DNA of 64,000 bases from Fabrea salina (lineage: Eukaryota; Ciliophora; Heterotrichea; Heterotrichida; Fabreidae). A program made the position numbers and the translations under genes. Below the pieces are notes generated by a model. The model was not told the DNA's origin and searched no databases. It saw only the letters and a program-made list of their open reading frames with translations. Shown piece after piece: positions 1 to 64,000 of this stretch. How positions within the stretch are numbered: the stretch's first letter is position 1; every line of letters starts with the position of its first letter. The stretch lies in assembly GCA_022984795.1 (NCBI GenBank), contig JALIHJ010000027.1, positions 62,001-126,000 on the forward strand, in the 5' to 3' direction.

Positions 1-258
1 AGTCCTTACTCACCTTCTCAAAGTCCAAACAGCTTAATGAACAACTCTTATGTAGACGGCAAAAAGTTCTTTGCAGAAGCCCGAGAAAGACTGTCTTTCT
101 CTAACTTCAACACCTTTTTGTCTTACATTAGAAAACTCAACCAAAACTCTATTTCCAAAGAAAAAGTTATTTTAGAAGTTAAAGAAATCTTTGGAAACCA
201 AAACCAAGACCTTTACAGAGACTTTATTTGGCTGCTCAACAAAAAACAATACAGTTAG
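1..258 (+). CDS. C-terminal end of an At4g15545-like coiled-coil family protein (partial)
   Basis: The frame is open from the first base of the window to TAG at 256-258, so the gene starts upstream and only about 85 residues are visible. The visible part is a Ser/Pro/Asn-rich linker followed by a compact helical C-terminus. It contains FFAEARERLS, then SYIRKLN, then an acidic IFGNQNQDLY segment ending in WLLNKK. That order (phe-phe, ARxRLS, LN, IFG-x-x-N-x-DLY) is what I recall of the C-terminal domain of the plant At4g15545-type proteins, which have a coiled coil upstream; the molecular role is unknown. The next gene is convergent and its stop codon lies 2 bp away. Identity is from memory of the motif only. 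Confidence 0.5.
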   Translation, partial: SPYSPSQSPNSLMNNSYVDGKKFFAEARERLSFSNFNTFLSYIRKLNQNSISKEKVILEVKEIFGNQNQDLYRDFIWLLNKKQYS

Positions 259-260
259 CA

Positions 261-1250
261 TTAAGTTGAAAGCATCTTGTTAATGACTTGTCTGAGTTTT
301 TTCTGTTCTTCCAACTCTTCCCTCGTAAGTTCAATTTCACTCACTATGGCTTGGCGTCTTTTAACCAGGGTTTCTAGTTCAGCGCTTTCTAACTTCGAAG
401 GGATTTGAGGCGACATTGGTCTGCTTGACCTAGAAGAACTCGGAGTAGGGCTCCTAATGTAGTTTTCAGACTTAAGTATCATACAGTTCTTAACTGGCCT
501 TTGGTTACTAGTCTCTACTTGGGCTATGCTGCGGAGCACAGACATACCCTCTATCACTCTTCCAAAAGCCACAAACCGCCCGTCTAAGTGGGGCAGTTGT
601 CTTAAAGTGATGTAAAAAGCACTTCCGTTCTGGTTCCTGGCTTCTTTGGACATTCCAATGATTCCTGCCTTGCTGTGGGGGTAAGCGTAGTTTTCGTCAG
701 GAAAAAAACCTCCGCAGTAAGACGTGTTAAGTACGTCTTTTTCGTTTAAAATAAGTCCTCCCTCCACAAATCCTTTTTTCACAATACGGTGGAATAAACT
801 CCCTGAGTAGGAGTACTTGCCCAGTCCCACGGCTAGTTCCCAGAAGTTCTCGCAAGTACGCGGACAAAGTTCGAAGTCCAGCTCTATCACCATTTTCTGG
901 GGTTTCTCCTCCCCAATAGCAACTTCCCACAGCACATAACGCTTTTTGGACTGGAGTAGTTTTTCTCTGTACTGAGTTTCAGCTAATAGTTCGTAGTCCT
1001 GGTTTGGCTCTTGAAATTTGTAATGCTTGGCTGCCCAGTTGCACAAGTCATTGGCGTTTCCTAGGAGTTCGTTATCTAGCAGGCAGGCTTCTTGGTAGCT
1101 GTAAGAGTTTGTGAGGTCGAAAACTTTCTCTTCCCAGTCTGTTTCTAAGAATTCGTAAACTTGCGCAGCAAGAGGTAACTTCAAAGCAACTTCTTTAGCA
1201 CGTTGAAAAGAAGCTGAGTTGACAATTCCGTATACTTCTAGTTTGGACAT
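261..1250 (-). CDS. PPIL6: PPIL6-like cyclophilin (peptidyl-prolyl isomerase fold)
   Basis: 329 residues. An N-terminal region of about 105 residues starts LEVYGIVNSASFQRAKEVA, resembling the extra domain that precedes the cyclophilin fold in PPIL6 (human protein about 311 aa). The cyclophilin domain covers about residues 105-270, with SLFHRIV, NGSAFYI, LDGRFVAFGRV and EGMSVL. The cyclophilin-A arginine (FHR) and the second phenylalanine region are kept. The active-site glutamine segment reads GFVEGG instead of GFxxQGG, the Trp before LDG is His-Leu, and the His of the KHVVFG motif is Phe, so isomerase activity is doubtful. The C-terminus is a Ser/Arg-rich linker and a coiled coil. PPIL6 occurs mainly in ciliated organisms, which suits this genome. 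The tail faces the upstream gene with 2 bp between stops. Confidence 0.75.
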   Translation of the reverse strand: MSKLEVYGIVNSASFQRAKEVALKLPLAAQVYEFLETDWEEKVFDLTNSYSYQEACLLDNELLGNANDLCNWAAKHYKFQEPNQDYELLAETQYREKLLQSKKRYVLWEVAIGEEKPQKMVIELDFELCPRTCENFWELAVGLGKYSYSGSLFHRIVKKGFVEGGLILNEKDVLNTSYCGGFFPDENYAYPHSKAGIIGMSKEARNQNGSAFYITLRQLPHLDGRFVAFGRVIEGMSVLRSIAQVETSNQRPVKNCMILKSENYIRSPTPSSSRSSRPMSPQIPSKLESAELETLVKRRQAIVSEIELTREELEEQKKLRQVINKMLST

Positions 1251-1274
1251 ATTTCTAAATGAAAATACAACTAA

Positions 1275-1904
1275 TTAAGCACTTTTACTAACTAAACCGT
1301 AGCAACCTCTGCAAACTGGCTTGTACTTCTCGCTGCCTCCAATTACTTTCACTTCAGTTTCTTGAGTGGTCCTTACTGTGAAGTAAGCGTCTCCTTTGCA
1401 GTAAGAACACACACTGCTCAACTTAGTTACTCTTTCAGCTTTGCACACTAAACTGCAGATTTCTCCAAAGGGCTGTCTTCTGTAGTCTCCGTCCAAACAA
1501 GCAATTATGACTACTTTGCCCCTTGCAGCCATTTCTTCAGCAAAACTTATAGTGTCTGGAAAGAACTGCCCTTCGTCAATGCCTATTACGTCGTAGTTGC
1601 AAGCTGTTTCTTGCACAGTCAACAACTCTTGGCAAGCAACTGCGTCTAAGAAGTTGTACTGGTCGTGAGTAACTACTTTGTCATCTCCTTCTTCGTAGCG
1701 GGGTTCTCCTGTTTTGATTATTATGCAGGAGTCGTTTCTTATTCGGTACCTCCTTATTCTCCTGAGTAGTTCAGTGGTTTTTCCTGAAAACATAGGGCCG
1801 TATATGACTTGGATTTCTCCTTTGTTGGGTTTGGTGCTTTCGGAATTATTGCGTTCAAGTTTCTCCGGAGTGTCAAAGTAAAGGGGCTTGGCGGTATTTG
1901 CCAT
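1275..1904 (-). CDS. TK1: Thymidine kinase, TK1 type
   Basis: 209 residues, normal length for a cytosolic type II thymidine kinase, which phosphorylates thymidine to dTMP in the salvage pathway. The P-loop GPMFSGKTT is at residues 36-44. DEGQFF at 110-115 contains the catalytic Glu. ACLDGDYRRQPFG forms the Mg/lasso-proximal segment. Four zinc-binding cysteines lie at about 166, 169, 198 and 201 (CSYC and CRGC), flanking the thymidine-binding lasso. A short N-terminal extension of about 28 residues precedes the core. It lies 24 bp upstream of the cyclophilin start and 21 bp from the end of the mevalonate kinase gene, all on the same strand. Confidence 0.95.
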   Translation of the reverse strand: MANTAKPLYFDTPEKLERNNSESTKPNKGEIQVIYGPMFSGKTTELLRRIRRYRIRNDSCIIIKTGEPRYEEGDDKVVTHDQYNFLDAVACQELLTVQETACNYDVIGIDEGQFFPDTISFAEEMAARGKVVIIACLDGDYRRQPFGEICSLVCKAERVTKLSSVCSYCKGDAYFTVRTTQETEVKVIGGSEKYKPVCRGCYGLVSKSA

Positions 1905-1925
1905 TTTAAATTACTAAAATTGCGC

Positions 1926-2882
1926 TTAAGACATGACTAGTCCTTGGTTAGTAAATTTTGTTTCAATCACTTCGTACCCTTTTGCTGTCCACTCTCCAAC
2001 TGCTCCAGAGGTGTCTTCGTTAGTAACTAAAAACACACAAAACCCCCCGCCTCCAGCTCCGGTCATTTTGCCTAGCAGTCCGTGCTTAAACCCTATGTTG
2101 CATATGTCGTTTAAAACACTGGTGCTTACTCCAAGTGAGTAAAGCAGTCCTTGGTTCATGTGCATCATCTGCTTTACTTTTTCGTAGTTGCCTACTTGAA
2201 TTGAGTTTTTGCACTGCGAAGTTACTGAGTCTATGCCTTCAAATATCTTAGTTACTACTTGAGGGTACTCTTCATTAAGCATCCTCACTCCTGATATCAT
2301 GCCCATGGCTGCTCTAGGTACTTTCGAGTTCACCAAAAGCACTTTCACTGACTCTGAGTTGACCACTTCCAAGCTTTCAAAGGACCCTGCTTGGAAGCAA
2401 AGAACTCCTCCGTTTAGAATAACTGTGTTGTCTATGCCTGAAGCCCTTCCGTGGACTTTGTTTTCGCCCTTAATAGCCAATTCGTTGATTTCTTGAAGGC
2501 TGGCATGGGAATTCTTAGTTCTGAGCAAAAGCCCACTAGCAGCCACACAAAGTGCTGCACTTGAACCTAGTCCAGACCTCACAGGGAGTTCTGAGTCTAT
2601 TTTGAACTCAAAAAGTTTGTCAGAGCAGTCTGGAAAGACTTCAAGGCTCAAAAAGCTCAAAACGGAAACTACAGAAACTTCTTCAAGTGACTGGTAAGCT
2701 TGTTCCCAGGACAAATAGCTAGTTTCAGTCTGGAATTCCACAACTATTCCAGGGGTTTCTGAAACCTTTATGGTTAAAGTTAAGTGGGTTTTAAGGTCCA
2801 CAGCGGCTCCTAGAGCTTTTTTTCCGTAAACTACTGAGTGTTCTCCAGTCAGTATGACTTTTGCTGGCACCGTTGCTTTCAT
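1926..2882 (-). CDS. MVK: Mevalonate kinase (GHMP kinase)
   Basis: 318 residues from the ATG at 2882; an in-frame ATG lies nine codons further upstream but would overlap the divergent gene. It phosphorylates mevalonate in isoprenoid synthesis. The N-terminus ATVPAKVILTGEHSVVYG is the GHMP substrate loop. PVRSGLGSSAA at about residues 100-110 is the ATP-binding glycine-rich motif. HGRASGIDN carries the likely catalytic Asp. KMTGAGGGGFCVF is the C-terminal GHMP motif. Length is slightly shorter than animal enzymes (about 395) and near archaeal ones. The divergent gene's ATG begins 5 bp beyond this ATG, leaving only 4 bp between the two start codons. Confidence 0.93.
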   Translation of the reverse strand: MKATVPAKVILTGEHSVVYGKKALGAAVDLKTHLTLTIKVSETPGIVVEFQTETSYLSWEQAYQSLEEVSVVSVLSFLSLEVFPDCSDKLFEFKIDSELPVRSGLGSSAALCVAASGLLLRTKNSHASLQEINELAIKGENKVHGRASGIDNTVILNGGVLCFQAGSFESLEVVNSESVKVLLVNSKVPRAAMGMISGVRMLNEEYPQVVTKIFEGIDSVTSQCKNSIQVGNYEKVKQMMHMNQGLLYSLGVSTSVLNDICNIGFKHGLLGKMTGAGGGGFCVFLVTNEDTSGAVGEWTAKGYEVIETKFTNQGLVMS

Positions 2883-2886
2883 AAAT

Positions 2887-3630
2887 ATGTTAGCCAAAAC
2901 CAACTCCACTCTAGAGTCCTTTGGAAGAAGCTTTTACTCGCCTGCTAAAGATTTAGGCAACCAAGACTTCAAAGCCTGGTCGCAGCAAAACTTCTATAGA
3001 ACCAGTTACCGTGACATGTCTAAAAAGTACCCTCAAAAAGAAAAGTCCTACGCAATCCCTGGCTACTCAGGGTATATCCCTGGCACCAATGCCGACAACA
3101 ACTTCGGCAAAGGCTTTACTCGCATTGCACGTGAACAGCTCAACAGGGACAAGTACCTTCCTCCTCAAGTAACTGAAAAGTTCCCAAAGAGACCTTTCAG
3201 CACTTCAGTTATGGGCAGGTCCGTTGGAAGAGTTGGCGGAGGACTGGATGACGAGTACCACACCGTTTCTCGGTTCCACGGAAAAACCACCATCCCAATG
3301 ACCCACCCTAACTTCAGCAACCAAACTTGGGAAACTACTAACCGTGCTACTTTTGTCAACCAAGAACAGCAAAGAGCCAGAGTTTTCAGAAGCACCGACC
3401 CAGGCTTCTGGAAGAGCTGCTCCGTAAGCAACCGGAAGTCTACGCAAGCTTCTGGCTTTGTGCAGAACTCAACTTTGTTCGACGGGAACGGGTGGACTCC
3501 AATCAAGCAACTCCACGGAGACATGACTGGAACTGAGTACAGGAACAAGATCAACCCCAAAGTTACTTTCCACCCCCCTCCTTTCAAGCCTAACGTCCGC
3601 AAACTAAATAAGAAAGAAGTAGTTTATTAG
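2887..3630 (+). CDS. Probable ciliary microtubule-associated protein with a PGYSGYIPG motif
   Basis: 247 residues from the ATG at 2887. No enzyme motif or membrane segment is present. The protein is basic, with many aromatic and proline residues in short loops. AIPGYSGYIPGTNADN followed by FGKGF resembles the PGY-x-G-x-IPG motif of the FAM166/CIMIP2-type proteins found on the inside of ciliary doublet microtubules; this is from memory and the rest does not match anything I can name. The end contains VTFHPPPFKPN. A Gly-rich VGRVGGGLDDEY segment sits mid-protein. It is divergent from mevalonate kinase (4 bp apart), and its stop codon overlaps that of the next, convergent gene. Confidence 0.55.
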   Translation: MLAKTNSTLESFGRSFYSPAKDLGNQDFKAWSQQNFYRTSYRDMSKKYPQKEKSYAIPGYSGYIPGTNADNNFGKGFTRIAREQLNRDKYLPPQVTEKFPKRPFSTSVMGRSVGRVGGGLDDEYHTVSRFHGKTTIPMTHPNFSNQTWETTNRATFVNQEQQRARVFRSTDPGFWKSCSVSNRKSTQASGFVQNSTLFDGNGWTPIKQLHGDMTGTEYRNKINPKVTFHPPPFKPNVRKLNKKEVVY

Positions 3631-5096
3631 TTATCGTGGAGGAGCAAGTTGTCCTCGCTGTAGTCTTTATAAGGAGTTTGCTGAGCAAGTTCTAGTAAGG
3701 TTTGGGTTGCTAAGTAGTCTGGACTGAAGTACTCGTGGTGAGTTCCCATTCCCATGTCTTTGCTTTTGATGGGCAAAAATGAGTGGATGTACATTTCGAA
3801 GCCCTGCAGCGGCCAGAACTTGTGAGCTGGGTTTTCGTACCAGGTAGTTAAGAGTTCGTTGAGCTTCTCAGCGTGGCACTGTCCTTCAATGATTTCTGGG
3901 AAAAGGTTGCCGTCTGCAATGATGTTGGCTTCGTTAGTGAAACGGTTCCACGAAAGCATAAAGTAGAACTCAACTTTCTTCATGTTCTGGATCACGATGG
4001 TGGAAAGTTGGTTGACTAAGTTTTCCGTGACAATGTCTCCGTTGTAACAAATAGCTAAGTCACTCCCAGCTTGGGCAGACCTAACATCATCTTCTTCTAC
4101 AGTTAGCACTCTGCAAGCCCAGTTGAGTTCTTTAACTTTGCTTTCGATTTGTTTCTTAACTCTTTTTTCTGCCGGAATTACTACAGAGAAGTGGTCGTTG
4201 GGCTGGGAGTCTAGTCTGTTGGAGTAGGGCTTTGCGTACTCTTTTACGAAGTTGTTAGCAGTTTCGTTGAGGATGGGCAGACTCCAGCTGATTTCGCCTT
4301 TTTCGTTGCCTGGAGCCAGGAAAAGCACTGTGGCGTTTTCAGGAATTTCAAACTTCTTTCTGAAGTGAGAGCGTTCAGCTTCGATGTACTGTTCTGTTTC
4401 TGAGTAAAAGTGGTCTCTGTTCACAAACACTGAGTCAGAAGTAAGTAAGTGGTCTCCTCCGTTGCGCTCAAGCAAGAACCTGTAAGCTTTTTCAAAGGAA
4501 GACTGGCCTATGTAGGTGCTGGGGAACTTAAAGAAGTTCCAGTTGGACTTTTCAATAGGGTTAGTGTAAAGCACGTGATCTAGGTAGTCCAGTTGGTAAG
4601 GCTTGTACCTGTTGCAGAACCTTCCGTAGTGGACTTGCTTGGGTTTACTTGTTGCAGACACTTTGTAGAGGTCAGAAATCTGTCTGTGGATTTTGAAGCT
4701 CAGAATGTCATGATCGATAGTAAGTACCAAACTAGGTTTGTGTTGCTGGATTTGTTCAACAATGTTGTTTTTCTTAATTAAGTCCAAAACGTCGTGCATA
4801 GGCTTGGTGTAGTTCCTGGTGGCAGGGTGGTATTTGGTCCAGATCCACCAGTTGTTTTCTTCAATGAGCACACTGCGGAAGGGCACAAAGGGTTTAGGGT
4901 GGAAAATGCTGGTGTCGTAAAAAGGCTGCAGGCCTTGTTCCTGCATCAACTCTCCTCCTGCACCAATGATCTCTAAAGAGTCCCCGCTCTTAGCTTTTAA
5001 CTGACTCATAAGTCCTGCTCCTACTCGGTCTGCTTTTCTGGAGTTTGCCAAAATGCAGATCCTAGTTGCAAACTGCCTGTAAGCCCGATTTAACAT
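3627..5096 (-). CDS. LpxB-like glycosyltransferase (lipid-A-disaccharide synthase family, GT19)
   Basis: 489 residues. The N-terminus CILANSRKADRVGAGLMSQL followed by IIGAGGELMQEQGLQPFYD matches the start of bacterial LpxB (GEASGD.hGa.L...L, then GvGG..M...G). Midway LFLAPGNEKGEI parallels the LLPGSR.xEI motif of the second Rossmann domain. LpxB joins UDP-diacylglucosamine and lipid X to make the lipid A disaccharide. A homologue exists in plants, where it is mitochondrial; the substrate in a ciliate is unknown. The SGD of the first loop reads SRKADR here, so activity is not assured. The first 12 residues are basic and could belong to a targeting peptide. Convergent with the upstream gene, the stop codons overlap. 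Confidence 0.7.
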   Translation of the reverse strand: MLNRAYRQFATRICILANSRKADRVGAGLMSQLKAKSGDSLEIIGAGGELMQEQGLQPFYDTSIFHPKPFVPFRSVLIEENNWWIWTKYHPATRNYTKPMHDVLDLIKKNNIVEQIQQHKPSLVLTIDHDILSFKIHRQISDLYKVSATSKPKQVHYGRFCNRYKPYQLDYLDHVLYTNPIEKSNWNFFKFPSTYIGQSSFEKAYRFLLERNGGDHLLTSDSVFVNRDHFYSETEQYIEAERSHFRKKFEIPENATVLFLAPGNEKGEISWSLPILNETANNFVKEYAKPYSNRLDSQPNDHFSVVIPAEKRVKKQIESKVKELNWACRVLTVEEDDVRSAQAGSDLAICYNGDIVTENLVNQLSTIVIQNMKKVEFYFMLSWNRFTNEANIIADGNLFPEIIEGQCHAEKLNELLTTWYENPAHKFWPLQGFEMYIHSFLPIKSKDMGMGTHHEYFSPDYLATQTLLELAQQTPYKDYSEDNLLLHDN

Positions 5097-5100
5097 ATTA

Positions 5101-5718
5101 TTACCATTTCACTTTCTTAGGTTTTTTGAGCTTAGGGTTGGGTTTGCCTTTTCTTCTTGAAGGGTCGATTTTGTTCATGTGTTCATTCCACTTTTCGTAG
5201 TCGAAGAACTGGTTAAGCACTCTGTAAGCTTTGCTAGCAGGGTCTTGGTCGTCTTTGGCGTTTTCAAGCAAAGGCAAACCTTTGAAGTGGGTGTGTTCTG
5301 AGGTGGCTGCCAGTGCTTGTTTGGGCTTAACTTGGTGGGTGTAGCAGTAGTTGAGCCAGTCTGAGGGGTACTGGTGCATGTGTTGCAACTTAGGGTCTTC
5401 TTGGGGTTTGAAGCTGCTGAAGTAGTGTTTTACGTAGTTGGAGGGGAAGTAGCCTGCTGTCCCTTCAAGAACTTTGGACTCTTTGTTGTACTTTTGTCCC
5501 CACCACCAGCCTGAGTCGTCTTTGTGCAGCAGCTTTATTACTTGGTCTTTCTGGATACATAGAATGTTTGAATTTGAGTGTTTTCGCTTTTTTCGGGGCT
5601 TCGAAGAGACTTCTGGTTCTGATGCCTGTTCTCCGTAGTCTTGAAGAACTAAGTAGAAGTGCTCGTACTTAGAGTCTTCCCCAAGTTCCATTTGCTGTTC
5701 TGACTTGTCCTCGCTCAT
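5101..5718 (-). CDS. SH3-domain protein
   Basis: 205 residues. An SH3 domain spans about residues 20-100, with the signature LHKDDSGWWWGQ followed by GYFPSNYV. It is interrupted between the first strand (FYLVLQDYG) and the rest by a basic PRKKRKHSN insertion that looks like a nuclear-localisation or RNA/DNA-binding patch. The C-terminal half is helical and ends in a lysine-rich tail (KLKKPKKVKW). SH3 domains bind proline-rich peptides. The downstream part (DWLNYCYTHQVKP) is not recognised. It lies 4 bp upstream of the LpxB-like gene on the same strand. Confidence 0.75.
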   Translation of the reverse strand: MSEDKSEQQMELGEDSKYEHFYLVLQDYGEQASEPEVSSKPRKKRKHSNSNILCIQKDQVIKLLHKDDSGWWWGQKYNKESKVLEGTAGYFPSNYVKHYFSSFKPQEDPKLQHMHQYPSDWLNYCYTHQVKPKQALAATSEHTHFKGLPLLENAKDDQDPASKAYRVLNQFFDYEKWNEHMNKIDPSRRKGKPNPKLKKPKKVKW

Positions 5719-5723
5719 TTATA

Positions 5724-7022
5724 TTAATTATTTAAAAGTGAAGTAACTGGAGTTTCTATTTCTTCAAACTCCTTTTCTTCAGGCTGGGGTGCTGGAGTTT
5801 CCTTGATTAACCAAACCAAGAAAACACTGCACAGAATAATGAACGCCTGTATGAGGAACGTCACAAAGTAGCCCTCGAAATCAGCTAAGACTCTTAAAAA
5901 AAGCACAATTACTGATGAACAGGTAATTCCCAAAAACACTAGTGGCCAGACTTTTTCACTCAAGTCTCCGTACATCTTGCTGGTTTGAATAGCTGCTGCA
6001 GGGTAAACTCCTGTACCTGTGAAAAACACAGTAACTACCAGCCACCTAAAGGCTTCTTTGTAAGCAACTGAATAAGTAATCAACAGAGTGCCCAAAAACT
6101 GGTACCCCAAACAACAAGTTAAAACTACTTTGTAAGAGGTGTAGTCCATTAAAGTAGTCCAAAGAATCCGCCCAACTATGCCTACTGAGAAAGCTATGGT
6201 TCCAGTGAAGGTGATGTAGTGGTCATCTTTTATGTGCAACAAACCAAAGCTTTTGTAAGAGCCTCCTATGAAATACCAAAACACAATTGAAGTCATTGTG
6301 ACCAAAAACATATTCCAGAACTTCCAAGTTTTAAGGATTCGGGAGGGCTGGAAACTCAACTGGGGCCTTTCTTGGCTTTGGTTTTTAACTGGACGAATCA
6401 TAGCAAGTCCAATAACGGTCATAACGAGAAAAACGATTCCTAGGTACAAAAAGGTATAGGGCACTCTTTTGTCTACGTCAGGCCCAAACGAAAGCTCGCC
6501 TTCTTGCGGCTCGTCGTTGTTGGGGTTCGAAAGGTAAGTAAATGCCAGTCCAAAAACAATGGTCGATGAAGTTCCTCCAACCATTATAATGCCAGTAACC
6601 TTGCCTTTGGACTCAGGGAAGTAGTCCCAACTGGGTTTGACTGAAGATAAACAAAGAATCCCTGCTCCGATGCCTACAAGTATAGAGTACACTGTAACAA
6701 ACAAGTATGGCTCTGTGATAAAAGAGCACAAAAGGTAACCAAAAGAAATAAGGAAACCCCCCATGAACAAAGTAGGCAAGCTTCCCAGAACTCTGCACAG
6801 CATTGGAGCAAGCAACACTCCAACAGTTTCTGCAATGAAAGAAAGCGGCTGGGACTCCTGGACAATAGCCAAGTTTTCGCCGGGGTTCTTTGAAGACAAA
6901 TAAGAAAGGACGTAGGGTTCGATGTTTCCCCACCCGTTGATGCTTCCTAAAACTAGGTAGCATATAACTCCCCCTGCCACTGTCAGAAATCCTGATGCTT
7001 TTTTCAGATTCTGGTTAGCCAT
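5724..7022 (-). CDS. Major facilitator superfamily transporter, OFA-like
   Basis: 432 residues with about 12 hydrophobic helices. The first one (GVICYLVLGSINGWGNI) is followed by a short luminal loop. The segment PESKGKVTGIIMVGGTSS is typical of the helix 4-5 region of the oxalate/formate antiporter (OFA) and monocarboxylate families, and a central loop (about residues 180-220) separates the two six-helix halves. The substrate cannot be read from the sequence. The C-terminus is acidic and cytosolic. It is 5 bp upstream of the SH3 gene and 27 bp from the RING gene, all in the same direction. Confidence 0.8.
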   Translation of the reverse strand: MANQNLKKASGFLTVAGGVICYLVLGSINGWGNIEPYVLSYLSSKNPGENLAIVQESQPLSFIAETVGVLLAPMLCRVLGSLPTLFMGGFLISFGYLLCSFITEPYLFVTVYSILVGIGAGILCLSSVKPSWDYFPESKGKVTGIIMVGGTSSTIVFGLAFTYLSNPNNDEPQEGELSFGPDVDKRVPYTFLYLGIVFLVMTVIGLAMIRPVKNQSQERPQLSFQPSRILKTWKFWNMFLVTMTSIVFWYFIGGSYKSFGLLHIKDDHYITFTGTIAFSVGIVGRILWTTLMDYTSYKVVLTCCLGYQFLGTLLITYSVAYKEAFRWLVVTVFFTGTGVYPAAAIQTSKMYGDLSEKVWPLVFLGITCSSVIVLFLRVLADFEGYFVTFLIQAFIILCSVFLVWLIKETPAPQPEEKEFEEIETPVTSLLNN

Positions 7023-7049
7023 TATTAATAGGTATATAAAATATTAACA

Positions 7050-7826
7050 CTAAAAAGCAAGAACTGACCTGTCTCCCTGTCTTCTGAGGTTCCTTTTGCA
7101 ATTAGGGCAGTAGCTTTGCCTCATAAGCCACCCGTCAATGCAAGACAGGTGGAATCTGTGTCCACAAGGCATGACTCTTGTTTTTTCCCTTTTTTTGATT
7201 TCTTCTAAGCAAATAGAACACACGAATTGTCCCTGTTGGGGAGTGTTAAGTACCTGCACAGAAAAGTTCTGGATACTTCTGGGACTCAAACCCTGCAGCT
7301 GGAACACCGGCTCTGGCAAGGGGCTGTCTCCATACTGCTCTAGTAGCCTTTCGTACTCATTTTCGAACTCTCTGTTGCGTAAGTAAATCATTGCTGAAAT
7401 TGAAATAGCAGTGCTGTAAGCTATTATCCAGATGTAAAAAATGATCAGCCACAACACGAAGTACCAACTCTGTTGTTGATCTCTAAAGCACTTGGTTCCC
7501 TGGGCAGCTACTTCAGCGTACCAGATGGTTCCCACCAGAACCCAAGCTAAGAAAAAGGGGTAAAGAATTCCTACTACCACAACTGAGTGCAGTTTGTACT
7601 GCCTTGAAAAAAGGTTAAAGCACCAGGGCTCGCTAGTGGAGTCTTCTTCGTCCCCTGCAAAGATGTGAGCTACACGGAACAACCCAAGAGTCAAGCATGC
7701 TACCAGAAGCCAAACCTGAATAGGTTTTTCACAAGAACTAAAGCTCTTCCACGCAATTAAGAGTTCTGCTCCTGCGTAAAACACTGCTAGTCCAATGAAT
7801 ACGTCGTGACAAGATAATCGGGGCAT
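7050..7826 (-). CDS. Multi-pass membrane RING-H2 protein, likely E3 ubiquitin ligase
   Basis: 258 residues. Four hydrophobic segments cover about residues 8-26, 36-52, 80-103 and 122-148. A C-terminal RING-H2 finger follows: CSICLEEI, MPCGHRFHLSCIDGW and CPNCKRNL give the C3H2C3 ligand series. This layout, helices first and cytosolic RING last, is common in membrane-anchored E3 ligases that recruit E2~ubiquitin to membrane substrates. The conserved Trp in DGW and the Pro in CPNC needed for E2 contact are present. Substrate unknown. It is divergent from the next gene with 37 bp between starts. Confidence 0.85.
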   Translation of the reverse strand: MPRLSCHDVFIGLAVFYAGAELLIAWKSFSSCEKPIQVWLLVACLTLGLFRVAHIFAGDEEDSTSEPWCFNLFSRQYKLHSVVVVGILYPFFLAWVLVGTIWYAEVAAQGTKCFRDQQQSWYFVLWLIIFYIWIIAYSTAISISAMIYLRNREFENEYERLLEQYGDSPLPEPVFQLQGLSPRSIQNFSVQVLNTPQQGQFVCSICLEEIKKREKTRVMPCGHRFHLSCIDGWLMRQSYCPNCKRNLRRQGDRSVLAF

Positions 7827-7863
7827 TTTAGTAATTAGTTTGTTTTTATAGTTTTTATTAAAG

Positions 7864-8226
7864 ATGTTCCTGATTGCTTGTGTTTTAGTGGGAGTTGCTA
7901 AAGGTGTTCCTCAGTCAGTGAACATGCAAGACATGCAGCAACTAACTCCAAGTCCTTTGACCCAGAACATATTTTACGAGTTCGTTTTAAAACACATGTG
8001 GGTTTGCTTAGGGTTGTTTGCAGGAGCAGTAGCTCTGGGGCTAGTGTGGGTTATGCTTTTGCCTAAAAACCAAAAAGAACCCCCCCAAGAAGAAAGTATC
8101 TTGTTAAAGGGAAGGAAACTGCTCTTGCCTAAATACGAAGTGTTTTTAAAGTACCAGAAACAGGAACCTACTAAGCTGGAAAAAGGCATATTCAAAGAAA
8201 CTCCTATTAGACAACTACTTGAGTAA
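7864..8226 (+). CDS. Small single-pass membrane protein with signal peptide
   Basis: 120 residues, not recognised. A hydrophobic N-terminus (MFLIACVLVGVAKG) looks like a signal peptide, probably cleaved after about residue 14. A short polar, Gln/Met-rich exposed region follows. A transmembrane helix is at about residues 43-66 (MWVCLGLFAGAVALGLVWVM), then a basic cytosolic tail rich in Lys and Glu. Type I topology is inferred. The same-strand kinase gene starts 17 bp downstream, so they may share regulation. Confidence 0.65.
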   Translation: MFLIACVLVGVAKGVPQSVNMQDMQQLTPSPLTQNIFYEFVLKHMWVCLGLFAGAVALGLVWVMLLPKNQKEPPQEESILLKGRKLLLPKYEVFLKYQKQEPTKLEKGIFKETPIRQLLE

Positions 8227-8243
8227 TTAATATAGATTTAAGT

Positions 8244-10865
8244 ATGGGAGCAGGCTGCTCAACTATAAAAGGAACTAAAAGACAAGTTCCCCAGAGAAGC
8301 ATTATATCCAATCTAAACTTAAGCAGAAGAGATAAACTAAAAGGAAAAGCCCCAGTAGTTGACTCCAGAAAGGAATCCTCAATCATACTAGAAATTCCTT
8401 GTGCCCGTGTAGTGCAAAAAGAAAAGTCCCCAGGAGACAAACTCCTGATCATGGAAGGGCTTTTGAACCACTTCATTCTTAAGAACCTGGACGAGTACAG
8501 CCAACTCCAAATAGCCGAAGCAATGACTCTTTACGAAGTAATGCGTAAAGAAATAGTCTTTGAAGAAGGCCAGCCTGGACTTAACTTCTTCATAGTGGCA
8601 AAAGGAATCTTAGAAGTAACTGTTGGCGAAAAGTCTTTAGGAGTCATTAAACGTGGAACGGGGTTTGGAGAGCTTGCTTTACTCGATGACAGTCCGCGGA
8701 CAGCTACTGTACGCACTATAGAGCATACTTATCTCTGGGGACTTGACCGAAACACCTTTAGAAAAGCCGTGAGACACATAAATTCTTTGAACTACTTAGA
8801 AAACAGGCAGTTTTTGGACAGTGTGCCTTTCTTCGAGAACTTAACTGCTCAGCAAAAGGATAACTTGTTAGATGCTATGAACTACCAAAACTGGAGCAAC
8901 AACCAAAAAATAGTTAAGGAAGGAGACACTGGCAACCTGTTTTACATCATCAAAGAAGGAACTGTGATGTGTTCCCGGCAAGGAGAGTTTCTGAGAAACA
9001 TGACCAAAGGCATGACTTTTGGAGAACAGTCTTTGCTGTACGACATTAAGCGCACTGCCACCATCACGGCTGTGGGGGACGTTAAGGTCCTTTCTATAGA
9101 CAGAGACTCGCTTATCCAAGTGCTAGGTGATAACCTTCAAGACATCATTTACAGGAACTCTGAAACGATTGCTTTTGAAAAAAGCCCTGTGCTCAAGCTG
9201 CTTTCTCTAGAGCAAAGCGAAAGGATCTTTAACTGTTTGAAGGTTGTTAAGTACGAGCCAGGACAAGTAGTTGTGCCTAGGAACTGCGAGTTAAGAAGCA
9301 AAATCTGGGTAGTCCTTAAAGGGAGCATCAAAGGTCCTAGGGGGGAAGTGTGCAGATTTGACACGATTGGTGACTACTCTGTGGCTTACAGTGAAGCTGG
9401 AGTTTATGAAGCAGACTACTTAGCAAACACTGAGTGCGACTTAGCAGAAATCACACAAAGTGAGTTCTTAAAGTGTTTAGGAGGGAACTTCAAAGAAGCT
9501 ACAGCTTACAACGAAGCTTTAGGAATTCTGAAACAGGTGATTCTGCTAAAAGGACTGAGCAACGAAAGGTTCCAGGCCTTGTTAAGAGTGCTTAAACTTA
9601 AGAAGTTCGAATGTGGCGAAGTAATTCTCAGAGAAAACCAAGAAGGGTCAAGTTTCTACATAATTAAAAGTGGGAAAGTTGAAGTGAGTAAAAACGGAGA
9701 AGTTCTGAGAATAATAACTAAGCACGACTACTTTGGAGAACGAGCAGTGCTTTTCAACGACTTCAGAAGCGCAACAGTGGAAGCAAGGGAACCAGTGACT
9801 TGCTGGGTGCTGGAAAAAGAAGACTTTAACTGCATAATAGATGAAGACATTAGGCAGAAACTTATAGAACGAGTGAAGCTGCAAGACATCTGCATTCTAC
9901 TAGAGGAGCTGATTTTTGTCAAGAGTTTGGGCAAGGGCATGTTTGGGAACGTGGTGCTTGCAGTCCACACTTTCAAAGACATGATGTTTGCAGTTAAGTC
10001 AGTTCCCAAAAAGAAGGTTGAGAGTTACAAACTAGCCAGGTACTTAGAACTAGAACGAAGCATCATGCTACAGTTAGACCACCCTATGATAGTTAAGCTT
10101 GTGAAAACTTTTGAAGACCAACAAAGGTTTTACTTCTTGATGGAGTTTGTAGAAGGAATGGACTTGTTCGACGTACTCAGAAAACTAGGCCTTTTGAAGG
10201 ACCAAAAAGCTAAGTTCTACACTGCATGCTTGGTGCTGATACTTGAACATCTCCACGAAAGAAACATTATTTACAGGGACTTGAAGCCTGAAAACATCAT
10301 GATTGACAAAAGTGGGTACCCTAAACTAATTGACTTTGGGACTGCAAAGGAAATCCAGGGAAGAACTTATACTACACTAGGAACTCCCCACTACATGGCT
10401 CCTGAAGTAATACTGGGAAGTGGGTACGGGCTACAGGCTGACTGGTGGAGTTTGGGAGTGATGCTTTACGAGTTTGTGTACGGGGGCGTCCCTTTTGGAG
10501 ACAACGAAGAAGAACCCTACCAAATATACGAAAAAGTACTTCAGAGAGAACTAGAGTTTCCTAGTTTTGGGAAACCTGAGATGAAGAGTTTAGTTACTCA
10601 GTTACTGAGCAAAACTCCTTCAGCCCGAACTGGAGGAAGTACTGACAAACTAAAAAGTCACAAATGGTTCCAAGACTTTGCTTGGTCTAGGTTGTTTTCA
10701 GGCCAGGTCCAGGCACCCTTTATTCCAAGGCAAATTTCTAGACTGGACGAGGCAAAAATAAAGGCTTTTGGCAGGATGATGAAAGTGCCAGACGCCCTCA
10801 ACAACATTGAAGTTAACGACTTCTTTGCTTTGGAGCAAGAGTCCTTAAACTTACTGAACTTCTAA
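8244..10865 (+). CDS. Cyclic-nucleotide-dependent protein kinase (PKG type) with N-terminal acylation signal
   Basis: 873 residues. MGAGCS at the start fits N-myristoylation plus palmitoylation, so plasma or ciliary membrane location is likely. Four cyclic-nucleotide-binding (CNB) domains precede the kinase. CNB-A has FGELALLDDSPRTATV at 141-156. CNB-B has FGEQSLLYDIKRTATI at 259-274. The third (about 315-425) has lost the phosphate-binding cassette. CNB-D has FGERAVLFNDFRSATV at 498-512. The AGC kinase covers about 555-808: glycine loop GKGMFGNV, Lys in FAVK at about 585, RDLKPEN at 679, DFG at 697, and activation Thr in TTLGTPHYMAPE. Four CNB domains, one degenerate, are also the layout of apicomplexan PKG. 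Cyclic GMP is the likely ligand but the sequence does not prove it. Confidence 0.92.
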   Translation: MGAGCSTIKGTKRQVPQRSIISNLNLSRRDKLKGKAPVVDSRKESSIILEIPCARVVQKEKSPGDKLLIMEGLLNHFILKNLDEYSQLQIAEAMTLYEVMRKEIVFEEGQPGLNFFIVAKGILEVTVGEKSLGVIKRGTGFGELALLDDSPRTATVRTIEHTYLWGLDRNTFRKAVRHINSLNYLENRQFLDSVPFFENLTAQQKDNLLDAMNYQNWSNNQKIVKEGDTGNLFYIIKEGTVMCSRQGEFLRNMTKGMTFGEQSLLYDIKRTATITAVGDVKVLSIDRDSLIQVLGDNLQDIIYRNSETIAFEKSPVLKLLSLEQSERIFNCLKVVKYEPGQVVVPRNCELRSKIWVVLKGSIKGPRGEVCRFDTIGDYSVAYSEAGVYEADYLANTECDLAEITQSEFLKCLGGNFKEATAYNEALGILKQVILLKGLSNERFQALLRVLKLKKFECGEVILRENQEGSSFYIIKSGKVEVSKNGEVLRIITKHDYFGERAVLFNDFRSATVEAREPVTCWVLEKEDFNCIIDEDIRQKLIERVKLQDICILLEELIFVKSLGKGMFGNVVLAVHTFKDMMFAVKSVPKKKVESYKLARYLELERSIMLQLDHPMIVKLVKTFEDQQRFYFLMEFVEGMDLFDVLRKLGLLKDQKAKFYTACLVLILEHLHERNIIYRDLKPENIMIDKSGYPKLIDFGTAKEIQGRTYTTLGTPHYMAPEVILGSGYGLQADWWSLGVMLYEFVYGGVPFGDNEEEPYQIYEKVLQRELEFPSFGKPEMKSLVTQLLSKTPSARTGGSTDKLKSHKWFQDFAWSRLFSGQVQAPFIPRQISRLDEAKIKAFGRMMKVPDALNNIEVNDFFALEQESLNLLNF

Positions 10866-10875
10866 CTGTCATAAT

Positions 10876-11388
10876 TTAAGTTGTGCACTTAGCCTTATGT
10901 TTCTTAAGGTTGTGCATGTGCATGATCTCTTTGGAACAAGAAGAGCACTCAAAGCCCCTTGCTTCGTGAGAAGTGCGGATATGAGTTCTGAGATTAAAAC
11001 TAGTGGTATAAAACTTAAAGCAGAAAGGGGCAGGACATACCCAATTACCTATGTTATGTTCCCTGCCTTCCCTAGCTTTTTGCACCTTGGGTGTTTTCTT
11101 CTCTTTGGGCTCTTTGACCTTGGGCAGAGGCTTGTTGTGGTTGAAGTTCTTAAGGTGTCTGTGGAGGTGGTCTTTCGAAGTAAAGGCTTTTCCACACTCT
11201 CCACAAATAAAGGGCTTCAAACCTGAATGTGAGTTTTTGTGTCTCTTTAAAGCGTGGTTCGTTGACAGCGCTGCACCGCATTCTTCGCATTTAAATAGCT
11301 TGAGGCCTGTGTGAGTCAGTTTATGTCTGTTAAACTTTCCTTTGTGAGTGAATTTCTTAGAGCAAATGTCACACTCAAAAGAAGCCAT
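10876..11388 (-). CDS. C2H2 zinc-finger protein (five fingers)
   Basis: 170 residues from the ATG at 11388. An ATG eight codons upstream would overlap the Ku80 coding end, and the fingers begin right after MASF, so the later ATG is chosen. Fingers 1-3 are classical: CDICSKKF...H...H, CEECGAAL...H...H and CGECGKAF...H....H, with TGLKLF/SGLKPF linkers. A basic linker (about residues 85-110) follows, then a finger with CPAPFC spacing and a last one ending in Cys (C2HC). Tandem fingers with TGxKPF linkers usually bind DNA; a transcription-factor role is inferred. Convergent with the kinase gene (10 bp between stops). Confidence 0.85.
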   Translation of the reverse strand: MASFECDICSKKFTHKGKFNRHKLTHTGLKLFKCEECGAALSTNHALKRHKNSHSGLKPFICGECGKAFTSKDHLHRHLKNFNHNKPLPKVKEPKEKKTPKVQKAREGREHNIGNWVCPAPFCFKFYTTSFNLRTHIRTSHEARGFECSSCSKEIMHMHNLKKHKAKCTT

Positions 11389-11395
11389 TATTAAG

Positions 11396-13432
11396 TTATT
11401 CAATGTCTTCAAGAAGGTCTTCTTCTGGAACTTGTTGACTAGGCATAGTTTGGGTTTTCACTAAGAAGTGCTGAGCTTCCTGCTGAGAAATAGTGCTTTT
11501 TTCGGACTCTTCACTAGTAATCAAGGAAATGTTTTCTTCCACTACTTGATTCCAAAATTCAGAGTGCAGGTGCTGAAGAGCTTTTACTTGCTTCATCATG
11601 AACTGATTCCATGTGTCAATCTCATCTTCGTCAAGACATCCTTGTCTTAGGTTTTTCAAGCACTCAATGGCTTTAGGGTAGTTGTTGCCTCTGAAAGAAC
11701 TCTCTACTAGTTTAAGGATGAGTTCTTTCATTTGGGACATTGCTGAGTCTACTCTGTCTACTTGTCTGTCCCTGAGCAGTCTGTAAAAGTCTTCCACAGG
11801 AGTGATTTCTGAGATTTCTTCGTTAAAAGGTTCACTAATAGGCAACTCTTCAGGTTTCTTTTCTAAAACTTCAGCGTAGGACTTCTTTTCTTTCTTAGGA
11901 ACTTCGACTTCCTTCAGCACAAAAGAACTTGCAAACTCCTTGCAAACTTGTTCTGCCTCCGCAAAAAGTTCTTCGTCTGGCCTTAGGTAAGCCTCAATGT
12001 TAGGGTCCAAAGGCGGCAACTCGCACTGTGGGTTCTCAGCTTTTGCTGTTAAGCACTGGTAGAAGTACTGAAGAGTAGGGTTAAACGTTGAGGTGGGTTT
12101 TAGCTTTTCTTCTTCAGTGTCAAGTGCCAAGGCATTAATAAAGTCCCTTGCAACAGCTCTTTGCTGAGGAGTGCTTTCGGTCAAGTCAGCAAAATTGTAG
12201 TCCCTAACATCCTCTTCGGTAGGCAAGTAGTTAAGCCACATGCATACTAAGTCTGGCTTGATGCAAGGAGTCAACACACCCAGTCTGGGTTTCTGATTGT
12301 CTCTAGGACAATACCTCACAAGTATAGCGTCATCCCTTGTGAAAAGCGCATGCACAATAGCTGCAAAAGCCACTTCTTGTTGCTGGGCAGGTCCTGGAAG
12401 CACCATTTCGACACTGCCCATAAAGTACTCGCGAGGAACTTCATGGTACTTAAGGTAGCCTAGGAGTTTCATGCACTTTTTGCTGAGGAACTTCAAAAGG
12501 TTCTCCTCAACTGAAGAGACAGGAACTACAGACTTTCCGTAGTAGTAAGCTTTAACTATTTCCTCTGGGTCCACTTCAGCACCAGTGGGGTCGTCTTCTA
12601 GAACAGCAGCTCTGCTCATCTGGACCTTTCCTTCTTCAGCTGATTCAGAGAAGTCCACAGCAGTGCTGTGCTTTTTGAGAGAAGGAAGTGGCTCTTCTTT
12701 GGTTTTTCCGTAAACAGCAACGTCCAAACTGTATCCCAGTCCTAGGTCCAGTCCTCCTTTGTACTTAGCTACTGGGTATACCGACCTTTTCCGAAACTGC
12801 TTGTAAATCTGCATTGCTTTGTGCGAGGGGTAGATAGCGCCTGTCACGTTTTCTACTAACTGAGTGAGTATGTCTTCAGTTTTTTGCTGCTGATGTGTAG
12901 GTTGGTTGCCTTCGCCTCCGAAGCCTATAGCAATCACGTTGACTCTAATGTCGTTCAAGTTGATTTGGTCAACTATGTCGTTTAGTTGGTCGTCAGACAT
13001 AGTAGTGCTGTTGCCATCAGTCAGGATGAACATTCTTTTCTTGTACTTTTTGTTGCCGCACTTTTTAGAGATCATGTCTATGCCAATCACAACTGCGTCC
13101 AAAAGGTCAGCTGAGTGCTGTGTAGTTTCGACTTGGTTGACCATAAGCATCGAGTTCACGTCAGCCTTTTCAAGTTCTTTAATAACAGCTATGTGCTCGT
13201 AGCCCCCGCACTCTTCTGCTAGGTTGTTGTCTGTGATTTCTGATCCCATCATAACAATGCCTACTTCGTGTGACTTTGCTAGTAAGAGTTTTTGTTGGAG
13301 CAGCAACTTAGTGGCTTCTTTGGCTATTTCGAGTTTGGGTTCTCCTGTTGAGTCTAGTGGTTGTGCCATTGAGTTGCCTACGTCCATAATCACTACTATT
13401 GCTTCCTATATAATGTTTACTTTGCCTGCCAT
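11396..13432 (-). CDS. XRCC5: Ku80 (XRCC5), DNA-end-binding subunit, with one 15-nt intron
   Basis: 673 residues after removing the intron at 13406-13420. The first exon encodes only MAGK, and splicing gives MAGK-EAIVVIMDVGNSM, the start of the Ku80 vWA domain (human: AVVLCMDVGFTM). The vWA domain continues to about residue 215, with FILTDGNST. The Ku core barrel follows, with RSVYPVAKYKGGLDLG, then PREYFMGSVEMVLPGP and DAILVRYCPRDNQKPRLGVLTP (cut here at the motif level). An acidic C-terminal arm of about 120 residues precedes EEDLLEDIE, similar in place to the DNA-PKcs-binding tail. Ku binds double-strand ends for end joining, and in Paramecium a Ku80 is required for programmed DNA elimination. 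A role in that here is an inference. Confidence 0.93.
13406..13420 (-). other. 15-nt spliceosomal intron of Ku80
   Basis: On the coding strand the intron reads GTAAACATTATATAG: 15 nt, GT-AG, A at position 10. It contains an in-frame TAG, and without its removal the conserved N-terminus of Ku80 cannot be joined to an ATG. It interrupts the gene after only four codons, phase 0. Confidence 0.9.
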
Positions 13433-13444
13433 TTTGAATTATGA

Positions 13445-14182
13445 TTAGAGGTTATTGAGTCTTGCTCTGGCCTGATTGAGCTTTTGCTGCATGTTAGAAA
13501 CAGCTAAGTTGTACTGCTGGTTTGCTTGGTTTAGTTGTTGAGTTTGGCTTAGGATCTCGTTCTTTGCGGCTTTGTTAGCGTCTTCGATTTCTTGTTCGTA
13601 CTGCCGAGCCAAAGACTCTGCTTGCTCCTTGAACTCCTTGGTTTTTTGGGAGTATTGGTTTTGCTTCTCGTTGATCTCTTTTAGAAGTTTCTGTTCTTCA
13701 TCTCTTTGCTGGGCAATAATTGTTTCTCTTTCATTTCTGAGTTTAACTTGCATTTCTTGTTCTTGGTTTCTATAGTTTTGTTCGATTTCTTGTTTTTTCT
13801 TTTCTAGCTTTTTTTGTTCTTCAGCTTTGATTTTTTCTAGTTGTTCGTATAAACTCCTGAGTTGGTTTCTATGCTCAATTTGCATTTCTGCTTCTTTTTT
13901 AGTTGTTTCTAACTTGAGTTCAGCTATCATGTTGTTTTTCTCTTCTTCAAGCTTTAAAATGTCTTTGTGGGTAAATTCCAGGTTTAGTTCTCCTGTGCAA
14001 AGTTGAACTTGTTGAGTCTGGGGATCAATAGTGATCTTCATAGGGGTTGAAACAGTTGACAGCTGCATGTGCTCTGGTATGTCTTGGAGTAACTCGCTTT
14101 CAGCTTCTATAAGTTCGCCTATGTTGTCTTTGATTTGGGCTAGTTGGTTTTTTTGATTGTCTGACAATGACTGCATTTCCAT
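13445..14182 (-). CDS. Long coiled-coil protein
   Basis: 245 residues from the ATG at 14182. A further in-frame ATG 17 codons upstream gives an unlikely hydrophobic start. After a small N-terminal domain (residues 1-85, with MKITIDPQTQQVQL) nearly all the rest is a charged heptad coiled coil rich in Glu, Lys and Gln, ending in an NQARARLNNL tail. No family is recognised; a structural or cytoskeletal role is a guess. It lies 12 bp from the Ku80 start on the same strand, and the tRNA-like RNA genes lie 130 bp further upstream. Confidence 0.7.
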   Translation of the reverse strand: MEMQSLSDNQKNQLAQIKDNIGELIEAESELLQDIPEHMQLSTVSTPMKITIDPQTQQVQLCTGELNLEFTHKDILKLEEEKNNMIAELKLETTKKEAEMQIEHRNQLRSLYEQLEKIKAEEQKKLEKKKQEIEQNYRNQEQEMQVKLRNERETIIAQQRDEEQKLLKEINEKQNQYSQKTKEFKEQAESLARQYEQEIEDANKAAKNEILSQTQQLNQANQQYNLAVSNMQQKLNQARARLNNL

Positions 14183-14314
14183 ATTATCTATAAATATAAG
14201 CGTGAACAGCTTAGGGCGGTGGGTGAGAAGCAATCAACTAGACTTGGTCAAATTGTGTTAAAGGCGACTTAGTTTCTAGTAACTTAATAGTTAAATCAAC
14301 CAAAAATAAAAGGG

Positions 14315-14385
14315 TCCAGAGCCGGGAATCGAACCCAGTGAATTTCATGCGGAGAGGTTCATAAATTGCTACCAAGCTCTCTGGA
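14315..14385 (-). ncRNA. tRNA-like RNA gene, copy 1
   Basis: 71 nt on the minus strand. The acceptor stem TCCAGAG pairs perfectly with CTCTGGA. The T-arm CTGGG-TTCGATT-CCCGG contains an exact Pol III B box (GGTTCGATTCC). The D-arm is shrunken to GCT-TGGT-AGC. The middle hairpin is TTTATG...CATGAA with a 10-nt loop (AACCTCTCCG), so no normal 7-nt anticodon loop can be drawn. The base after the acceptor is C, and runs of T (TTTT, TTTTT) follow within 12 nt, as in a Pol III terminator. Copy 2 supports every stem by covariation. It could be a diverged tRNA or another tRNA-like RNA; the anticodon is not assignable. Confidence 0.7.
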
Positions 14386-14454
14386 GTGTAATCGTTAGTT
14401 AATTTCTGTGTCCTCTGCTTTAATACCAATTAAAGTGCTTTTAAAACCAAAAGG

Positions 14455-14527
14455 TCTGGAGTCAGGAATCGAACCCGATAACTCTTTATGAGGAGAGATT
14501 CATAAACTGCTACCAAGCATCTCCAGA
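14455..14527 (-). ncRNA. tRNA-like RNA gene, copy 2
   Basis: 73 nt on the minus strand. The acceptor TCTGGAG/CTCCAGA and T-arm TCGGG-TTCGATT-CCTGA carry the same exact B box. The D-arm GCT-TGGT-AGC is identical to copy 1. The middle hairpin TTTATGA/TCATAAA has loop ATCTCTCC. Relative to copy 1 the acceptor has two full compensatory pair changes (C-G to T-A, A-T to G-C) and the T-stem at least one, so the fold is under selection. TTTT follows 2 nt after the acceptor. Only 69 bp separate the two genes. It is the nearest feature to the Ca2+ ATPase start, 193 bp away, with no gene between. Confidence 0.7.
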
Positions 14528-14720
14528 TTAGCCCTATTTGATTTGTGTTAAGAAAGAAACTTAAAGGCCTTAAGCTACTGAAAAGTCAAAATCCTGACAA
14601 ATATTATTGCTGAATTTACTGAACTTAGTGTTGAAAATATGAACTTCAAAAACCAAGTCTAAAAGAAGTGTAACCACGCTTAATTAAACTAAGTTTAACA
14701 AATCAAACCCACTTATAAAA

Positions 14721-17700
14721 ATGAACGAAGGCGAAAAAGAATCAAACCAACCCTCGTCCAATCGGTTCAGAGTGTCAAACAGCGAACTCATAGAAGTAAT
14801 TGACGCCTACCGGAACCGAATTCTGGACCAAGAAATCACTAAGGTGGAAGGCATGGGAGGAATTCAAAACTTCCAAGAACTGTTACATGTCGACTTCGAC
14901 TCAGGCCTCAACGGCCAAGATTTCAACGTAAGAATTGAAGCTTTTGGCCACAACAAGCGCAAAGAAGCCAAGCGCAAGACATTCTGCGACTTGTTGGTGG
15001 AAGCCATGAAAGACAAAATTCTAATCATTCTTTCAATCCTAGGAGTGATTTCTCTGTTCATCGGAATCTTCAACACCGACCACCCTGAGTACGAGTGGCT
15101 TGATGGCTTTGCAATCATCATTGCTGTAGTAGTTGTAGTAATGGTTACCGCCATCAATGACTACCAAAAGGAAAAAAAGTTCGACGAACTCCAGAAAACA
15201 GCAGCTAACAGACAAAACACCAACGTATTCAGGTCTGGAAAGCTTCTCTCTATGCACCCCAGCGAGCTACTTGTAGGAGATATCATTGAGATTTCAGACG
15301 GAAACATTATCCCTGCTGACGGAATCCTAATTGATGCAGACAACGTAGAAGTTGACGAAAGCGCTATGACTGGAGAAAACGACAAACTGAGGAAAGTAGG
15401 CTTCGAAGAAGCAATTAAGTTAAAGCAAGACTGGCACAGGAATAACCCTAACTCAAATGAAAACAACCCCCAACTACACCATGAAATTCCTTCACCAGTG
15501 TGCATTTCAGGAACTACTCTTGCTGAAGGCAGAGGCAAAATGCTTATTCTTGCAATTGGAGAAAACTCAGCTGAAGGAAGAATCATGGACCTTTCTGAGC
15601 AAGACCAAGGCAAAACCCCACTCGAAAAGAAACTTGACCACGTTGCTGACTTCATTTCAAAGGTAGGTTTGATTTGTGCAGCAGTTGGAGTGGTTATTTT
15701 GTTCGTAAGACTCTTCATTGAGCTTGGAATTGGAACTATAGACTGGGACACTCAAGATCGAACTGGAGACATGCTGGACTTCGTTATAATTGGGATCACG
15801 ATTTTGGTTGTGGCTATTCCTGAAGGTCTGCCACTTGCAGTGACTCTGTCTTTGGCCTACTCAGTCAAAAAAATGCAGAAAGAAAACAACTTAGTTAAAA
15901 GACTCCACGCGTGCGAAACTATGGGAGGAGCTGACATGATTTGCTCTGACAAAACAGGCACCTTAACTACTAACCAAATGACAGTGGCTAACTTTTGGAT
16001 GGACAAAGACCTCTTGAACATTGACAAGGAGCAACCGTTTTCCCAGTACCCTGAATTTTTCGCTAAACTCAAAGAAGGGATTTGTGTAAACTCCAATGCT
16101 AGAATCCAAGACGGCAAAGAAGTAGGTTCCAAAACTGAAATTGCAATGCTGAACATGCTGATTTCTTTCGGACACGACGACTACTTAGAAGTAAGGGAGA
16201 GGTCCAAGAAAAGACCCCACAAAGGATTTCCTTTCAGTTCTTCTAGGAAAAGAGCAAGTATCATCATTTCTCTAGACGACGAAGGCACAAGAGCCAGGGC
16301 TTACGTAATAGGTGCTTCAGAGATAGTGCTGGAGTACTGCAAGGAGTACCTTGACCGAAACGGCAGTGCCAGAGACATTTCCCCAGAAATCAGGGAAAAC
16401 TTGTCCTCTTCAATTGAAAAAATGGCAGGAAACGGACTTAGAACTCTCTGCCTTGCCTACAAAGAACTTCCTCCAAACTACCCTTGGGATGCTGTTGACG
16501 AAGAACACAACCCCAAAATTGAAACTGAAAGTCTAGTTTGCATTGGGATTGTTGGAATCAAGGACCCTGTGAGGCCTGGAGTCACTACTTCTGTAGAAAA
16601 CTGCAAACGGGCCGGAATTAAAGTCCGCATGGTAACTGGTGACAACAAAAACACCGCTATTTCAATAGCCAGAGAATGCGGAATAGCTGTGGGCGCCACA
16701 GGGGAAGTTTTGGAAGGAAAAGAGTTCAGAAACATTGCTGGAGGAATCATTTGTGACAACTGCAAAACACACGAGTGCGGTTGTGCAAGAGAAGCAGGCA
16801 AAGCTGAGCCTGGACAGAAGATCAGAAAGGACGTAGTCAAGAACATGGAAGCTTTCAGAGAAATGATAGGGAACTTGTCTGTTCTAGCTAGGTCCCAACC
16901 CGAAGACAAGTACTTGTTGGTGACTGGACTCATGCAAATGGGACACGTGGTAGCTGTTACTGGGGACGGAACCAACGATGCACCTGCTTTGAAAAAGGCG
17001 GACATTGGGTTTGCTATGGGAATAGCTGGAACTGAGTTAGCACGTGAAGCTGCTGACATCATTCTGATGGACGACAACTTTTCTTCAATCATGGTGGCAG
17101 TGATGTGGGGAAGGAACATTTACGACAACATTCAAAGGTTCATTACCTTCCAGTTAACTGTGAACTTAGTTGCTGTAAGTGCAGCTATTGTAGGGGGTGT
17201 AACTGTGAAGCAGTCTCCTTTGAACCCTGTGCAGATGCTTTGGGTGAACTTGATCATGGACACATTTGCTTCTTTGGCGCTGGCAACTGAACCCCCTACT
17301 GAAGAAATGCTTAGAAGACCTCCCCACAGCAGAGACGAGTCCATAGTGACTCCTATAATGTGGAAGCATATACTAGGTCAGGCAGTACTGCAGTGCATAG
17401 TAGTTTTCACAATGTTGTTTGCAGGGGAGTGGTTTTTGATTGAAAACGGAGACACTGACGACGAAAGAGTGCTTACTAATCCCGAAAACAGCGACATGGT
17501 GATCTCAGGAAGGAACTACGACTTTGACGGCTCAGAGGACTACAAAGAGTTCTACGACGACCCTGATGTTGGTCCTAGCCGGCACTTCACTTACATATTT
17601 AACGTGTTTGTGTTGTTCCAATTGTTCAACGAAGCCAATGCACGCAAGATCAAAGACGAGATTTGGATTCTGGAAGGAGTTACTAGGAACTACATGTTCA

Positions 17701-17987
17701 TTGGGATTTGGTTTTTGATTTTAGGCATGCAGATCATCATGGTGCATTTTGGAAGCTACGCACTAAGCTGTCACTTGAATGGACTGACCTTTATCCAGTG
17801 GTTGATTTGCATAGGCTTTGCCGCTGTGGCTATTCCTTGGAGATTGTTGTTACTGCTGATTCCTAACAAGTGCTTCAAAGAATGGGGAAGGCAAGAAAGC
17901 GAGTCTGCTAGAATTGTTGAAATGGCGCGAAGAAAAAGCAGCGGTGGAAGTGCTCAACGCCGCCTAACACCTAAACCTCATCATTAA
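14721..17987 (+). CDS. Plasma-membrane type Ca2+-transporting P-ATPase (P2B, PMCA)
   Basis: 1088 residues. It pumps Ca2+ out of the cytosol (or into alveolar stores) at the cost of ATP. [20 protein letters not shown] is the helix-4 Ca-binding region. The phosphorylation site [13 protein letters not shown] has Asp at about residue 410. The hinge [20 protein letters not shown] is complete, and about ten membrane helices are visible. The actuator loop reads TGEN (217-220) in place of the usual TGES. An extra Cys-rich insertion ([11 protein letters not shown]) sits in the P/N domain. The C-terminal tail is short and basic ([13 protein letters not shown]), shorter than the animal calmodulin-binding tail, so regulation by calmodulin is uncertain. 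Only the tRNA-like genes and a 193 bp leader lie upstream. Confidence 0.96.
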   Translation: [1088 protein letters not shown]

Positions 17988-18023
17988 TCTATATCATTAC
18001 GTTTTGGTTAATCAGTAATTCCG

Positions 18024-18725
18024 ATGATGTTAATTCTTTCTAATATGAAATTTACTGAGCTTGTACAAGGTCCTAGAGAAAAGGCCAGGGGAATTAACTT
18101 GGGTGTAGATAACTCTGTTCGCGAGTGGGAGTACACAAGCTGTGACTTAGAAAATCAGCCTTTAAGTTATTGCAATAGAACAATCTGCGGATGCAACGAA
18201 GGTTATGGAAGGCTCAGTAAAGAACTGCAGCAACTAAAGCAAGAAAACGCTTTGCTCAAGAATGCACTCAAAGAGTATCAGTTAGGAGTTAGTAAGTTTC
18301 TGGGGAAATTAAAAGACACTTCTATTACTGATCTAGAAGGCCTCAGCAATCAAGTAGAAAAGTTGCTTGTGGAAAGAAGTTCAGCTTGGACTAGTTCAGA
18401 AGTGCTTAAAAAGAAACTTAAAGACCCTACTCAGGATTTAAATGCCTTTAAGCTTACTACAAGTGAAACTTATAAACTTGAAATACAGCCTACTCACAAC
18501 TACTATGCTCTCAAAAACGAACTGCTTAGTCAAGAACTAAGCCAAACTAAAACTGAGTTTGAAAAATACCAAAAAAACAACTATTTAATCAAAACCAATC
18601 TAACAAAGACCCTTAAAGAAGCCAACGAAAGGCTAAAGTTGCTAGAATCCAAGCAGCAACAAGAAGTTGACCAAAGCCAAGTGCTAAAAAGGTACCATAA
18701 TTTTGTTAAAAGGTTAAGTTCTTAG
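18024..18725 (+). CDS. Coiled-coil protein of unknown function
   Basis: 233 residues from the first of three in-frame ATGs (18024, 18027, 18045); the third could also be used. A Cys-containing N-terminal segment (ENQPLSYCNRTICGCNEGYG) is followed by coiled coil from about residue 70 to the end, broken near residue 135-165. No family is recognised. Its TAG stop ends one base before the stop of the convergent membrane-protein gene: zero bases lie between the two stop codons. Confidence 0.6.
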   Translation: MMLILSNMKFTELVQGPREKARGINLGVDNSVREWEYTSCDLENQPLSYCNRTICGCNEGYGRLSKELQQLKQENALLKNALKEYQLGVSKFLGKLKDTSITDLEGLSNQVEKLLVERSSAWTSSEVLKKKLKDPTQDLNAFKLTTSETYKLEIQPTHNYYALKNELLSQELSQTKTEFEKYQKNNYLIKTNLTKTLKEANERLKLLESKQQQEVDQSQVLKRYHNFVKRLSS

Positions 18726-19180
18726 TTAGCTTTTAGAGAGTAAAACAACTATGAAAATGATAAAGAAGATAAAAAAGACAATACAGCACGTCGGGCCTGA
18801 AGAGCGTGTTCTTACAGTTGGTGTGCAGCAATTATATTCACCAAAAGCCTGGAAAGAGTTTTGTCTTTCTTCAAATAAGTACCTAACTTCTTGACTGCTT
18901 AGTTTGATTAGCCAAAGGAACTCTTTCAAATTTGTTTCTCCTTCAAGAATGAGTCTGGCCTCCTCTTTAGATATTTTTTCGTAACAGTTCAAAGCAACTT
19001 CATTTTGGAACAACTCATAAAAGTCATCCGTGCTAATCAAAGTCCGATCTTCTAGTTCAATTAGTTCTTGGTCAATGGCTGCTTTTATGAGATCTATGCA
19101 GCCTCTTAGTTTAGTTGAGTCTTTTCCAGTAATTTCCTGCCAAGAGAAATATTAGCAATTAAAAAAAGAAACCAAACCAT
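18726..19180 (-). CDS. Small membrane protein, paralogue of the gene at 41422, with a disrupted 5' end
   Basis: The open frame 18726-19151 encodes about 142 residues with a C-terminal transmembrane helix (CCIVFFIFFIIFIVVLL). It is clearly related to the protein at 41422-41919: DDFYELFQNEVALNCYEKIS against EDFYGVFQEEIALNCLEKIS, and LFEERQNSFQAF against LFEERQQSFQTF. An ATG at 19180 opens a signal-peptide-like stretch (MVWFLFLIANISLG), but that frame is two bases off from the body at about 19137, and the body frame has a TAA just upstream. No standard 15-nt intron restores it. A 20-nt GC-AG segment (19137-19156) would, but is atypical. It is either a frameshift, a sequence error or an odd intron. 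Confidence 0.55.
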
Positions 19181-19217
19181 TATTTTACAGCTAAGTAAAT
19201 ATAGAGTCCTAGTGTAA

Positions 19218-19598
19218 TTATTTTAAAGCGAACTTTAGGTTTTGGATGAACTTGTAAGTTTCGTGTCTGCGGTTGAATTGAGGCTTAGCTTTTTGGTAGA
19301 GCTCAGAAGGGTTCTTCATCTTAAAGCCACAAGTAGTAGGGGGTTTTCCAAGACTGCTTCCTCGAAAAACTTTTGGTGAAGATAACTCAGGACTCGGTGA
19401 AAACAAGCCTTTTATCTCCGGAAGTTTTAATGTTCCTTCTCTTGGAGTGTTTTGGTCAAGTTCAAGACTTTTTTGAGGCAACTTGGCAAAAGACTTAGAG
19501 GACTTGTACTTAAACCCAGAGACGGACTTTAAGTTAGTAGGCTCTAGTCTTGGAGTGGTTATTGTTGACATATGTTTGCTTGAACTACTTCCTTTCAT
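19218..19598 (-). CDS. Small basic protein, unknown
   Basis: 126 residues, Ser/Pro/Lys-rich, without membrane segment or recognised domain; mostly predicted disordered. The C-terminus ETYKFIQNLKFALK could form a helix. Ciliate genomes contain many such short basic cytoskeletal proteins, but nothing here proves that role. The ATG at 19598 gives MKGSSSSKHM; the ATG nine codons later is an alternative. About 57 bp separate it from the next gene on the same strand. Confidence 0.55.
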   Translation of the reverse strand: MKGSSSSKHMSTITTPRLEPTNLKSVSGFKYKSSKSFAKLPQKSLELDQNTPREGTLKLPEIKGLFSPSPELSSPKVFRGSSLGKPPTTCGFKMKNPSELYQKAKPQFNRRHETYKFIQNLKFALK

Positions 19599-19655
19599 TA
19601 ATTATTATGCAATCAGAATTCATAGAGTTTTAATGTAACTTAGTTAGTAGTTGAA

Positions 19656-21062
19656 TTAAGTCCTCTGGGTTTTGGTCTTCCTAGTTGTAATGTTCCTAGA
19701 GGAACACTTGCTTGACTTGCAGCTCTGAGGAGCTATTTTGAAGTTAAAATCAGAAATCTTGTCTAATTTCTGAACTGACTTTTGGCTCCTAAGTCGGTTT
19801 GACTCTGACTTAAGGAACTCGTCTAGGAAAACAAAGTACCTCGAGTCGGGAGAAAGCCTTTTAGGAATCCCTGGGTGCCAACTGCCTAAGTTCCTTTGCT
19901 TTTCAGCGTTTTTCATAGCTTCGTAAATAGCTTTATCGTAGTTATTCTTTGGAATAGACTTAGTTAAACTCCTTCTAGAAAGTGGACTGAACTTAGGCAC
20001 TTGGGAGTGAGCTTTTTTGTGGTTGGCTTGTTTTGAGAGTTCAGAAGTGAATTGTTTGTGGAGTTTCTGAAGTTCTTGGTCGTTTTCTGAGTGCTTGTTT
20101 TCAAGCACTTTGATTATTTTCTCTAGGTCTGACCTGCTGCGACTGTTAATTTTTGAACTTGGGTTTAACTTGTGTTTGATTTCTTCAGCTCTTTTTTCTT
20201 TTTTAAAGGTTTTTTTGAGTATTTCAATGAAGTTACTGTAGCCTTCAGCATTAGGGGGTTTTTTACACGAGGTGCTGGATTGCTCTTTGGACTCTTTGGA
20301 CTCAAATGTTTCAGTTTCTAGAGTTTTAAGGTGTAGGTGAGTGTCCCTGTTCGAGGACTCGTTTATTTGCTTTACTTGTTGCAAGTCGTCGAACTTCATC
20401 ATAGCTCCGTAAGACTTTGGACTTTGAGCTTTTCTTCGAATTAAGTCAATTGTGTTTACGTACAAAAGGTGCATTTTGAATTGACTGTCAATAACTAAAT
20501 CAAATTCGAGTCTGAGTATTTTCATTCCACTGAACTGGTGGACAGCCTTTGCAAGGACTCCGCAAAACTCAAAGGAGTCCTCTCTGATTCTTTGGTTTTG
20601 GACTTGTTCTGAGTTCTCGTTTCCAATGTACTTACTGAAGATGTCGCAAGTGACTTGTCCGTTTTCAAGGTAACAACACACTTTAAATACCTTGGAGGGC
20701 TCGTGTATAGTGCTGAGGCACTTTATTACGTATCTAAGGTCTTGATTTAGGTTTTTGGTAGATACTATTTCTTCCACTTCAGATTTAAAAGCAACTTGGG
20801 TGTCTTTACTGAAGTACAAGTAAGCCACAGGCCTTGTATAGTCGTTCCGGTGAACTCCCAAAAGTCTAGTTTCGCTGAACTTTGCTATCAACTCAGGCGT
20901 GCTTTTAACTTCTTTCTTAGTTCGAGTTACATAGCCACTTGAGTTAGTGCAGTACACAGAGCTCACTTTGTTGCCTCTGCAAACTGCTGTTTCTAAGATA
21001 CTTAGTTGAACTGAATTTTTCCCAAGGCTCGAAAGTAACCAATTGTAGTCTCTAACTTCCAT
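19656..21062 (-). CDS. Unrecognised 468-residue protein
   Basis: 468 residues. The N-terminal part (about 1-215) is mixed alpha/beta with regularly spaced hydrophobic strands (VFKVCCYLENGQVTCDIF, LRLEFDLVIDSQFKMHLLYV) and looks folded. The C-terminal half is Lys/Ser-rich with helices (a coiled coil near LEKIIKVLENKH) and a basic, disordered end. The arrangement is compatible with a cytoskeletal or basal-body protein but I cannot name a family. It begins 18 bp from the end of DRC7, same strand. Confidence 0.6.
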   Translation of the reverse strand: MEVRDYNWLLSSLGKNSVQLSILETAVCRGNKVSSVYCTNSSGYVTRTKKEVKSTPELIAKFSETRLLGVHRNDYTRPVAYLYFSKDTQVAFKSEVEEIVSTKNLNQDLRYVIKCLSTIHEPSKVFKVCCYLENGQVTCDIFSKYIGNENSEQVQNQRIREDSFEFCGVLAKAVHQFSGMKILRLEFDLVIDSQFKMHLLYVNTIDLIRRKAQSPKSYGAMMKFDDLQQVKQINESSNRDTHLHLKTLETETFESKESKEQSSTSCKKPPNAEGYSNFIEILKKTFKKEKRAEEIKHKLNPSSKINSRSRSDLEKIIKVLENKHSENDQELQKLHKQFTSELSKQANHKKAHSQVPKFSPLSRRSLTKSIPKNNYDKAIYEAMKNAEKQRNLGSWHPGIPKRLSPDSRYFVFLDEFLKSESNRLRSQKSVQKLDKISDFNFKIAPQSCKSSKCSSRNITTRKTKTQRT

Positions 21063-21080
21063 ATTTAAATTAGTACTTTA

Positions 21081-23621
21081 CTAGTCTCTTTTAAAGTTTT
21101 GGTTTGCAGCAGCCAGAATAGGTTCTTGGTCTAGTTTTTCACACATTTTAGTGTATTTTTCAACGGACTGTTCGTGGTGTTTATCCACTCTTTCTCTAAG
21201 TATGTCGATCCTAAAGTTGATTTCTCTCATAAACTCATCGTGTGCTCTTTGTTCTTCAGGTGTCACATGGTCACCTTTTTTGGCGAACCTGGTGGTTTCT
21301 TCTTTGTACTTTCTTTCTTCAGCTTCTAAACTCTTTTTAATGATGTCAGCTCTGATGAACATTCTTTCCCTGAGTGTCCTCAAAACTTCATCCCTGACTT
21401 CTTCAGCTTCTTGGGCGTTTAAGTTCCTGTTTTCGTAGTTAAGTTTCTTTAGGACTGGAGTTAAGTAGTCTATGTCAGCTTCTTCTGAAGTTTTCTGTTC
21501 TTCAGCTGCTTCTTCTTGTTTGTTCCTTTTTTCACGTGCTCTGTCGTAAATGGCTTTTTCTATGAAACCTTTGGACAAGGCTACTTCTACCGCGTTGTTC
21601 TTCCTCAAAGCTGCCCACTCGGCTTCTTGTTCTTTGTACTTTTCGTTTTCTTGTTTAAGAGTGTTTTCCATAGCTTTGATTCCTGCGTAACAAGCTTTTT
21701 CCATGTCAGAAAAGTACTGCAGGTGCTGGGCCCGTGCCTCGTCAATATCTTCTTCGCGTTCGTGCCCGTCTGCTAGTTTGCCAAGCACAGTAAAGTCTTC
21801 TCGGTTGATTTCTTCGACTTTGCGTTTGATGCTTCCAGGTTCGTAGTGGTAATACACAAAGACTTTTTTCTTCTGCATGTCAAAAATCACTTTTTCGATC
21901 CTACTGCCTTTGGGCTTATCAGGGTTCTTTTCGAACTTAGCTGTCATCTTGGTAATCACTACTTTGTCTCCCAAGCTGTAGTCTCGTGGAGTAGGCTGCC
22001 GTTTAACTATGTTCCAGCTTCTGTAAATCATGTAATCGTCTCTGTCTTGGAAGTACTCACGTGTTTTTTCGCCGTAAACTTCTTCTCTTCTCATAAGTTT
22101 GTCTACGTTCCTAGTGGGGTAGAATATTGTTATTTTGGACTTACTGTCGATTTCAACTATTTGCTTCCAGTGAAAAGGACACCCTGGGGCGAAGTCATGC
22201 ACAGTTTTAAACTCTAAAGGGAACCTGCGCCTAATTGCTAGTTTGTCTACTCTTTTGTCGTAGTAGTTCCGCATTTCTTTGATAAGGTGTCTTTTGTAGT
22301 CGTGGTAAAAAGTAATCCTCATGATTAGTCCATCAAACTGAGTGTAGTCCGCAAAGTGCTCAACTTTGCATCTTTCGTAAAACAGAGTTTTTTCCCCCAA
22401 AGGCGTTTTTTGGGCGTAAACGTCTTTGTCAATCCTTAGTTTGGGGCACCAAGGAGGAGGCAGGTCCAGGACTCTTTCGATCTTTTTATAGTAGCCGTCG
22501 CTGCCCATCTCGTCAGGTATGGGTTTGAGGTCTTCCATAGCTCCTTCTTCGTTTTCTTCGTCTAAGTTTTCGGACTTCTTGGTTTCTTTGGAGTCGGTGT
22601 TAAACATCACGTACTCCCAGTCTTCCCCATTGTAGAACTCGTAGTTTACTTCGCCTACTGCTTTGCTTTCGAACATGTGAATCCAGAAGTTTTTGTCGCT
22701 CCACACAAAGCTAATGTTTTCGTAAACAGGTTCTTCTTGGGCTGCGATTTCTTCAACAGTGTAGGTTTGGGCAGTTGTGGGTTCTATGAAAAAGGCTTCT
22801 TCGATGCCTCGCTTTCCTTCTTTAACGAGTACCCAGCAGTGGAGTCTGTTGCCTTTCCAAGGATCTGGAGGCAGGATTTCGGGGGAATCGTCGTCAATGG
22901 TGTTTTCTATGTACTCTTTGAGCTTTTTTTCTTCTTCTTCTTTTTCGTGCTTTTTTTTGAGGAACTCAGAAATCAAAGGCGGTTTCACTGGAATCTCCCA
23001 CTCTTCTTCTGGGTTCTGTTCAGGGACTTCTGATGTTTCCGGCTTTTCAGTTTCTTGAACTTCAAAAGGACACTTAATCCGCGTTTGGTCGCGTGTAGTT
23101 ATGGCTCTGCAGGCGTGCCCGTGCACACAATAAGCGTCGTAACCGGCTCCTATAAGAATAGAACACAAAGCAATTGCAAGGTCAAAACAGTCTCCGTACT
23201 GCCACTCCAGAACGTTAGAAGGCGAAGGAATTGTAACTGGGAAGGCGTCTGGGGGGTCAAGTTCTTCGTACTGTATAAAGTTGGCAACGAACTCAGCGCA
23301 CTTTTGCCATTCGTTCAGTTCTATGTAAGGGAGTTGGGTAGGGCGCATAGTAGTGCATATGAACTTTTGCACTCCGCACTCGTTTTTGGGGTAAAGAAGT
23401 AATTCTCGGTGGGCGAAGTCTTTGTAGACTAGCCTGAACTGGCGTTCGTAGCTTTTGACATGCTCCAGTACCTGCGTTTCTTTTGCTGAGTTTTCTTTGT
23501 AGCACAACTGGGTATTTTCTTGCTTAGCGAACTTAATGCATTTGGCTTGTTTTTGGGAAACTAAGGAGCCTTGGTTATGGCTCATAAGGGAGTAGTCTAA
23601 GTATTGATTAGGAACTGCCAT
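21081..23621 (-). CDS. DRC7: Dynein regulatory complex subunit 7 (CCDC135)
   Basis: 846 residues, close to the human protein (874). DRC7 is part of the nexin-dynein regulatory complex linking doublet microtubules in motile cilia. A transglutaminase-like (inactive peptidase fold) segment lies at about residues 130-175, with EWQYGDCFDLAIALCSILIG and GYDAYCVHGHACR. It is followed by acidic low-complexity sequence (about 205-245) and the conserved RLHCWVLVKEGKRG and FFIEPTT blocks. The C-terminal third is a long coiled coil. The Cys/His arrangement of the domain is kept. The ATG gives MAVPNQYLDYS and is 63 bp from the divergent gene. Confidence 0.92.
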   Translation of the reverse strand: MAVPNQYLDYSLMSHNQGSLVSQKQAKCIKFAKQENTQLCYKENSAKETQVLEHVKSYERQFRLVYKDFAHRELLLYPKNECGVQKFICTTMRPTQLPYIELNEWQKCAEFVANFIQYEELDPPDAFPVTIPSPSNVLEWQYGDCFDLAIALCSILIGAGYDAYCVHGHACRAITTRDQTRIKCPFEVQETEKPETSEVPEQNPEEEWEIPVKPPLISEFLKKKHEKEEEEKKLKEYIENTIDDDSPEILPPDPWKGNRLHCWVLVKEGKRGIEEAFFIEPTTAQTYTVEEIAAQEEPVYENISFVWSDKNFWIHMFESKAVGEVNYEFYNGEDWEYVMFNTDSKETKKSENLDEENEEGAMEDLKPIPDEMGSDGYYKKIERVLDLPPPWCPKLRIDKDVYAQKTPLGEKTLFYERCKVEHFADYTQFDGLIMRITFYHDYKRHLIKEMRNYYDKRVDKLAIRRRFPLEFKTVHDFAPGCPFHWKQIVEIDSKSKITIFYPTRNVDKLMRREEVYGEKTREYFQDRDDYMIYRSWNIVKRQPTPRDYSLGDKVVITKMTAKFEKNPDKPKGSRIEKVIFDMQKKKVFVYYHYEPGSIKRKVEEINREDFTVLGKLADGHEREEDIDEARAQHLQYFSDMEKACYAGIKAMENTLKQENEKYKEQEAEWAALRKNNAVEVALSKGFIEKAIYDRAREKRNKQEEAAEEQKTSEEADIDYLTPVLKKLNYENRNLNAQEAEEVRDEVLRTLRERMFIRADIIKKSLEAEERKYKEETTRFAKKGDHVTPEEQRAHDEFMREINFRIDILRERVDKHHEQSVEKYTKMCEKLDQEPILAAANQNFKRD

Positions 23622-23684
23622 TTTAAGTTATGATAACAGCATCATGCAAACTTTTCAAGTGTTCATTTTTGAAATAAATTTAAG

Positions 23685-26168
23685 ATGCCAGCTTGGGAAG
23701 CCGTTGGAATAACGATAAGTTTAGTCTCACTGACTATTTCTATTGGTACTTTGCTTATGACGCTCAAAACAGCAAAGGTTTTGAGGGACATTTACTTGCT
23801 GCAAACTTTCAACTTGGATTGGCGGCAAAGCAACTTTGAAAGGAACCCTTACTACAAAGAAATCTGTAAAGTTATAATTCCTATTTATGGCATGAGCAAA
23901 TATAAAAGAGTGCAGTATGACTTGCCTCCTTCTGGGAACGTGTTTTTAGCAGCTAGTTACTTGTGCTTGATTTGGGTGCTTAATTTAGTTTGGGTTTTGA
24001 GTTTCCAGGAACTAGACATTATTGGGGCAGTCGTCAGTGCTGTTGTGTGTTCTTTAATTTCTTGTTGCATGTGTTTGCTGTTTCACAAAGCATTTTTAGC
24101 TAGTTTCAACACTAGACACCAAGACTCTTTGGAAAACCTCAAACTCCACGGAAAAGCACTTGAAACCTTTGTGCTCTTACTTAGTGTTTTGGTGAGTTTA
24201 GGCACCTGGTGGAGTTTGTATGCTTCCCACAGTAACTCTGAAGAACTCCTGGAGTTTTCTTTCTACCACTTTTTGATTTCTGCTGCTTTGGACATACCAC
24301 TGCGCTTACTCGTAGGGCTGGTTGTGCTTTGGTTCAGACTGATGCCTAACTACGAAATGGTTTACTTTCCTTTGCCTTTGGGCGTCTCGCCTAAAGACCT
24401 TCCTTTGTATACAAAAAGTCCTGTTAGAGAAGAAGACGACTTCAGACAAAGCAACTCTTTATCTGACTACCCCGAAATCAACTCTCCACTTAGAGGCACT
24501 TTTAATTCAGGAAAAAGCTATCCAGACTACTCAAGAGGCCTGGACAACACCGACTTACTTAACCAAGACCGCTCTATTACTAGAGTCAACAGGTCGCCTC
24601 CTAAGTTGAACTTGGACTTACTTGAAGAAAGGAAAGACAGTGAAGACACTATAGCTACTCACCAAGAGTCTTCTTTCAGAGAGCCTTTTGAAGAACCTTG
24701 CGAATTCCCTTCTACACCTCAGCCTGTGGATCCTTGTGAGTTCTACTCTCCTTCCCCGCCTATGAACAACAGCCCTATAAAGCTGCCTGCTATCACTAAA
24801 AACAACATTAAGTTCACCCTGTCAAGAGTGGAGTCCAGTGACTCCGAAGAAGAGTCTTTTGAAAGCAGTAAGTCACTTGAGCTCTCCAAAGGAGACTTCG
24901 AGCAGCCTGTCTACGAAACTTCTCAAGACTTAGGTCCCTTTGGGAACTGCTCGCGCATTTCGCACTCTAAGAACCAAGACACCTTTGAACCTTTTATTGA
25001 AGAAAACCCAATCAGAACTCTTAACACTGAAGAAAGCAAGCAAAGCCACAACGAAGTGCCAAACAGAATCCAAGAAGAAGAAAGCTTCTACGACTGTCCA
25101 GAACCTGAAAACCCTGAACTCGAGAGCCAGGGTTTCCTTTGTTTAGAAGAAAGCCAAGAAGAACACCCCAGCAAAGTCATAAAAGAAAACTTCTACAAAA
25201 TCAAAGAAGACCAACAACAAGACAAACTCAAAGCTGAGAAACTAGAAATAGAAACTCCTCAAGAAAACACCCTCAAAAGCCACCTTCTAGAGTCCAAAGA
25301 AAGTTCTAAAGAAGTATTTGGAACAAAAGAACTCAGCAGTTTAGAAAGACCTGAGTTTTCTTCCAACCAAACGCCTTCTGAGGGCTCTTCCTGCAAACAA
25401 GAAACTCCATCCATCTTCCAAAACAGAGAAAACGTAAACAGACTCTCTATCAACAAAGTCTCTAAGTTCCCAGAAAAACCCAAAAACACCATCAACCACT
25501 TCTTTGGCGAAGAAACTCCTTGCGAAGAAATCCCAGAAATCCTCAGAAAACCTTCTTCCAAAAAATCCCGGAACACCAGAATAGGCCACTTTCTCAAACA
25601 AGACACCATAGACATTTACCAAAGACCCACTGAAAAGACTTACAACAGGTCTGGTTCTGTTCCTAACAAAAGGGGCAAGTCCAGACCCTCCACCCAAAGA
25701 GAACAGTCTTTCGAAGAAAGGGGAATTTTCCAGCCACCAAACACTTCTTTGATCCAGAAAAAAGTGCCTTTTTCCGAAGACAAACCCCAAAAACCACCTT
25801 TAGAAGCCAACATCAAAAGAGGGAACCGAGCTTTACTCAAGTACGTAGGCGAAATGATTACTCACAAAGAAGAAGAAAAAAAACCTAGGCCCAAACCCAA
25901 GTCAAGGTCTTCTACCAGAAAAAAGAAGCAGTACGAGTACACTCCTTACACCCAAGACCTTTCTTCCCTGCAACTAGAGGACTCAGGCCCTTTCCAAGAA
26001 GAAGTGCGCCTAGCTGTTGGTGTTTTCACACAAAAACAAAAGAAAAAACTCAACGATATTTCTAACATCTACTCGCGTGGATCCGGAAGAGTCCACATTA
26101 AAAAGCCCAACAAAAAAGAAAACTCCTTGTCTCCTTCTAAGTCAGAACACTTCTTCAAACAAGATTAA
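23685..26168 (+). CDS. Multi-pass membrane protein with a long disordered C-terminus
   Basis: 827 residues, not recognised. About five hydrophobic helices lie in the first 230 residues (GITISLVSLTISIGTLLM; ASYLCLIWVLNLVWVLSF; VVSAVVCSLISCCMCLLF; ETFVLLLSVLVSLGTWWSL; and a last one with RLLVGLVVLWFRL). The remaining 600 residues are polar, Ser/Glu/Lys/Pro-rich and mostly disordered, finishing in a strongly basic tail. No pore or transporter motif is visible. The large cytosolic tail suggests an anchor or scaffold at a membrane, which is an inference. Its stop is 1 bp from that of the convergent Sec22 gene. Confidence 0.65.
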   Translation: MPAWEAVGITISLVSLTISIGTLLMTLKTAKVLRDIYLLQTFNLDWRQSNFERNPYYKEICKVIIPIYGMSKYKRVQYDLPPSGNVFLAASYLCLIWVLNLVWVLSFQELDIIGAVVSAVVCSLISCCMCLLFHKAFLASFNTRHQDSLENLKLHGKALETFVLLLSVLVSLGTWWSLYASHSNSEELLEFSFYHFLISAALDIPLRLLVGLVVLWFRLMPNYEMVYFPLPLGVSPKDLPLYTKSPVREEDDFRQSNSLSDYPEINSPLRGTFNSGKSYPDYSRGLDNTDLLNQDRSITRVNRSPPKLNLDLLEERKDSEDTIATHQESSFREPFEEPCEFPSTPQPVDPCEFYSPSPPMNNSPIKLPAITKNNIKFTLSRVESSDSEEESFESSKSLELSKGDFEQPVYETSQDLGPFGNCSRISHSKNQDTFEPFIEENPIRTLNTEESKQSHNEVPNRIQEEESFYDCPEPENPELESQGFLCLEESQEEHPSKVIKENFYKIKEDQQQDKLKAEKLEIETPQENTLKSHLLESKESSKEVFGTKELSSLERPEFSSNQTPSEGSSCKQETPSIFQNRENVNRLSINKVSKFPEKPKNTINHFFGEETPCEEIPEILRKPSSKKSRNTRIGHFLKQDTIDIYQRPTEKTYNRSGSVPNKRGKSRPSTQREQSFEERGIFQPPNTSLIQKKVPFSEDKPQKPPLEANIKRGNRALLKYVGEMITHKEEEKKPRPKPKSRSSTRKKKQYEYTPYTQDLSSLQLEDSGPFQEEVRLAVGVFTQKQKKKLNDISNIYSRGSGRVHIKKPNKKENSLSPSKSEHFFKQD

Positions 26169-26169
26169 C

Positions 26170-26838
26170 TTAAAAAAATTTGTAATAAAGTCCAATAATG
26201 ACAATACTTCCTACTGCAATACCCAATCCGTATTTCCTAAGCCACATGTTCAAGTTAAGTTGTTTGGCTTTGCCTGCAAAGTCTTCAGAGCCAGACTTGA
26301 GTTTATGAGCCATTTCTTGTATTTCGCCTAGACTTTTGTCCCGTTCCAGGAGTGCGTTGATGTTTTGTTTCATAATGGACCTTACGTCTTCTAGTTCTTT
26401 GTGGACGTCTGCCATGTCTTGGCTGGGGTTGAGGTACCTTTGTCTGAGTTTCTTAATTTGTCTGTCAAACTTCAAAAAGTAGTAAGGCCGCTCAATAGTT
26501 TCTATTTTGGACCTGTAGTCTACACTTTCTCCCGAGCCCCAGTGTTTCTTCAGTTCCTCCAAAAAGCCTGATATCACCTCGTCCAGAAAGGCCAAAGCTA
26601 ACTTTTTGGGGTACTTGGACTCTGCACACGTCAGAAAACACACTCCGTCTGAGATTTTGTAGTAAAAGTTGTGCTTAAGCTCTGTTTCGAGTACACAGGC
26701 TTCAGGGGCTCGGTTGAGTTTTTTCATTATCTTTTTGGCAAGCGTTTTCAGTTCGAAGTTTTCCCTTTGAAGGTCTTCGTAGGTTTCACACAGCATGAGT
26801 CCATCAGACACTCTGCCTATGAATGTTAACTTCGGCAT
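26170..26838 (-). CDS. SEC22: Sec22-type R-SNARE
   Basis: 222 residues from the ATG at 26838, matching the 215 of animal Sec22b; an ATG five codons upstream is not used. The longin domain covers residues 1-125 (MPKLTFIGRVSDGLML; YYKISDGVCFLTCAESKYPKK, shown here in pieces; RPYYFLKFD). The SNARE motif is at about 138-195, with VHKELEDVRSIMKQNINALLE and the central Arg in LLERDKS. A C-terminal transmembrane anchor (GLGIAVGSIVIIGLYY) follows. Sec22 drives ER-Golgi vesicle fusion. The stop is 1 bp from the convergent gene's stop. Confidence 0.9.
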   Translation of the reverse strand: MPKLTFIGRVSDGLMLCETYEDLQRENFELKTLAKKIMKKLNRAPEACVLETELKHNFYYKISDGVCFLTCAESKYPKKLALAFLDEVISGFLEELKKHWGSGESVDYRSKIETIERPYYFLKFDRQIKKLRQRYLNPSQDMADVHKELEDVRSIMKQNINALLERDKSLGEIQEMAHKLKSGSEDFAGKAKQLNLNMWLRKYGLGIAVGSIVIIGLYYKFF

Positions 26839-26935
26839 ATTTTTATGAGTCACTTATGCAATTACTAGAGCCTAAATGTTGAGCTCCATTATTAACTCAA
26901 GGCATTGGTTTTAACGATAATACTTAACTATTCTA

Positions 26936-27802
26936 CTAAAAAAATACTTCCCTGGCTTCACTGACTTGAGATTTGCAGTAGATGCATGTGAACCTGTAAC
27001 TAGAGATGCTAACACCGACTGGGATGCTTAGGTTGTGCTCAATGCACTTCTTGCAAACCTGTATGTGACCACATGGCAAGAAAATAATGTTTTTGGTTTC
27101 ATACTGACACAAAAGACACTCCATGCTGTTGGTCGTCTGTGCTTTGGAAAGATTGTCTAGTTGTTGCTTAAGTAAAGTGACACACTCTCTTGCTTCTTCA
27201 AGTTCAACTTTAGTTTTTCGGTAGCTTTCACTTAAGTCCACAGCTACTTGTTGAGAGTTCTTGAGTTCTCCGTCTTTTTCGATGACTTCGCTTCTGAGTT
27301 TTTTAATTTCATTGACTAAACAGTGTCTGTAAACCTTTAATGTTCTAATATGGAAAACATAAGATGAAATGTTATTCCCAAATAGAGTTTGGTAATCGAA
27401 CTTGAAGATCGCCATTTTAGCGTTTTGTATTAAAGGAGAGAGAGGAGTGCTTACTTCTGAATGAGTTAGCAAGTAAATTAATCCAAAGTCATCGCCTGGA
27501 CTCGAAAGCTCCATGACGAGTAATGGGCTGTTCTCTAGCTTACTTTTCGAAAAAATACTTTCTAAGTACTTAAAGTCTTGTGCGTCCTTATCTCCGTTTC
27601 TAGGGTAAAGGTATGCGACTATTTGGTTTGCCAGCACTTGTGCGGGCAGAAGTGAGAGATTTGGGTACTCTTGAATTGACACCAAGTTTTCCATATGCAA
27701 ACTTAGCAAAGGTTTTTCGAAGCTGCTCGGTTGAATGCTCCCAACCTTTACTAAACTTTCTGGTAAATTTATTGCTAGCTGTGTCTGAATGCTTTCACTC
27801 AT
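26936..27802 (-). CDS. RING-finger protein with a unique N-terminal domain
   Basis: 288 residues from the ATG at 27802 (MSESIQTQLA). The first 160 residues form a folded, unrecognised domain with mixed strands and helices (VLANQIVAYLYPR; SPLLVMELSSPGDDFG). A coiled coil runs at about 175-225. A C-terminal RING of the C3HC4 class is at about 230-285: CLLCQYETKNIIFLPCGHIQ, VCKKCIEH and FTCIYCKS. The LPCGH-x-x-x-C-x-x-C pattern is that of IAP/MDM2-like RINGs, so E3 ligase activity is likely. The 5' side borders the gene-poor stretch. Confidence 0.75.
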   Translation of the reverse strand: MSESIQTQLAINLPESLVKVGSIQPSSFEKPLLSLHMENLVSIQEYPNLSLLPAQVLANQIVAYLYPRNGDKDAQDFKYLESIFSKSKLENSPLLVMELSSPGDDFGLIYLLTHSEVSTPLSPLIQNAKMAIFKFDYQTLFGNNISSYVFHIRTLKVYRHCLVNEIKKLRSEVIEKDGELKNSQQVAVDLSESYRKTKVELEEARECVTLLKQQLDNLSKAQTTNSMECLLCQYETKNIIFLPCGHIQVCKKCIEHNLSIPVGVSISSYRFTCIYCKSQVSEAREVFF

Positions 27803-28527
27803 ATTTTTATTAGTTTTAGTGATTATAAAGTAATATGTTTTTGACCAGTGATTTTTCCGGTACATTAAATTTAAGTGTTTAACTCTGGGATTGCAAAGCT
27901 AATCAGAAGCTAGCTCTGATTCCAATGATCCCCTAACAGAATCCTTTAAGGTTTTAAAATTTTCCGGAATTTCCTTTTCAAATGTATCTTGCTTTATCTC
28001 CAAACTTTTTATGAACCAAAGTAAAAGGCCTATTAGATTTAATCTGGCCTGAGGCAGGTTGTCAGAAATTCAAGTAACCCATTAATTTTTATAAGTAACT
28101 TTGTTTGTCCTAGACAGAAAGAAAGACATGGAGGAAGTTGAAAGAAAGCAAAAAGAACTTGAAGAAGACAGTTCCAGAGAAGGTAACAAAACCTACCCAA
28201 TCTAAAATATCTCTAGAACAAAGACTTGAGTAAGGTCTACTTCTACTTAATTATTTACGGTCGGAAGAACTCGCCCCAGACAATGCACTAAAGCTAGAAG
28301 CTCGGTAGTGACTCCACCGGTGTATTCAGGTTCTTCTTAAGTGTTGCAATTGTTGATCCACACTTAAATTTCTTGGTTACGTATTTCATTACCCAGATCA
28401 GTATATTTTTTACGTTAAATTTATTAAGATAACTATGCTTCTATTGAGTGCATGGCTTGGTTCTTCCTCTATATTTTAGCTACTACCACTGTAGTTTCAT
28501 GGAACAATTACAAATAAAGATTATAAA
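27803..28527. other. Gene-poor stretch, 725 bp
   Basis: The longest stretch here without a supported gene, between two outward-facing starts (27802 minus, 28528 plus). It holds a 57-codon open frame on the minus strand at 27899-28069 with no start codon or standard intron, a 25-codon charged reading frame beginning with ATG at 28128, and a 21-codon hydrophobic one at 28452-28517 just before the next gene. The part at 28256-28340 is GC-richer than its surroundings and can form short stems such as CGGT/ACCG near 28302-28320, so an RNA gene is possible. I recognise no snRNA, SRP, RNase P or tRNA in it. Confidence 0.4.
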
Positions 28528-29037
28528 ATGTACCCCATGAGACATCCTATGTCAATGCCTATGAGGAGAATGCCTCCCAACCAACCCCAGCAAAGGAACT
28601 TCGGGTCAGATCTCCACGCTTTCATGGACGGACTCAACAGAATTGTACAAATTTTATACTCAAGCATTCCAGTTTTGGAACTCCTAAAAGTGGTCGTAAA
28701 GTACTCAGCAAAGTTCTGTAACCACTTGGGAGAGTCTTTGCTGAGCACTTTGAAGTACCTCAAAGTTCCAGTCCCGTCTGTTCCAAGCAACACTTTGGAA
28801 GCAGTCTGGGAAACCCCTTCTCAGTGGCGTCACGCATACAAGTTAGGCTGGATTTTAATAGGTGCATTGGTTCTGTATAACTTGTACTACAGCAAACGCG
28901 AACACAAACAAGCTAAAAAGATGCAGAAGGTTTGGGACCAAGAAGCACCTATCCACCCTACTGAAGAAGAGCGACCTGTTTTCGAAGAATACTACCCCGA
29001 GTATCCCGAAGACTTCGAAGAGTACCTTTACGAATGA
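28528..29037 (+). CDS. Single-pass membrane protein, possibly peroxin-13-like (weak)
   Basis: 169 residues ending in TGA. The N-terminus is Met/Pro/Arg-rich (MYPMRHPMSMPMRRMPP). An amphipathic region LHAFMDGLNRIVQILYSS with LLKVVVKYSAKF follows. A transmembrane helix is at about residues 108-126 (LGWILIGALVLYNLYY), then a Lys-rich stretch and an acidic tail (EEYYPEYPEDFEEYLYE). The Pro-rich start, helical belt and membrane anchor recall the N-terminal half of Pex13, but the SH3 domain is absent and I would not rely on it. Its stop is 1 bp from that of the convergent F-box gene. Confidence 0.45.
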   Translation: MYPMRHPMSMPMRRMPPNQPQQRNFGSDLHAFMDGLNRIVQILYSSIPVLELLKVVVKYSAKFCNHLGESLLSTLKYLKVPVPSVPSNTLEAVWETPSQWRHAYKLGWILIGALVLYNLYYSKREHKQAKKMQKVWDQEAPIHPTEEERPVFEEYYPEYPEDFEEYLYE

Positions 29038-29038
29038 A

Positions 29039-29704
29039 TTAGTTAATACAAAACCCGCAGAGTCTGGAAATTTGTTTGATTCTTGTGTTCAAGAACTCAA
29101 CTTCATTGTGAGTTTGTATAAGTTCATCTAGAGAGTCCCCGATTTGGTAAGACACTTCAACTATTTTCAAGAGTCCGTTCAGAATGTCTAGAAGCATAGT
29201 TGAGTCACTGCTGAAGTTTGCAGGAGTTTCTAGTATTTGCAACGTAAGGGCTTTGCAAGCGCTGTACTGGTGCTTCATTTCCTCTAGAAAGCTTTGCAGC
29301 CTGGAGTGGCCTATTTTGTGTACAAACAGTTTGAACTCTTCTTCGCTTATGTTACCCGGAACTCCTTCTACTAGTTTATAAATAACTTTTGCTATTTGGA
29401 GTGAGTTGTAACTTAGAGTTTCCTGGCAGTAAACTCGTTGGAACTTTCTGAGTTTAAATTCATAAAAGTGCTGTAAGTTTTGGAGTTTGTGCAAGTTGAG
29501 GTGGTTCTCTTGGTAAGTTTTGCTAAGTTTGAGCTTTTCGAGCTGGATGAGTGAGATCTCTACTAAGCCAGGTAGCAAAAAGTCTACTTGTTGTTTCCAG
29601 TCTTTGCAAACTAATCTTAAGTTACTGAACTCACAAAACTTGCCCAAAAAGGGCATTACTTCATTCAGTATAATAAACTCAGGCAAACTTAGAAAAAGGT
29701 CCAT
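29039..29704 (-). CDS. F-box-like protein
   Basis: 221 residues. The N-terminal 45 residues fit an F-box (LPEFIILNEVMPFLG, then LRLVCKDWKQQV), the Skp1-binding motif of SCF ubiquitin ligases. The remainder is all-helical, with Leu/Lys/Glu-rich helices and no LRR, WD or Kelch repeats, so the substrate-binding part is not identified. Cys residues near the C-terminus (LCGFCIN) are too few for a zinc site. It lies 5 bp from the next gene on the same strand. Confidence 0.65.
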   Translation of the reverse strand: MDLFLSLPEFIILNEVMPFLGKFCEFSNLRLVCKDWKQQVDFLLPGLVEISLIQLEKLKLSKTYQENHLNLHKLQNLQHFYEFKLRKFQRVYCQETLSYNSLQIAKVIYKLVEGVPGNISEEEFKLFVHKIGHSRLQSFLEEMKHQYSACKALTLQILETPANFSSDSTMLLDILNGLLKIVEVSYQIGDSLDELIQTHNEVEFLNTRIKQISRLCGFCIN

Positions 29705-29709
29705 ATTTA

Positions 29710-30585
29710 TTAACTTAACTCAATAGTGTCAGCAGGAGCCTTTCCTTCGAGAGCTTTGATTCTTTCTTCTAAAGACTTAATGAGTTTTTCTTCTTCAGAA
29801 ATCATCTGGTTGGCTTGTTGTTCAGTTTTGAGTCTATGTTCTTTTTCCATAAGTAGTTTTTGGGCAAGTGCACAACACAAGTCTTCGTAAACGTCTTCTC
29901 CGCTTTCCACTTTTTGGAACAGTTGAAGGATGGCTGAGTCTTCTGAGTCTGGAGAGTCTTCAGAGTGGCCGTTGGTTTGGTTTGCAATCATTTCTCTAAG
30001 TCTGGAGTTTTCTTGCTGCAGTTGGGAAAGTTTTTTATCCATCACTAGGGCTTCTTCTTTAACTACGTTCATGAGCTTCTCGGTTTTTTTCTTGTAACCT
30101 CTAAGTAAGAATTACGCTTCTATCTGGGCTAGGTAACTTGACTCATCTTCCATTTGACAGTTCTTAATTAGTTCTTTGAGCTTCTTGAGTAACTCAGTTT
30201 CTTTTTTGTAGTACTCGTTTTCAAGTTTCTCGAACTCAGCTTTGTTTGTGTAGTACTCCTTGATGCAGCTTTCCATTTCTTTAAGTTGCTCGTGGTTTAC
30301 AAACTTAGGTGCAGGTGAAGGCGACCTTCTCGGTGAGGCAATTTTAGGAGTCCTAGGGGAGTCTTGTTTAGGAGCAGGTGTGTGGAAACTTATGTTGGTG
30401 GCTCTAGGAGTGGAGTTTCTGGGGGGTTTTGTGGGGGACTGTTTGTAGGAGCGTGCTGAAGTAGGAGTTCTAGGGGAGACTGGGATTGAGTACTTAGGGG
30501 ATGATATTTTAGGAGAAGCTTTGGAGCCTGAAGACATTTGCTGGGCCCTCATAAGAAGAGCTTGGACTCTTTCTTTCGTTGACAT
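29710..30585 (-). CDS. Basic/coiled-coil protein, one 15-nt intron
   Basis: 286 residues after removing the intron at 30101-30115, which joins two open frames that otherwise look like separate genes. The N-terminal third is Ser/Pro/Arg-rich with repeated SPRTP, SPKTP-like sites (candidate proline-directed kinase targets, microtubule-binding-like). It is followed by a helix at about residues 105-155. Exon 2 opens GYKKKTEKLMN and contains a coiled coil, an acidic Ser patch (HSEDSPDSEDSA) and another coiled coil. A microtubule-associated role is suggested by composition only. Confidence 0.7.
30101..30115 (-). other. 15-nt intron
   Basis: Coding-strand sequence GTAATTCTTACTTAG, phase 2 (GC|A rebuilds Ala). 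The upstream frame meets a stop inside the intron, and the downstream frame continues to a long coiled coil with no good ATG of its own at the junction. Confidence 0.88.
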
Positions 30586-30590
30586 TTAAT

Positions 30591-31652
30591 TTATTTGTTT
30601 CTTAAAAAAGACTGAAGTGTTTTAGAAATATCTGTGCGAGGAAGAGGAGTGCTTGGTCTTCTTTTTGGAGCGAACTTCTCGGATTCAAAGGGTTTTTTAA
30701 GTGAACTTTGAAGGGAAATTTTGGGCGAATCTGCTTCAGAAAAGGTTTGGGAGTCAGTTCCGTTTATTGAAAGGACCTCAAATATTCTTTTTTCAATAAC
30801 TTGTTGGATTCTGCTAACTAGAAGGTTCTTCATGCTGGAGATTTCTTGTTGGGCCTTTTTAATTAGGGCTTCTGAAGTTAAGTGTACTTTTTCTTGGATT
30901 CTTTGCCTAGTGTATGCTTCAATGTCTTCGTAGTGTGTGTTTCGAAAAGAGCTGTCTGAGTTTATGTGGGCTGTGTAGTCAAAGCTTTCTTGGAACTCAC
31001 TGAGTGGAACTTGCATTCCTTTGTCTTTAAAGCTTTGGTCTACTTTGTTGAGTGCATATTCTGTCCACTTAGTAAATAGCTCGTTTCCAGCTCTAGTAAT
31101 TTGGCTGGAGATTTCTTCTAGTAAAACTTCTTGGGACTGCATTAGTTGGGTATCTACACTTTGTTCTGAGTTGGCTTCGCCTTGAAGTAACTCAGTGACT
31201 TCTTGGGACCTTGTTCTGTCGAAAGCAGACTTTCCGAACTAAGTAAAACTTACACAGTCTTTCTGGTAGGGGTCTGCTCCGTAAGAAAGCAAAAGTGTTA
31301 TAATGCTGAGGTAGTTGTGATACACTGCGATTATAAGAGGAGTCCAGCCTCGCTTGTCAGGTTTGTTTACTTGTGCAGAGTAGTTCAGCAAGAGTTCAGC
31401 ACACTTGTACTGGTTGTGCCAGCAAGCTATGAAAAGCGGGGTTTGCTCTGCCTAGGTGAAAGTTACGTAGTTGGTGGCTTCTATATCTGCGCCGCGGTTT
31501 AAAAGGTGAGTTGCTATGTGCAAATGGCCAGCTTTGACAGCAAGGGCCAAAGGAGTGAATCCTTGTTGGTTTTTAGATTCAATGGTGGTTTTAGTAAGTA
31601 ACTTTGACACGGAAGAAAAGTTTCCTTTTTCTATTGCTTCAAACAATGACAT
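30591..31652 (-). CDS. Ankyrin-repeat protein with two 15-nt introns
   Basis: 343 residues in three exons: 31467-31652 (62 codons), 31254-31451 (66) and 30591-31238 (216). Ankyrin repeats begin near residue 28 (NQQGFTPLALAVKAGHLHIA, then LLNRGADIEATN) and continue in exon 2 (AEQTPLFIACWHNQ; RGWTPLIIAVYHN; LLLSYGADPYQKD). The C-terminal 210 residues are helical, with KWTEYALNKVDQSFKDKG and a Ser/Pro/Arg-rich end. Ankyrin repeats mediate protein binding; the partner is unknown. It ends 5 bp before the neighbouring same-strand gene begins. The start ATG at 31652 is divergent from RPSA. Confidence 0.85.
31239..31253 (-). other. 15-nt intron (second of the ankyrin gene)
   Basis: Coding-strand GTAAGTTTTACTTAG, phase 0, removes an in-frame TAG and joins KDC to FGKSAFDR. 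Confidence 0.88.
31452..31466 (-). other. 15-nt intron (first of the ankyrin gene)
   Basis: Coding-strand GTAACTTTCACCTAG, phase 0, removes an in-frame TAG between ATNY and AEQTPLF, restoring a continuous ankyrin repeat. Confidence 0.92.
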
Positions 31653-31681
31653 TTATTACTTGAATGCAACTTTCAATGCAA

Positions 31682-31724
31682 CTTAAGAGCACTAGTTTAC
31701 TTAACTGCTTCACTAGTTCTTAAG
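31682..31724. repeat. Imperfect inverted repeat in a divergent promoter
   Basis: Left arm cttaagagcactagt at 31682-31696 and right arm actagttcttaag at 31712-31724 are complementary apart from a 2-base difference, with a 15-nt spacer. It lies between the starts of the ankyrin gene (31652) and RPSA (31815). It may be a protein-binding palindrome or chance; a nearby direct repeat tgcaactt occurs twice at 31664-31684. Confidence 0.45.
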
Positions 31725-31814
31725 TGCTTTTTACAAGTGTTTAATTTGAATATTAGTTTTTACTAAGTATATGACCTTTAACTGGACATGTGGCTGTGAC
31801 ATTTTAATTCAGCA

Positions 31815-32582
31815 ATGAAGAAATACGAGCTCAAACAACAGCGTGACGAAGACATCCAACTCCTGCTTGCCACAAAGGCACACTTCGGAACCACAAACGT
31901 GACTAAGGACATGGAAAGGTATGTGTGGTCGCGCAGGCAAGATGGGCTCCATATCATCAACTTAGGAAAGACTTGGGAAAAGCTGAAGCTTGCAGCCCGC
32001 GCTATTGTAGCCGTAGAGAACCCCAAGGACGTCCTAGTGGTTAGCGCTCGTCCCTATGGCCAAAGAGCGGTTTTCAAGTTCGCACAATACACAGACGTCG
32101 ACTATATTGCTGGAAGGTGGATGCCAGGGAACCTAACTAACCAAAACACTCCTAAGTTCGTAGAGCCTAGACTGATAGTAGTCACAGACCCCAGAACAGA
32201 CTACCAGGCTCTCAAAGAAGCTTCCTACATGAACATCCCTACTATTGCTTTCTGCGACACAGACTCACCCCTTCAGTTCGTGGACATCGCTATTCCTTGC
32301 AACAACAAAGCTAAGGTTTCAATTGCTATGATGTACTGGCTTCTCTGCAGAGAAGTTCTTTACTTAAAAGGAGTTCTGGACAGGAGTGAGCAGTGGGAAG
32401 TAGTTGTAGACTTGTTTGTGTGGAGGGACATCGAAGCTGAAGAAAGGGCTGCTCTAGAAAGAGGAGAAAGAGAAGCTAGAATCGAAGCCCCTGAAGAACA
32501 AGAAAAGGCAGAAGAGTGGGGAGAAGCTGGTTGGGAAACTAAAGAAGAACCTGAGCCCTCGGCTGCCGGTGGATGGGATTAA
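31815..32582 (+). CDS. RPSA: 40S ribosomal protein SA (uS2)
   Basis: 255 residues. This is the small-subunit protein uS2 with the eukaryotic C-terminal extension. Conserved blocks are [66 protein letters not shown] and [12 protein letters not shown]. The C-terminus is acidic with two Trp motifs ([14 protein letters not shown]), as in other eukaryotic RPSA. No intron. It has an unusually long upstream spacer for this window (162 bp), containing an inverted repeat. Confidence 0.97.
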
Positions 32583-32624
32583 GCTTAACGCTAATAGGTC
32601 TTTATGCAATCTAGTCTGATAAAA

Positions 32625-33227
32625 ATGAATTGGGCAGCTTTAGAAAGTGACCCTGAAATCTTCACGGACTACTTCAGGTCCTTAGGGATGAGTCAGGACT
32701 GGGAGTTTGGCGAAGTCTTTACTTTGGAAGAGGACATTCCTTGCTCAGCAGTTCTTTTGACTTACAGAACTGCTTCGGAACAACCAGTCTTCCAGGGAAG
32801 TCCTTTAGAAGACTCACTTTTCATAAAGCAGCCACAGGAACTAGGAAACGCCTGTGGGTTGTTAGCTGGGCTCCACGCTGTTTTTAACTCAGATGCAGAA
32901 GTCCAAGAGCAGAGTCTTCTTTACAACCTAAGAGAAGGAGTTAGGGACAAGTCCCCAGAAGAAGCTGCTCAGTGGCTTATAAACAACCAAGAACTTAACA
33001 GGAGACACCAAGAGTTTGCCCAAGAAGGCCAGAGTCAAGGCACCGAAGAGCCTGACTACCACTACGTTGCTTTTGCAGGAGGATACTTGTTTGACGGAAT
33101 GATGCAAACACCAATTAACTTAGAAGTAGAAGGAAGTGGAGGGTTTTTTGGAGTTTTGAGACAAAAACTAGAAACTGGGCAGATTACTCCAGACATGAGT
33201 GTAATGGTTTTGAAAAGGGTAGATTAA
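32625..33227 (+). CDS. UCHL: Ubiquitin C-terminal hydrolase, UCH-L1/L3 type
   Basis: 200 residues from the ATG at 32625. An in-frame ATG at 32604 would add seven residues, but the family match (WAALESDPEIFTDYFRSLG) begins right after the later one. It is a peptidase C12 that removes short adducts from ubiquitin. The oxyanion Gln and catalytic Cys lie in KQPQELGNACG (Q71, C77), the catalytic His in DYHYVAF (H146), and the Asp in YLFDG (D157), so the triad is intact. Length is close to the animal 223-230 aa enzymes, with a short crossover loop (about residues 130-143). Confidence 0.93.
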   Translation: MNWAALESDPEIFTDYFRSLGMSQDWEFGEVFTLEEDIPCSAVLLTYRTASEQPVFQGSPLEDSLFIKQPQELGNACGLLAGLHAVFNSDAEVQEQSLLYNLREGVRDKSPEEAAQWLINNQELNRRHQEFAQEGQSQGTEEPDYHYVAFAGGYLFDGMMQTPINLEVEGSGGFFGVLRQKLETGQITPDMSVMVLKRVD

Positions 33228-33233
33228 GTAAAA

Positions 33234-34745
33234 ATGGGAGCTTGCTGTGGAACACAGCCTATTCAAAAAGACCTTAAAGTTAAATATGAAGACCAAACTA
33301 AAACCCTCAAACCCGCACCCAGTACAGTTGAAGTGCTTAAAGAATCAGTGAGTAAACTATTTCCAGATTTGGAGGAGTTCAACGTTTCCACAGTTAATAA
33401 CCAAACACTCACAGATCAAACCCTTCAGAAACTAGTTAAGTCACAGAACCCAGAAGTCTACGTTCGGAAAAAGGACTTAGAAGAACTAGTTGACTTGTCA
33501 GGAGGGATTGTGCAGCTCAAGCACAACGGAACAGAACACTTAGGCTTTGTGACTAACTTGAACTTACTTATGACTACGAACAAAGTACTTCCTACCAAAG
33601 ACTCAGCACTTAAAGTAGACTCTGAGTACCCACTTGACCCTGAAACTTTTTTCTACAGCAACAAAGCTTTGTTCTTTTCGCTAGTGGCTTTAAAGTCCAA
33701 CATTCATTCAGAACTGCTTCCAATTGTAAGTAAACAAATCAAGCCTGGAGACACACTTATTTGCAGTAACTCTAGTTTGGAAGTAAGACAGGTTACGCCC
33801 TACAGCTTTTCGTATGTAGGTGAATTTATGTCTGGAAGCCCTTTGCTTTTAGACGGGAAAGTTGTAGGCATGCACACTTCTAAAAACAACGGACTCAACA
33901 TCCAAGCTCTCATACAGGAACTCCAAAGTGTTTCTAGTGTCCACACTTTTTCTAAGAAAATAAATGAACTCCTAGATTCAATAGTGTTCCAAGACATTCC
34001 TATTTCGCCCCAAGAAAGGTTTAACTACATCTACGGACCAGCTCAGTCAGGCCTTACGTGCTTCAACACAAAACTCAACGAAGTCAAGCAGATCTCAGTA
34101 GAGGTTCCTAAACAAGGAAGTTTGTGCCAGTCTGCAACTGGAGTTTACATTACAGGCGGACTGGTGGAGAGTGTTCCTACTGACACTACTTACTTCTTCG
34201 ACACCTACACAACAACTCTAATCAAGAAAAAAAGTATGGTTTCTAAAAGAGCCCAGCATGCCAGTGCCATTTCCAACACCCACCTTTACGCCATCAGTGG
34301 CAGAAACGAAAATGAACTAACTAACGAATGCGAAGCTTTAGACCTTAAAAAAAACGTTTGGTACCCTATTTACCCTACAAACATAGCTAGGGTAGGCCAC
34401 AGTGCAACTTATTACGCAGAGTGTGTGTATGTTGTGGGAGGAACTAAACTCAACGGAGAACCTGCTCAAGAAATTGAAAAGTTCAACGGAGAAACCTGGG
34501 AAGTACTAAGCATCAAACCACCTGAGGTCCTAAGTAGTTTAAAAGTGCTTTCTGGAAAGCTAGAGTTGATGCTGCTTGGAACTCATTTGTGGGAGTTCTT
34601 GGAAGGGGAGTTCAAACAGTTAAGCAGCCAAAGAGAAGAACTTCCAGGAGAACATTCAGTTTACCACAAAGGGCACATATATTCGTTTTCTCCAACCAGT
34701 TTGCTAGTGTGGGATGGTTCTTTTTGGAAACTGTTAAAGTTTTAA
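33234..34745 (+). CDS. Acylated protein with an inactive trypsin-like domain and Kelch repeats
   Basis: 503 residues. MGACCG at the start is a myristoylation/palmitoylation signature. At about residues 85-235 a trypsin fold is recognisable: GGIVQLKHNGTEHLGFVTN, a position where AAHC is expected reads TTNK, and SGSPLLLDGKVVGMH carries the usual nucleophile Ser. With the catalytic His replaced by Asn the domain is predicted to be inactive. From about residue 260, Kelch-type blades follow (ATGVYITGGLVES, HLYAISGRNENELT, ECVYVVGGTKLNGE), likely forming a small propeller. Function unknown: a membrane-tethered binding protein is inferred. It starts 6 bp after the UCH stop. Confidence 0.7.
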   Translation: MGACCGTQPIQKDLKVKYEDQTKTLKPAPSTVEVLKESVSKLFPDLEEFNVSTVNNQTLTDQTLQKLVKSQNPEVYVRKKDLEELVDLSGGIVQLKHNGTEHLGFVTNLNLLMTTNKVLPTKDSALKVDSEYPLDPETFFYSNKALFFSLVALKSNIHSELLPIVSKQIKPGDTLICSNSSLEVRQVTPYSFSYVGEFMSGSPLLLDGKVVGMHTSKNNGLNIQALIQELQSVSSVHTFSKKINELLDSIVFQDIPISPQERFNYIYGPAQSGLTCFNTKLNEVKQISVEVPKQGSLCQSATGVYITGGLVESVPTDTTYFFDTYTTTLIKKKSMVSKRAQHASAISNTHLYAISGRNENELTNECEALDLKKNVWYPIYPTNIARVGHSATYYAECVYVVGGTKLNGEPAQEIEKFNGETWEVLSIKPPEVLSSLKVLSGKLELMLLGTHLWEFLEGEFKQLSSQREELPGEHSVYHKGHIYSFSPTSLLVWDGSFWKLLKF

Positions 34746-34771
34746 ATGTTAAATTTTGAACTACCCTTATA

Positions 34772-35557
34772 ATGGACATGCGACTAAATGGAATAGGCTA
34801 CTTCCGGTCAAAAAAACTTTCCTTGATTAAAAAAGACAAACCTAAAAAACCCCGTAAGAAGTCCAGAATTTACAAGCTCAGTCCCCAACTAACAGTGTCG
34901 CCGAAAAACTACACTCCGATTGATGCTAGGCAAGTCCACAACTGGTACACCCCTAGGTTTGTGTCTCACAGAAAAGCTTTAAGTTCAGTTTCCACTAATG
35001 ACACTGAGCAATTTTCCTCAATAGAGAAGTACAAATCTAATTCAGTCCACTTGCAAGACCAAAATGCAGTAGCAACTCCTTCCACAATAAAGGAGGAAAG
35101 CAACAACTTCAGTGAACTAATTGACGAAAGCATATCTTCTTACTTAAACCAAGAACTGAGCCCTACTGAGTCTTGTGACACTCCAGCAGTAAGCAAACAC
35201 TTTTCTTCCACAACTCCTTTTGCACACGTTTCGTTCACTCCTGAAAGTTTTAGTTTTGTCAAGTCAGTGAGTTCAAGCACTCGTAGGAACCAAGAGTACA
35301 CTGCAAGGGAACTCGAACCCATACAATGCGAGACTCCTACTATTCCTACAGTTAAGGACTCCAAACCAGAAGAAATCAAGGTGCTTCCCAACATCAAACC
35401 AGCCAAACAAAAAGAACAGTTCACTCCTTACCCCATAAAACCCACAAGCAACTCCCCCAAAAACATCATAGACCGCACCAAAGCCCGCGCCAAGTACTTT
35501 AAAGATAAAAAACGCCAAGAAATCCTAAATCATAACCTTTATTTTAGACTAAATTAA
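34772..35557 (+). CDS. Unrecognised basic, disordered protein
   Basis: 261 residues, no membrane segment. The N-terminus is strongly basic (SKKLSLIKKDKPKKPRKKSR). The middle is Ser/Thr/Glu-rich, with many short Thr-Pro sites. The last 55 residues are basic and contain a helix (RTKARAKYFKDKKRQEIL). No domain is recognised; it may be a cytoskeletal or nuclear protein. Stop codon and the next ATG on the same strand are separated by a single base (35558). Confidence 0.55.
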   Translation: MDMRLNGIGYFRSKKLSLIKKDKPKKPRKKSRIYKLSPQLTVSPKNYTPIDARQVHNWYTPRFVSHRKALSSVSTNDTEQFSSIEKYKSNSVHLQDQNAVATPSTIKEESNNFSELIDESISSYLNQELSPTESCDTPAVSKHFSSTTPFAHVSFTPESFSFVKSVSSSTRRNQEYTARELEPIQCETPTIPTVKDSKPEEIKVLPNIKPAKQKEQFTPYPIKPTSNSPKNIIDRTKARAKYFKDKKRQEILNHNLYFRLN

Positions 35558-35558
35558 A

Positions 35559-36095
35559 ATGGGAGCTAAAAAGGACACAAAAAAGCAAGAACCCGAAGAA
35601 AAAGAAGCCAAGGACAAAGTAGACCTACTTCTAGGACAAGTTTCAGTGCTCAAGTGGCAGATTGCAATGGAGCAAGAGAAAGCTGACAAAGCCCGTGCAG
35701 GACAAAACGAATGCCGTCAGAAACTAGTAGATTTAAACCAAGCTTTCGAAGAAGAAAGCAAAAAGACCTTTAACACCAACTACGAAATGAAACAACAATA
35801 CAACATGATGGTCAGAGACAGAGACGAAAAAATCCACGAACTTGAAGAAGGGTTTCAAAGCACTTCAACGGAACTCTCTGACAAAGAAAAGTACATCAAA
35901 GAAATCATGCGCTCCAAAGACCAGGAAATCGAAGACCGCGACAACGAAATCAAAGAAATGCGCAAAAAAATCGATGACATGAGTCAGGAGTTCGCCAACA
36001 TGCTCAAAGGAATCCTTGACAAGATGCAAGAAAGAATTGAGTTGGCCAATACTCAGTGGGAAGCTGAAGAGTCTGATTTGTCTCAAATCAAGTAA
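35559..36095 (+). CDS. DRC12: DRC12-like (CCDC153) coiled-coil protein
   Basis: 178 residues. After a charged start it is one continuous coiled coil with a pattern like the dynein regulatory complex protein 12/CCDC153 family: MKQQYNMMVRDRDEKIHELE, then KDQEIEDRDNEIKEMRKKID, then MLKGILDKMQERIELANTQW. The end resembles the animal L-D-x-L-x-x-K-L-x-x-x-x-x-QW ending. DRC proteins tether axonemal dyneins in motile cilia. DRC7 lies elsewhere in the window. Coiled coils are easy to mismatch, so assignment is tentative. Its stop is 1 bp from the convergent small secreted gene. Confidence 0.6.
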   Translation: MGAKKDTKKQEPEEKEAKDKVDLLLGQVSVLKWQIAMEQEKADKARAGQNECRQKLVDLNQAFEEESKKTFNTNYEMKQQYNMMVRDRDEKIHELEEGFQSTSTELSDKEKYIKEIMRSKDQEIEDRDNEIKEMRKKIDDMSQEFANMLKGILDKMQERIELANTQWEAEESDLSQIK

Positions 36096-36096
36096 A

Positions 36097-36351
36097 TTAA
36101 CTTTGGTTAGGCACAACGTAGTCGTAGTAGTAGATCGAGTCCACCTCTAAACTGGGCTTTAGAATAATCGGATCATTTTGTGGCGAACTTGCTTCAGTTA
36201 CTAGATCAGGTTGGAATTTGATCAAACTGTCAACAGCGTCCACGTAGTATATTGGGTCTTGGTATGCGTCTGTTCCTTCACTGCTCAGTTCGTTTGACTG
36301 CAAAAAGCCCTGGTGGGCAAATACTAATGCAAGACATAAAAGTAATTTCAT
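36097..36351 (-). CDS. Small secreted protein with signal peptide
   Basis: 84 residues. A clear signal peptide (MKLLLCLALVFAHQ, likely cleavage after about residue 14-18) is followed by an acidic, Tyr/Asp/Pro-rich mature part of about 65 residues without cysteines; it is not recognised. The ATG overlaps the TGA stop of the upstream NBR1-like gene in the sequence ATGA, so there is no room for a separate promoter between them. It may be translated from its own internal transcript start, or may be a spurious small gene, although the signal peptide supports it. Confidence 0.5.
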   Translation of the reverse strand: MKLLLCLALVFAHQGFLQSNELSSEGTDAYQDPIYYVDAVDSLIKFQPDLVTEASSPQNDPIILKPSLEVDSIYYYDYVVPNQS

Positions 36352-37346
36352 TTTTTATTTAGTAAAGAATTGATAGCGGCGTTTAAGTCGTAGGTAAAGG
36401 TAGCAAGTGCTTCTTTAGAGGTTTCTTCAGTGAACCCCATTTCCATAAGGGTGCTTAAGTCTTTTTGGGAGCTTTTGACTTCAGCACTTACGTAGAGTTT
36501 AGGTCCGAAGGGGTTGCCTTCAGGCGTGGCTGCTCTCCAGTAAGAACTGTAAAACCCCTCTTCTTCAGGGGCCTCTATAAGCAAGGTGATTTGCAGTTGC
36601 TGGTTGGGAGCTGCACAAGGCAAGTAAGCAGGTTCTCCTGTTAAGTTGCCCCCTACCATTTGGATGTAGGACCCTTGTGGCCAAGGCTGTTGGCCAGTAT
36701 TTTGGACCAGCCAAGTTTTTTCTATAAAAGCTTTGGGTTCAAAGACTCTTTGGGAGTTGTTTGAGTTCTTCACTAACTTCATTTTAGGAACTTGGCCACT
36801 CACAGAACTCCTGAAGTTGCGGAAAGGCCTTTTTTGAGGAACCTGGAGCTCTTTGCTAGAGATTTTAAGGAAGACGTGGGGGTGAGTTAAGGTAGCTTCG
36901 CAATGCTCGCAAAAGTCGAAGTCAGGACAAATAGAGCACTCGTACCTAGTTCCTTGGATGGGAAAAGCATTGCACCCGTCACAAGTGTGATTTTCCCAAA
37001 CTGGTGATTTTAAAATTTGGGGGGGTTCAAACAAGTTTTTGGTTTCTTCTCTGAAGCTTTTGAGAGACTGACTTCTTTGGGAAATATAGGAACAGTCGGA
37101 ACTGTTAGGTTCAAGTAAGATTTTCAAACTGGGAGCTCCTGTGAGTTTGGCAGTCTCGTAAGCGTCTATTAGTTCTTGGTCGGACCTGATAAGGATTTTG
37201 TCTCCGTCTTCGTCAAAGTACTTGTACTGGAAGCAGGCGTCTCCAAAGAGGTTCCTAACTTCTAAGTTGAGTTGTTCAAGAGTCCCTGGCAAGTTGCTTA
37301 GCTTTCTGATTTGGTTTTTTTCTACTAGTTTAAGACTCAGACTCAT
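36348..37346 (-). CDS. NBR1: NBR1-like autophagy receptor (PB1-ZZ-FW-UBA)
   Basis: 332 residues from the ATG at 37346 (MSLSLKLVEKNQIRKL); a longer open frame upstream overlaps the carboxypeptidase gene and looks spurious. A PB1 domain covers about 1-85, with the acidic OPCA motif YFDEDGDKILIRSDQELIDA. A ZZ zinc finger is at about 125-170 (CDGCNAFPIQGTRYECSIC, DFDFCEHC). The FW (four-tryptophan/NBR1) domain is at about 205-300 (TWLVQNTGQQPWPQGSYIQ; YLPCAAPNQQ; FYSSYWRAATPEGNPFG). A UBA domain is at about 300-332 (LMEMGFTEE). This order matches NBR1, a selective autophagy receptor. A LIR motif cannot be pinned down by eye. Stop codon TGA is shared with the next gene's ATG. Confidence 0.88.
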   Translation of the reverse strand: MSLSLKLVEKNQIRKLSNLPGTLEQLNLEVRNLFGDACFQYKYFDEDGDKILIRSDQELIDAYETAKLTGAPSLKILLEPNSSDCSYISQRSQSLKSFREETKNLFEPPQILKSPVWENHTCDGCNAFPIQGTRYECSICPDFDFCEHCEATLTHPHVFLKISSKELQVPQKRPFRNFRSSVSGQVPKMKLVKNSNNSQRVFEPKAFIEKTWLVQNTGQQPWPQGSYIQMVGGNLTGEPAYLPCAAPNQQLQITLLIEAPEEEGFYSSYWRAATPEGNPFGPKLYVSAEVKSSQKDLSTLMEMGFTEETSKEALATFTYDLNAAINSLLNKK

Positions 37347-37353
37347 ATTTATA

Positions 37354-39789
37354 TTACCAGTGCTTAAGTACATAAGGGCGGCCAGAAGGAAGTGGAATGT
37401 TAACGTTGCGTGGAAGAATAGGTACGCGCTGTGTTTTTTTAGTGGGGTCGACAGAGTTGCTTTTTTGTCTGAAGTGAGAAGAAGTCTTAGGCACTTTTTT
37501 GTAACTTGCAAAGAGTCCGCTGGTTTTAGGAACTAAGTAGTTTTCAATGAGTTCTTGGACCCGAGTGGGTCTTATAGGAGAAATGTTGCTTTTAGGAGTT
37601 TTCAGAGCTTTGCTTTCAATGTAGCTTTTTTTGATTACTTTTTGGATTTCAAGTAGTTCTTGGGGTTCTAAGTCGTCTTCTGAGGGATCTGAGTCAGAGC
37701 CACTTTCTGGTGCATTTTCTTGGATGTTTATGGCTTCTTTGAAAGAGGTGATTTCTGGGGAGTCTTCGGGTTGCTGGAGTTCTTCTTTGATGTATAACTT
37801 AACTAAGTCGTTGGAGGTTCCTAAGTTGTTGGTGTTTCTCCTTATGATCTTTCCAGGACTGATAGATCTGTTGCGAGTGCCGAAGTTTCTGCTTTTGTGC
37901 ATTCTTCTCATGTGCTCGATCTTGTTTTTGAACATGTCTACTTGGGAGTAAAGGGACTCAGGACTGTACACAAACTTTAAAAGGATACTTGCTACTCCTA
38001 GGATAGCTACTCCTAGGTTCCTGCCTACTTCTTGCATTTCTTTGTGAGTGTACTCTACGTACATTTCTGAGTTCTTGTACCCGTGGAAACTAGCTTCGAG
38101 TGTAAAACTGTGAACTACCGAAAAGTCTTTGAAGACCACTGCTCTTCCTGTGCTTGGGTGAAGTTCTTGACTGAAGAATCTAGACATTGAAAAGTTAAAG
38201 TGGGAAGTGAGCTTTGAAAGCAAAAAGGGTACAACGCGGGACTGCCAGTACCGAGGGTCCTTTCTTTGAAAAGAGTTTCCGTACATAAAGCAGTACTCTT
38301 TTTTAGAGTGCCCGTGCAAGTCTATGTAGGTAAACACAGACCTAGTCACTTGCTTGCAGTTGTAAATAGTGGGGTAAAGGTTTTCGTCCGGGTTCTTCCA
38401 CCTGCGGTTAAGGTCCACTCCTGCCAAAGAACTTCTGTAGTTACCACAAACTACTCCGTCAGGGTTAAGCATAGGTATGATGAAAAAATCGCACTTCTTC
38501 CTAGCTAGTTCGGCTTCTGGTGCATTTGAAGTTAAAAAGTTCAGTAGGCCTTCGCACATAAAGGACCCCACAGTTTCTCCTGGGTGGACTCTGGCTGAAA
38601 TACACACTTTAGTTTTGGGACCTGACTTGCCTTTTGAACGAATTCTAATCATTGGGCAGTTGAGTCCTCCTAGAGTTTGGCAAAGTGAACTTTCGGAGAA
38701 CTCAATGTTGGTTTCTAGAGTCTTAAGTCTCAGTTGATGGAGAAGGTTGACTAGTCTAGTGTAGGTGTAAGGTTCTGAGTAAGCAAAGTACACAGTGTCG
38801 TTTTCATAGTTAAAAGTGTAGGAGTAAGAAAGAGTAAAGTAGTGACTTGCCTTTCCGCGTGCTAGGTTGTTTTTTTTGTACCGTACGTCAAAGCCTCCTC
38901 TGTGCCAGCCTTGCATGTGTTTGTTGTACTGAGTAACTGAGTAAACTACAGGCCTCATTCCTCTGTTAAACAAGGACCCGTTTTTGGTGAAGTTCATGAT
39001 GTTGAAAGTAACAGTGACTCTTTTAGTTTTATTAGTCACACTGAAGTAAAACCACTGAGTGTGGCCTCTAGTGTTAGTGTCAGGGGTTAAAAACAGGTTA
39101 AATTCGTTTTCTTTAGCTTTTAGAACTTTGTCTAAGTTGCCGCACTCAAAGTCTGAGTCAAAAGTAAACTCAGAAACTTCCAAAGCGGCTTGTCTGACCT
39201 TTTTTCGTTTCTTATAAGAGCTAAGATGAGTTTCGCAAATTCCTTTTTTAATTAATTCGCCTTTGTTGTAAATAGGAAGTCCGGGGTCAAGTAACTTGTT
39301 TAAGTAAACCTTGAAGTCACTTGGTCTTTGACTTATATATAAAAACTGAAACCTACACAAAGACTTGCGTTGCTTGAAGATCTGGTCAGAGTGGTCTTTG
39401 TAAATAATTGGAATAGGTGCAGACTGGTCCCCAACGGCGTTCCGGAAATCTTGAAAAGCCTTGGATCCCACAGAACATTCGCACTTGGACCTTACGGTTT
39501 CACAGCCTTTAGGAGGGTTGTTGAACAAGTCAAGGAAGTAACTTTTTCTTTTGGTCTTGCCTTTTTGTTTCACTTGGGGTTTGTCGGTGGGTTCTTCTTT
39601 AGAGAACTGATGAGTAAGTTCTTCTTTGAACACTGAAGGGAAGTTAACAGGAAAAATGCTTTCTGGAACGCTGGAGTTAGTTTCTTTAGGCTGAGTTAAG
39701 GGATTTCTTAACAACGGAAGAGGAGGAGGCAGTTCGTTATACAACCTCCTGTGCCACTTGTCTTCGTAGTTAGGCTCTTCTGCTTCCAT
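37354..39789 (-). CDS. AGBL: Cytosolic carboxypeptidase (M14D, AGBL/CCP family)
   Basis: 811 residues. This is a zinc carboxypeptidase family that removes polyglutamate side chains or C-terminal residues of tubulin, important for cilia. The N-terminal domain typical of CCPs is present (about residues 200-390, TQWFYFSVTNKTKRVTV; YFTLSYSYTFNY). The catalytic M14 domain follows: zinc ligands in RVHPGET (His at about 402), NPDGVVCGNYRSSLAGVDLN, DLHGHSKK as the second His, and FTLEASFHG with the catalytic Glu. All the metal and catalytic residues I can check are in place. The C-terminus is disordered and basic. Its ATG is 1 bp from the RFC4 stop. Confidence 0.93.
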   Translation of the reverse strand: MEAEEPNYEDKWHRRLYNELPPPLPLLRNPLTQPKETNSSVPESIFPVNFPSVFKEELTHQFSKEEPTDKPQVKQKGKTKRKSYFLDLFNNPPKGCETVRSKCECSVGSKAFQDFRNAVGDQSAPIPIIYKDHSDQIFKQRKSLCRFQFLYISQRPSDFKVYLNKLLDPGLPIYNKGELIKKGICETHLSSYKKRKKVRQAALEVSEFTFDSDFECGNLDKVLKAKENEFNLFLTPDTNTRGHTQWFYFSVTNKTKRVTVTFNIMNFTKNGSLFNRGMRPVVYSVTQYNKHMQGWHRGGFDVRYKKNNLARGKASHYFTLSYSYTFNYENDTVYFAYSEPYTYTRLVNLLHQLRLKTLETNIEFSESSLCQTLGGLNCPMIRIRSKGKSGPKTKVCISARVHPGETVGSFMCEGLLNFLTSNAPEAELARKKCDFFIIPMLNPDGVVCGNYRSSLAGVDLNRRWKNPDENLYPTIYNCKQVTRSVFTYIDLHGHSKKEYCFMYGNSFQRKDPRYWQSRVVPFLLSKLTSHFNFSMSRFFSQELHPSTGRAVVFKDFSVVHSFTLEASFHGYKNSEMYVEYTHKEMQEVGRNLGVAILGVASILLKFVYSPESLYSQVDMFKNKIEHMRRMHKSRNFGTRNRSISPGKIIRRNTNNLGTSNDLVKLYIKEELQQPEDSPEITSFKEAINIQENAPESGSDSDPSEDDLEPQELLEIQKVIKKSYIESKALKTPKSNISPIRPTRVQELIENYLVPKTSGLFASYKKVPKTSSHFRQKSNSVDPTKKTQRVPILPRNVNIPLPSGRPYVLKHW

Positions 39790-39790
39790 A

Positions 39791-40825
39791 TTAATTCTTT
39801 AAAATTATTTGCAAAGAAGTTAAGGCTTTCTGGAGCACAAGCACTTCGCTTCCGCCCGAAACCAAACTCCAGTCAGCTTCTGCTAGGACTTCTGAAAGTT
39901 TCGACTTTTTAATGTCTGAGATTTCAGGTCTGCTCACTAAGTAGTCAAAAAGTTGTGAAAGCAACATATCTGGTTGGAAACCTGAGTACATCAATTCGTC
40001 ACATAACTCCTTTACTGAGTCAAAGTCTTTTTGGACTGTTGTGTAAATAGACTCAATTACTTCTGGAGGAATTATAGCTGACACTTCTCTTATCATTTCC
40101 CGAGTGATGTTTGTTCCGTAGAGCTTAGAAGTGCTTTGCAGAGTAGTTATGCTGCGCCTCATGTCTCCTTCTGTGAGGTCTACCAATGAGTCAAGTACTT
40201 CATGAGCCACTTCTAAACCTTCTTGGTTACTGATGTAACTCAGTCTTGAAACCTGAGGAACTTTGCTAATAGGTTTGAACCTAAACTTAACGCACCTCGA
40301 AGCTAAAGGGTCGATTATTTTGCTGATGTAGTTGCAAATTAAGCAAAACCTAGTAACTTTAGTATACTTTTCAATGACTCTCCTCAAAGCAGCTTGGGCG
40401 TCTCCTGTAAGGGAGTCAGCTTCGTCTAAAACGATGATCTTGAAAGAAGGAGAGGGGTAGTTGGAGTCTTTGACTACAGCTCTTTGAGCGAACTTTTTGA
40501 TTTTGTCCCTCACAACACTGATTCCTCTGTCATCCGAAGCATTGAGTTCAAGAAGCCTGTCTTTGTAAAGGTCAGGTCCAAACATCTGTTTGGCAAGTGC
40601 CAGTATAGCAGAGGTTTTGCCTGTGCCTGGAGGCCCGTAAAAAAGCAAGTGCGGTAAGTTGTTCATTTGGAGGGAAGACCTTAAAGCCTGGACTACTTCT
40701 TCTTGGTGGGAGATTTCGTCAATGTTTTTAGGCCGGCTGAGTAAGAGTTACTATTTTTCAACCCAAGGAAGCAACTGGGACACCTGAGTGGGTTTGGGAG
40801 GGGCAAGTGTGCTTTGCACGAACAT
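39791..40825 (-). CDS. RFC4: Replication factor C subunit 4, with one 15-nt intron
   Basis: 339 residues after removing the intron at 40737-40751. Exon 1 encodes MFVQSTLAPP...QLLPWVEKY, and splicing completes PWVEKYRPKNIDEI, the RFC box. This is a clamp-loader small subunit: Walker A FYGPPGTGKTSAI, sensor and Walker B KIIVLDEADSLT, and the arginine finger motif PLASRC. Then RFC helical C-terminal blocks (LTEGDMRRSITTLQS) follow, matching RFC4. It loads PCNA at primer ends. It is divergent from the next gene, whose ATG is 17 bp away. The stop is 1 bp from the carboxypeptidase ATG on the same strand. Confidence 0.95.
40737..40751 (-). other. 15-nt intron of RFC4
   Basis: Coding-strand GTAACTCTTACTCAG, phase 2 (TA|C restores Tyr in EKYRPK). 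Without it the N-terminal RFC box is lost. Confidence 0.93.
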
Positions 40826-40842
40826 GGATTATAACTAATCTT

Positions 40843-41415
40843 ATGACAGAAAATGAAACTAAATGCATTACGATTGAAGTGGTTAAGAACCACCCTAGAC
40901 TGTTAAAGTTCCCTTCACTTTCTAGGAACCTTTACAACTCAATCTTGCCTAAAAACTACACTGATATTTATAATAAACCCCAGGTTTTAATCGTTAAACA
41001 AAAAAGTGCCTCTATGTCTAAACCCCCTGTGCTTTCTAACAGAAAACGAAAGCTAAAGAAACAGCCTAAAAAAGTGCTTAAACCCCCTAAGAACCTCATT
41101 CCTACTTCTAACCAAAAACTCTTTGACAAACTTATACAGAACTACAAGCCAAGGGCCAAGTCCACCCCCAACAAAAAAAGAAACACTGCAGACTTTAACC
41201 CTAAGTCCAGACTTTACAAGTCACCCAGTCGCGTGAACCTAACTGGAAAAGTGGTTCAAAGAAGAAAACCCTCTGAAAGCTTACTTGCTAAAATTAACAT
41301 TTCTTCCGAAGAAGACCTTAAAAAAATCAATGAAGCCCATCCAAGCCAAGAAGAAAACAGCGAAGAAGAAGGATTTGACTATAGAAAAAACCTAACTTTA
41401 AGTTTTTACAAGTAG
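40843..41415 (+). CDS. Basic protein, unknown
   Basis: 190 residues from the ATG at 40843. A longer frame exists upstream, but RFC4's first exon occupies it. The first 55 residues are mixed, then a strongly basic, Pro/Lys/Arg-rich stretch (NRKRKLKKQPKKVLKPPKN) precedes an acidic C-terminus (SQEENSEEEGFDYRK). No domain is recognised. High lysine content suggests nucleic acid, tubulin or ribosomal contact, but nothing specific can be said. Its stop is 6 bp from the next gene in the same direction. Confidence 0.55.
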   Translation: MTENETKCITIEVVKNHPRLLKFPSLSRNLYNSILPKNYTDIYNKPQVLIVKQKSASMSKPPVLSNRKRKLKKQPKKVLKPPKNLIPTSNQKLFDKLIQNYKPRAKSTPNKKRNTADFNPKSRLYKSPSRVNLTGKVVQRRKPSESLLAKINISSEEDLKKINEAHPSQEENSEEEGFDYRKNLTLSFYK

Positions 41416-41421
41416 TTAACT

Positions 41422-41919
41422 ATGACTTTTGTAGTAAAAATTACTATGTTGTGGTTTATCAGTTTTTTTGTACTTAAAACTGCTTTTTCAGAGGAACTTT
41501 CGTACGAAAATTCACAGAAGCTCCAAGCATGTGTGAGTTTAATAGACATTGCAGTTAAAGACAACTTAGTTCAAATAGAAAAGCAAGAAGGGATCTACAT
41601 TGATACTGAAGATTTTTATGGAGTTTTCCAAGAAGAAATAGCTCTTAACTGCCTTGAAAAGATTTCAGAACAGGAGTCTGAACGGATACTTGGAGAAGAA
41701 GCAAGTATTGAAGACTTAGTATGGCTGGTTCAGTTAGAAAGTGACCACGCAAGACTACTCTTCGAAGAAAGACAACAGTCTTTCCAGACCTTCGACGAAG
41801 ACACCTACATTTCTTCTAGTCTCAGATCTACCAGGAACTCAATAATTACCAGAACAGGAATTCTTTTAGTCATTGCAGTTCTGGTGGTAGTGTTCATATT
41901 GGTCTTTGCAACTAAGTAA
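41422..41919 (+). CDS. Small type I membrane protein, paralogue of the gene at 18726
   Basis: 165 residues. Signal peptide MTFVVKITMLWFISFFVLKTA with likely cleavage near residue 23. An acidic helical ectodomain of about 110 residues (ALNCLEKISEQESERILGE) has two Cys. A C-terminal transmembrane helix (GILLVIAVLVVVFILVFATK) follows. The body shares DFY-x-x-F-x-x-E-x-ALNC-x-EKIS, W-L-x-x-L, and LFEERQ-x-SFQ with the smaller gene at 18726. No known family is recognised; the pair may belong to a heterotrich-specific family. It starts 6 bp downstream of the preceding stop. Confidence 0.65.
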   Translation: MTFVVKITMLWFISFFVLKTAFSEELSYENSQKLQACVSLIDIAVKDNLVQIEKQEGIYIDTEDFYGVFQEEIALNCLEKISEQESERILGEEASIEDLVWLVQLESDHARLLFEERQQSFQTFDEDTYISSSLRSTRNSIITRTGILLVIAVLVVVFILVFATK

Positions 41920-41925
41920 GCATAA

Positions 41926-42882
41926 ATGGCCGCAACAGCACAGGTAAACTCGCCCTTTGGCGTTCTTGAAACACTTTTAAACAGTGGAAGCGTTGACAGA
42001 GCCATTACTTACTCAAACGAACTTTTAAAGTCCAATGGAGCAAATCCTGAATTTCTAGTTCTCAGAGGAAGGTGCTTTTATTTAAACGGGTGCACAGAGA
42101 TGGCGCGGAAGCACTTTATGGAAGCACTCAGACAGGACCCAGACTACTCCAGAGCCAAAGACTTCGTGAAACTGCTGCGATCTTTAGAAAGGACCAAAGA
42201 AGAAGGCAACAAAGCTTTTACCTCAGGAAACACAGTGGAGGCTATTGAGTGCTACACCCTGGCACTCAGCCTAGACCCTAATAATAAACAGTATAACGCT
42301 GTTATATTGGCTAACCGAGCTGCTGCTTACATGCGGCAAAACGAGTACATTAAAGCTTTGCAGGACCTTAATGTGAGCATTTCTTACACTCCTGATTACA
42401 TTAAGGCTTACATGAGAAGAGCCAACGTTTACATGCAGATGGAAAACTACGAACAGGCTCTTAAAGACTACAACTTCGTAAAAGAAAAAGACCCTTCTTA
42501 CCCCGAGATCGAAAACTCTATTCGCCTAGCACACTTAGAAATCAAAAAGTCCAAACGCAAAGACTACTACAAAATACTTGGAGTTGACTCCTCTGCTTCA
42601 GAAGCCCAAATCAAAAAGGCTTACCGGAAAAAAGCTTTGAAGTGGCACCCTGACAAACAAAACGGAACCCAGGAAGAAAGAGACCACGCTGAAAAGATGT
42701 TCAAGGACATTGGAGAAGCCTACGGAGTTCTGAGTGACCCCCAGCAAAAAAGAAGGTACGACATGGGAATGGACTTAGAAGAAAACGAAGGATGCGACCC
42801 TTCAGAAATGTTCAATATGTTTTTTGGAGGCGATCCTTTCACTAGCTCCCGTAACTTTAACTTTAGAACAAGGTTCGCTTAG
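41926..42882 (+). CDS. DNAJC7: DNAJC7-like TPR co-chaperone
   Basis: 318 residues. TPR helices run from about residue 12 to 205 ([59 protein letters not shown]), then a J domain at about 212-280 ([20 protein letters not shown]) with the HPD tripeptide at 241-243. A glycine/phenylalanine-poor tail ends in [24 protein letters not shown]7/Tpr2 couples Hsp70 and Hsp90. The protein is shorter than the 494-aa human one, with a reduced number of TPRs at the N-terminus; the ATG context and lack of an open upstream frame support this start. Confidence 0.9.
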
Positions 42883-42887
42883 TAAAT

Positions 42888-44465
42888 ATGCTGTTGAAGT
42901 TCAGTGTTAGTGACTTGTGGATCCCTCCAGCTTTAGTTATACTGGCAGTTCCAATTTACAAACTAACTAAGTCTTCTCAAAAGGATACTCAGGCACTCCT
43001 TTCTAAAGCCCAAAGCAAAGCAAAGCAAGTCAGAGTTTCCATAGAAATGACAGCTAACTGGGAAGTTCCTTCTGAAGAGGCACAAAGTTTAGTTTTGAAC
43101 AGCGACATGAGCACAGTTCACTCTCTAGTTATTCAAAAGAAGGTCACAGGCAGAGAAGTCTTTCTTACTTCCATGAAAAAACTCAGAGAAGAAGGTTTGG
43201 ACTGGGTAAGTGACATTGACCTTTCAATAGTGCCTTTAGACACAGGGGACCTAGCTGGAGCTTTAGTTGGTGTGCAAGACTGCATCTCTGTAAAAGGAAT
43301 GACCAGTTCTTTTGGGGCTGGTGTGCTTGCTTACAACGTGCAGCACAAAGACGCCCCTTTGATTAAAGTTATGAGAGAAAGTGGAGCAGTTTTGCTTTTA
43401 AAAACACCTAGTTCCCAGTGCGACAGAAGTTTTGAGTTCACCAACAACATTACAGGAAAGACTCCCAATTCCGAGTTTCCAGACAGAGTTGGCAGTGAAG
43501 GAGAGTTACTCAGAAAAGGGTGTCTGAGCCTTATAGTGGGCACTGACGTTTTAGGAACTCTTAGGTACTCTGCCTTGGCTTCTAAAGTGCTTTCTTTCAA
43601 GCCTTCAAGTAAAAGAATCAGTTCTGACTTAGGGTCTGCAAGCCAAGACCTGCCTTTGCTGAAGAAAAACATAGGAGTGCTGGCTAAGAGTGTAAACGAC
43701 ATCAGAAAGTGGGCGGAAGTAGTTATCAGCCAGCCCCTTTTTGAAGCTGACCCCAAAATAGTTCCTTTGGCTTGGAACAATGAGGTATATAGTTCACAGG
43801 CCCCAATGACTGTTGGCTACTTTGAAAGCGAAGAGTTCTGGGAAGTCTCTGAAAGCATGAAAAGGGCTGTTAGGCAGGCAGTTCAAAAGCTGCAGAGCAA
43901 AGGACACAAAGTGGTGCCTATCCAAATGCCTAGCTTAGAACAAATTAGCAAAGTAATTCTTTCACTCATAGCTTTTGACTCGCAGCCTGAATCTAGACTA
44001 GGCAAAGAACACTACCTAGGCTACTTCACCCAGCTAACTAGTGCCTTAAAGACAAACAAACTAGTTAGGTACTTCAAAAGGAAATACACTGAGTGGAAAT
44101 CAAGCACTAAAGAACTGCTGCCTTACGAAGTAGTGAACCGAAGTCAGTGCTACGAGTACTTGCTCAACATGATTGAAGGAATCAACTTTAAGCAAAGCTT
44201 CTACGAGTTGTGGAATGCAAATGAACTCGACGCACTCATAGCGCCTTTTCCCTTCCCAGTTCTGAAGCAAGATGCTTCTAGAGATTCTTATCTAGGTTTT
44301 GGGTACTTAAGTGTGTTTAACTTACTTGACTGCTGTGTAGGAAGTGCACTTTGTGGAGACGTTACAGAAGAATTGGAAAACATTGGTTTGGGAACAGCTG
44401 TGCAGGTAGTGACACTTCCCTACCAAGAAGAACAGTGTCTTAAACTCATGGCTCAGTTAAGTTAA
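42888..44465 (+). CDS. Amidase-signature protein, FAAH-like but probably inactive
   Basis: 525 residues. It has an N-terminal membrane helix (LWIPPALVILAVPIYKL), as in fatty acid amide hydrolase (FAAH). Amidase signature segments: GDLAGALVGVQDCISVKGMT, GKTPNSEF, VGSEGELLRKG, and VGTDVLGTLRYSA. In active enzymes the first has VKD with the catalytic Lys; here it reads VQD. The GGSSGGE motif is altered to VGSEGE, and the nucleophile Ser of GTDIGGSIR is Thr here (VLGTLR). Loss of Lys and of the nucleophile Ser points to a non-catalytic protein. The fold is otherwise full-length. Its stop faces the RAB28 gene, 10 bp away. Confidence 0.8.
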   Translation: MLLKFSVSDLWIPPALVILAVPIYKLTKSSQKDTQALLSKAQSKAKQVRVSIEMTANWEVPSEEAQSLVLNSDMSTVHSLVIQKKVTGREVFLTSMKKLREEGLDWVSDIDLSIVPLDTGDLAGALVGVQDCISVKGMTSSFGAGVLAYNVQHKDAPLIKVMRESGAVLLLKTPSSQCDRSFEFTNNITGKTPNSEFPDRVGSEGELLRKGCLSLIVGTDVLGTLRYSALASKVLSFKPSSKRISSDLGSASQDLPLLKKNIGVLAKSVNDIRKWAEVVISQPLFEADPKIVPLAWNNEVYSSQAPMTVGYFESEEFWEVSESMKRAVRQAVQKLQSKGHKVVPIQMPSLEQISKVILSLIAFDSQPESRLGKEHYLGYFTQLTSALKTNKLVRYFKRKYTEWKSSTKELLPYEVVNRSQCYEYLLNMIEGINFKQSFYELWNANELDALIAPFPFPVLKQDASRDSYLGFGYLSVFNLLDCCVGSALCGDVTEELENIGLGTAVQVVTLPYQEEQCLKLMAQLS

Positions 44466-44475
44466 GTTGCATGAC

Positions 44476-45189
44476 TCAGAATAATAAGCACTTTTTCTTT
44501 TTCTTAGGAGGCGCAGGAGTGTGCTTTTCAGTAGTTGCTTGAGCGGTAGGGTTATCATACTCCACTATTTCAGCTTTTATAACTTTGCTGGCTACTTCTA
44601 CTTGCTCCGAACTCAGAACTACTCCTGAAAGGTCTGCAGCCATTCTGTAGAAGGAATCGTGCACATGGTCGCCTGTTTTGGCACTTACTAAGTAAGAGTA
44701 CAAAGAGTTCTTTTCAGTAAAAGCAGTGTGCTTCTCCATCTTCACAGCTTGCATGTGGAAAAGGTCAGTTTTGTTAGCTACCAAGGCCATGTAGGGCAGC
44801 TCTGATCCTTCAAAGGTACTTAACACTACCTGTAGCCACTCTTCTAAGTTCACGAACGACTGATAGTTAGTAATGTCGTAAACAAAAACTACAGCATTAG
44901 CTCCAAAAATGTATGTAGAAAGCATCCGACTGCCTATGCTTTGTCCACCAATGTCCCAAATTTGCAGGGCTACTTTAACGTTGTTGGGGAGTTCTATGCG
45001 TTTCACAAAAAAGTCCAGCCCAATTGTTTGCTTGTACTTTACTTGGAAGTCTGCTTCGTTAAGACACATACAAATTGAAGTTTTTCCTACAGTTCCGTCT
45101 CCTAGTATAACTACTTTGTATTGGAGGAATTCTGGTTCTTCGTCGCTGTCGGAGTCTTCTAAGTTACTTTTTAGTCCAGAAAGTGCCAT
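44476..45189 (-). CDS. RAB28: RAB28-type small GTPase
   Basis: 237 residues. GTPase motifs: P-loop GDGTVGKTS at about 30-37, effector region YKQTIGLDFFVKRIELP, WDIGGQSIGS, NKTD, and SAKTGD. IGLDFF, then WDIGGQ and YDITNYQSF, is specific to RAB28, an IFT/ciliary GTPase. WDIGGQ retains the catalytic Gln, so GTP hydrolysis is likely. The N-terminus is acidic. The C-terminus ends in a lysine run followed by CLLF, a CaaX box for prenylation. It begins immediately (0 bp) after the stop codon of WRAP53 on the same strand, so the two share the sequence TAAATG. Confidence 0.93.
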   Translation of the reverse strand: MALSGLKSNLEDSDSDEEPEFLQYKVVILGDGTVGKTSICMCLNEADFQVKYKQTIGLDFFVKRIELPNNVKVALQIWDIGGQSIGSRMLSTYIFGANAVVFVYDITNYQSFVNLEEWLQVVLSTFEGSELPYMALVANKTDLFHMQAVKMEKHTAFTEKNSLYSYLVSAKTGDHVHDSFYRMAADLSGVVLSSEQVEVASKVIKAEIVEYDNPTAQATTEKHTPAPPKKKKKCLLF

Positions 45190-46134
45190 TTACTTATTCC
45201 AAATTCTGATCATACTGAGCCACTCGGAATCAGGAGGCTGAATGTGTCTTTGGCCTGAGCTGCTACAAACCACACCCTCTGAAACCTGCACTGAATTCAC
45301 TGCGTCAAAATGGCACATCCAGTTTCCTGTCATTTCGGCTCTGGAAGTTGAGTAGCAAGAAATGCTTCCGTCTGAATTTCCTATGTAGAGTTCTTCGCCT
45401 TCTTGGTCTAGATCAAACAGTACCCTTTGCTGAGTGTTGTGGATGCGCATAAAGCTTAAACTGTGCAGTGGTTCTTTAGGGTTCCTTAAGTCCCAGGCCA
45501 GGACTCTGTTGTCTTTTCTGGCTCCTGTGTAAAGCATGCAGTTTCTGAACTCGCACTGAATGATTCCTTGGCTTTGTCCTTCCAAAACTGCTATTGTTGA
45601 GTTTGAGTTCCTGTCTACTATCAGGACTCTTCCAGTATAATCCCCAACTGCAATGTGGTTGTGTGTGTGTGTGATAGCTGACAAAATAGTTCTAGGTCTT
45701 ATATGCAAGTGCTCTGAAGATAAAGAGTAAGAGTAATGAAGTCCTGTTTCTAAGTCATAAACTTTTAAGTAAGCATTCAAAGCTGTGTAAAAGCAATGGT
45801 TTTGGCAGTCAGGAGACACTGCCATAGGTGATCTAACTTCTTCAAGGTGGTTAGTGACTTTGAACTTTTGTTTTTGGTTTCCTAAAAAGTCAAACAAGTA
45901 TACAGGGTGGTCTTTTACGAGACACAAAAAGTTACCTGAGTCAACCCAAGTGTAGTCGTAAACTTTTTCAACTAGCTTTTTAGAGCTTTCTAGTTTCAAG
46001 GGAGTTTTTTCTTCTTGAGGAATGGAGTATATACAAACAGTAGTATCCACACAACTCAGCACTAAGTCAGAGCTTAGTTTAGCAGGTCTGAAAAAACTAG
46101 GAGCAGGCTGCAGGACTTCGTGAGTTAAGTTCAT
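45190..46134 (-). CDS. WRAP53: WRAP53/TCAB1-like WD40 protein
   Basis: 314 residues forming a WD40 propeller. Several blocks match animal WRAP53: VYDYTWVDSG (WRAP53 VYDYCWY), NHLEEVRSPMAVSPD, GQSQGIIQCEF, LYTGARKDNRVLAWDLRNP (animal FSGARKDAELLCWDLR), NTQQRVLFDLD, and CSSSGQRHIQPP near the end (animal TASGQRVFPEP). WRAP53 binds the CAB box of scaRNAs and telomerase RNA and brings telomerase to its site of action. In a ciliate with many chromosome ends a role in telomerase assembly is expected, but this is inferred. It is shorter than the human protein (548) because the N-terminal extension is missing. Confidence 0.88.
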   Translation of the reverse strand: MNLTHEVLQPAPSFFRPAKLSSDLVLSCVDTTVCIYSIPQEEKTPLKLESSKKLVEKVYDYTWVDSGNFLCLVKDHPVYLFDFLGNQKQKFKVTNHLEEVRSPMAVSPDCQNHCFYTALNAYLKVYDLETGLHYSYSLSSEHLHIRPRTILSAITHTHNHIAVGDYTGRVLIVDRNSNSTIAVLEGQSQGIIQCEFRNCMLYTGARKDNRVLAWDLRNPKEPLHSLSFMRIHNTQQRVLFDLDQEGEELYIGNSDGSISCYSTSRAEMTGNWMCHFDAVNSVQVSEGVVCSSSGQRHIQPPDSEWLSMIRIWNK

Positions 46135-46158
46135 TTATATCTACTTATTATAATTGAA

Positions 46159-46767
46159 CTAAAGAATGCTACAAGCTTGTTTACAACAAGTCTGGTCAGG
46201 TTCAGGCTGACTTTCTTGAGTATTTTTAGTTTCAACTTTGGGTTCTGGTTCAGTTTCCCCGGCTTCTTCTTTGAAAGGTTCGAGTTTTTCTTTGGACTTT
46301 TCGTCTTGGGCTTTTTCACACAAAGCAAACCTATTAAAGTTAGTCTCTATTACCTTTTGGCCGATGTCCAGCACAGGCATGTCAGACTTGGGCTCTCCTT
46401 TCTTATTAGCAAACCTCATCAAGTAAAGGTTTGGGTTGCCAGGAATTTTGGTTTGGGTTGAAAAATGCTCTACAGCTTTAGTAATGACGTCCAACACCCT
46501 GTGGTCTTGAAAAACTTCAATGTCGGTGAAGAAGTGCTCTCCGCTGTTGTAGTTACTCCAGAAGTGAACTACTACGTTAGACTTCTTAGGCGACAATTTC
46601 ATTAGGGATGTTTGGGTTTTAGGCTGCATAAGCGCTGCACTTAGCTGACTTTGAGTAGAGGGCTCTTCTTGCTTGTTCCAGCTTGGCCTGTGCGATCCAG
46701 GCGGAGAAGATGCTGGCGAAACGCTTTTTTCCTCACCAAGCAAATGCTCTTTCAGGTTATCTGACAT
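46159..46767 (-). CDS. Prenylated protein with a ubiquitin-like fold (unrecognised)
   Basis: 202 residues. After a disordered N-terminus of about 60 residues, a compact alpha/beta segment (VVVHFWSNYNSGEHFFTD, RVLDVITKAVEHFSTQTK, LYLMRFANKKGEP) reads like a ubiquitin-like or Ras-binding fold. An acidic linker rich in Glu/Pro ends in CCKQACSIL, with a CaaX box (CSIL) and adjacent cysteines that could be palmitoylated, so it is likely lipid-anchored. No family is recognised. It is divergent from the next gene, with 16 bp between starts. Confidence 0.6.
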   Translation of the reverse strand: MSDNLKEHLLGEEKSVSPASSPPGSHRPSWNKQEEPSTQSQLSAALMQPKTQTSLMKLSPKKSNVVVHFWSNYNSGEHFFTDIEVFQDHRVLDVITKAVEHFSTQTKIPGNPNLYLMRFANKKGEPKSDMPVLDIGQKVIETNFNRFALCEKAQDEKSKEKLEPFKEEAGETEPEPKVETKNTQESQPEPDQTCCKQACSIL

Positions 46768-46783
46768 TTATCTAGCAATCCAA

Positions 46784-48889
46784 ATGGACAAATTGATAAT
46801 ACAGCCCTTAGGTATAAAAGTTCCTCAGTTCCAAGTAGAAGCAGTGCTTTCCTTGCCTGTGTCTTCTATATTCCCTTTTGTAGTTCAGCACACTGGCACC
46901 TCTAACTTCAAACTCATGTACCGTGGAAAAACTCTCAATTCTGATATAAGCTTGAAGGAACAGGGAGTGAAGCCAGGCTCCAAAATCATCCTTATGCAAG
47001 AAGCCACTTCTAGTACTGACTTAAAAGGAATAGACAACTCTGCTTTAGAAGTTCTCCTAAGCATGGGCTTTGAGCAAAGCTTAGCTATTCAAGCACTTAC
47101 CCAAGTAGGCACTGGGTACGGAAACATCGAAAGGGCCCTTGCCTGGATAGAAAGAAACCAATCCTTTATCTTAAATGCCCAAACTGCGGCTGAGCAACCT
47201 AAACCTTTGCCCCAGCCTACTAAAAAACTTCAGAAACTAGAGCAACCCGAAGAAGAAATAGCTGAAATACTCAGTGACGATTCTAACTTGTCTGGAGTCT
47301 TTACCTGGGGAAATGGAAACACTGGCCAGTTAGGACTTGGAAACTACTTGTTAAATGTAAATTTACCTTTTAACGTGAGAGGTTTAAGAAACATTCAGCT
47401 TTCAAAGATCAGTTGCGGAGGTTATCACACCTTAGCGCTTTCAGAAGAAGGGCACCTTTACTTTTGGGGCAAGTACTTAAAACCCACCACTCCAGTTAAG
47501 TACGGACACAAAACTGCACCCTCTTTGATTGAAGAGGTAGTAACTGAGAAGTTTGTAGGCATTGCAGCAGGATCCGGGCATAACTTAGCCTTAGACATGT
47601 TGGGGCGTGTGTGGGCCTGGGGAGACGGATCCTCAGGGCAACTAGGCCACTGCAGCACTGAGCACGAGTCGCATCCTAAAGTTATACAGAAAATAGAAGG
47701 AGTCAGAGTCAAAAGCATTTCTGCAGGAGGAAAGCACTCTGCCTGCGTGGCTGAAAGTGGTTCAGTAATGACTTGGGGCGATAACCACGCAGGACAACTA
47801 GGTACCTCTGATAAGGTTTCCAGATTAGCACCTGCTTTGGTTTTAGGGTGTCCAGACTTAAGCACAGTGGAATGTGGAATATTCCACACAGTTGGCATTG
47901 GTGAAAGTGGAGTTTGGAGGTGGGGCTCTGGAATTCAAAAGCCAGAGTACTTGGAACTGAGTGAGTCTCCTAGAAGTATTTCGTGCGGAGGAAACTTAAC
48001 TTACATACTAGGAAAGGAAGAAACACTTTTTAGAGTTAAAGAACCAGAAGATACTAGTCCAGTGCAGGTTGCAATTGAAGAAATAAAGGGAGTAGAGAGT
48101 GTTGAATGCGGAGGAACTTTTAGTTTGGTGCTTTTGAAAAACGGGGCTTTGCTAGGAAAAGGAGAAAACAAACAAGGCCAGTTAGGCTTAGGAGATTACT
48201 TAAACAGGGATCAGTGGACTCCTGTCAAAAGCTTGAAAGGCATGAAAGTAGTTTCTTTCAGTTCAGGTGTGTTGCACTCAGCAGTGATTACTAGGATTGA
48301 AAACCTCAAAGCAGACTTACTGAGTATGGTAGGCAGTCCAGAATTTAGTGACTTGCAGATTAAGTGCAGCGACCAAAGAATTGTTCCAGTCCACAGTGTG
48401 CTTCTAAAAGCCACTCACCACCCAGAACTGGACCTACCTAGAGACGCCTCTGGAAGTTATGTAAGTACTATGCCGAGCAAAGTTATTCTGGCATTATTGC
48501 AGTTCATTTACAGCGGCCGGGCTCCTTTACTTGGAGAACTCGACCAAACTGAAACCACCCAACTTTTAGAGTACTCAGAACAAAAAGAATACCACTCACT
48601 AACAGAGGCCCTTAGAAAAAGGGTTTCGCAGCTAAAAACTAAGCTAAAGTTTGACCAAAGGCACAGCAAAGCAATCGAAGAACACATCTTGAAAAAGATG
48701 CTTAATGAAGAGCAAAAACAAGAAGATTCTAAAACGCAAGAACCAGAAAGAATGCAAATAGAGTCCCCAGAGGACTCCCAAGAAGAGTCTCTAGAAGAAC
48801 AAGAGTCCCCAGAAGAGCCTCAAGAGTCTCACGAAGAAAAACGCAGAAAGATGCTTGAAGCTTTTGAAAAGCGTATGAATGGTAATTAG
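46784..48889 (+). CDS. UBL-UBA-RCC1-BTB protein
   Basis: 701 residues from the ATG at 46784. A ubiquitin-like domain is at about 1-72 (YRGKTLNSDISLKEQGVKPG; SKIILMQ). A UBA domain is at about 85-125 (LEVLLSMGFEQSLAIQALTQ; NIERALAWIE). About seven RCC1 blades run at 165-510 (FTWGNGNTGQLGLGNYLL; LYFWGKYLK; VWAWGDGSSGQLGHCS; VMTWGDNHAGQLGTSD; LLGKGENKQGQLGLGDYL). A BTB domain is at about 525-625 (FSDLQIKCSDQRIVPVHSVL). The end is a Glu-rich coiled coil. Each domain is known, and BTB usually binds Cullin-3, so it resembles a ubiquitin-handling adaptor; the exact combination is unfamiliar to me. The start is 16 bp from a divergent gene. Confidence 0.85.
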   Translation: MDKLIIQPLGIKVPQFQVEAVLSLPVSSIFPFVVQHTGTSNFKLMYRGKTLNSDISLKEQGVKPGSKIILMQEATSSTDLKGIDNSALEVLLSMGFEQSLAIQALTQVGTGYGNIERALAWIERNQSFILNAQTAAEQPKPLPQPTKKLQKLEQPEEEIAEILSDDSNLSGVFTWGNGNTGQLGLGNYLLNVNLPFNVRGLRNIQLSKISCGGYHTLALSEEGHLYFWGKYLKPTTPVKYGHKTAPSLIEEVVTEKFVGIAAGSGHNLALDMLGRVWAWGDGSSGQLGHCSTEHESHPKVIQKIEGVRVKSISAGGKHSACVAESGSVMTWGDNHAGQLGTSDKVSRLAPALVLGCPDLSTVECGIFHTVGIGESGVWRWGSGIQKPEYLELSESPRSISCGGNLTYILGKEETLFRVKEPEDTSPVQVAIEEIKGVESVECGGTFSLVLLKNGALLGKGENKQGQLGLGDYLNRDQWTPVKSLKGMKVVSFSSGVLHSAVITRIENLKADLLSMVGSPEFSDLQIKCSDQRIVPVHSVLLKATHHPELDLPRDASGSYVSTMPSKVILALLQFIYSGRAPLLGELDQTETTQLLEYSEQKEYHSLTEALRKRVSQLKTKLKFDQRHSKAIEEHILKKMLNEEQKQEDSKTQEPERMQIESPEDSQEESLEEQESPEEPQESHEEKRRKMLEAFEKRMNGN

Positions 48890-48892
48890 TAA

Positions 48893-49417
48893 ATGGTTGA
48901 AACAGAACTTATGATCATTCTGGAAAGTGACTCTCCTGACGTTGAAAGGTTCAAAGGTATCCTGGTAGAAAACCCCCACTTAATAGACACTGAACAAATA
49001 ATCGAAAGGGAGTTTAATGGAAGTTTATTGCATAACACAGCTAAATGGGATACTATCAAAAACCGCAGAGGACTCTTAACCAACATAGTTTTGTATGAGT
49101 TTGGTGCTGACCCTAACTGTGAGCGCATAGAGAGCCAGCCTGTGTACTGGGGAGTTAACCAACTCCAGTCGCACTCTTGTTTAAAAGCTATTAAACTGAT
49201 TCTCAGTCATAAAGACTTAGATATTCACAAAGCTAGAGGGAAAAGGGGACCTGTGGAGATTGTTTTAACTAAAGAATACAATAACCAAATAGTTTCAGAG
49301 TACATGTTTAAAAAAGAAGCTAAAAGAAAAGAACTTAAGTCCAAACTTGAACAAAGAAAACTAGAAAAACTCAGTTTGTTAGTTTACCGAACTCAAAACA
49401 AAGTAACTCTGCTGTAA
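48893..49417 (+). CDS. Ankyrin-like helical protein
   Basis: 174 residues, not clearly assigned. Segments such as NGSLLHNTAKWDTIKN and LLTNIVLYEFGADPNCE look like one ankyrin repeat each (helix-turn-helix with GADPN turn), followed by a Leu/Lys-rich helical tail with coiled-coil pattern (KEAKRKELKSKLEQRKLEKL). It starts 3 bp after the RCC1/BTB stop, and its own TAA is directly adjacent (0 bp) to the stop of the convergent helicase. Confidence 0.55.
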   Translation: MVETELMIILESDSPDVERFKGILVENPHLIDTEQIIEREFNGSLLHNTAKWDTIKNRRGLLTNIVLYEFGADPNCERIESQPVYWGVNQLQSHSCLKAIKLILSHKDLDIHKARGKRGPVEIVLTKEYNNQIVSEYMFKKEAKRKELKSKLEQRKLEKLSLLVYRTQNKVTLL

Positions 49418-51061
49418 TTAAATCAAATTTTGTTCTTTGGCTACTTTAAACAGTTCAGGAGTGATCACACTGGTTCTTTTGACAGGCAGTTGTTCTTCAA
49501 CCATGGTTTTGATTTGGTTTTTAATGTGTTTGATTTCTTCTTTGTTGTAGTTGTTTTTAACTGAGTTTTGCGGAACGTCAATTCCACTCAGCATGGCAGC
49601 TTTGGCTTTCCAAGCTTTTTCCTTAGTTTCTTTTTGGTACTGTGCTTCCTTCTTGCTGACTTGGCCAGCTAACTCAACTACCTGCATGCTCATTTCAAGT
49701 TGTTTCAGGTCTACTTCGTACTTGCCGATTTCTTTGCCTAGCATTTTTTGGATGTGCTTTATAACACCTAAGTCAGAAGGTCCCACTAAAGCAATGCTGG
49801 TTCCTGAGGTTTCAATACGCGCAGTTCTTCCGCAGCGGTGGATGTAGATTTCAGGAGTTCTGGGAATTGAGTAGTGAACTATGTTAGTAACTTCTGGAAG
49901 GTCCAAGCCTCTGCCTGCTACGTCTGTAGCCACAAGTACCTTGTTTTTGGATTTAAAAGCTTCTAGTTTCTTCAAACGTTGCTTTTGGGACATTTTGCCG
50001 TCTAGTTTGGAAGCTGGGTAGTTGAGTAAAGCCAGGATCCTCAGAACTCTTCTTGTAGCATTTATAGAGTTCGTAAACACTATGGTTTTGTTTAGGGTGT
50101 CTTTTAGCAAGCAGTGGAGGTAAGCGTCTTTTTCTTCGTCTCTGCAGTTGATTCTGTACTGTGTAAGTTTAGAAGGTATTCTTTCGTTCTTAGTGAGGTC
50201 AAGCATCATAGGCTTTCCTCTGAACTGAATAATGTCGAAGAGGTGTTCAATAACGTCTTTCTTGGCTTTTTCCTCAGTTTTCTTTTCGCGGGCTTTGTTT
50301 TCAATTGTGAGTGTGGCTGAGGTCAAAAAGGTTTGTCTTTTGACTGACTTTGTTGGGGGCTTTGTGAGTTCTTCACTAGGTTGCTGCAGAGTGGGCTTTT
50401 TAAAAAGGTCTTCGAATTGGCTTTCTTGAGGGACTTCAAATAGTTCAGGGTCGAGTGCTAGCTCGTATCCAAAGTTAAGGTCTTGCACAGGGGCTCCTGA
50501 GTCCTTTATTTCTTCTTCCTGAATTATTTGGGGGTTGTATATAAAGTCCAGTATGTACTTTAACTCTTTGAAGTGGCCCATCTGCACCATTCGGTCAGCT
50601 TCGTCTATAACTAAGGTCCTGACTCCCCAGATCTGTCTTGCGTAGGAGTTCCTTCTTTCGTAAACAAACTCCCACAGCCGTCCTGGAGTGGCAACTATGA
50701 CTTCTGGCTGTTTTTTGAGGAGTCTCTCTTGCTTTTCTCTGGCCATTCCTCCCAGCAGACACACCACTCTTAGGTTTTTATAGTTAACTGCTGAAATGTG
50801 GTCTGCTATTTGCATGCAGAGTTCGCGAGTAGGCGAGATAATGAGTGCCTGGAGGCCTGAGCCAGACTTTGTGTGCATGATTGTGGGGATTCCGAAGCAC
50901 AGAGTTTTTCCAGACCCTGTTTTGGCAGCTATTACTACGTCTTTGTAGTACTTAGCAGAGTGAGCAAGAGTTTTATACTGGACTTCTGTAGGAGTGGGTT
51001 TGTTGTTATTTTTAAGGGCTGAAATAACTTCAGGGCTGTCTATGATGTCTTCCCAGTTCAT
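49418..51061 (-). CDS. DDX24: DEAD-box RNA helicase, DDX24/Mak5 type
   Basis: 547 residues. Helicase motifs in order: Q motif region PTPTEVQYK, Walker A AAKTGSGKT, PTRELCMQI, TPGRLW, DEAD in LVIDEADRM, SAT in LTSATLT, then ATDVAGRGLDLPEV and HRCGRTAR. The pattern LLGGMAREKQERLLKKQPEV preceding the ATPGRLW is the Mak5/DDX24 hallmark, and a long insertion lies between motif II and III, as in that family. Mak5 works in 60S ribosome biogenesis in the nucleolus; that role is inferred from the family. The 5' side carries a 53-residue gene, whose stop is 2 bp from this ATG. Confidence 0.92.
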   Translation of the reverse strand: MNWEDIIDSPEVISALKNNNKPTPTEVQYKTLAHSAKYYKDVVIAAKTGSGKTLCFGIPTIMHTKSGSGLQALIISPTRELCMQIADHISAVNYKNLRVVCLLGGMAREKQERLLKKQPEVIVATPGRLWEFVYERRNSYARQIWGVRTLVIDEADRMVQMGHFKELKYILDFIYNPQIIQEEEIKDSGAPVQDLNFGYELALDPELFEVPQESQFEDLFKKPTLQQPSEELTKPPTKSVKRQTFLTSATLTIENKAREKKTEEKAKKDVIEHLFDIIQFRGKPMMLDLTKNERIPSKLTQYRINCRDEEKDAYLHCLLKDTLNKTIVFTNSINATRRVLRILALLNYPASKLDGKMSQKQRLKKLEAFKSKNKVLVATDVAGRGLDLPEVTNIVHYSIPRTPEIYIHRCGRTARIETSGTSIALVGPSDLGVIKHIQKMLGKEIGKYEVDLKQLEMSMQVVELAGQVSKKEAQYQKETKEKAWKAKAAMLSGIDVPQNSVKNNYNKEEIKHIKNQIKTMVEEQLPVKRTSVITPELFKVAKEQNLI

Positions 51062-51063
51062 AT

Positions 51064-51225
51064 TTACTTAGTACTTATCATTCTAGATATATAAAGCGAG
51101 TTGCTTGAAGGGTGCTCCAGAAGAGGAGGGGGCTTATGTGCACGTTTAACTTCGGTAGTTCGATGTGTGTACCTACTCTTCTGTGGTTCTTGAAAGTCTT
51201 GGCAGCTACTGCAACAGCCTCCCAT
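51064..51225 (-). CDS. 53-residue lipid-anchored protein
   Basis: Too short for an ordinary gene call, but coherent. The ATG at 51225 has AAAT upstream like its neighbours. The protein begins MGGCCSSC, a strong N-myristoylation (Gly2) and multi-palmitoylation (Cys4, Cys5, Cys8) signature. A basic middle (KSRYTHRTTEVKRAHKP) and a Pro-rich stretch (PPPLLEHP) follow, ending SRMISTK and TAA at 51064-51066. A small membrane-tethered peptide is likely. The neighbouring helicase ATG is only 2 bp downstream. No paralogue is seen in the window. Confidence 0.55.
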   Translation of the reverse strand: MGGCCSSCQDFQEPQKSRYTHRTTEVKRAHKPPPLLEHPSSNSLYISRMISTK

Positions 51226-51238
51226 TTAAAAATATTAA

Positions 51239-53365
51239 TTAAAGGTAGTTTTTTTCGTATCGAGAAATCAAACCTTTAATGGTAGAGTCTTTTTGGCAAC
51301 TTTCTTGAGTGTGCTTTTCTTTTTTAATCGAAAACTCGAGTTTTTCGTACCTGTTCATCATGTCTTGAAGGGCGTCTCCTAGTACTTCGTTTTGGCTTTG
51401 AAGAGTTTGGCACCTTTCTTGAGTTCTTCTGAGGTTTTCAGAGAGTATTTGTTTTACAGAGCCAGACTGTCTCCGGGTCTCTGCGGACTCTTTTTCTTCG
51501 TTTGAACTGGAGTTTTCTAGCCAGTTTTTAAGTTCTTCTGGAGGTTTGGTTCGAATGTTCGTTGTAAGTTCTTCGTACTTACAACTTAAGTTCTTGTTTT
51601 TGTCTATGAGTTTCTGGATCTCCGAGTACAAACTTTCTATTTGTTCGTCTTTTAAGTTGACTTTTCTAATGAGGTCACAGAAGTGGGGCTTTAGTTTTTT
51701 GTTGAGTGACTCTTGGTGATGCAGTTGGGACTCAAGATCCATTACCTTCTGAGTAAGGGTTTTCACTTGAGTTTTTAGACTTTTAGATTTAGACTTAAAC
51801 TTTTCTATACAGTCATTGAGCTTGTCAAACTCAGACCCTTCAAAAATAGGTTTTTTTTCGTGAATAAGCGACCTAGCCCTGAAAAGTTTTTGGGTAATCA
51901 TTTTAAACTGGTTTTCTCTTCTTTCTGACTCAACAACGTCAGGTTCGTACTCAGTTTTAAGGGTTTCTTGGGACTCATCTCCTTCGGTTTCGGAAACTTG
52001 GCTTTCAAAGTACACGTTGATGGTTTCTATTTCTTTTCTGAGGTTTTTGATTTCGTCTTCTTTAAGTATGTGTGAATCGTAAATCAGGTTAAAGTCTTCT
52101 TGAAGCTTGACAAACTCGTCATACAAGAGCTTGTACTGGTTAGGGTTGTTAAAGTTGACTAGGGTGGACTCTGCTGATAATTTTTGCGAACTAGAAGAAA
52201 GGTTGCTTCTGTCAGTGTAGCCTTGGTCACTTTGTTCCATGCATTCAGAAGTTAAGTAGCTCGAAAACTCTTGAAGGCTTTCAAAGAAGCTATCGTTCTT
52301 CTTGCTGATTTCGTCTACTAAACCTTTGACATTCCAGGTTTTGTTTTCTAAACTTTCGAGTACTCTTATTTTTTGTTGTTGTTGTTGGGCTGTTTCACTT
52401 AAGCTTTCTAAAAACTTAAGTGACTTCTCTACAATAGGCCTTATTTCCTCTATGCTTTCGTCCATTAAGTACTTTTTTTCTTGCTCAGCTTTAAGTTGTT
52501 CTTGAAGGTTTTCTATCAAGTCAAGGGACTCGGTGTCAAGTCTTTCTTTGAACTCTTTGTTGGCTTTGAGAGCGTTTAGTTCTTGGTTCAGGTGCTGGAT
52601 AAGTTTTTCTTTAATGATGTTGTCGGCTTCCAGTGTTTTGTTTTGGGACTCTAAGTTTTCAGAGATTTGTTTGGCTTCTTCAAGTTGTTGTTGGAAAATT
52701 TGGTTGGATTCTTGTAGTTCAGAGCAACTCTGGGTCATTTCTTCGTGTTTCTTTTTGTGAGAATCCCAGTTCTTCCTGAGGTTTTCGGCATAGAACTCAA
52801 TTTCCCTGAACTTGTTTTTCCAGTACTCAACTTCGTGGCTGGGCGAGTTTACTCTAGAACTTTTTTCAGTGTACCTTTCAATTTGTGACTTAAGCAGTCT
52901 GATGTTCTGGTCTGCTTTTTCTTTTGCATATTTTAAATTTTTGATTTCTTGAAACAGGTTTTCGCTCGTTTGTTCGCTTTTTTTGAGCTGACAACTCAGC
53001 TTGATGTTTTCGTTCTTGAGAGTTTTTAGTTTGCTGCGGAAATCTCTATTTTCTTGCAGCACTTTTTCAAAGGTAGGATCTGGTCGGTATTTTGCGTCCC
53101 CTTTTGACTTTATAAAGTTTTCAATTTTATTTTTAGCATCCGAGACAGGGTTCTTCTGGGGAAAAGGCTGGGTTTTGGATTCAGGAGAGTATTCTAGCAG
53201 GGGTTTCAAGTTAAAATGGGAAAAACTCTGTGAAGCTTTTGAATAGAACATTCGATTCTTCTTAGTTTGTTCTGGAGAGTTTTTAGTGGAACTGTTTAGC
53301 TGTTTAAGTCTAAGGTGGTTTTTAAGGTAGGAATTATTTCCATGAACTTGCTTAATGTCTTGCAT
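51239..53365 (-). CDS. Long coiled-coil protein, paralogue of the neighbouring gene
   Basis: 708 residues, nearly all coiled coil with charged heptads, broken by short loops; N-terminus Ser/Asn-rich and basic. It shares a colinear core with the gene at 53401: FNLIYDSHILKEDEIKNLRK aligned with FDLLYESHNYKQEELEVFKE, then INVYFESQVSETE with INAYFESQMSESE, then KLNDCIEKFKS with KLNRCIKRFKS, then SVKQILSENL with SIKQILVESL. The pair is a tandem duplication. Long coiled coils of this type often occur in ciliate basal bodies, cortical filaments or contractile structures, but no domain proves it. It lies 13 bp from the start of the 53-residue gene. Confidence 0.75.
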   Translation of the reverse strand: MQDIKQVHGNNSYLKNHLRLKQLNSSTKNSPEQTKKNRMFYSKASQSFSHFNLKPLLEYSPESKTQPFPQKNPVSDAKNKIENFIKSKGDAKYRPDPTFEKVLQENRDFRSKLKTLKNENIKLSCQLKKSEQTSENLFQEIKNLKYAKEKADQNIRLLKSQIERYTEKSSRVNSPSHEVEYWKNKFREIEFYAENLRKNWDSHKKKHEEMTQSCSELQESNQIFQQQLEEAKQISENLESQNKTLEADNIIKEKLIQHLNQELNALKANKEFKERLDTESLDLIENLQEQLKAEQEKKYLMDESIEEIRPIVEKSLKFLESLSETAQQQQQKIRVLESLENKTWNVKGLVDEISKKNDSFFESLQEFSSYLTSECMEQSDQGYTDRSNLSSSSQKLSAESTLVNFNNPNQYKLLYDEFVKLQEDFNLIYDSHILKEDEIKNLRKEIETINVYFESQVSETEGDESQETLKTEYEPDVVESERRENQFKMITQKLFRARSLIHEKKPIFEGSEFDKLNDCIEKFKSKSKSLKTQVKTLTQKVMDLESQLHHQESLNKKLKPHFCDLIRKVNLKDEQIESLYSEIQKLIDKNKNLSCKYEELTTNIRTKPPEELKNWLENSSSNEEKESAETRRQSGSVKQILSENLRRTQERCQTLQSQNEVLGDALQDMMNRYEKLEFSIKKEKHTQESCQKDSTIKGLISRYEKNYL

Positions 53366-53400
53366 TTAACTATTATATAAGATCTTTAATGGATCATTAG

Positions 53401-55491
53401 TTAAACCATACTACATGACTTAGAAGTAAGTTTTTTGAAAATAAAGAGAACAAGTGTGACCTGGCGAGCTTTTGTAAAGCTTCCAGGGTTTTCTGCTGTG
53501 AACTTGTAGTAGAACTCTTCTAGTTTCTCAGTGAATCCTTGGTGAGTGAAGTTTTCCCATAGTTCTTTTTCGGTTTGGTAGACCTCTTGGGTATTATCTA
53601 TGCTTTGTAAGGCTTTGCTGAGTGACTCTTCTTGAAGTCCTTGTTTGAGGCTCTCTACAAGTATTTGCTTGATTGAATTGGGTTTTTGTTGGACGTGTTC
53701 TGTGCCTTGCTTTCTGGCTTCGTAGTCCAGTATTTTGTCTTCTAAAGCTTTGTACTTAGCCATAAAGCTTTGTTTTTCCTGACCTGGTTCACTCTGTTTA
53801 AGTTTTGCAACAAGAGTTTCATACTGCTCTTTTATCAAGTTGTTTCTAGCAACCAAGTCCTGAGACTCTATTTTAGAGAGGCTCAACTGGTCTTCTTTAG
53901 CAGCAAAGTTGTCAGCTAGTTCTAAGTACCCTTTTTTAAGTTGTCTGTTAATTGAATCCAAGTAAGTTATTTTGGAGTAAAGGTCGCTGTTTTGGAGCTG
54001 CAGTTTATCCAACTCGTCCCTCTGTTGGTAAGCCAGTGACTTAAATCTTTTGATGCACCTGTTAAGTTTACTAAAGCATCCTTGGTCTTTTTCTGTGGCT
54101 TGCAAACTAGAGTAAGTTTGAACTGAGTACTCGTTAAAGTCTTCTTCGTTGTATTCTAGGTAACTTTCGTTCTCTGACTCAGACTCAGACATCTGGCTCT
54201 CGAAGTAAGCGTTGATAAAGTCCAGTTCTTCTTTAAACACTTCAAGTTCTTCTTGCTTGTAGTTGTGCGACTCATAAAGCAAGTCAAAGTCTTCTTTTAG
54301 TCTGCCAAACTCTTCTTCTAAGCCTTTTATCTCTAGTTTGTCTGGTTTAGCTGGAGACAAGGCAGTGGTGGTCGTTCCTTCTAAAACAGAAAGAATTGAG
54401 TCTGTTTCAAACTTCAGTTCATAAAAAGCCTCCCCAAAGGCTTCTAAAAACATGTCTTGAACTTCTTCGCTGAAGTTCTGTAGTTTAAAGTCTATTTCTT
54501 CAATGTTATCGTTTTGCTTAGTGGCTCTTTGCTTTATTTCCCGAAGAATTTCTTCATTGGAAACCTCCTTGCGCATGCTAGAGTTTTCTTGAGACAGGTC
54601 TCTGTTGATGTTTTCGAGTTCTTCTGTATAGGACTTTTGGTTCTCAAGTTGAGTTGTTAGTTTTTCTAAGTTTGTTTTCAGTGATTTGATGGTTTTGTCC
54701 CTGTCGTATAGTTTTTTTTTTAGTAACTGCAAGTAGTCAGCTGATTCTCCTGAGTACTTAACTAAGCTTTCTGAGTCTTCTAGTTTCTTGAGTTCGTTTC
54801 TTAAGTAGTCAATAACTGCTTCTTTTTCCTGGATTGTTTTAGCAAAATCCCTGTTTTCGTTGGAGAGTTGTTCACTTTCTTCATAAGCTTTTGAGTACAG
54901 TTCGTAGTACTCTTCTAGTAGGTTGTCTTTTTCACAAAGCAGTTCTTGGGCGTTTTCTAGGCTCTCCTGGAGTCTCAAGTTCTGGCTGAGTAGATCTGCG
55001 TTTTCTGATTGATACTCGTCAAGGCTTCTAAAAGTGTCTTCGTACTTTTTTTTATATTTTTTGCAGCTGGACTCCAGGCTCTGTGTGTAGTAGTCTAGTT
55101 TTTTGTCTTTCCAGTTGCTGTGGGAAGAGCTTTTTACTGGCTCATTTTGGTAAGTTGTTCTAGAAATGACCCTTTTGGTAAACTTTTCAGTGATGACTAG
55201 GACTTGTTGAGTGTACTTATGGAAAGTAACTTTTAGGGAGGAGTAGTCTTTTTTCAGTGCCTTAACTTTGTCTTTGAGGCACAGAATTTTAAGCTCTGGA
55301 GAGACTGTGCAGGAATAAGTTACTTGTGGGTAGGGTTTTGTTTGGGCTAACGGTTGATGAACCTCTGGAGTCTCTGGGTAATTTTTATTTTGCATTTGTA
55401 ATAAATTAAACTCATCTTTGAAATAGTGGGCATTTTTAGCATTTTGAATGCACTCTGCATCATTTCTGGGTTTTTCAAAATCGCGTTCCAT
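53401..55491 (-). CDS. Long coiled-coil protein, tandem paralogue
   Basis: 696 residues, also almost entirely coiled coil, with Gln/Glu/Lys heptads and an SESESENESY acidic serine patch. Alignment with its neighbour is colinear over the second half; the first halves are more diverged. The C-terminus is short and ends with KLTSKSCSMV; a Cys near the end (CSMV) could be a CaaX-like prenylation site, absent in the neighbour, so the copies may differ in location. The intergenic space between the two is only 35 bp. Confidence 0.75.
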   Translation of the reverse strand: MERDFEKPRNDAECIQNAKNAHYFKDEFNLLQMQNKNYPETPEVHQPLAQTKPYPQVTYSCTVSPELKILCLKDKVKALKKDYSSLKVTFHKYTQQVLVITEKFTKRVISRTTYQNEPVKSSSHSNWKDKKLDYYTQSLESSCKKYKKKYEDTFRSLDEYQSENADLLSQNLRLQESLENAQELLCEKDNLLEEYYELYSKAYEESEQLSNENRDFAKTIQEKEAVIDYLRNELKKLEDSESLVKYSGESADYLQLLKKKLYDRDKTIKSLKTNLEKLTTQLENQKSYTEELENINRDLSQENSSMRKEVSNEEILREIKQRATKQNDNIEEIDFKLQNFSEEVQDMFLEAFGEAFYELKFETDSILSVLEGTTTTALSPAKPDKLEIKGLEEEFGRLKEDFDLLYESHNYKQEELEVFKEELDFINAYFESQMSESESENESYLEYNEEDFNEYSVQTYSSLQATEKDQGCFSKLNRCIKRFKSLAYQQRDELDKLQLQNSDLYSKITYLDSINRQLKKGYLELADNFAAKEDQLSLSKIESQDLVARNNLIKEQYETLVAKLKQSEPGQEKQSFMAKYKALEDKILDYEARKQGTEHVQQKPNSIKQILVESLKQGLQEESLSKALQSIDNTQEVYQTEKELWENFTHQGFTEKLEEFYYKFTAENPGSFTKARQVTLVLFIFKKLTSKSCSMV

Positions 55492-55534
55492 ATATATTAC
55501 TTAACTTACTTGTTGTTAGCTAACTATAATATCA

Positions 55535-56485
55535 ATGGAGTTTAGATGCTCTGTTCCTGATTGCCCGGGCAATCAGTTTATGTGTGAGTGCAGTGAGCCT
55601 CCTGTGATGCTATGTCCCCACCAGTTGGGCTTCCACATGATGATTTTTGACGGCAGAACTCATACTCCTGTGCCTTTTAGAAAGAATAGGGTTGATTATG
55701 TGGTAAAGGCTTTAGATGAAATGCTGAATCAAACACTGATCAATAAAAGAAGAGCTATAAACTGCGTGAGTGATTGGATTAGTTGTTTAGAAGCTGAACT
55801 TAAGTCGGTGTTCAAAGTTTTTAAAGATGCTCAAATCAGAATAGAGCAACTTAAGTCTGAAATTCTAAATTTCTACTCAGCTAGTCCCCAGTTTTCACCA
55901 AAAATCAAAGAGTTTATAGAATTACCGGACAAAGATTTTCATGAGTTTGTTAAGTCTTGGAGTCACCCTTCCTTCTCAATTTCTCGTAAAGGAAAGACTC
56001 TCCAACTTAAGAGTGACTTCAATCTAAGGATTGGCCTTATAGAAATCTTTGTAAAAACACCGACTGGAGAAATAATTACTCTAAAAGTAGATCCCTTTAA
56101 TACTGTTGAAAATTTCAAAACTAAGATTCAGACTAAAGAAGGTATTCATCCTTGTCATCAGAGTCTAGCATTTGGTGGTAGGCAGCTTCAACGAGGCAGA
56201 ACCTTAGCTGATTACAATATCCAAAATGAATCCACACTTCATCTAAAAATAATACCTATTCAGATCTTTATAAAAACACTAACTGGAGAAACAATTGTTT
56301 TAGATGTGGTAATCTCTGATACTATTTACGATTTAAAAGCCAAGATCCAAGAAAAAGAAGGAATTCCTCATGGTCAGCAGCGTCTAATATTTGCTGGCAG
56401 ACAACTTGAAGACGGCAGAATGTTAAGTGATTACAACATCCAAAATGGGTCCACGCTCCATCTTATACTAAGACTCAAATACTAG
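55535..56485 (+). CDS. Zinc-binding N-terminal domain plus two ubiquitin-like domains
   Basis: 316 residues. The start [20 protein letters not shown], with a further CPHQLGFH, forms a B-box-like putative zinc module, and a helical linker with coiled coil follows to about 140. Two ubiquitin-like domains end the protein: [19 protein letters not shown] (about 168-238) and [18 protein letters not shown] (about 242-314), the second closely matching ubiquitin ([20 protein letters not shown]). In both, the position of Lys48 is Arg and of Lys63 is Asn. The C-terminus is LILRLKY instead of LVLRLRGG, so the molecule cannot be conjugated in the usual way. Its role is likely as a recognised or regulatory ubiquitin mimic. 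Confidence 0.75.
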
Positions 56486-56510
56486 TTTCTATCAATAAGA
56501 CGATAACTTA

Positions 56511-58031
56511 CTACTTAGACTTATGCTTCTTTTTGGTTTTTTCGGATTTAGAGGACTTTTTTCTCTTTTTGGGAAGTTCTTCTTCAGTCTCCTTGTGTTT
56601 TTTGGACTTTTTCTTGGGTTTCTCCTCAGTTTCCTTGTGTTTTTTGGACTTTTTCTTGGGTTTCTCCTCAGTTTCCTTGTGTTTTTTGGACTTTTTCTTG
56701 GGTTTCTCATCTTTGTGTTTCTTTTCATCCTTGTGTTCCTTGGGTTCTTCTTCAACCTCTTGAGGCTCACTAGCAACTTCTGAAACTAATTCTTCAGCCC
56801 TAGCTTCGTCACTCTTGACTACTTCAAACTCAGCATTCTTGGCCTTTTTCTGCTTAGGCCTTTTGTGGGCAGAGTGCGGCTTGCTAGCTCCTTCAGGCAA
56901 AGTATTGTCTAGTTTCTTCAACTTGCACACAAAGAACCCTTCCATGTTGTAGATGTGTGGGTAGATTCTTTTAGCACGAGTCATATGGTAGTGGAAGTGC
57001 TTTCCTCTGTACTTAGGCAGTCCAGCTTCGCCTATGCTAAGTCCAGTTTCAACTATTTTGACGTTGCGGTTTTTCAAAGCGTGGTGGATGACTTCTTCGT
57101 TTTCCTCAACTGCAATAGAACAAGTTGAGTACACCACGAACCCTCCTGTACTCGACCTTGCGTTTACGCAGTCAATAGCTGCCAGCAGTAACTCTTTTTG
57201 AATGTGGGCGTTGGCCTTGATTTCTTTAAGAGTGCGCTGGGCTTTGATTGACTGGTCCTTCCAAATCACGCCTAAGCCTGAACAAGGGGCGTCTACAAGG
57301 ACTCTGTCAAAACAGTTAAAGAGTTTGTTCATTTTCCTTCCGTCGTAGTTCGTAACTATTGAGTTGGTGATTCCCATTCTCTGCAAGTTGGCACTTAAAG
57401 CAGGAATCCTCTCTTTGTTGAACTCGTTGGCCATCAGAATCCCAGAGTTCTTCATGAGTTGTCCCAAGTGCGTGGTTTTGCCTCCAGGCGAAGCACACAT
57501 GTCAAGTACCCTTTCCCCTGGCTTGGGTGCCAAAGCCATCACTGGCAGGAAACTACTGGCAGACTGCAGCATGTACTGCCCTGCGAGGTACTCAGTAGTG
57601 GCGCCTATGGGGACTTGGCTTTCAATTATTTTAAGACCTACTTTGTTCCACTCCCCTACAGGGTCCAAGTTGACTCCTTTTTGGATAAGCACCTGAGCAA
57701 GTTCGCGTCTTTTGGTGCGGAGGGTGTTGGCCCTGATGACAAGAGGACGAGGTACTTGGTTGGCCTCAAGGAAGTCCACTAGTTCTGTGGGAGGGAAAAA
57801 AGCTACTAAGTAGTTAGCCAGTTCTGTGTTGTAATCGTAGTACTTAGAAACCAAAGAAGCCAAGTCCTCCAAGTATTCTTGTCTGGACTTAGCTCTTGAT
57901 TCAGCTGAAAAGTTAGTGAGCACCTGGACTGTTTCTTCTATTTTCATCTTGACGAGTCCTAAGTCTCCTTCTTGGTCTTTTTGGTCCTACTTAGTTCTTA
58001 CCACGTGGATAGTAATTTCCTCGTCACTCAT
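56511..58031 (-). CDS. NOP2: NOP2/NSUN1-type rRNA m5C methyltransferase, one 15-nt intron
   Basis: 501 residues after removing the intron at 57987-58001, which lets the true N-terminus MSDEEITIHV join DQKDQEGDLG. It methylates C5 of a cytosine in 25S/28S rRNA and is essential for ribosome assembly. SAM-binding block: VLDMCASPGGKTTHL. DAPCSG and YSTCS hold the two catalytic cysteines, and VRxNTLR-type RANTLRTKRRE lies upstream. FVVYSTCSIAVEENEEVI is followed by HMTRAKRIYPHIYNMEGFFV, both typical of the family. The C-terminus is a Lys-rich tail with 14-residue repeats (KPKKKSKKHKETEE). It is divergent from the YbaK gene, 14 bp between starts. Confidence 0.95.
56582..56707 (-). repeat. Three tandem 42-bp repeats in the NOP2 tail
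   Basis: Units begin at about 56582 (slightly diverged), 56624 and 56666, each encoding KPKKKSKKHKETEE-like 14 residues. The last two are virtually identical at the DNA level, so they look recently amplified; copy number may vary between individuals. They form a lysine-rich, nucleolar-targeting-like tail. Confidence 0.85.
57987..58001 (-). other. 15-nt intron of NOP2
   Basis: Coding-strand GTAAGAACTAAGTAG, phase 0 after codon 10; it carries an in-frame TAG and its removal joins the N-terminal leader to the NOP2 body. Confidence 0.85.
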
Positions 58032-58045
58032 TTTATTAGACTTTG

Positions 58046-58648
58046 ATGATGGAACAGCTTGCCAAAAGAGTGCATAGCCTTCCAGTGTCAGACATAGAGT
58101 TGGACTTGCTTTACTTCTTCCGGAAACACAAGTGCCGCAGTGTGCAGATCAAAAGGGCTAACCCTAACTACTACGAGTTGACTCTTGAAGAAAGGAAAAG
58201 GTTTCTAGGAGCTCCCTCCACCTACCACCTCTGCAAGACCATAATACTTGAAAACACAAACTGGAACAAGGAGTTCCAAGACGAGCCTCTTTACTACAAA
58301 CACGTGGCAGTGATTATCCAGTACGAAGCAAGGCTTAACTCTGAAAAAATCATGAAGTTCATGAAGGAACTCCAAAACAAACACGCCAAAAACAAGCACG
58401 TTTCTAAAAAACACTTCCACTTCAGACTGGCTGACGAAGAAGTTGCCAGAGAAATCACAGGGTACGGCTACAACGCAATCACTCCTTTTTTAATGAAGCA
58501 AAATATCCCTGTGATTCTGAGTGAGGAAATAACCCACTTGACCCCCAAGTACTTCTGGATGGGAGGAGGCGAAGTGGAACTTAAGCTAGGCATGAGTGTG
58601 GAAGAGTTCTTGAACCTTACAGGCGCTATGGTAGCTCAGACCTCTTAA
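58046..58648 (+). CDS. YbaK/aminoacyl-tRNA deacylase-like protein
   Basis: 200 residues from the ATG at 58046 (MMEQLAKRVH). The YbaK fold is seen in TYHLCKTIILENTNWNK, HVAVIIQYEARLNSEKIMKF, EITGYGYNAITPFLM and IPVILSEEI, followed by a Gly-rich GGGEVELKLGMS. Members hydrolyse mischarged aminoacyl-tRNA in trans (editing). The helical N-terminus of about 60 residues is as in the eukaryotic variants. The conserved Lys of KTI and Gly in TGYG are present. Substrate specificity cannot be judged. Its stop is 18 bp from the convergent VPS29 stop. Confidence 0.78.
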   Translation: MMEQLAKRVHSLPVSDIELDLLYFFRKHKCRSVQIKRANPNYYELTLEERKRFLGAPSTYHLCKTIILENTNWNKEFQDEPLYYKHVAVIIQYEARLNSEKIMKFMKELQNKHAKNKHVSKKHFHFRLADEEVAREITGYGYNAITPFLMKQNIPVILSEEITHLTPKYFWMGGGEVELKLGMSVEEFLNLTGAMVAQTS

Positions 58649-58666
58649 ACTACTAAATTAAGATTA

Positions 58667-59230
58667 TTAAGCCTTGGAGAACTGTGACTTGTTCACTGAG
58701 ACATTTCCGTCAACTAACTCGTAAATGAAGACGGTGACTTCTTTTCCTTGGAAAGCAATGATGATGAAACTGGGCACCACGTCACTTTTGGTAGGAGTGT
58801 AGGCACCTGTAGCGCTTCCTGGGTTAACAATATACTTGCCGTCAATGGTTTCGATATTCATCTGGTGAGTGTGCCCATGCACAAGTATGTCGCATTCAAG
58901 TTCTCTCTGCAAATTGCCTAAGGCTTCTTTATCGCCCCAAGGCACTATTTGGTGACCGTGGATGAGTCCTATTTTCCACTCTCCTATAGTCACTGTTTTC
59001 TGGTCAGGCAAGTTTGAACCAAGGTCGAAGTCGCCCTGGGCTATATGCACATTGGGAGCTAGGGACTTGAGCCAGTCAGTGTGCTCTCGGTTTCCAATGT
59101 TTCCTGTGCACAGAACGTGCTGCACTTTTCCGGGAACCAGTAACTCCTTGAATTTTTCTGGAAGGTCAACTGCCCTTTGTGGAATATGTATGTCTCCTAT
59201 CAAAAGCACTAACTCTCCAAAGTGACTCAT
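58667..59230 (-). CDS. VPS29: Retromer subunit VPS29
   Basis: 187 residues, as in animals (about 182). VPS29 is a scaffold of the retromer complex, which recycles cargo from endosomes. It has a calcineurin-like phosphoesterase fold: VLLIGDIHIPQRA, HVLCTGNIG, HIAQGDFDL, IGLIHGHQIVPWGD, ILVHGHTHQ and NPGSATGAY are all conserved. It matches human VPS29 strongly, e.g. KFKELLVPGKVQHVLCTGN. No intron is needed. The start is divergent from the Piwi gene, 73 bp away. Confidence 0.96.
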   Translation of the reverse strand: MSHFGELVLLIGDIHIPQRAVDLPEKFKELLVPGKVQHVLCTGNIGNREHTDWLKSLAPNVHIAQGDFDLGSNLPDQKTVTIGEWKIGLIHGHQIVPWGDKEALGNLQRELECDILVHGHTHQMNIETIDGKYIVNPGSATGAYTPTKSDVVPSFIIIAFQGKEVTVFIYELVDGNVSVNKSQFSKA

Positions 59231-59303
59231 ATTTTTTTCGCTTATTGGTCAAATGTCTCTAAGTCTATAATAGCCTTTGTGTAATCTATGGATTCAAATA
59301 AAT

Positions 59304-61640
59304 ATGCAGCAATTTCCAGATAGACCAGGCTATTGTAACACTGGAAGGGAAATTCCAATTCTGGCCAACTTCTACAAGTTTAGGATGAAACCAAATTACA
59401 ACCTTTACAAGTTCGACATCTCCTTTGACCCAGAAGTTCCTGACGAAGAAGCTAAACTGAGAGAAACTTTAGTAAGGAAGTGCAGAAACAGAATTCTAGA
59501 AGAACTGGGGAAGTACATTTTTGCCAGAACTAGCATATACGTGGCTATGGACTCCCAGCCTGAAGAACCGCTTGTGGTGGAAGTTGAGCACAACAACCAG
59601 AACTATACCATCACCTTCACACCTGTTGAAGAAGTGACTGGATCTGACCAGATGAGAACTTTCTACAACACTTTCTTTAATACGATCCAAGCTAGACTTG
59701 GACTTATAAGGATTGGCAGAAGGTTTTACGACCCCAGAAGAACTGAGCCCTTAAACGGACACGGACTTAACGTTTGGCCTGGGTACATAAATTCAGTTAG
59801 GGACTTTCAAGGTGGGTGCTACGTTAATATTGACATTACTAGCCGATGTTTGAGGCAGAGGAATGTTTTACAGCAAATCCAAGAAAAGCTATCAGAAGGG
59901 GGCAGAGAAGCTGCTGAAAGGTCAATAGTAGGAAACATGGTTTGGACTGTGTACAACTACAACCACTACAAAGTAGAAGAAATCATGTGGGATATGACTC
60001 CCGAAAGCCATAGGTTCCAGAAAAACCAAGAAATGTGGTCTTTGATGCGCTACTACAACGAACGTTACAACAGGCAAATACAAAACCCTGACCAACCCCT
60101 TTTAAGGGCGCAAGTGGATGAAAACGATGTTTACTTGATTCCTGAACTCTGCATACAAACTGGACTTACAGACGAAATCAGGTCTAACTTCAACATCATG
60201 AAGTCACTAGCTCAAAAAACCAAGTTGCAGCCCCAAGAAAGACTTAGCAAGTCAGGGGAACTCCTTAAAAACCTTAAGAAAAACGAAAAATCTAAGGAAG
60301 AGATTGAAGCTTGGCATACCATTATAGAAGAAGAACCTGCTAAACTAAATGCAAGAGTACTGCCTGCAGGAAGTATTAAAATGAGAGGACCTAATGAACA
60401 AGAACCTATTAGAGTCACTCCAATTAACGAAACTAACGGAGGATTCGACAGGGAAGTCCAGAATCCAATGTTTGTGTCTGGAGAACTAAACAGATGGGGA
60501 ATACTTTACTGCAGAAATGATGAACGCGATGCTAATAATTTTGGAAGAATGCTAATGAGAGAGATCCAGACTTTTAGAATTACCCACGAACCCCCCAGAA
60601 GATTCGCAATTCAAGATGCCAATTGGAATACCTGGGATGCAGAACTCAGAAACATTTGCAGGCCTGAGGTTGACATTTTAGTTTGCTTGTTGCCTGGAAG
60701 AAAAGGAAACTGTAGACTCTACGACGAACTAAAAAGACTGACTTTTTCAACACTGCCAGTTCCTACTCAGGTAGTTCTTACCTCAACTATAAGAAGGGAC
60801 GAAAGGACTTTGGGGTCCATAATCACAAAGATCGTCATACAGATAAACGCAAAAATACAAGGTGTTCCCTGGGCTCTGCACAATATGCCTTTTACAAACA
60901 TTCCCACAATGATCGTTGGAGTAGACGTTTTCCACAAGCGGAATTCTTTCAGTGTGCTAGGAGTCTGCGCTACTTCCGACAGAGACTTTTCTCACTACAT
61001 TTCAGTGCCGAAGGTAAACAGACCTGGCGAAGAAGTGTCAGCTAGGCTATCTGATGCTTTCTATGAGGCAATTAACCAGTTTAAGAAACATAATGGTATT
61101 GGGCCCAAAAGAGTAATTGTCTTTAGGGACGGAGTTTCTGACAGCCAAAGAAACGTAGTTCTGAATGCAGAAGTGCCTCAGATCAAAAAGGCGTTTCAAA
61201 GGCTCCTCAACGAAGGAATTATACCAGAAGAGCCTTTGCTAACCGCTTTGGTTGTTAATAAGCGCATAAACGCAAGGTTTTACCAGCCAAGGTCAAACGG
61301 GCTCAGCAATCCTCCCATCGGAACTTGTGTGGACAGACTTTTAGTTGACCCTCAAAAGTTCGACTTTTATTTGTGCCCCACAAGGGCCACTCAGGGAGTT
61401 ATGAACCCCACTCATTACTTCGTAGTTATAGACGAAAACGAATTCGCAGCTGACGACTTGCAGGTTCTTTCTTACAGAATGTGCTACGGGTACTACAACT
61501 GGAGCGGGTCTATCAGAGTTCCCGCCCCAATCATGTACGCCCACAAGCTTGCATATCAATACGGAGAACGCAGCGTCCAGAACAACCCTCTTAACCCACA
61601 CGGGCACTGGGTAAATACAAGGAGTTTATATTTCATTTAA
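59304..61640 (+). CDS. Piwi-family Argonaute with intact slicer residues
   Basis: 778 residues from the ATG at 59304 (MQQFPDRPGYCNTGREIPIL), which has the usual ciliate RPGYxTxGxxI start. N domain, then a PAZ region at about 200-300 (WTVYNYNHYKVEEIMWDM), MID at about 440-560 and a PIWI domain to the end. The catalytic tetrad is present: Asp in VGVDVFH, a Glu 35-36 residues later (PGEEVS, glutamate finger), Asp in FRDGVSD, and His in MYAHKLAY. It is therefore predicted to be able to cut RNA. In other ciliates Piwi proteins carry scanRNAs that guide genome rearrangement, with different paralogues at different stages; which type this is cannot be told from sequence alone. Confidence 0.93.
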   Translation: MQQFPDRPGYCNTGREIPILANFYKFRMKPNYNLYKFDISFDPEVPDEEAKLRETLVRKCRNRILEELGKYIFARTSIYVAMDSQPEEPLVVEVEHNNQNYTITFTPVEEVTGSDQMRTFYNTFFNTIQARLGLIRIGRRFYDPRRTEPLNGHGLNVWPGYINSVRDFQGGCYVNIDITSRCLRQRNVLQQIQEKLSEGGREAAERSIVGNMVWTVYNYNHYKVEEIMWDMTPESHRFQKNQEMWSLMRYYNERYNRQIQNPDQPLLRAQVDENDVYLIPELCIQTGLTDEIRSNFNIMKSLAQKTKLQPQERLSKSGELLKNLKKNEKSKEEIEAWHTIIEEEPAKLNARVLPAGSIKMRGPNEQEPIRVTPINETNGGFDREVQNPMFVSGELNRWGILYCRNDERDANNFGRMLMREIQTFRITHEPPRRFAIQDANWNTWDAELRNICRPEVDILVCLLPGRKGNCRLYDELKRLTFSTLPVPTQVVLTSTIRRDERTLGSIITKIVIQINAKIQGVPWALHNMPFTNIPTMIVGVDVFHKRNSFSVLGVCATSDRDFSHYISVPKVNRPGEEVSARLSDAFYEAINQFKKHNGIGPKRVIVFRDGVSDSQRNVVLNAEVPQIKKAFQRLLNEGIIPEEPLLTALVVNKRINARFYQPRSNGLSNPPIGTCVDRLLVDPQKFDFYLCPTRATQGVMNPTHYFVVIDENEFAADDLQVLSYRMCYGYYNWSGSIRVPAPIMYAHKLAYQYGERSVQNNPLNPHGHWVNTRSLYFI

Positions 61641-61806
61641 TCCATAACTCTTAACCATATGATTATAAGTTTGCAGAATTTACGGCGTTTGTCCTAATAT
61701 TAAAAATTCATTATAAAGACATCCATTTAAAAACGAATATGTGAAAACAATATAAGGAACACTCTTTTCGGTTATTACTTTAAGTTTTCTGGAATTACTT
61801 TAGGTC

Positions 61807-61857
61807 TTAAGTCTAGGGTGGATCTTAACTCATCTTCGGGAAAAGCACCGGACTTAA
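61807..61857 (+). other. 51-nt hairpin candidate upstream of the pseudokinase gene
   Basis: TTAAGTC (61807-61813) pairs with GACTTAA (61851-61857), and inside it GGTG (61817-61820) with CACC (61846-61849), leaving a 25-nt loop. It lies in a 255 bp gap without coding signal, 38 bp before the ATG at 61896. It could be an RNA structure of a short leader or a small RNA; nothing identifies it. Confidence 0.3.
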
Positions 61858-61895
61858 CTTAAATTCTGCAGCTAAATTATATTTCTATATTATAT

Positions 61896-64000
61896 ATGGA
61901 AACACCTAGCGAAATCATAAGCTCTTGGATTAGCGAGAACTTATTCCTGAAAGGCATTAACTCCTCAAAAATACTTCCCAGCAACCTAGAGTTCCTGCCA
62001 CAACCCTTATTGTCAGGCTGCACTAGCGCCCTTGAAGCGGAAAAGTCACTAGAGCTGAATGGCACTCACTTGTCATTCTTGTTTCTTTTCAAAACTACAA
62101 ACCAAGTTACTTTTTGCGCCTACAGCAAAGACTTAGTGCTTCCTTCTAGTGAAGAAGAAAAGTTAAAATTACTGAAAGGCCTGGGAAAGCCAGCTAACCA
62201 AAAGATTGGGACAATCACCTCCGAATCAGAAAAAACACTTTTACTTATCTACAGTAACTTATTTGTTCCTTGCAACATTTCGCAAAAAGACTTTCTGAAA
62301 ATTGCGGACCAACAACTCAAGGTAAAAGAGGAGAATTTTAGGGCTCTCTTTAAGAACCAAACTTGCTCAAGTTCCAGTGAGAATCAAAATTCTCATTTAG
62401 AAGAAAATCAAAGATTCAAAATAATTTACGAATACCTCAAACAAGGGTTTTCAAAACTGGGTATAAAAAACATTAAAGAAAAAGCAGAAAAAGATTCCAA
62501 AATCGGGATGTTCGCTTTGTGCGACAAAAACTCCCAAGAGCCCATCCAGAAGTTCTTAGCTATGTTCAAAGTTGAAAACACTAACCTCACAATCAAATTC
62601 TTGTTTTCTGTTAAAAACAGACCAGCTGTCTTCACTGAAGAAAAAACAAACGCACTCCTTAGTTTCATAAACGAAGCAAACTACTGCCTGCAAGGCGGGT
62701 ACCTAAGCTTCGACTCTAAGAAAAGCCAAGTGCTGTTTGTAATGGATTGCTGCTTACTTGGACTTTCTGAAAAAGGAATTTTAGCCCTTCCCAAAACCAT
62801 TCTAGAGTCTGGGTTAAAAGACTTTTCTAGAGCAGGAGCTGGGTTACTGAAAGTGTTCCAGAGTCAAGAAACTACCTCCAAAGAGTTACTGGAGTCCTGT
62901 GGCTTAGTTCCTTACGACATTTATGGAAGTTCTGAGCTAGAAAAGAACGTTATTCCTTACTTTGGAACTAGTGAATTCCAAAGCGAAAAAAACCTAGCCG
63001 AGCTCATCATGAGACTCCACCTTAACGAAAAACTCTTTGTGATCGAAGAAGTTCTGCCTTCCAGAAAAGAAATTGTGGTGTCCAATTACAAAGGAGCTGA
63101 CCTAGGTTCTGTTTGCTTAAGTGAAAAAGCTCTTCAAGAATTCAGAAACACTGTTTGCAAGTTTTACAGCAACCAAATGATTTTTACTGACCTTGTGTCT
63201 AAAAACCTTATTTTGGACAAGTCAAACAAAATAAGGCTAAGAGTTAAAGAAGGACTAAGTCTAAGCAACTTCATTAAGCACAGTCCCCAAGTAACTATTG
63301 ACATCCACAAAAGAATAAACGAACTAGTCCAGAACTCTTTCACTAAAAAAGAAACTACTGCCCAGACTCTTAAACTCAGTTTAGACTCAAAAAGGTTGCT
63401 CATTGTTAGGAACTGCAAAGCTGGAAGACAAGCATTTGGAACTGAGTTTTCTCAGCCAGTAGAATACGAGTACATTTCTAGCGAAGAGCACTCTGCAGCT
63501 GTAGAGTCGTACGAGAACTATAAAAGACTAAACTTTCCAGGAATGCTGAAGTGTTTAGGGCTTTGTAAAGTTGAAGGAAAGCTGTACAGACTCTGGGAAG
63601 CCAGTCAAAGACTCTTTGAAGTGGGACAGTTTAGTCCTTTAGTGGAACAGCTAGAGTGGATGAAGCAGCTAGTTAGAATCCTTAAACTTTTAGGCTCAAG
63701 GAAAATCAACGTTTCTGAGTTTAGCATTTTTGACTTGTACTTAGACACCCAGCGTAGGATCAAGCTGAAACTCGACATAAAGGGCTCTACCTTACCTGGA
63801 TGGAAAGCACCAGAAGAATTCAGGAACCAAGAGATCTACAAAATAGGGCTTGTAATGTTCAGCTTGAGGTGCGGAGTTACCAATTTAGAAAACTACAACT
63901 TAGAAACTATAACTCAAGAACTCAAAAAGTCTTTAGACAAAGAACCTTGCTTGGAACTAGTCACCAGTATATTCAACCCAGAACTAGAAATTCACGAACT
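61896..64000 (+). CDS. Pseudokinase-like protein (5' part, cut by the window end)
   Basis: 701 codons from the ATG at 61896, open to the last base, so the C-terminus is missing. The first 500 residues are mixed alpha/beta and not recognised. From about residue 500 onward there are kinase-like traces: a patch LKLDIKGSTLPGWKAPEEF resembling the APE motif (GWxAPE, as in the IRE1/RNase L branch) and KIGLVMFSLRCG matching the DxWSLG helix region. No glycine loop, HRD Asp or DFG can be found at the expected places, so it is predicted to be a non-catalytic kinase fold. A family cannot be named. Confidence 0.65.
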   Translation, partial: METPSEIISSWISENLFLKGINSSKILPSNLEFLPQPLLSGCTSALEAEKSLELNGTHLSFLFLFKTTNQVTFCAYSKDLVLPSSEEEKLKLLKGLGKPANQKIGTITSESEKTLLLIYSNLFVPCNISQKDFLKIADQQLKVKEENFRALFKNQTCSSSSENQNSHLEENQRFKIIYEYLKQGFSKLGIKNIKEKAEKDSKIGMFALCDKNSQEPIQKFLAMFKVENTNLTIKFLFSVKNRPAVFTEEKTNALLSFINEANYCLQGGYLSFDSKKSQVLFVMDCCLLGLSEKGILALPKTILESGLKDFSRAGAGLLKVFQSQETTSKELLESCGLVPYDIYGSSELEKNVIPYFGTSEFQSEKNLAELIMRLHLNEKLFVIEEVLPSRKEIVVSNYKGADLGSVCLSEKALQEFRNTVCKFYSNQMIFTDLVSKNLILDKSNKIRLRVKEGLSLSNFIKHSPQVTIDIHKRINELVQNSFTKKETTAQTLKLSLDSKRLLIVRNCKAGRQAFGTEFSQPVEYEYISSEEHSAAVESYENYKRLNFPGMLKCLGLCKVEGKLYRLWEASQRLFEVGQFSPLVEQLEWMKQLVRILKLLGSRKINVSEFSIFDLYLDTQRRIKLKLDIKGSTLPGWKAPEEFRNQEIYKIGLVMFSLRCGVTNLENYNLETITQELKKSLDKEPCLELVTSIFNPELEIHE

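What the first reader, a model, noticed from the sequence alone, without database searches (positions are those of the whole stretch)
14315..14527. Two tandem tRNA-like genes with a shrunken D-arm and no normal anticodon loop
Both have a perfect 7-bp acceptor and 5-bp T-stem, an exact B box, and a downstream T-run, so Pol III transcription is likely. Acceptor pairs 3 and 4 and several T-stem pairs covary between copies. Yet the D-arm is only GCT-TGGT-AGC and the central hairpin has a 6-7 bp stem with a loop around AAYCTCTCC that does not offer a 7-nt anticodon loop with U33. Position 73 would be C. They keep the same unusual features, so it is not decay of one tRNA. They may be tRNA-like regulatory RNAs, unusual tRNAs, or a class of RNA not in catalogues.
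Basis: partly seen in the sequence, partly recalled or inferred. Interest (0 to 1): 0.72.

Follow-up and report, generated by a model that had tools for sequence, protein, structure and literature searches.

The report
Ciliate tRNA-shaped RNA gene pair
Two neighbouring genes in what looks like a ciliate's nuclear genome appear to make small RNAs shaped like the top half of a transfer RNA but without a working anticodon, so they probably do something other than read the genetic code.

Summary
The structure is real. Two minus-strand genes (14314-14385, 14454-14527) each form 21 of 21 stated base pairs: 7-bp acceptor, 3-bp D-arm with 4-nt loop, 6-bp central stem with 10-nt loop, 5-bp T-stem; three pairs differ by double compensatory changes. 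Bodies match (58/74) while flanks do not. ARAGORN and Rfam's cut-offs miss them.

They are probably not a missing decoder: fetched loci hold 76 ordinary tRNA contexts of 45 anticodon types, lacking only Ala-AGC of the usual set. The Pol III argument is weaker than stated: all 76 end in T5 or longer, these in T4, and both score below all 76 for a -30 TATA-like element.

New here: four more genes at two loci share U1:A72, C2:G71 and C73; 0 of 76 ordinary contexts pair U1:A72 with C73. Three of the four also end in T4. They are tRNA-Asp-like and not close in sequence to the pair, so that link is tentative.

Best reading: functional, non-decoding tRNA-like RNAs, closest in layout to mascRNA/menRNA. 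Expression, charging and conservation in other heterotrichs are untested.

The parts
14314..14385 (-). Copy 1: tRNA-like gene, 72 nt including C73. Acceptor 14385-14379 / 14321-14315; D-arm 14377-14368; central stem 14365-14360 / 14349-14344 with 10-nt loop 14359-14350; T-arm 14338-14322; C73 at 14314
   Evidence: 21 of 21 stated pairs form; model hit 96.2 bits, by construction
14454..14527 (-). Copy 2: tRNA-like gene, 74 nt including C73. Acceptor 14527-14521 / 14461-14455; D-arm 14518-14509; central stem 14506-14501 / 14490-14485 with 10-nt loop 14500-14491; T-arm 14478-14462; C73 at 14454
   Evidence: 21 of 21 stated pairs form; model hit 103 bits, by construction
14325..14335 (-). B box (GGTTCGATTCC) of copy 1
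   Evidence: exact match; mean 0.01 per shuffled window
14465..14475 (-). B box (GGTTCGATTCC) of copy 2
   Evidence: exact match
14302..14311 (-). T-run after copy 1 (TTTT-A-TTTTT), starting 3 nt after the acceptor stem
   Evidence: sequence; first run is T4, compared with T5 or longer in 76 of 76 ordinary tRNA contexts
14443..14452 (-). T-run after copy 2 (TTTT-GG-TTTT), starting 2 nt after the acceptor stem
   Evidence: sequence; first run is T4
14419..14426 (-). TATA-like GTATTAAA upstream of copy 1, at -41 to -34, about 7 nt further out than in ordinary tRNA genes here; function inferred only
   Evidence: position matrix made from 76 ordinary contexts, score 5.37

Best explanation
The two genes encode small, non-decoding, tRNA-like RNAs. 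Shown in the sequence: both can form a complete tRNA top half (7-bp acceptor plus 5-bp T-arm with an exact T-loop/B box), a miniature D-arm whose loop still carries GG, and one shared central hairpin in place of an anticodon arm. Acceptor and T pairs are held by compensatory change, the D-arm is identical between copies and the central hairpin nearly so, and the flanks have lost their similarity. Inferred: they are transcribed by Pol III from the internal B box, trimmed at the two ends by RNase P and RNase Z, given CCA, and act as tRNA mimics. The top half would be read by tRNA-binding proteins (processing enzymes, a synthetase or an elongation factor), and the conserved central hairpin (loop AAYCUCUCCN) would supply a second, sequence-specific contact. 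U1:A72, C2:G71 and C73, shared with four more genes at two loci, may mark one common partner.
For: 21 of 21 stated pairs in both copies with 3 double changes; P about 0.005 for keeping all 12 acceptor/T pairs by chance. Body alignment z 12.4, flanks z -0.3 to 1.6. D-arm identical and central hairpin nearly so. Only these two places in the genome match GCTTGGTAGC followed at 20-45 nt by GGTTCRANYCC. Ordinary tRNAs of 45 anticodon types are present. With the four other genes, 72 of 72 acceptor/T cells pair and 6 of 12 pairs have double changes; 0 of 500 shuffles reach the pairing percentage or the covariation score and 5 of 500 reach that number of pairs. A relaxed T-loop followed by G71-A72-C73 and, within 0-2 nt, TTTT occurs at exactly six genes genome-wide (8 rows; reversed-pattern control 4 rows), and 0 of 76 ordinary contexts have U1:A72 with C73.
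Against: No transcript data. Box A shortened, T4 instead of T5 or longer, and no good -30 TATA-like element, so expression may be weak or absent. The central stem rests on one one-sided change and is absent from copy 1's free fold; copy 2's free fold is not the cloverleaf, and the free folds of the other four are only partly cloverleaf (z -0.59 to -1.86). The two-sequence shuffle control is weak (60 of 500); in the six-gene set the number of pair types is ordinary (262 of 500). The link to the C59/C46 genes rests on end features: the pair scores 15-24 against them and 29 against the best ordinary tRNA. No eukaryotic relatives could be searched.
Confidence: 0.5

Rival explanations
1. Relics: old tRNA-derived duplicates that are no longer expressed and are drifting. 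The odd D and central arms would be the first damage, and the acceptor/T-arm would look intact by chance or through recent descent.
For: T4 terminators, shortened box A and no good -30 TATA-like element. Four further odd tRNA-like genes exist, as a decaying family might leave. ARAGORN and Rfam miss the pair. Free folds are only partly cloverleaf.
Against: All 21 stated pairs are kept in both copies, with 3 double changes, and P about 0.005 for 12 pairs. The copies share the same odd D-arm and central hairpin while flanks have lost similarity. Across six genes 72 of 72 acceptor/T cells pair.
Confidence: 0.22
2. Unusual but translating tRNAs: alloacceptors or frameshift-type tRNAs with an enlarged anticodon loop, charged through the acceptor end.
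For: Acceptor end and T-arm are intact. ARAGORN reads anticodons CCG and UCU in two of the C59 genes, a 4-nt one in the third, and UAC at C46. Precedents: nev-tRNAs charged with leucine against their anticodon (abstract of PMC4300185 in listing; passages of PMC4033280), and yeast mitochondrial tRNAThr1 with an 8-nt loop (abstract of PMC4267643 in listing).
Against: The window pair's central loop is 10 nt, with no 5+7 arm in register with U33. The fetched ordinary set lacks only Ala-AGC of the usual types, and neither copy offers an AGC anticodon in its loop. Passages of PMC13092985 and PMC10553269 say Fabrea uses the canonical code.
Confidence: 0.12
3. Vault RNAs of this ciliate: small Pol III RNAs with a B box, tandem genes and a T4 terminator, held in vault particles.
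For: The genome has two open frames of 847 and 854 aa that match the MVP shoulder domain at 173.6 and 160.6 bits, so vaults are plausible. Human vault RNA genes carry box A and box B and three lie at one locus (passages of PMC7904556). Another protist with MVP, Trypanosoma brucei, has a vault RNA (passages of PMC12547018).
Against: No Rfam Vault match in or near either gene at E up to 10. Box A is shortened. A complete tRNA top half and a 72-74 nt length are not typical of vault RNAs (recalled).
Confidence: 0.08
4. DNA elements rather than RNAs: TFIIIC-bound B-box sites acting as boundaries or promoters between the divergent genes.
For: They sit in the gap between two divergent ORFs; the B box is exact while other Pol III features are weak.
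Against: Compensatory changes in acceptor and T stems outside the B box are not expected of a DNA site.
Confidence: 0.08

Closest known systems
mascRNA / menRNA (Rfam RF01684)
   Same: Same layout in the model's structure line: 7-bp acceptor, D-arm of 3 bp with a 4-nt loop, 5-bp T-arm with 7-nt loop, and a middle that is not a normal anticodon arm (the last point recalled). It is the best-scoring Rfam family for copy 1, at 13.1 bits.
   Different: Score far under the gathering cut-off of 42.5 (E 2.4), with four acceptor positions left unmatched on each side; not listed for copy 2. mascRNA is cut from a long precursor RNA (abstract of PMC9777231 in listing); here there are two separate units, each with its own B box and T-run. 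A long precursor is not excluded: the nearest minus-strand ORFs of 150 aa or more upstream are two antisense to the ATPase (15161-15751, 16478-17119), then 19656-21062.
Nematode V-arm tRNAs (nev-tRNAs)
   Same: Nuclear tRNA-like genes whose acceptor identity and anticodon region do not match the ordinary code (passages of PMC4033280).
   Different: nev-tRNAs have a long variable arm and decode codons; the window pair has a 5-6 nt variable region and no normal anticodon loop.
Ordinary nuclear tRNA (Rfam RF00005)
   Same: Acceptor stem, T-arm, B box, length 72-74 nt.
   Different: D-arm too small, no 5+7 anticodon arm; not called by ARAGORN and not listed for RF00005 up to E 10 (one search left out one lower-scoring same-clan match).
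Vault RNA (Rfam RF00006)
   Same: Small B-box genes in tandem; MVP-like ORFs in the genome.
   Different: No Rfam match, shortened box A, complete tRNA top half.
Yeast mitochondrial tRNAThr1 with an 8-nt anticodon loop
   Same: Enlarged loop on the anticodon arm (abstract of PMC4267643 in listing).
   Different: Mitochondrial and decodes CUN; here nuclear, 10-nt loop, no anticodon frame.

Membership tests
Ordinary nuclear tRNA | 7-bp acceptor and 5-bp T-arm with T-loop | tested here: met
   12 of 12 pairs in both copies
Ordinary nuclear tRNA | 5-bp anticodon stem with 7-nt loop and U33 | tested here: not met
   6-bp stem with 10-nt loop AAYCUCUCCN
Ordinary nuclear tRNA | Recognised by ARAGORN / RF00005 | tested here: not met
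   ARAGORN 0 genes, bacterial setting; RF00005 not at gathering and not listed up to E 10 (one lower-scoring same-clan match left out)
mascRNA-menRNA (RF01684) | Cloverleaf with 3-bp/4-nt D-arm and non-anticodon central arm | tested here: met
   D-arm GCT-TGGT-AGC and a non-canonical central hairpin, compared with the structure line printed
mascRNA-menRNA (RF01684) | Rfam model score over 42.5 bits | tested here: not met
   13.1 bits for copy 1; copy 2 not listed
mascRNA-menRNA (RF01684) | Cut from a long non-coding precursor RNA | not testable with these tools
   No transcript data; each copy has its own B box and T-run
Vault RNA (RF00006) | Rfam model match | tested here: not met
   none up to E 10
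Vault RNA (RF00006) | Intact box A and box B | tested here: not met
   B box exact; box A region shortened to GCTTGGTAGC, judged by eye against the recalled consensus
Vault RNA (RF00006) | Association with MVP particles | not testable with these tools
   two MVP-like ORFs in the genome; no binding data
tRNA-Sec (RF01852) | Model score over 47 bits | tested here: not met
   copy 2 19.9 bits with many non-pairs; a good tRNA-Sec, 74.7 bits, is elsewhere
nev-tRNA | Long variable arm | tested here: not met
   5-6 nt variable region
Pol III type 2 gene | B box, box A, upstream element and terminator like the genome's own tRNA genes | tested here: inconclusive
   B box met; T4 compared with T5 or longer in 76 of 76; -30 TATA-like score below all 76

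The most novel reading that the evidence does not exclude
A lineage-specific class of Pol III tRNA-like RNAs in a heterotrich ciliate, six genes at three loci. The acceptor end (U1:A72, C2:G71, C73) is kept as the mark for one partner while the decoding half is replaced: by a conserved hairpin in the window pair and by varied loops at C59. It would be an independently evolved, gene-encoded counterpart of mascRNA, possibly aminoacylated through the acceptor end but never used for decoding.
Probability: 0.2. Interest if true: 0.8.

Novelty: new variant of a known kind. Interest (0 to 1): 0.55.

Why it matters
Free-standing tRNA-like RNA genes that have replaced the decoding half would show that the tRNA top half can be reused as a stable RNA handle in a single-celled eukaryote. 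If the six genes share one partner, they offer a natural test of acceptor-end identity (the 'operational code') freed from the anticodon. If they prove silent, they still show how such genes slip past ARAGORN and Rfam, and how a scan for T-loop motif plus T-run recovers them.

Tried and rejected
Missing isoacceptor: judged unlikely. Pro was absent from the first 63 scored tRNAs, but four Pro genes were found by pattern; tRNA-Sec is at C70; Leu, His, Ser-CGA and others followed. Only Ala-AGC of the usual set (as I recall it) was not seen; a DNA search with Ala-UGC found only itself and the Ala-CGC locus, in a mode that can miss close copies, so its absence is not proved.

Mitochondrial origin: the two-copy model R1 over the 42.6-kb contig C103, which carries mitochondrial-looking tRNAs, gave one hit of 21.7 bits (L108), within the range of ordinary tRNAs.

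Relatives elsewhere: a 27-letter pattern (24 fixed bases) in viral contigs had 0 matches. A shorter one in bacterial and archaeal contigs had 1, in a Mariprofundus MAG, with no R1 match there up to E 10. I take these for ordinary tRNAs but did not inspect them one by one.

In the own genome, GCTTGGTAGCNNTTTATGA with up to 3 mismatches gave 99 places (reversed-pattern control 22): the pair with 0, four with 2 and the rest with 3. The places with 2 or 3 mismatches were not examined singly; the stricter T-loop pattern keeps only the pair. A DNA search with copy 2 found only itself, not even copy 1.

Paper searches showed no description of these genes in their listings; the genome paper I recall for Fabrea salina was not among them.

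Full report
Source. The window is G000:C23:62001-126000 of an 18.33-Mb, 103-contig assembly. Long ORFs in the standard code and the size fit the heterotrich ciliate Fabrea salina; that name is recalled and comes from no call. Passages of PMC13092985 and PMC10553269 say Fabrea uses the canonical code.

Observation. Both genes are on the minus strand, between a minus-strand ORF (13445-14233, no Pfam match) and a plus-strand cation-transporting ATPase (14721-17987). Each has a 7-bp acceptor, GCT-TGGT-AGC D-arm, TTTATG/CATRAA stem with 10-nt loop, 5-bp T-stem, TTCGATT loop and C73. All 21 stated pairs form in both; three have changes on both sides and three on one side. Sliding the partners by 1-3 columns drops pairing to 38.5-50%. 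The column-shuffle control is weak with two sequences (60 of 500 shuffles reach the observed values). In an independent null, 8 random changes (75% transitions) among the 24 acceptor/T sites keep all 12 pairs with P about 0.005. The bodies align at 58/74 (z 12.4) while upstream and downstream flanks are near background (z -0.3 to 1.6), so the duplication is old and the bodies are constrained. Against the full model: copy 1's free fold lacks the central stem (z -1.33) and copy 2's is not the cloverleaf.

Not an ordinary tRNA. ARAGORN finds no tRNA in the window and Rfam nothing at gathering scores. With relaxed cut-offs, copy 1's best family is mascRNA-menRNA (13.1 bits, E 2.4) and copy 2's is tRNA-Sec (19.9 bits, E 0.053), both far below cut-off. 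The genome's ordinary tRNAs were collected from an Rfam scan that scored 63 of 1004 candidates, patterns and tRNA-Sec. The fetched loci give 76 distinct nuclear contexts of 45 anticodon types (four mitochondrial-contig loci left out); only Ala-AGC of the usual set, as I recall it, is unseen. The pair is therefore unlikely to be a missing decoder.

Promoter and terminator. Of the 76 contexts, 76 have a first T-run of 5-9 (39 T5, 23 T6, 8 T7, 4 T8, 2 T9). Ordinary contexts have an A/T-rich element near -32 to -27 (64 contexts). Both window copies have T4, and both score below all 76 for that element (the matrix was made from the same 76, which favours them); copy 1 has a good match about 7 nt further out (GTATTAAA at -41) and copy 2 none. 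The other odd genes score at or below the following numbers of the 76: T3 0, C46 1, T2 3, T1 21 (the number is how many ordinary contexts score no higher). T4 in copy 2 leaves open a dicistronic transcript. Pol III transcription is inferred, not shown.

More genes. A genome scan for GGTTCRANYCC plus a T-run gave 78 places (reversed-pattern control 14). Of these, 75 lie in loci I held: the window pair, four further odd genes, four places where ARAGORN finds no tRNA (L233, L235, L236, L237) and 65 at ordinary tRNAs. Three were not fetched (C19:140782, whose 3' end equals tRNA-Tyr; C74:24689; C92:25223). The odd genes are three in tandem at C59 (L244:1187-1258, 1296-1368, 1400-1471, plus strand; T1-T3) and one at C46 (L232:372-302, minus). 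All have U1:A72, C2:G71, C73 and 7-bp acceptors; T1-T3 have T4 and C46 has T6. A narrower pattern (relaxed T-loop, G71-A72-C73, then TTTT within 0-2 nt) returns exactly these four and the window pair (8 rows, 6 genes; reversed-pattern control 4 rows). That pattern selects for G71, A72, C73 and the T-run, but not for pairing. Across the six, 72 of 72 acceptor/T cells pair and 6 of 12 pairs have double changes. Of 500 shuffles, 5 reach that number of pairs, 0 the pairing percentage or covariation score, but 262 the number of pair types. Among ordinary contexts, C73 occurs in 4 of 76 (with G1:C72; the Pro genes), and U1:A72 with C73 in 0 of 76 (ends assigned by script).

How far they are one family. 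The four C59/C46 genes score as tRNA (43.0-55.5 bits), and their nearest ordinary tRNA is tRNA-Asp (scores 42-55); they are closest to each other (60-120). The window pair scores 15-24 against them and 29 against the best ordinary tRNA. R1 gives the four 19.8-29.5 bits, against up to 25.8 for ordinary tRNAs of this genome. So the link to the window pair rests on end features and the short T-run. ARAGORN reads CCG, UCU and a 4-nt anticodon at C59 and UAC at C46. By eye I read the three C59 arms as roughly 4 bp with a 10-nt loop, two of them with an A.C mismatch; free folds support the four only partly (z -0.59 to -1.86).

Mechanism. I favour non-decoding tRNA mimics: top half for tRNA-handling proteins, central hairpin as a second contact (0.5). 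The pairing potential and its conservation are shown; transcription, processing, CCA, charging and partners are inferred. Rivals are relics (0.22), unusual translating tRNAs (0.12), vault RNAs (0.08; two MVP-like ORFs in the genome) and DNA-level TFIIIC sites (0.08).

Comparison. In layout the closest known RNA is mascRNA/menRNA, whose Rfam structure line shows the same 3-bp, 4-nt-loop D-arm. Membership is not met by score, and the biogenesis is untested; each copy has its own B box and T-run, though a long precursor is not excluded. Works like, perhaps; a member, no.

Limits. No eukaryotic relatives could be searched. Only 63 of 1004 tRNA candidates were scored, and T-loop variants outside the patterns would be missed, so the count of six is a lower bound.

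Noticed in passing
G000:C7:161327-161680 (-) and C45:96557-96907 (+): Two open frames (847 and 854 aa) with MVP shoulder domains at 173.6 and 160.6 bits: this ciliate probably makes vault particles, and no vault RNA is known to me for it.
   Followed up: partly
L232:402-701 (+) beside L232:302-372 (-): A D-Tyr-tRNA deacylase gene (PF02580, 116.5 bits) starts 29 bp from, and head-to-head with, the odd C46 tRNA-like gene; possibly chance in a dense genome.
   Followed up: no
L244:1187-1471 (+): Three tandem odd tRNA-like genes lie between two minus-strand DEAD-box helicase ORFs; the first two are 92% alike and differ mainly in the D-loop and at the anticodon positions (CCG and UCU).
   Followed up: partly
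nuclear tRNA contexts in fetched loci: Ordinary tRNA genes here share an A/T-rich element at -32 to -27 and A at -1 in 78% of 64 contexts, and T5-T9 terminators in 76 of 76 contexts.
   Followed up: yes
L092 and L093: tRNA-Tyr genes carry a 10-nt intron.
   Followed up: no
G000:C103 (L104-L108): A 42.6-kb contig with His, Phe, Tyr, Leu and UCA-anticodon tRNAs, probably mitochondrial.
   Followed up: no
own genome: No Ala-AGC tRNA was seen among the fetched loci, although Ala-CGC and Ala-UGC were.
   Followed up: partly
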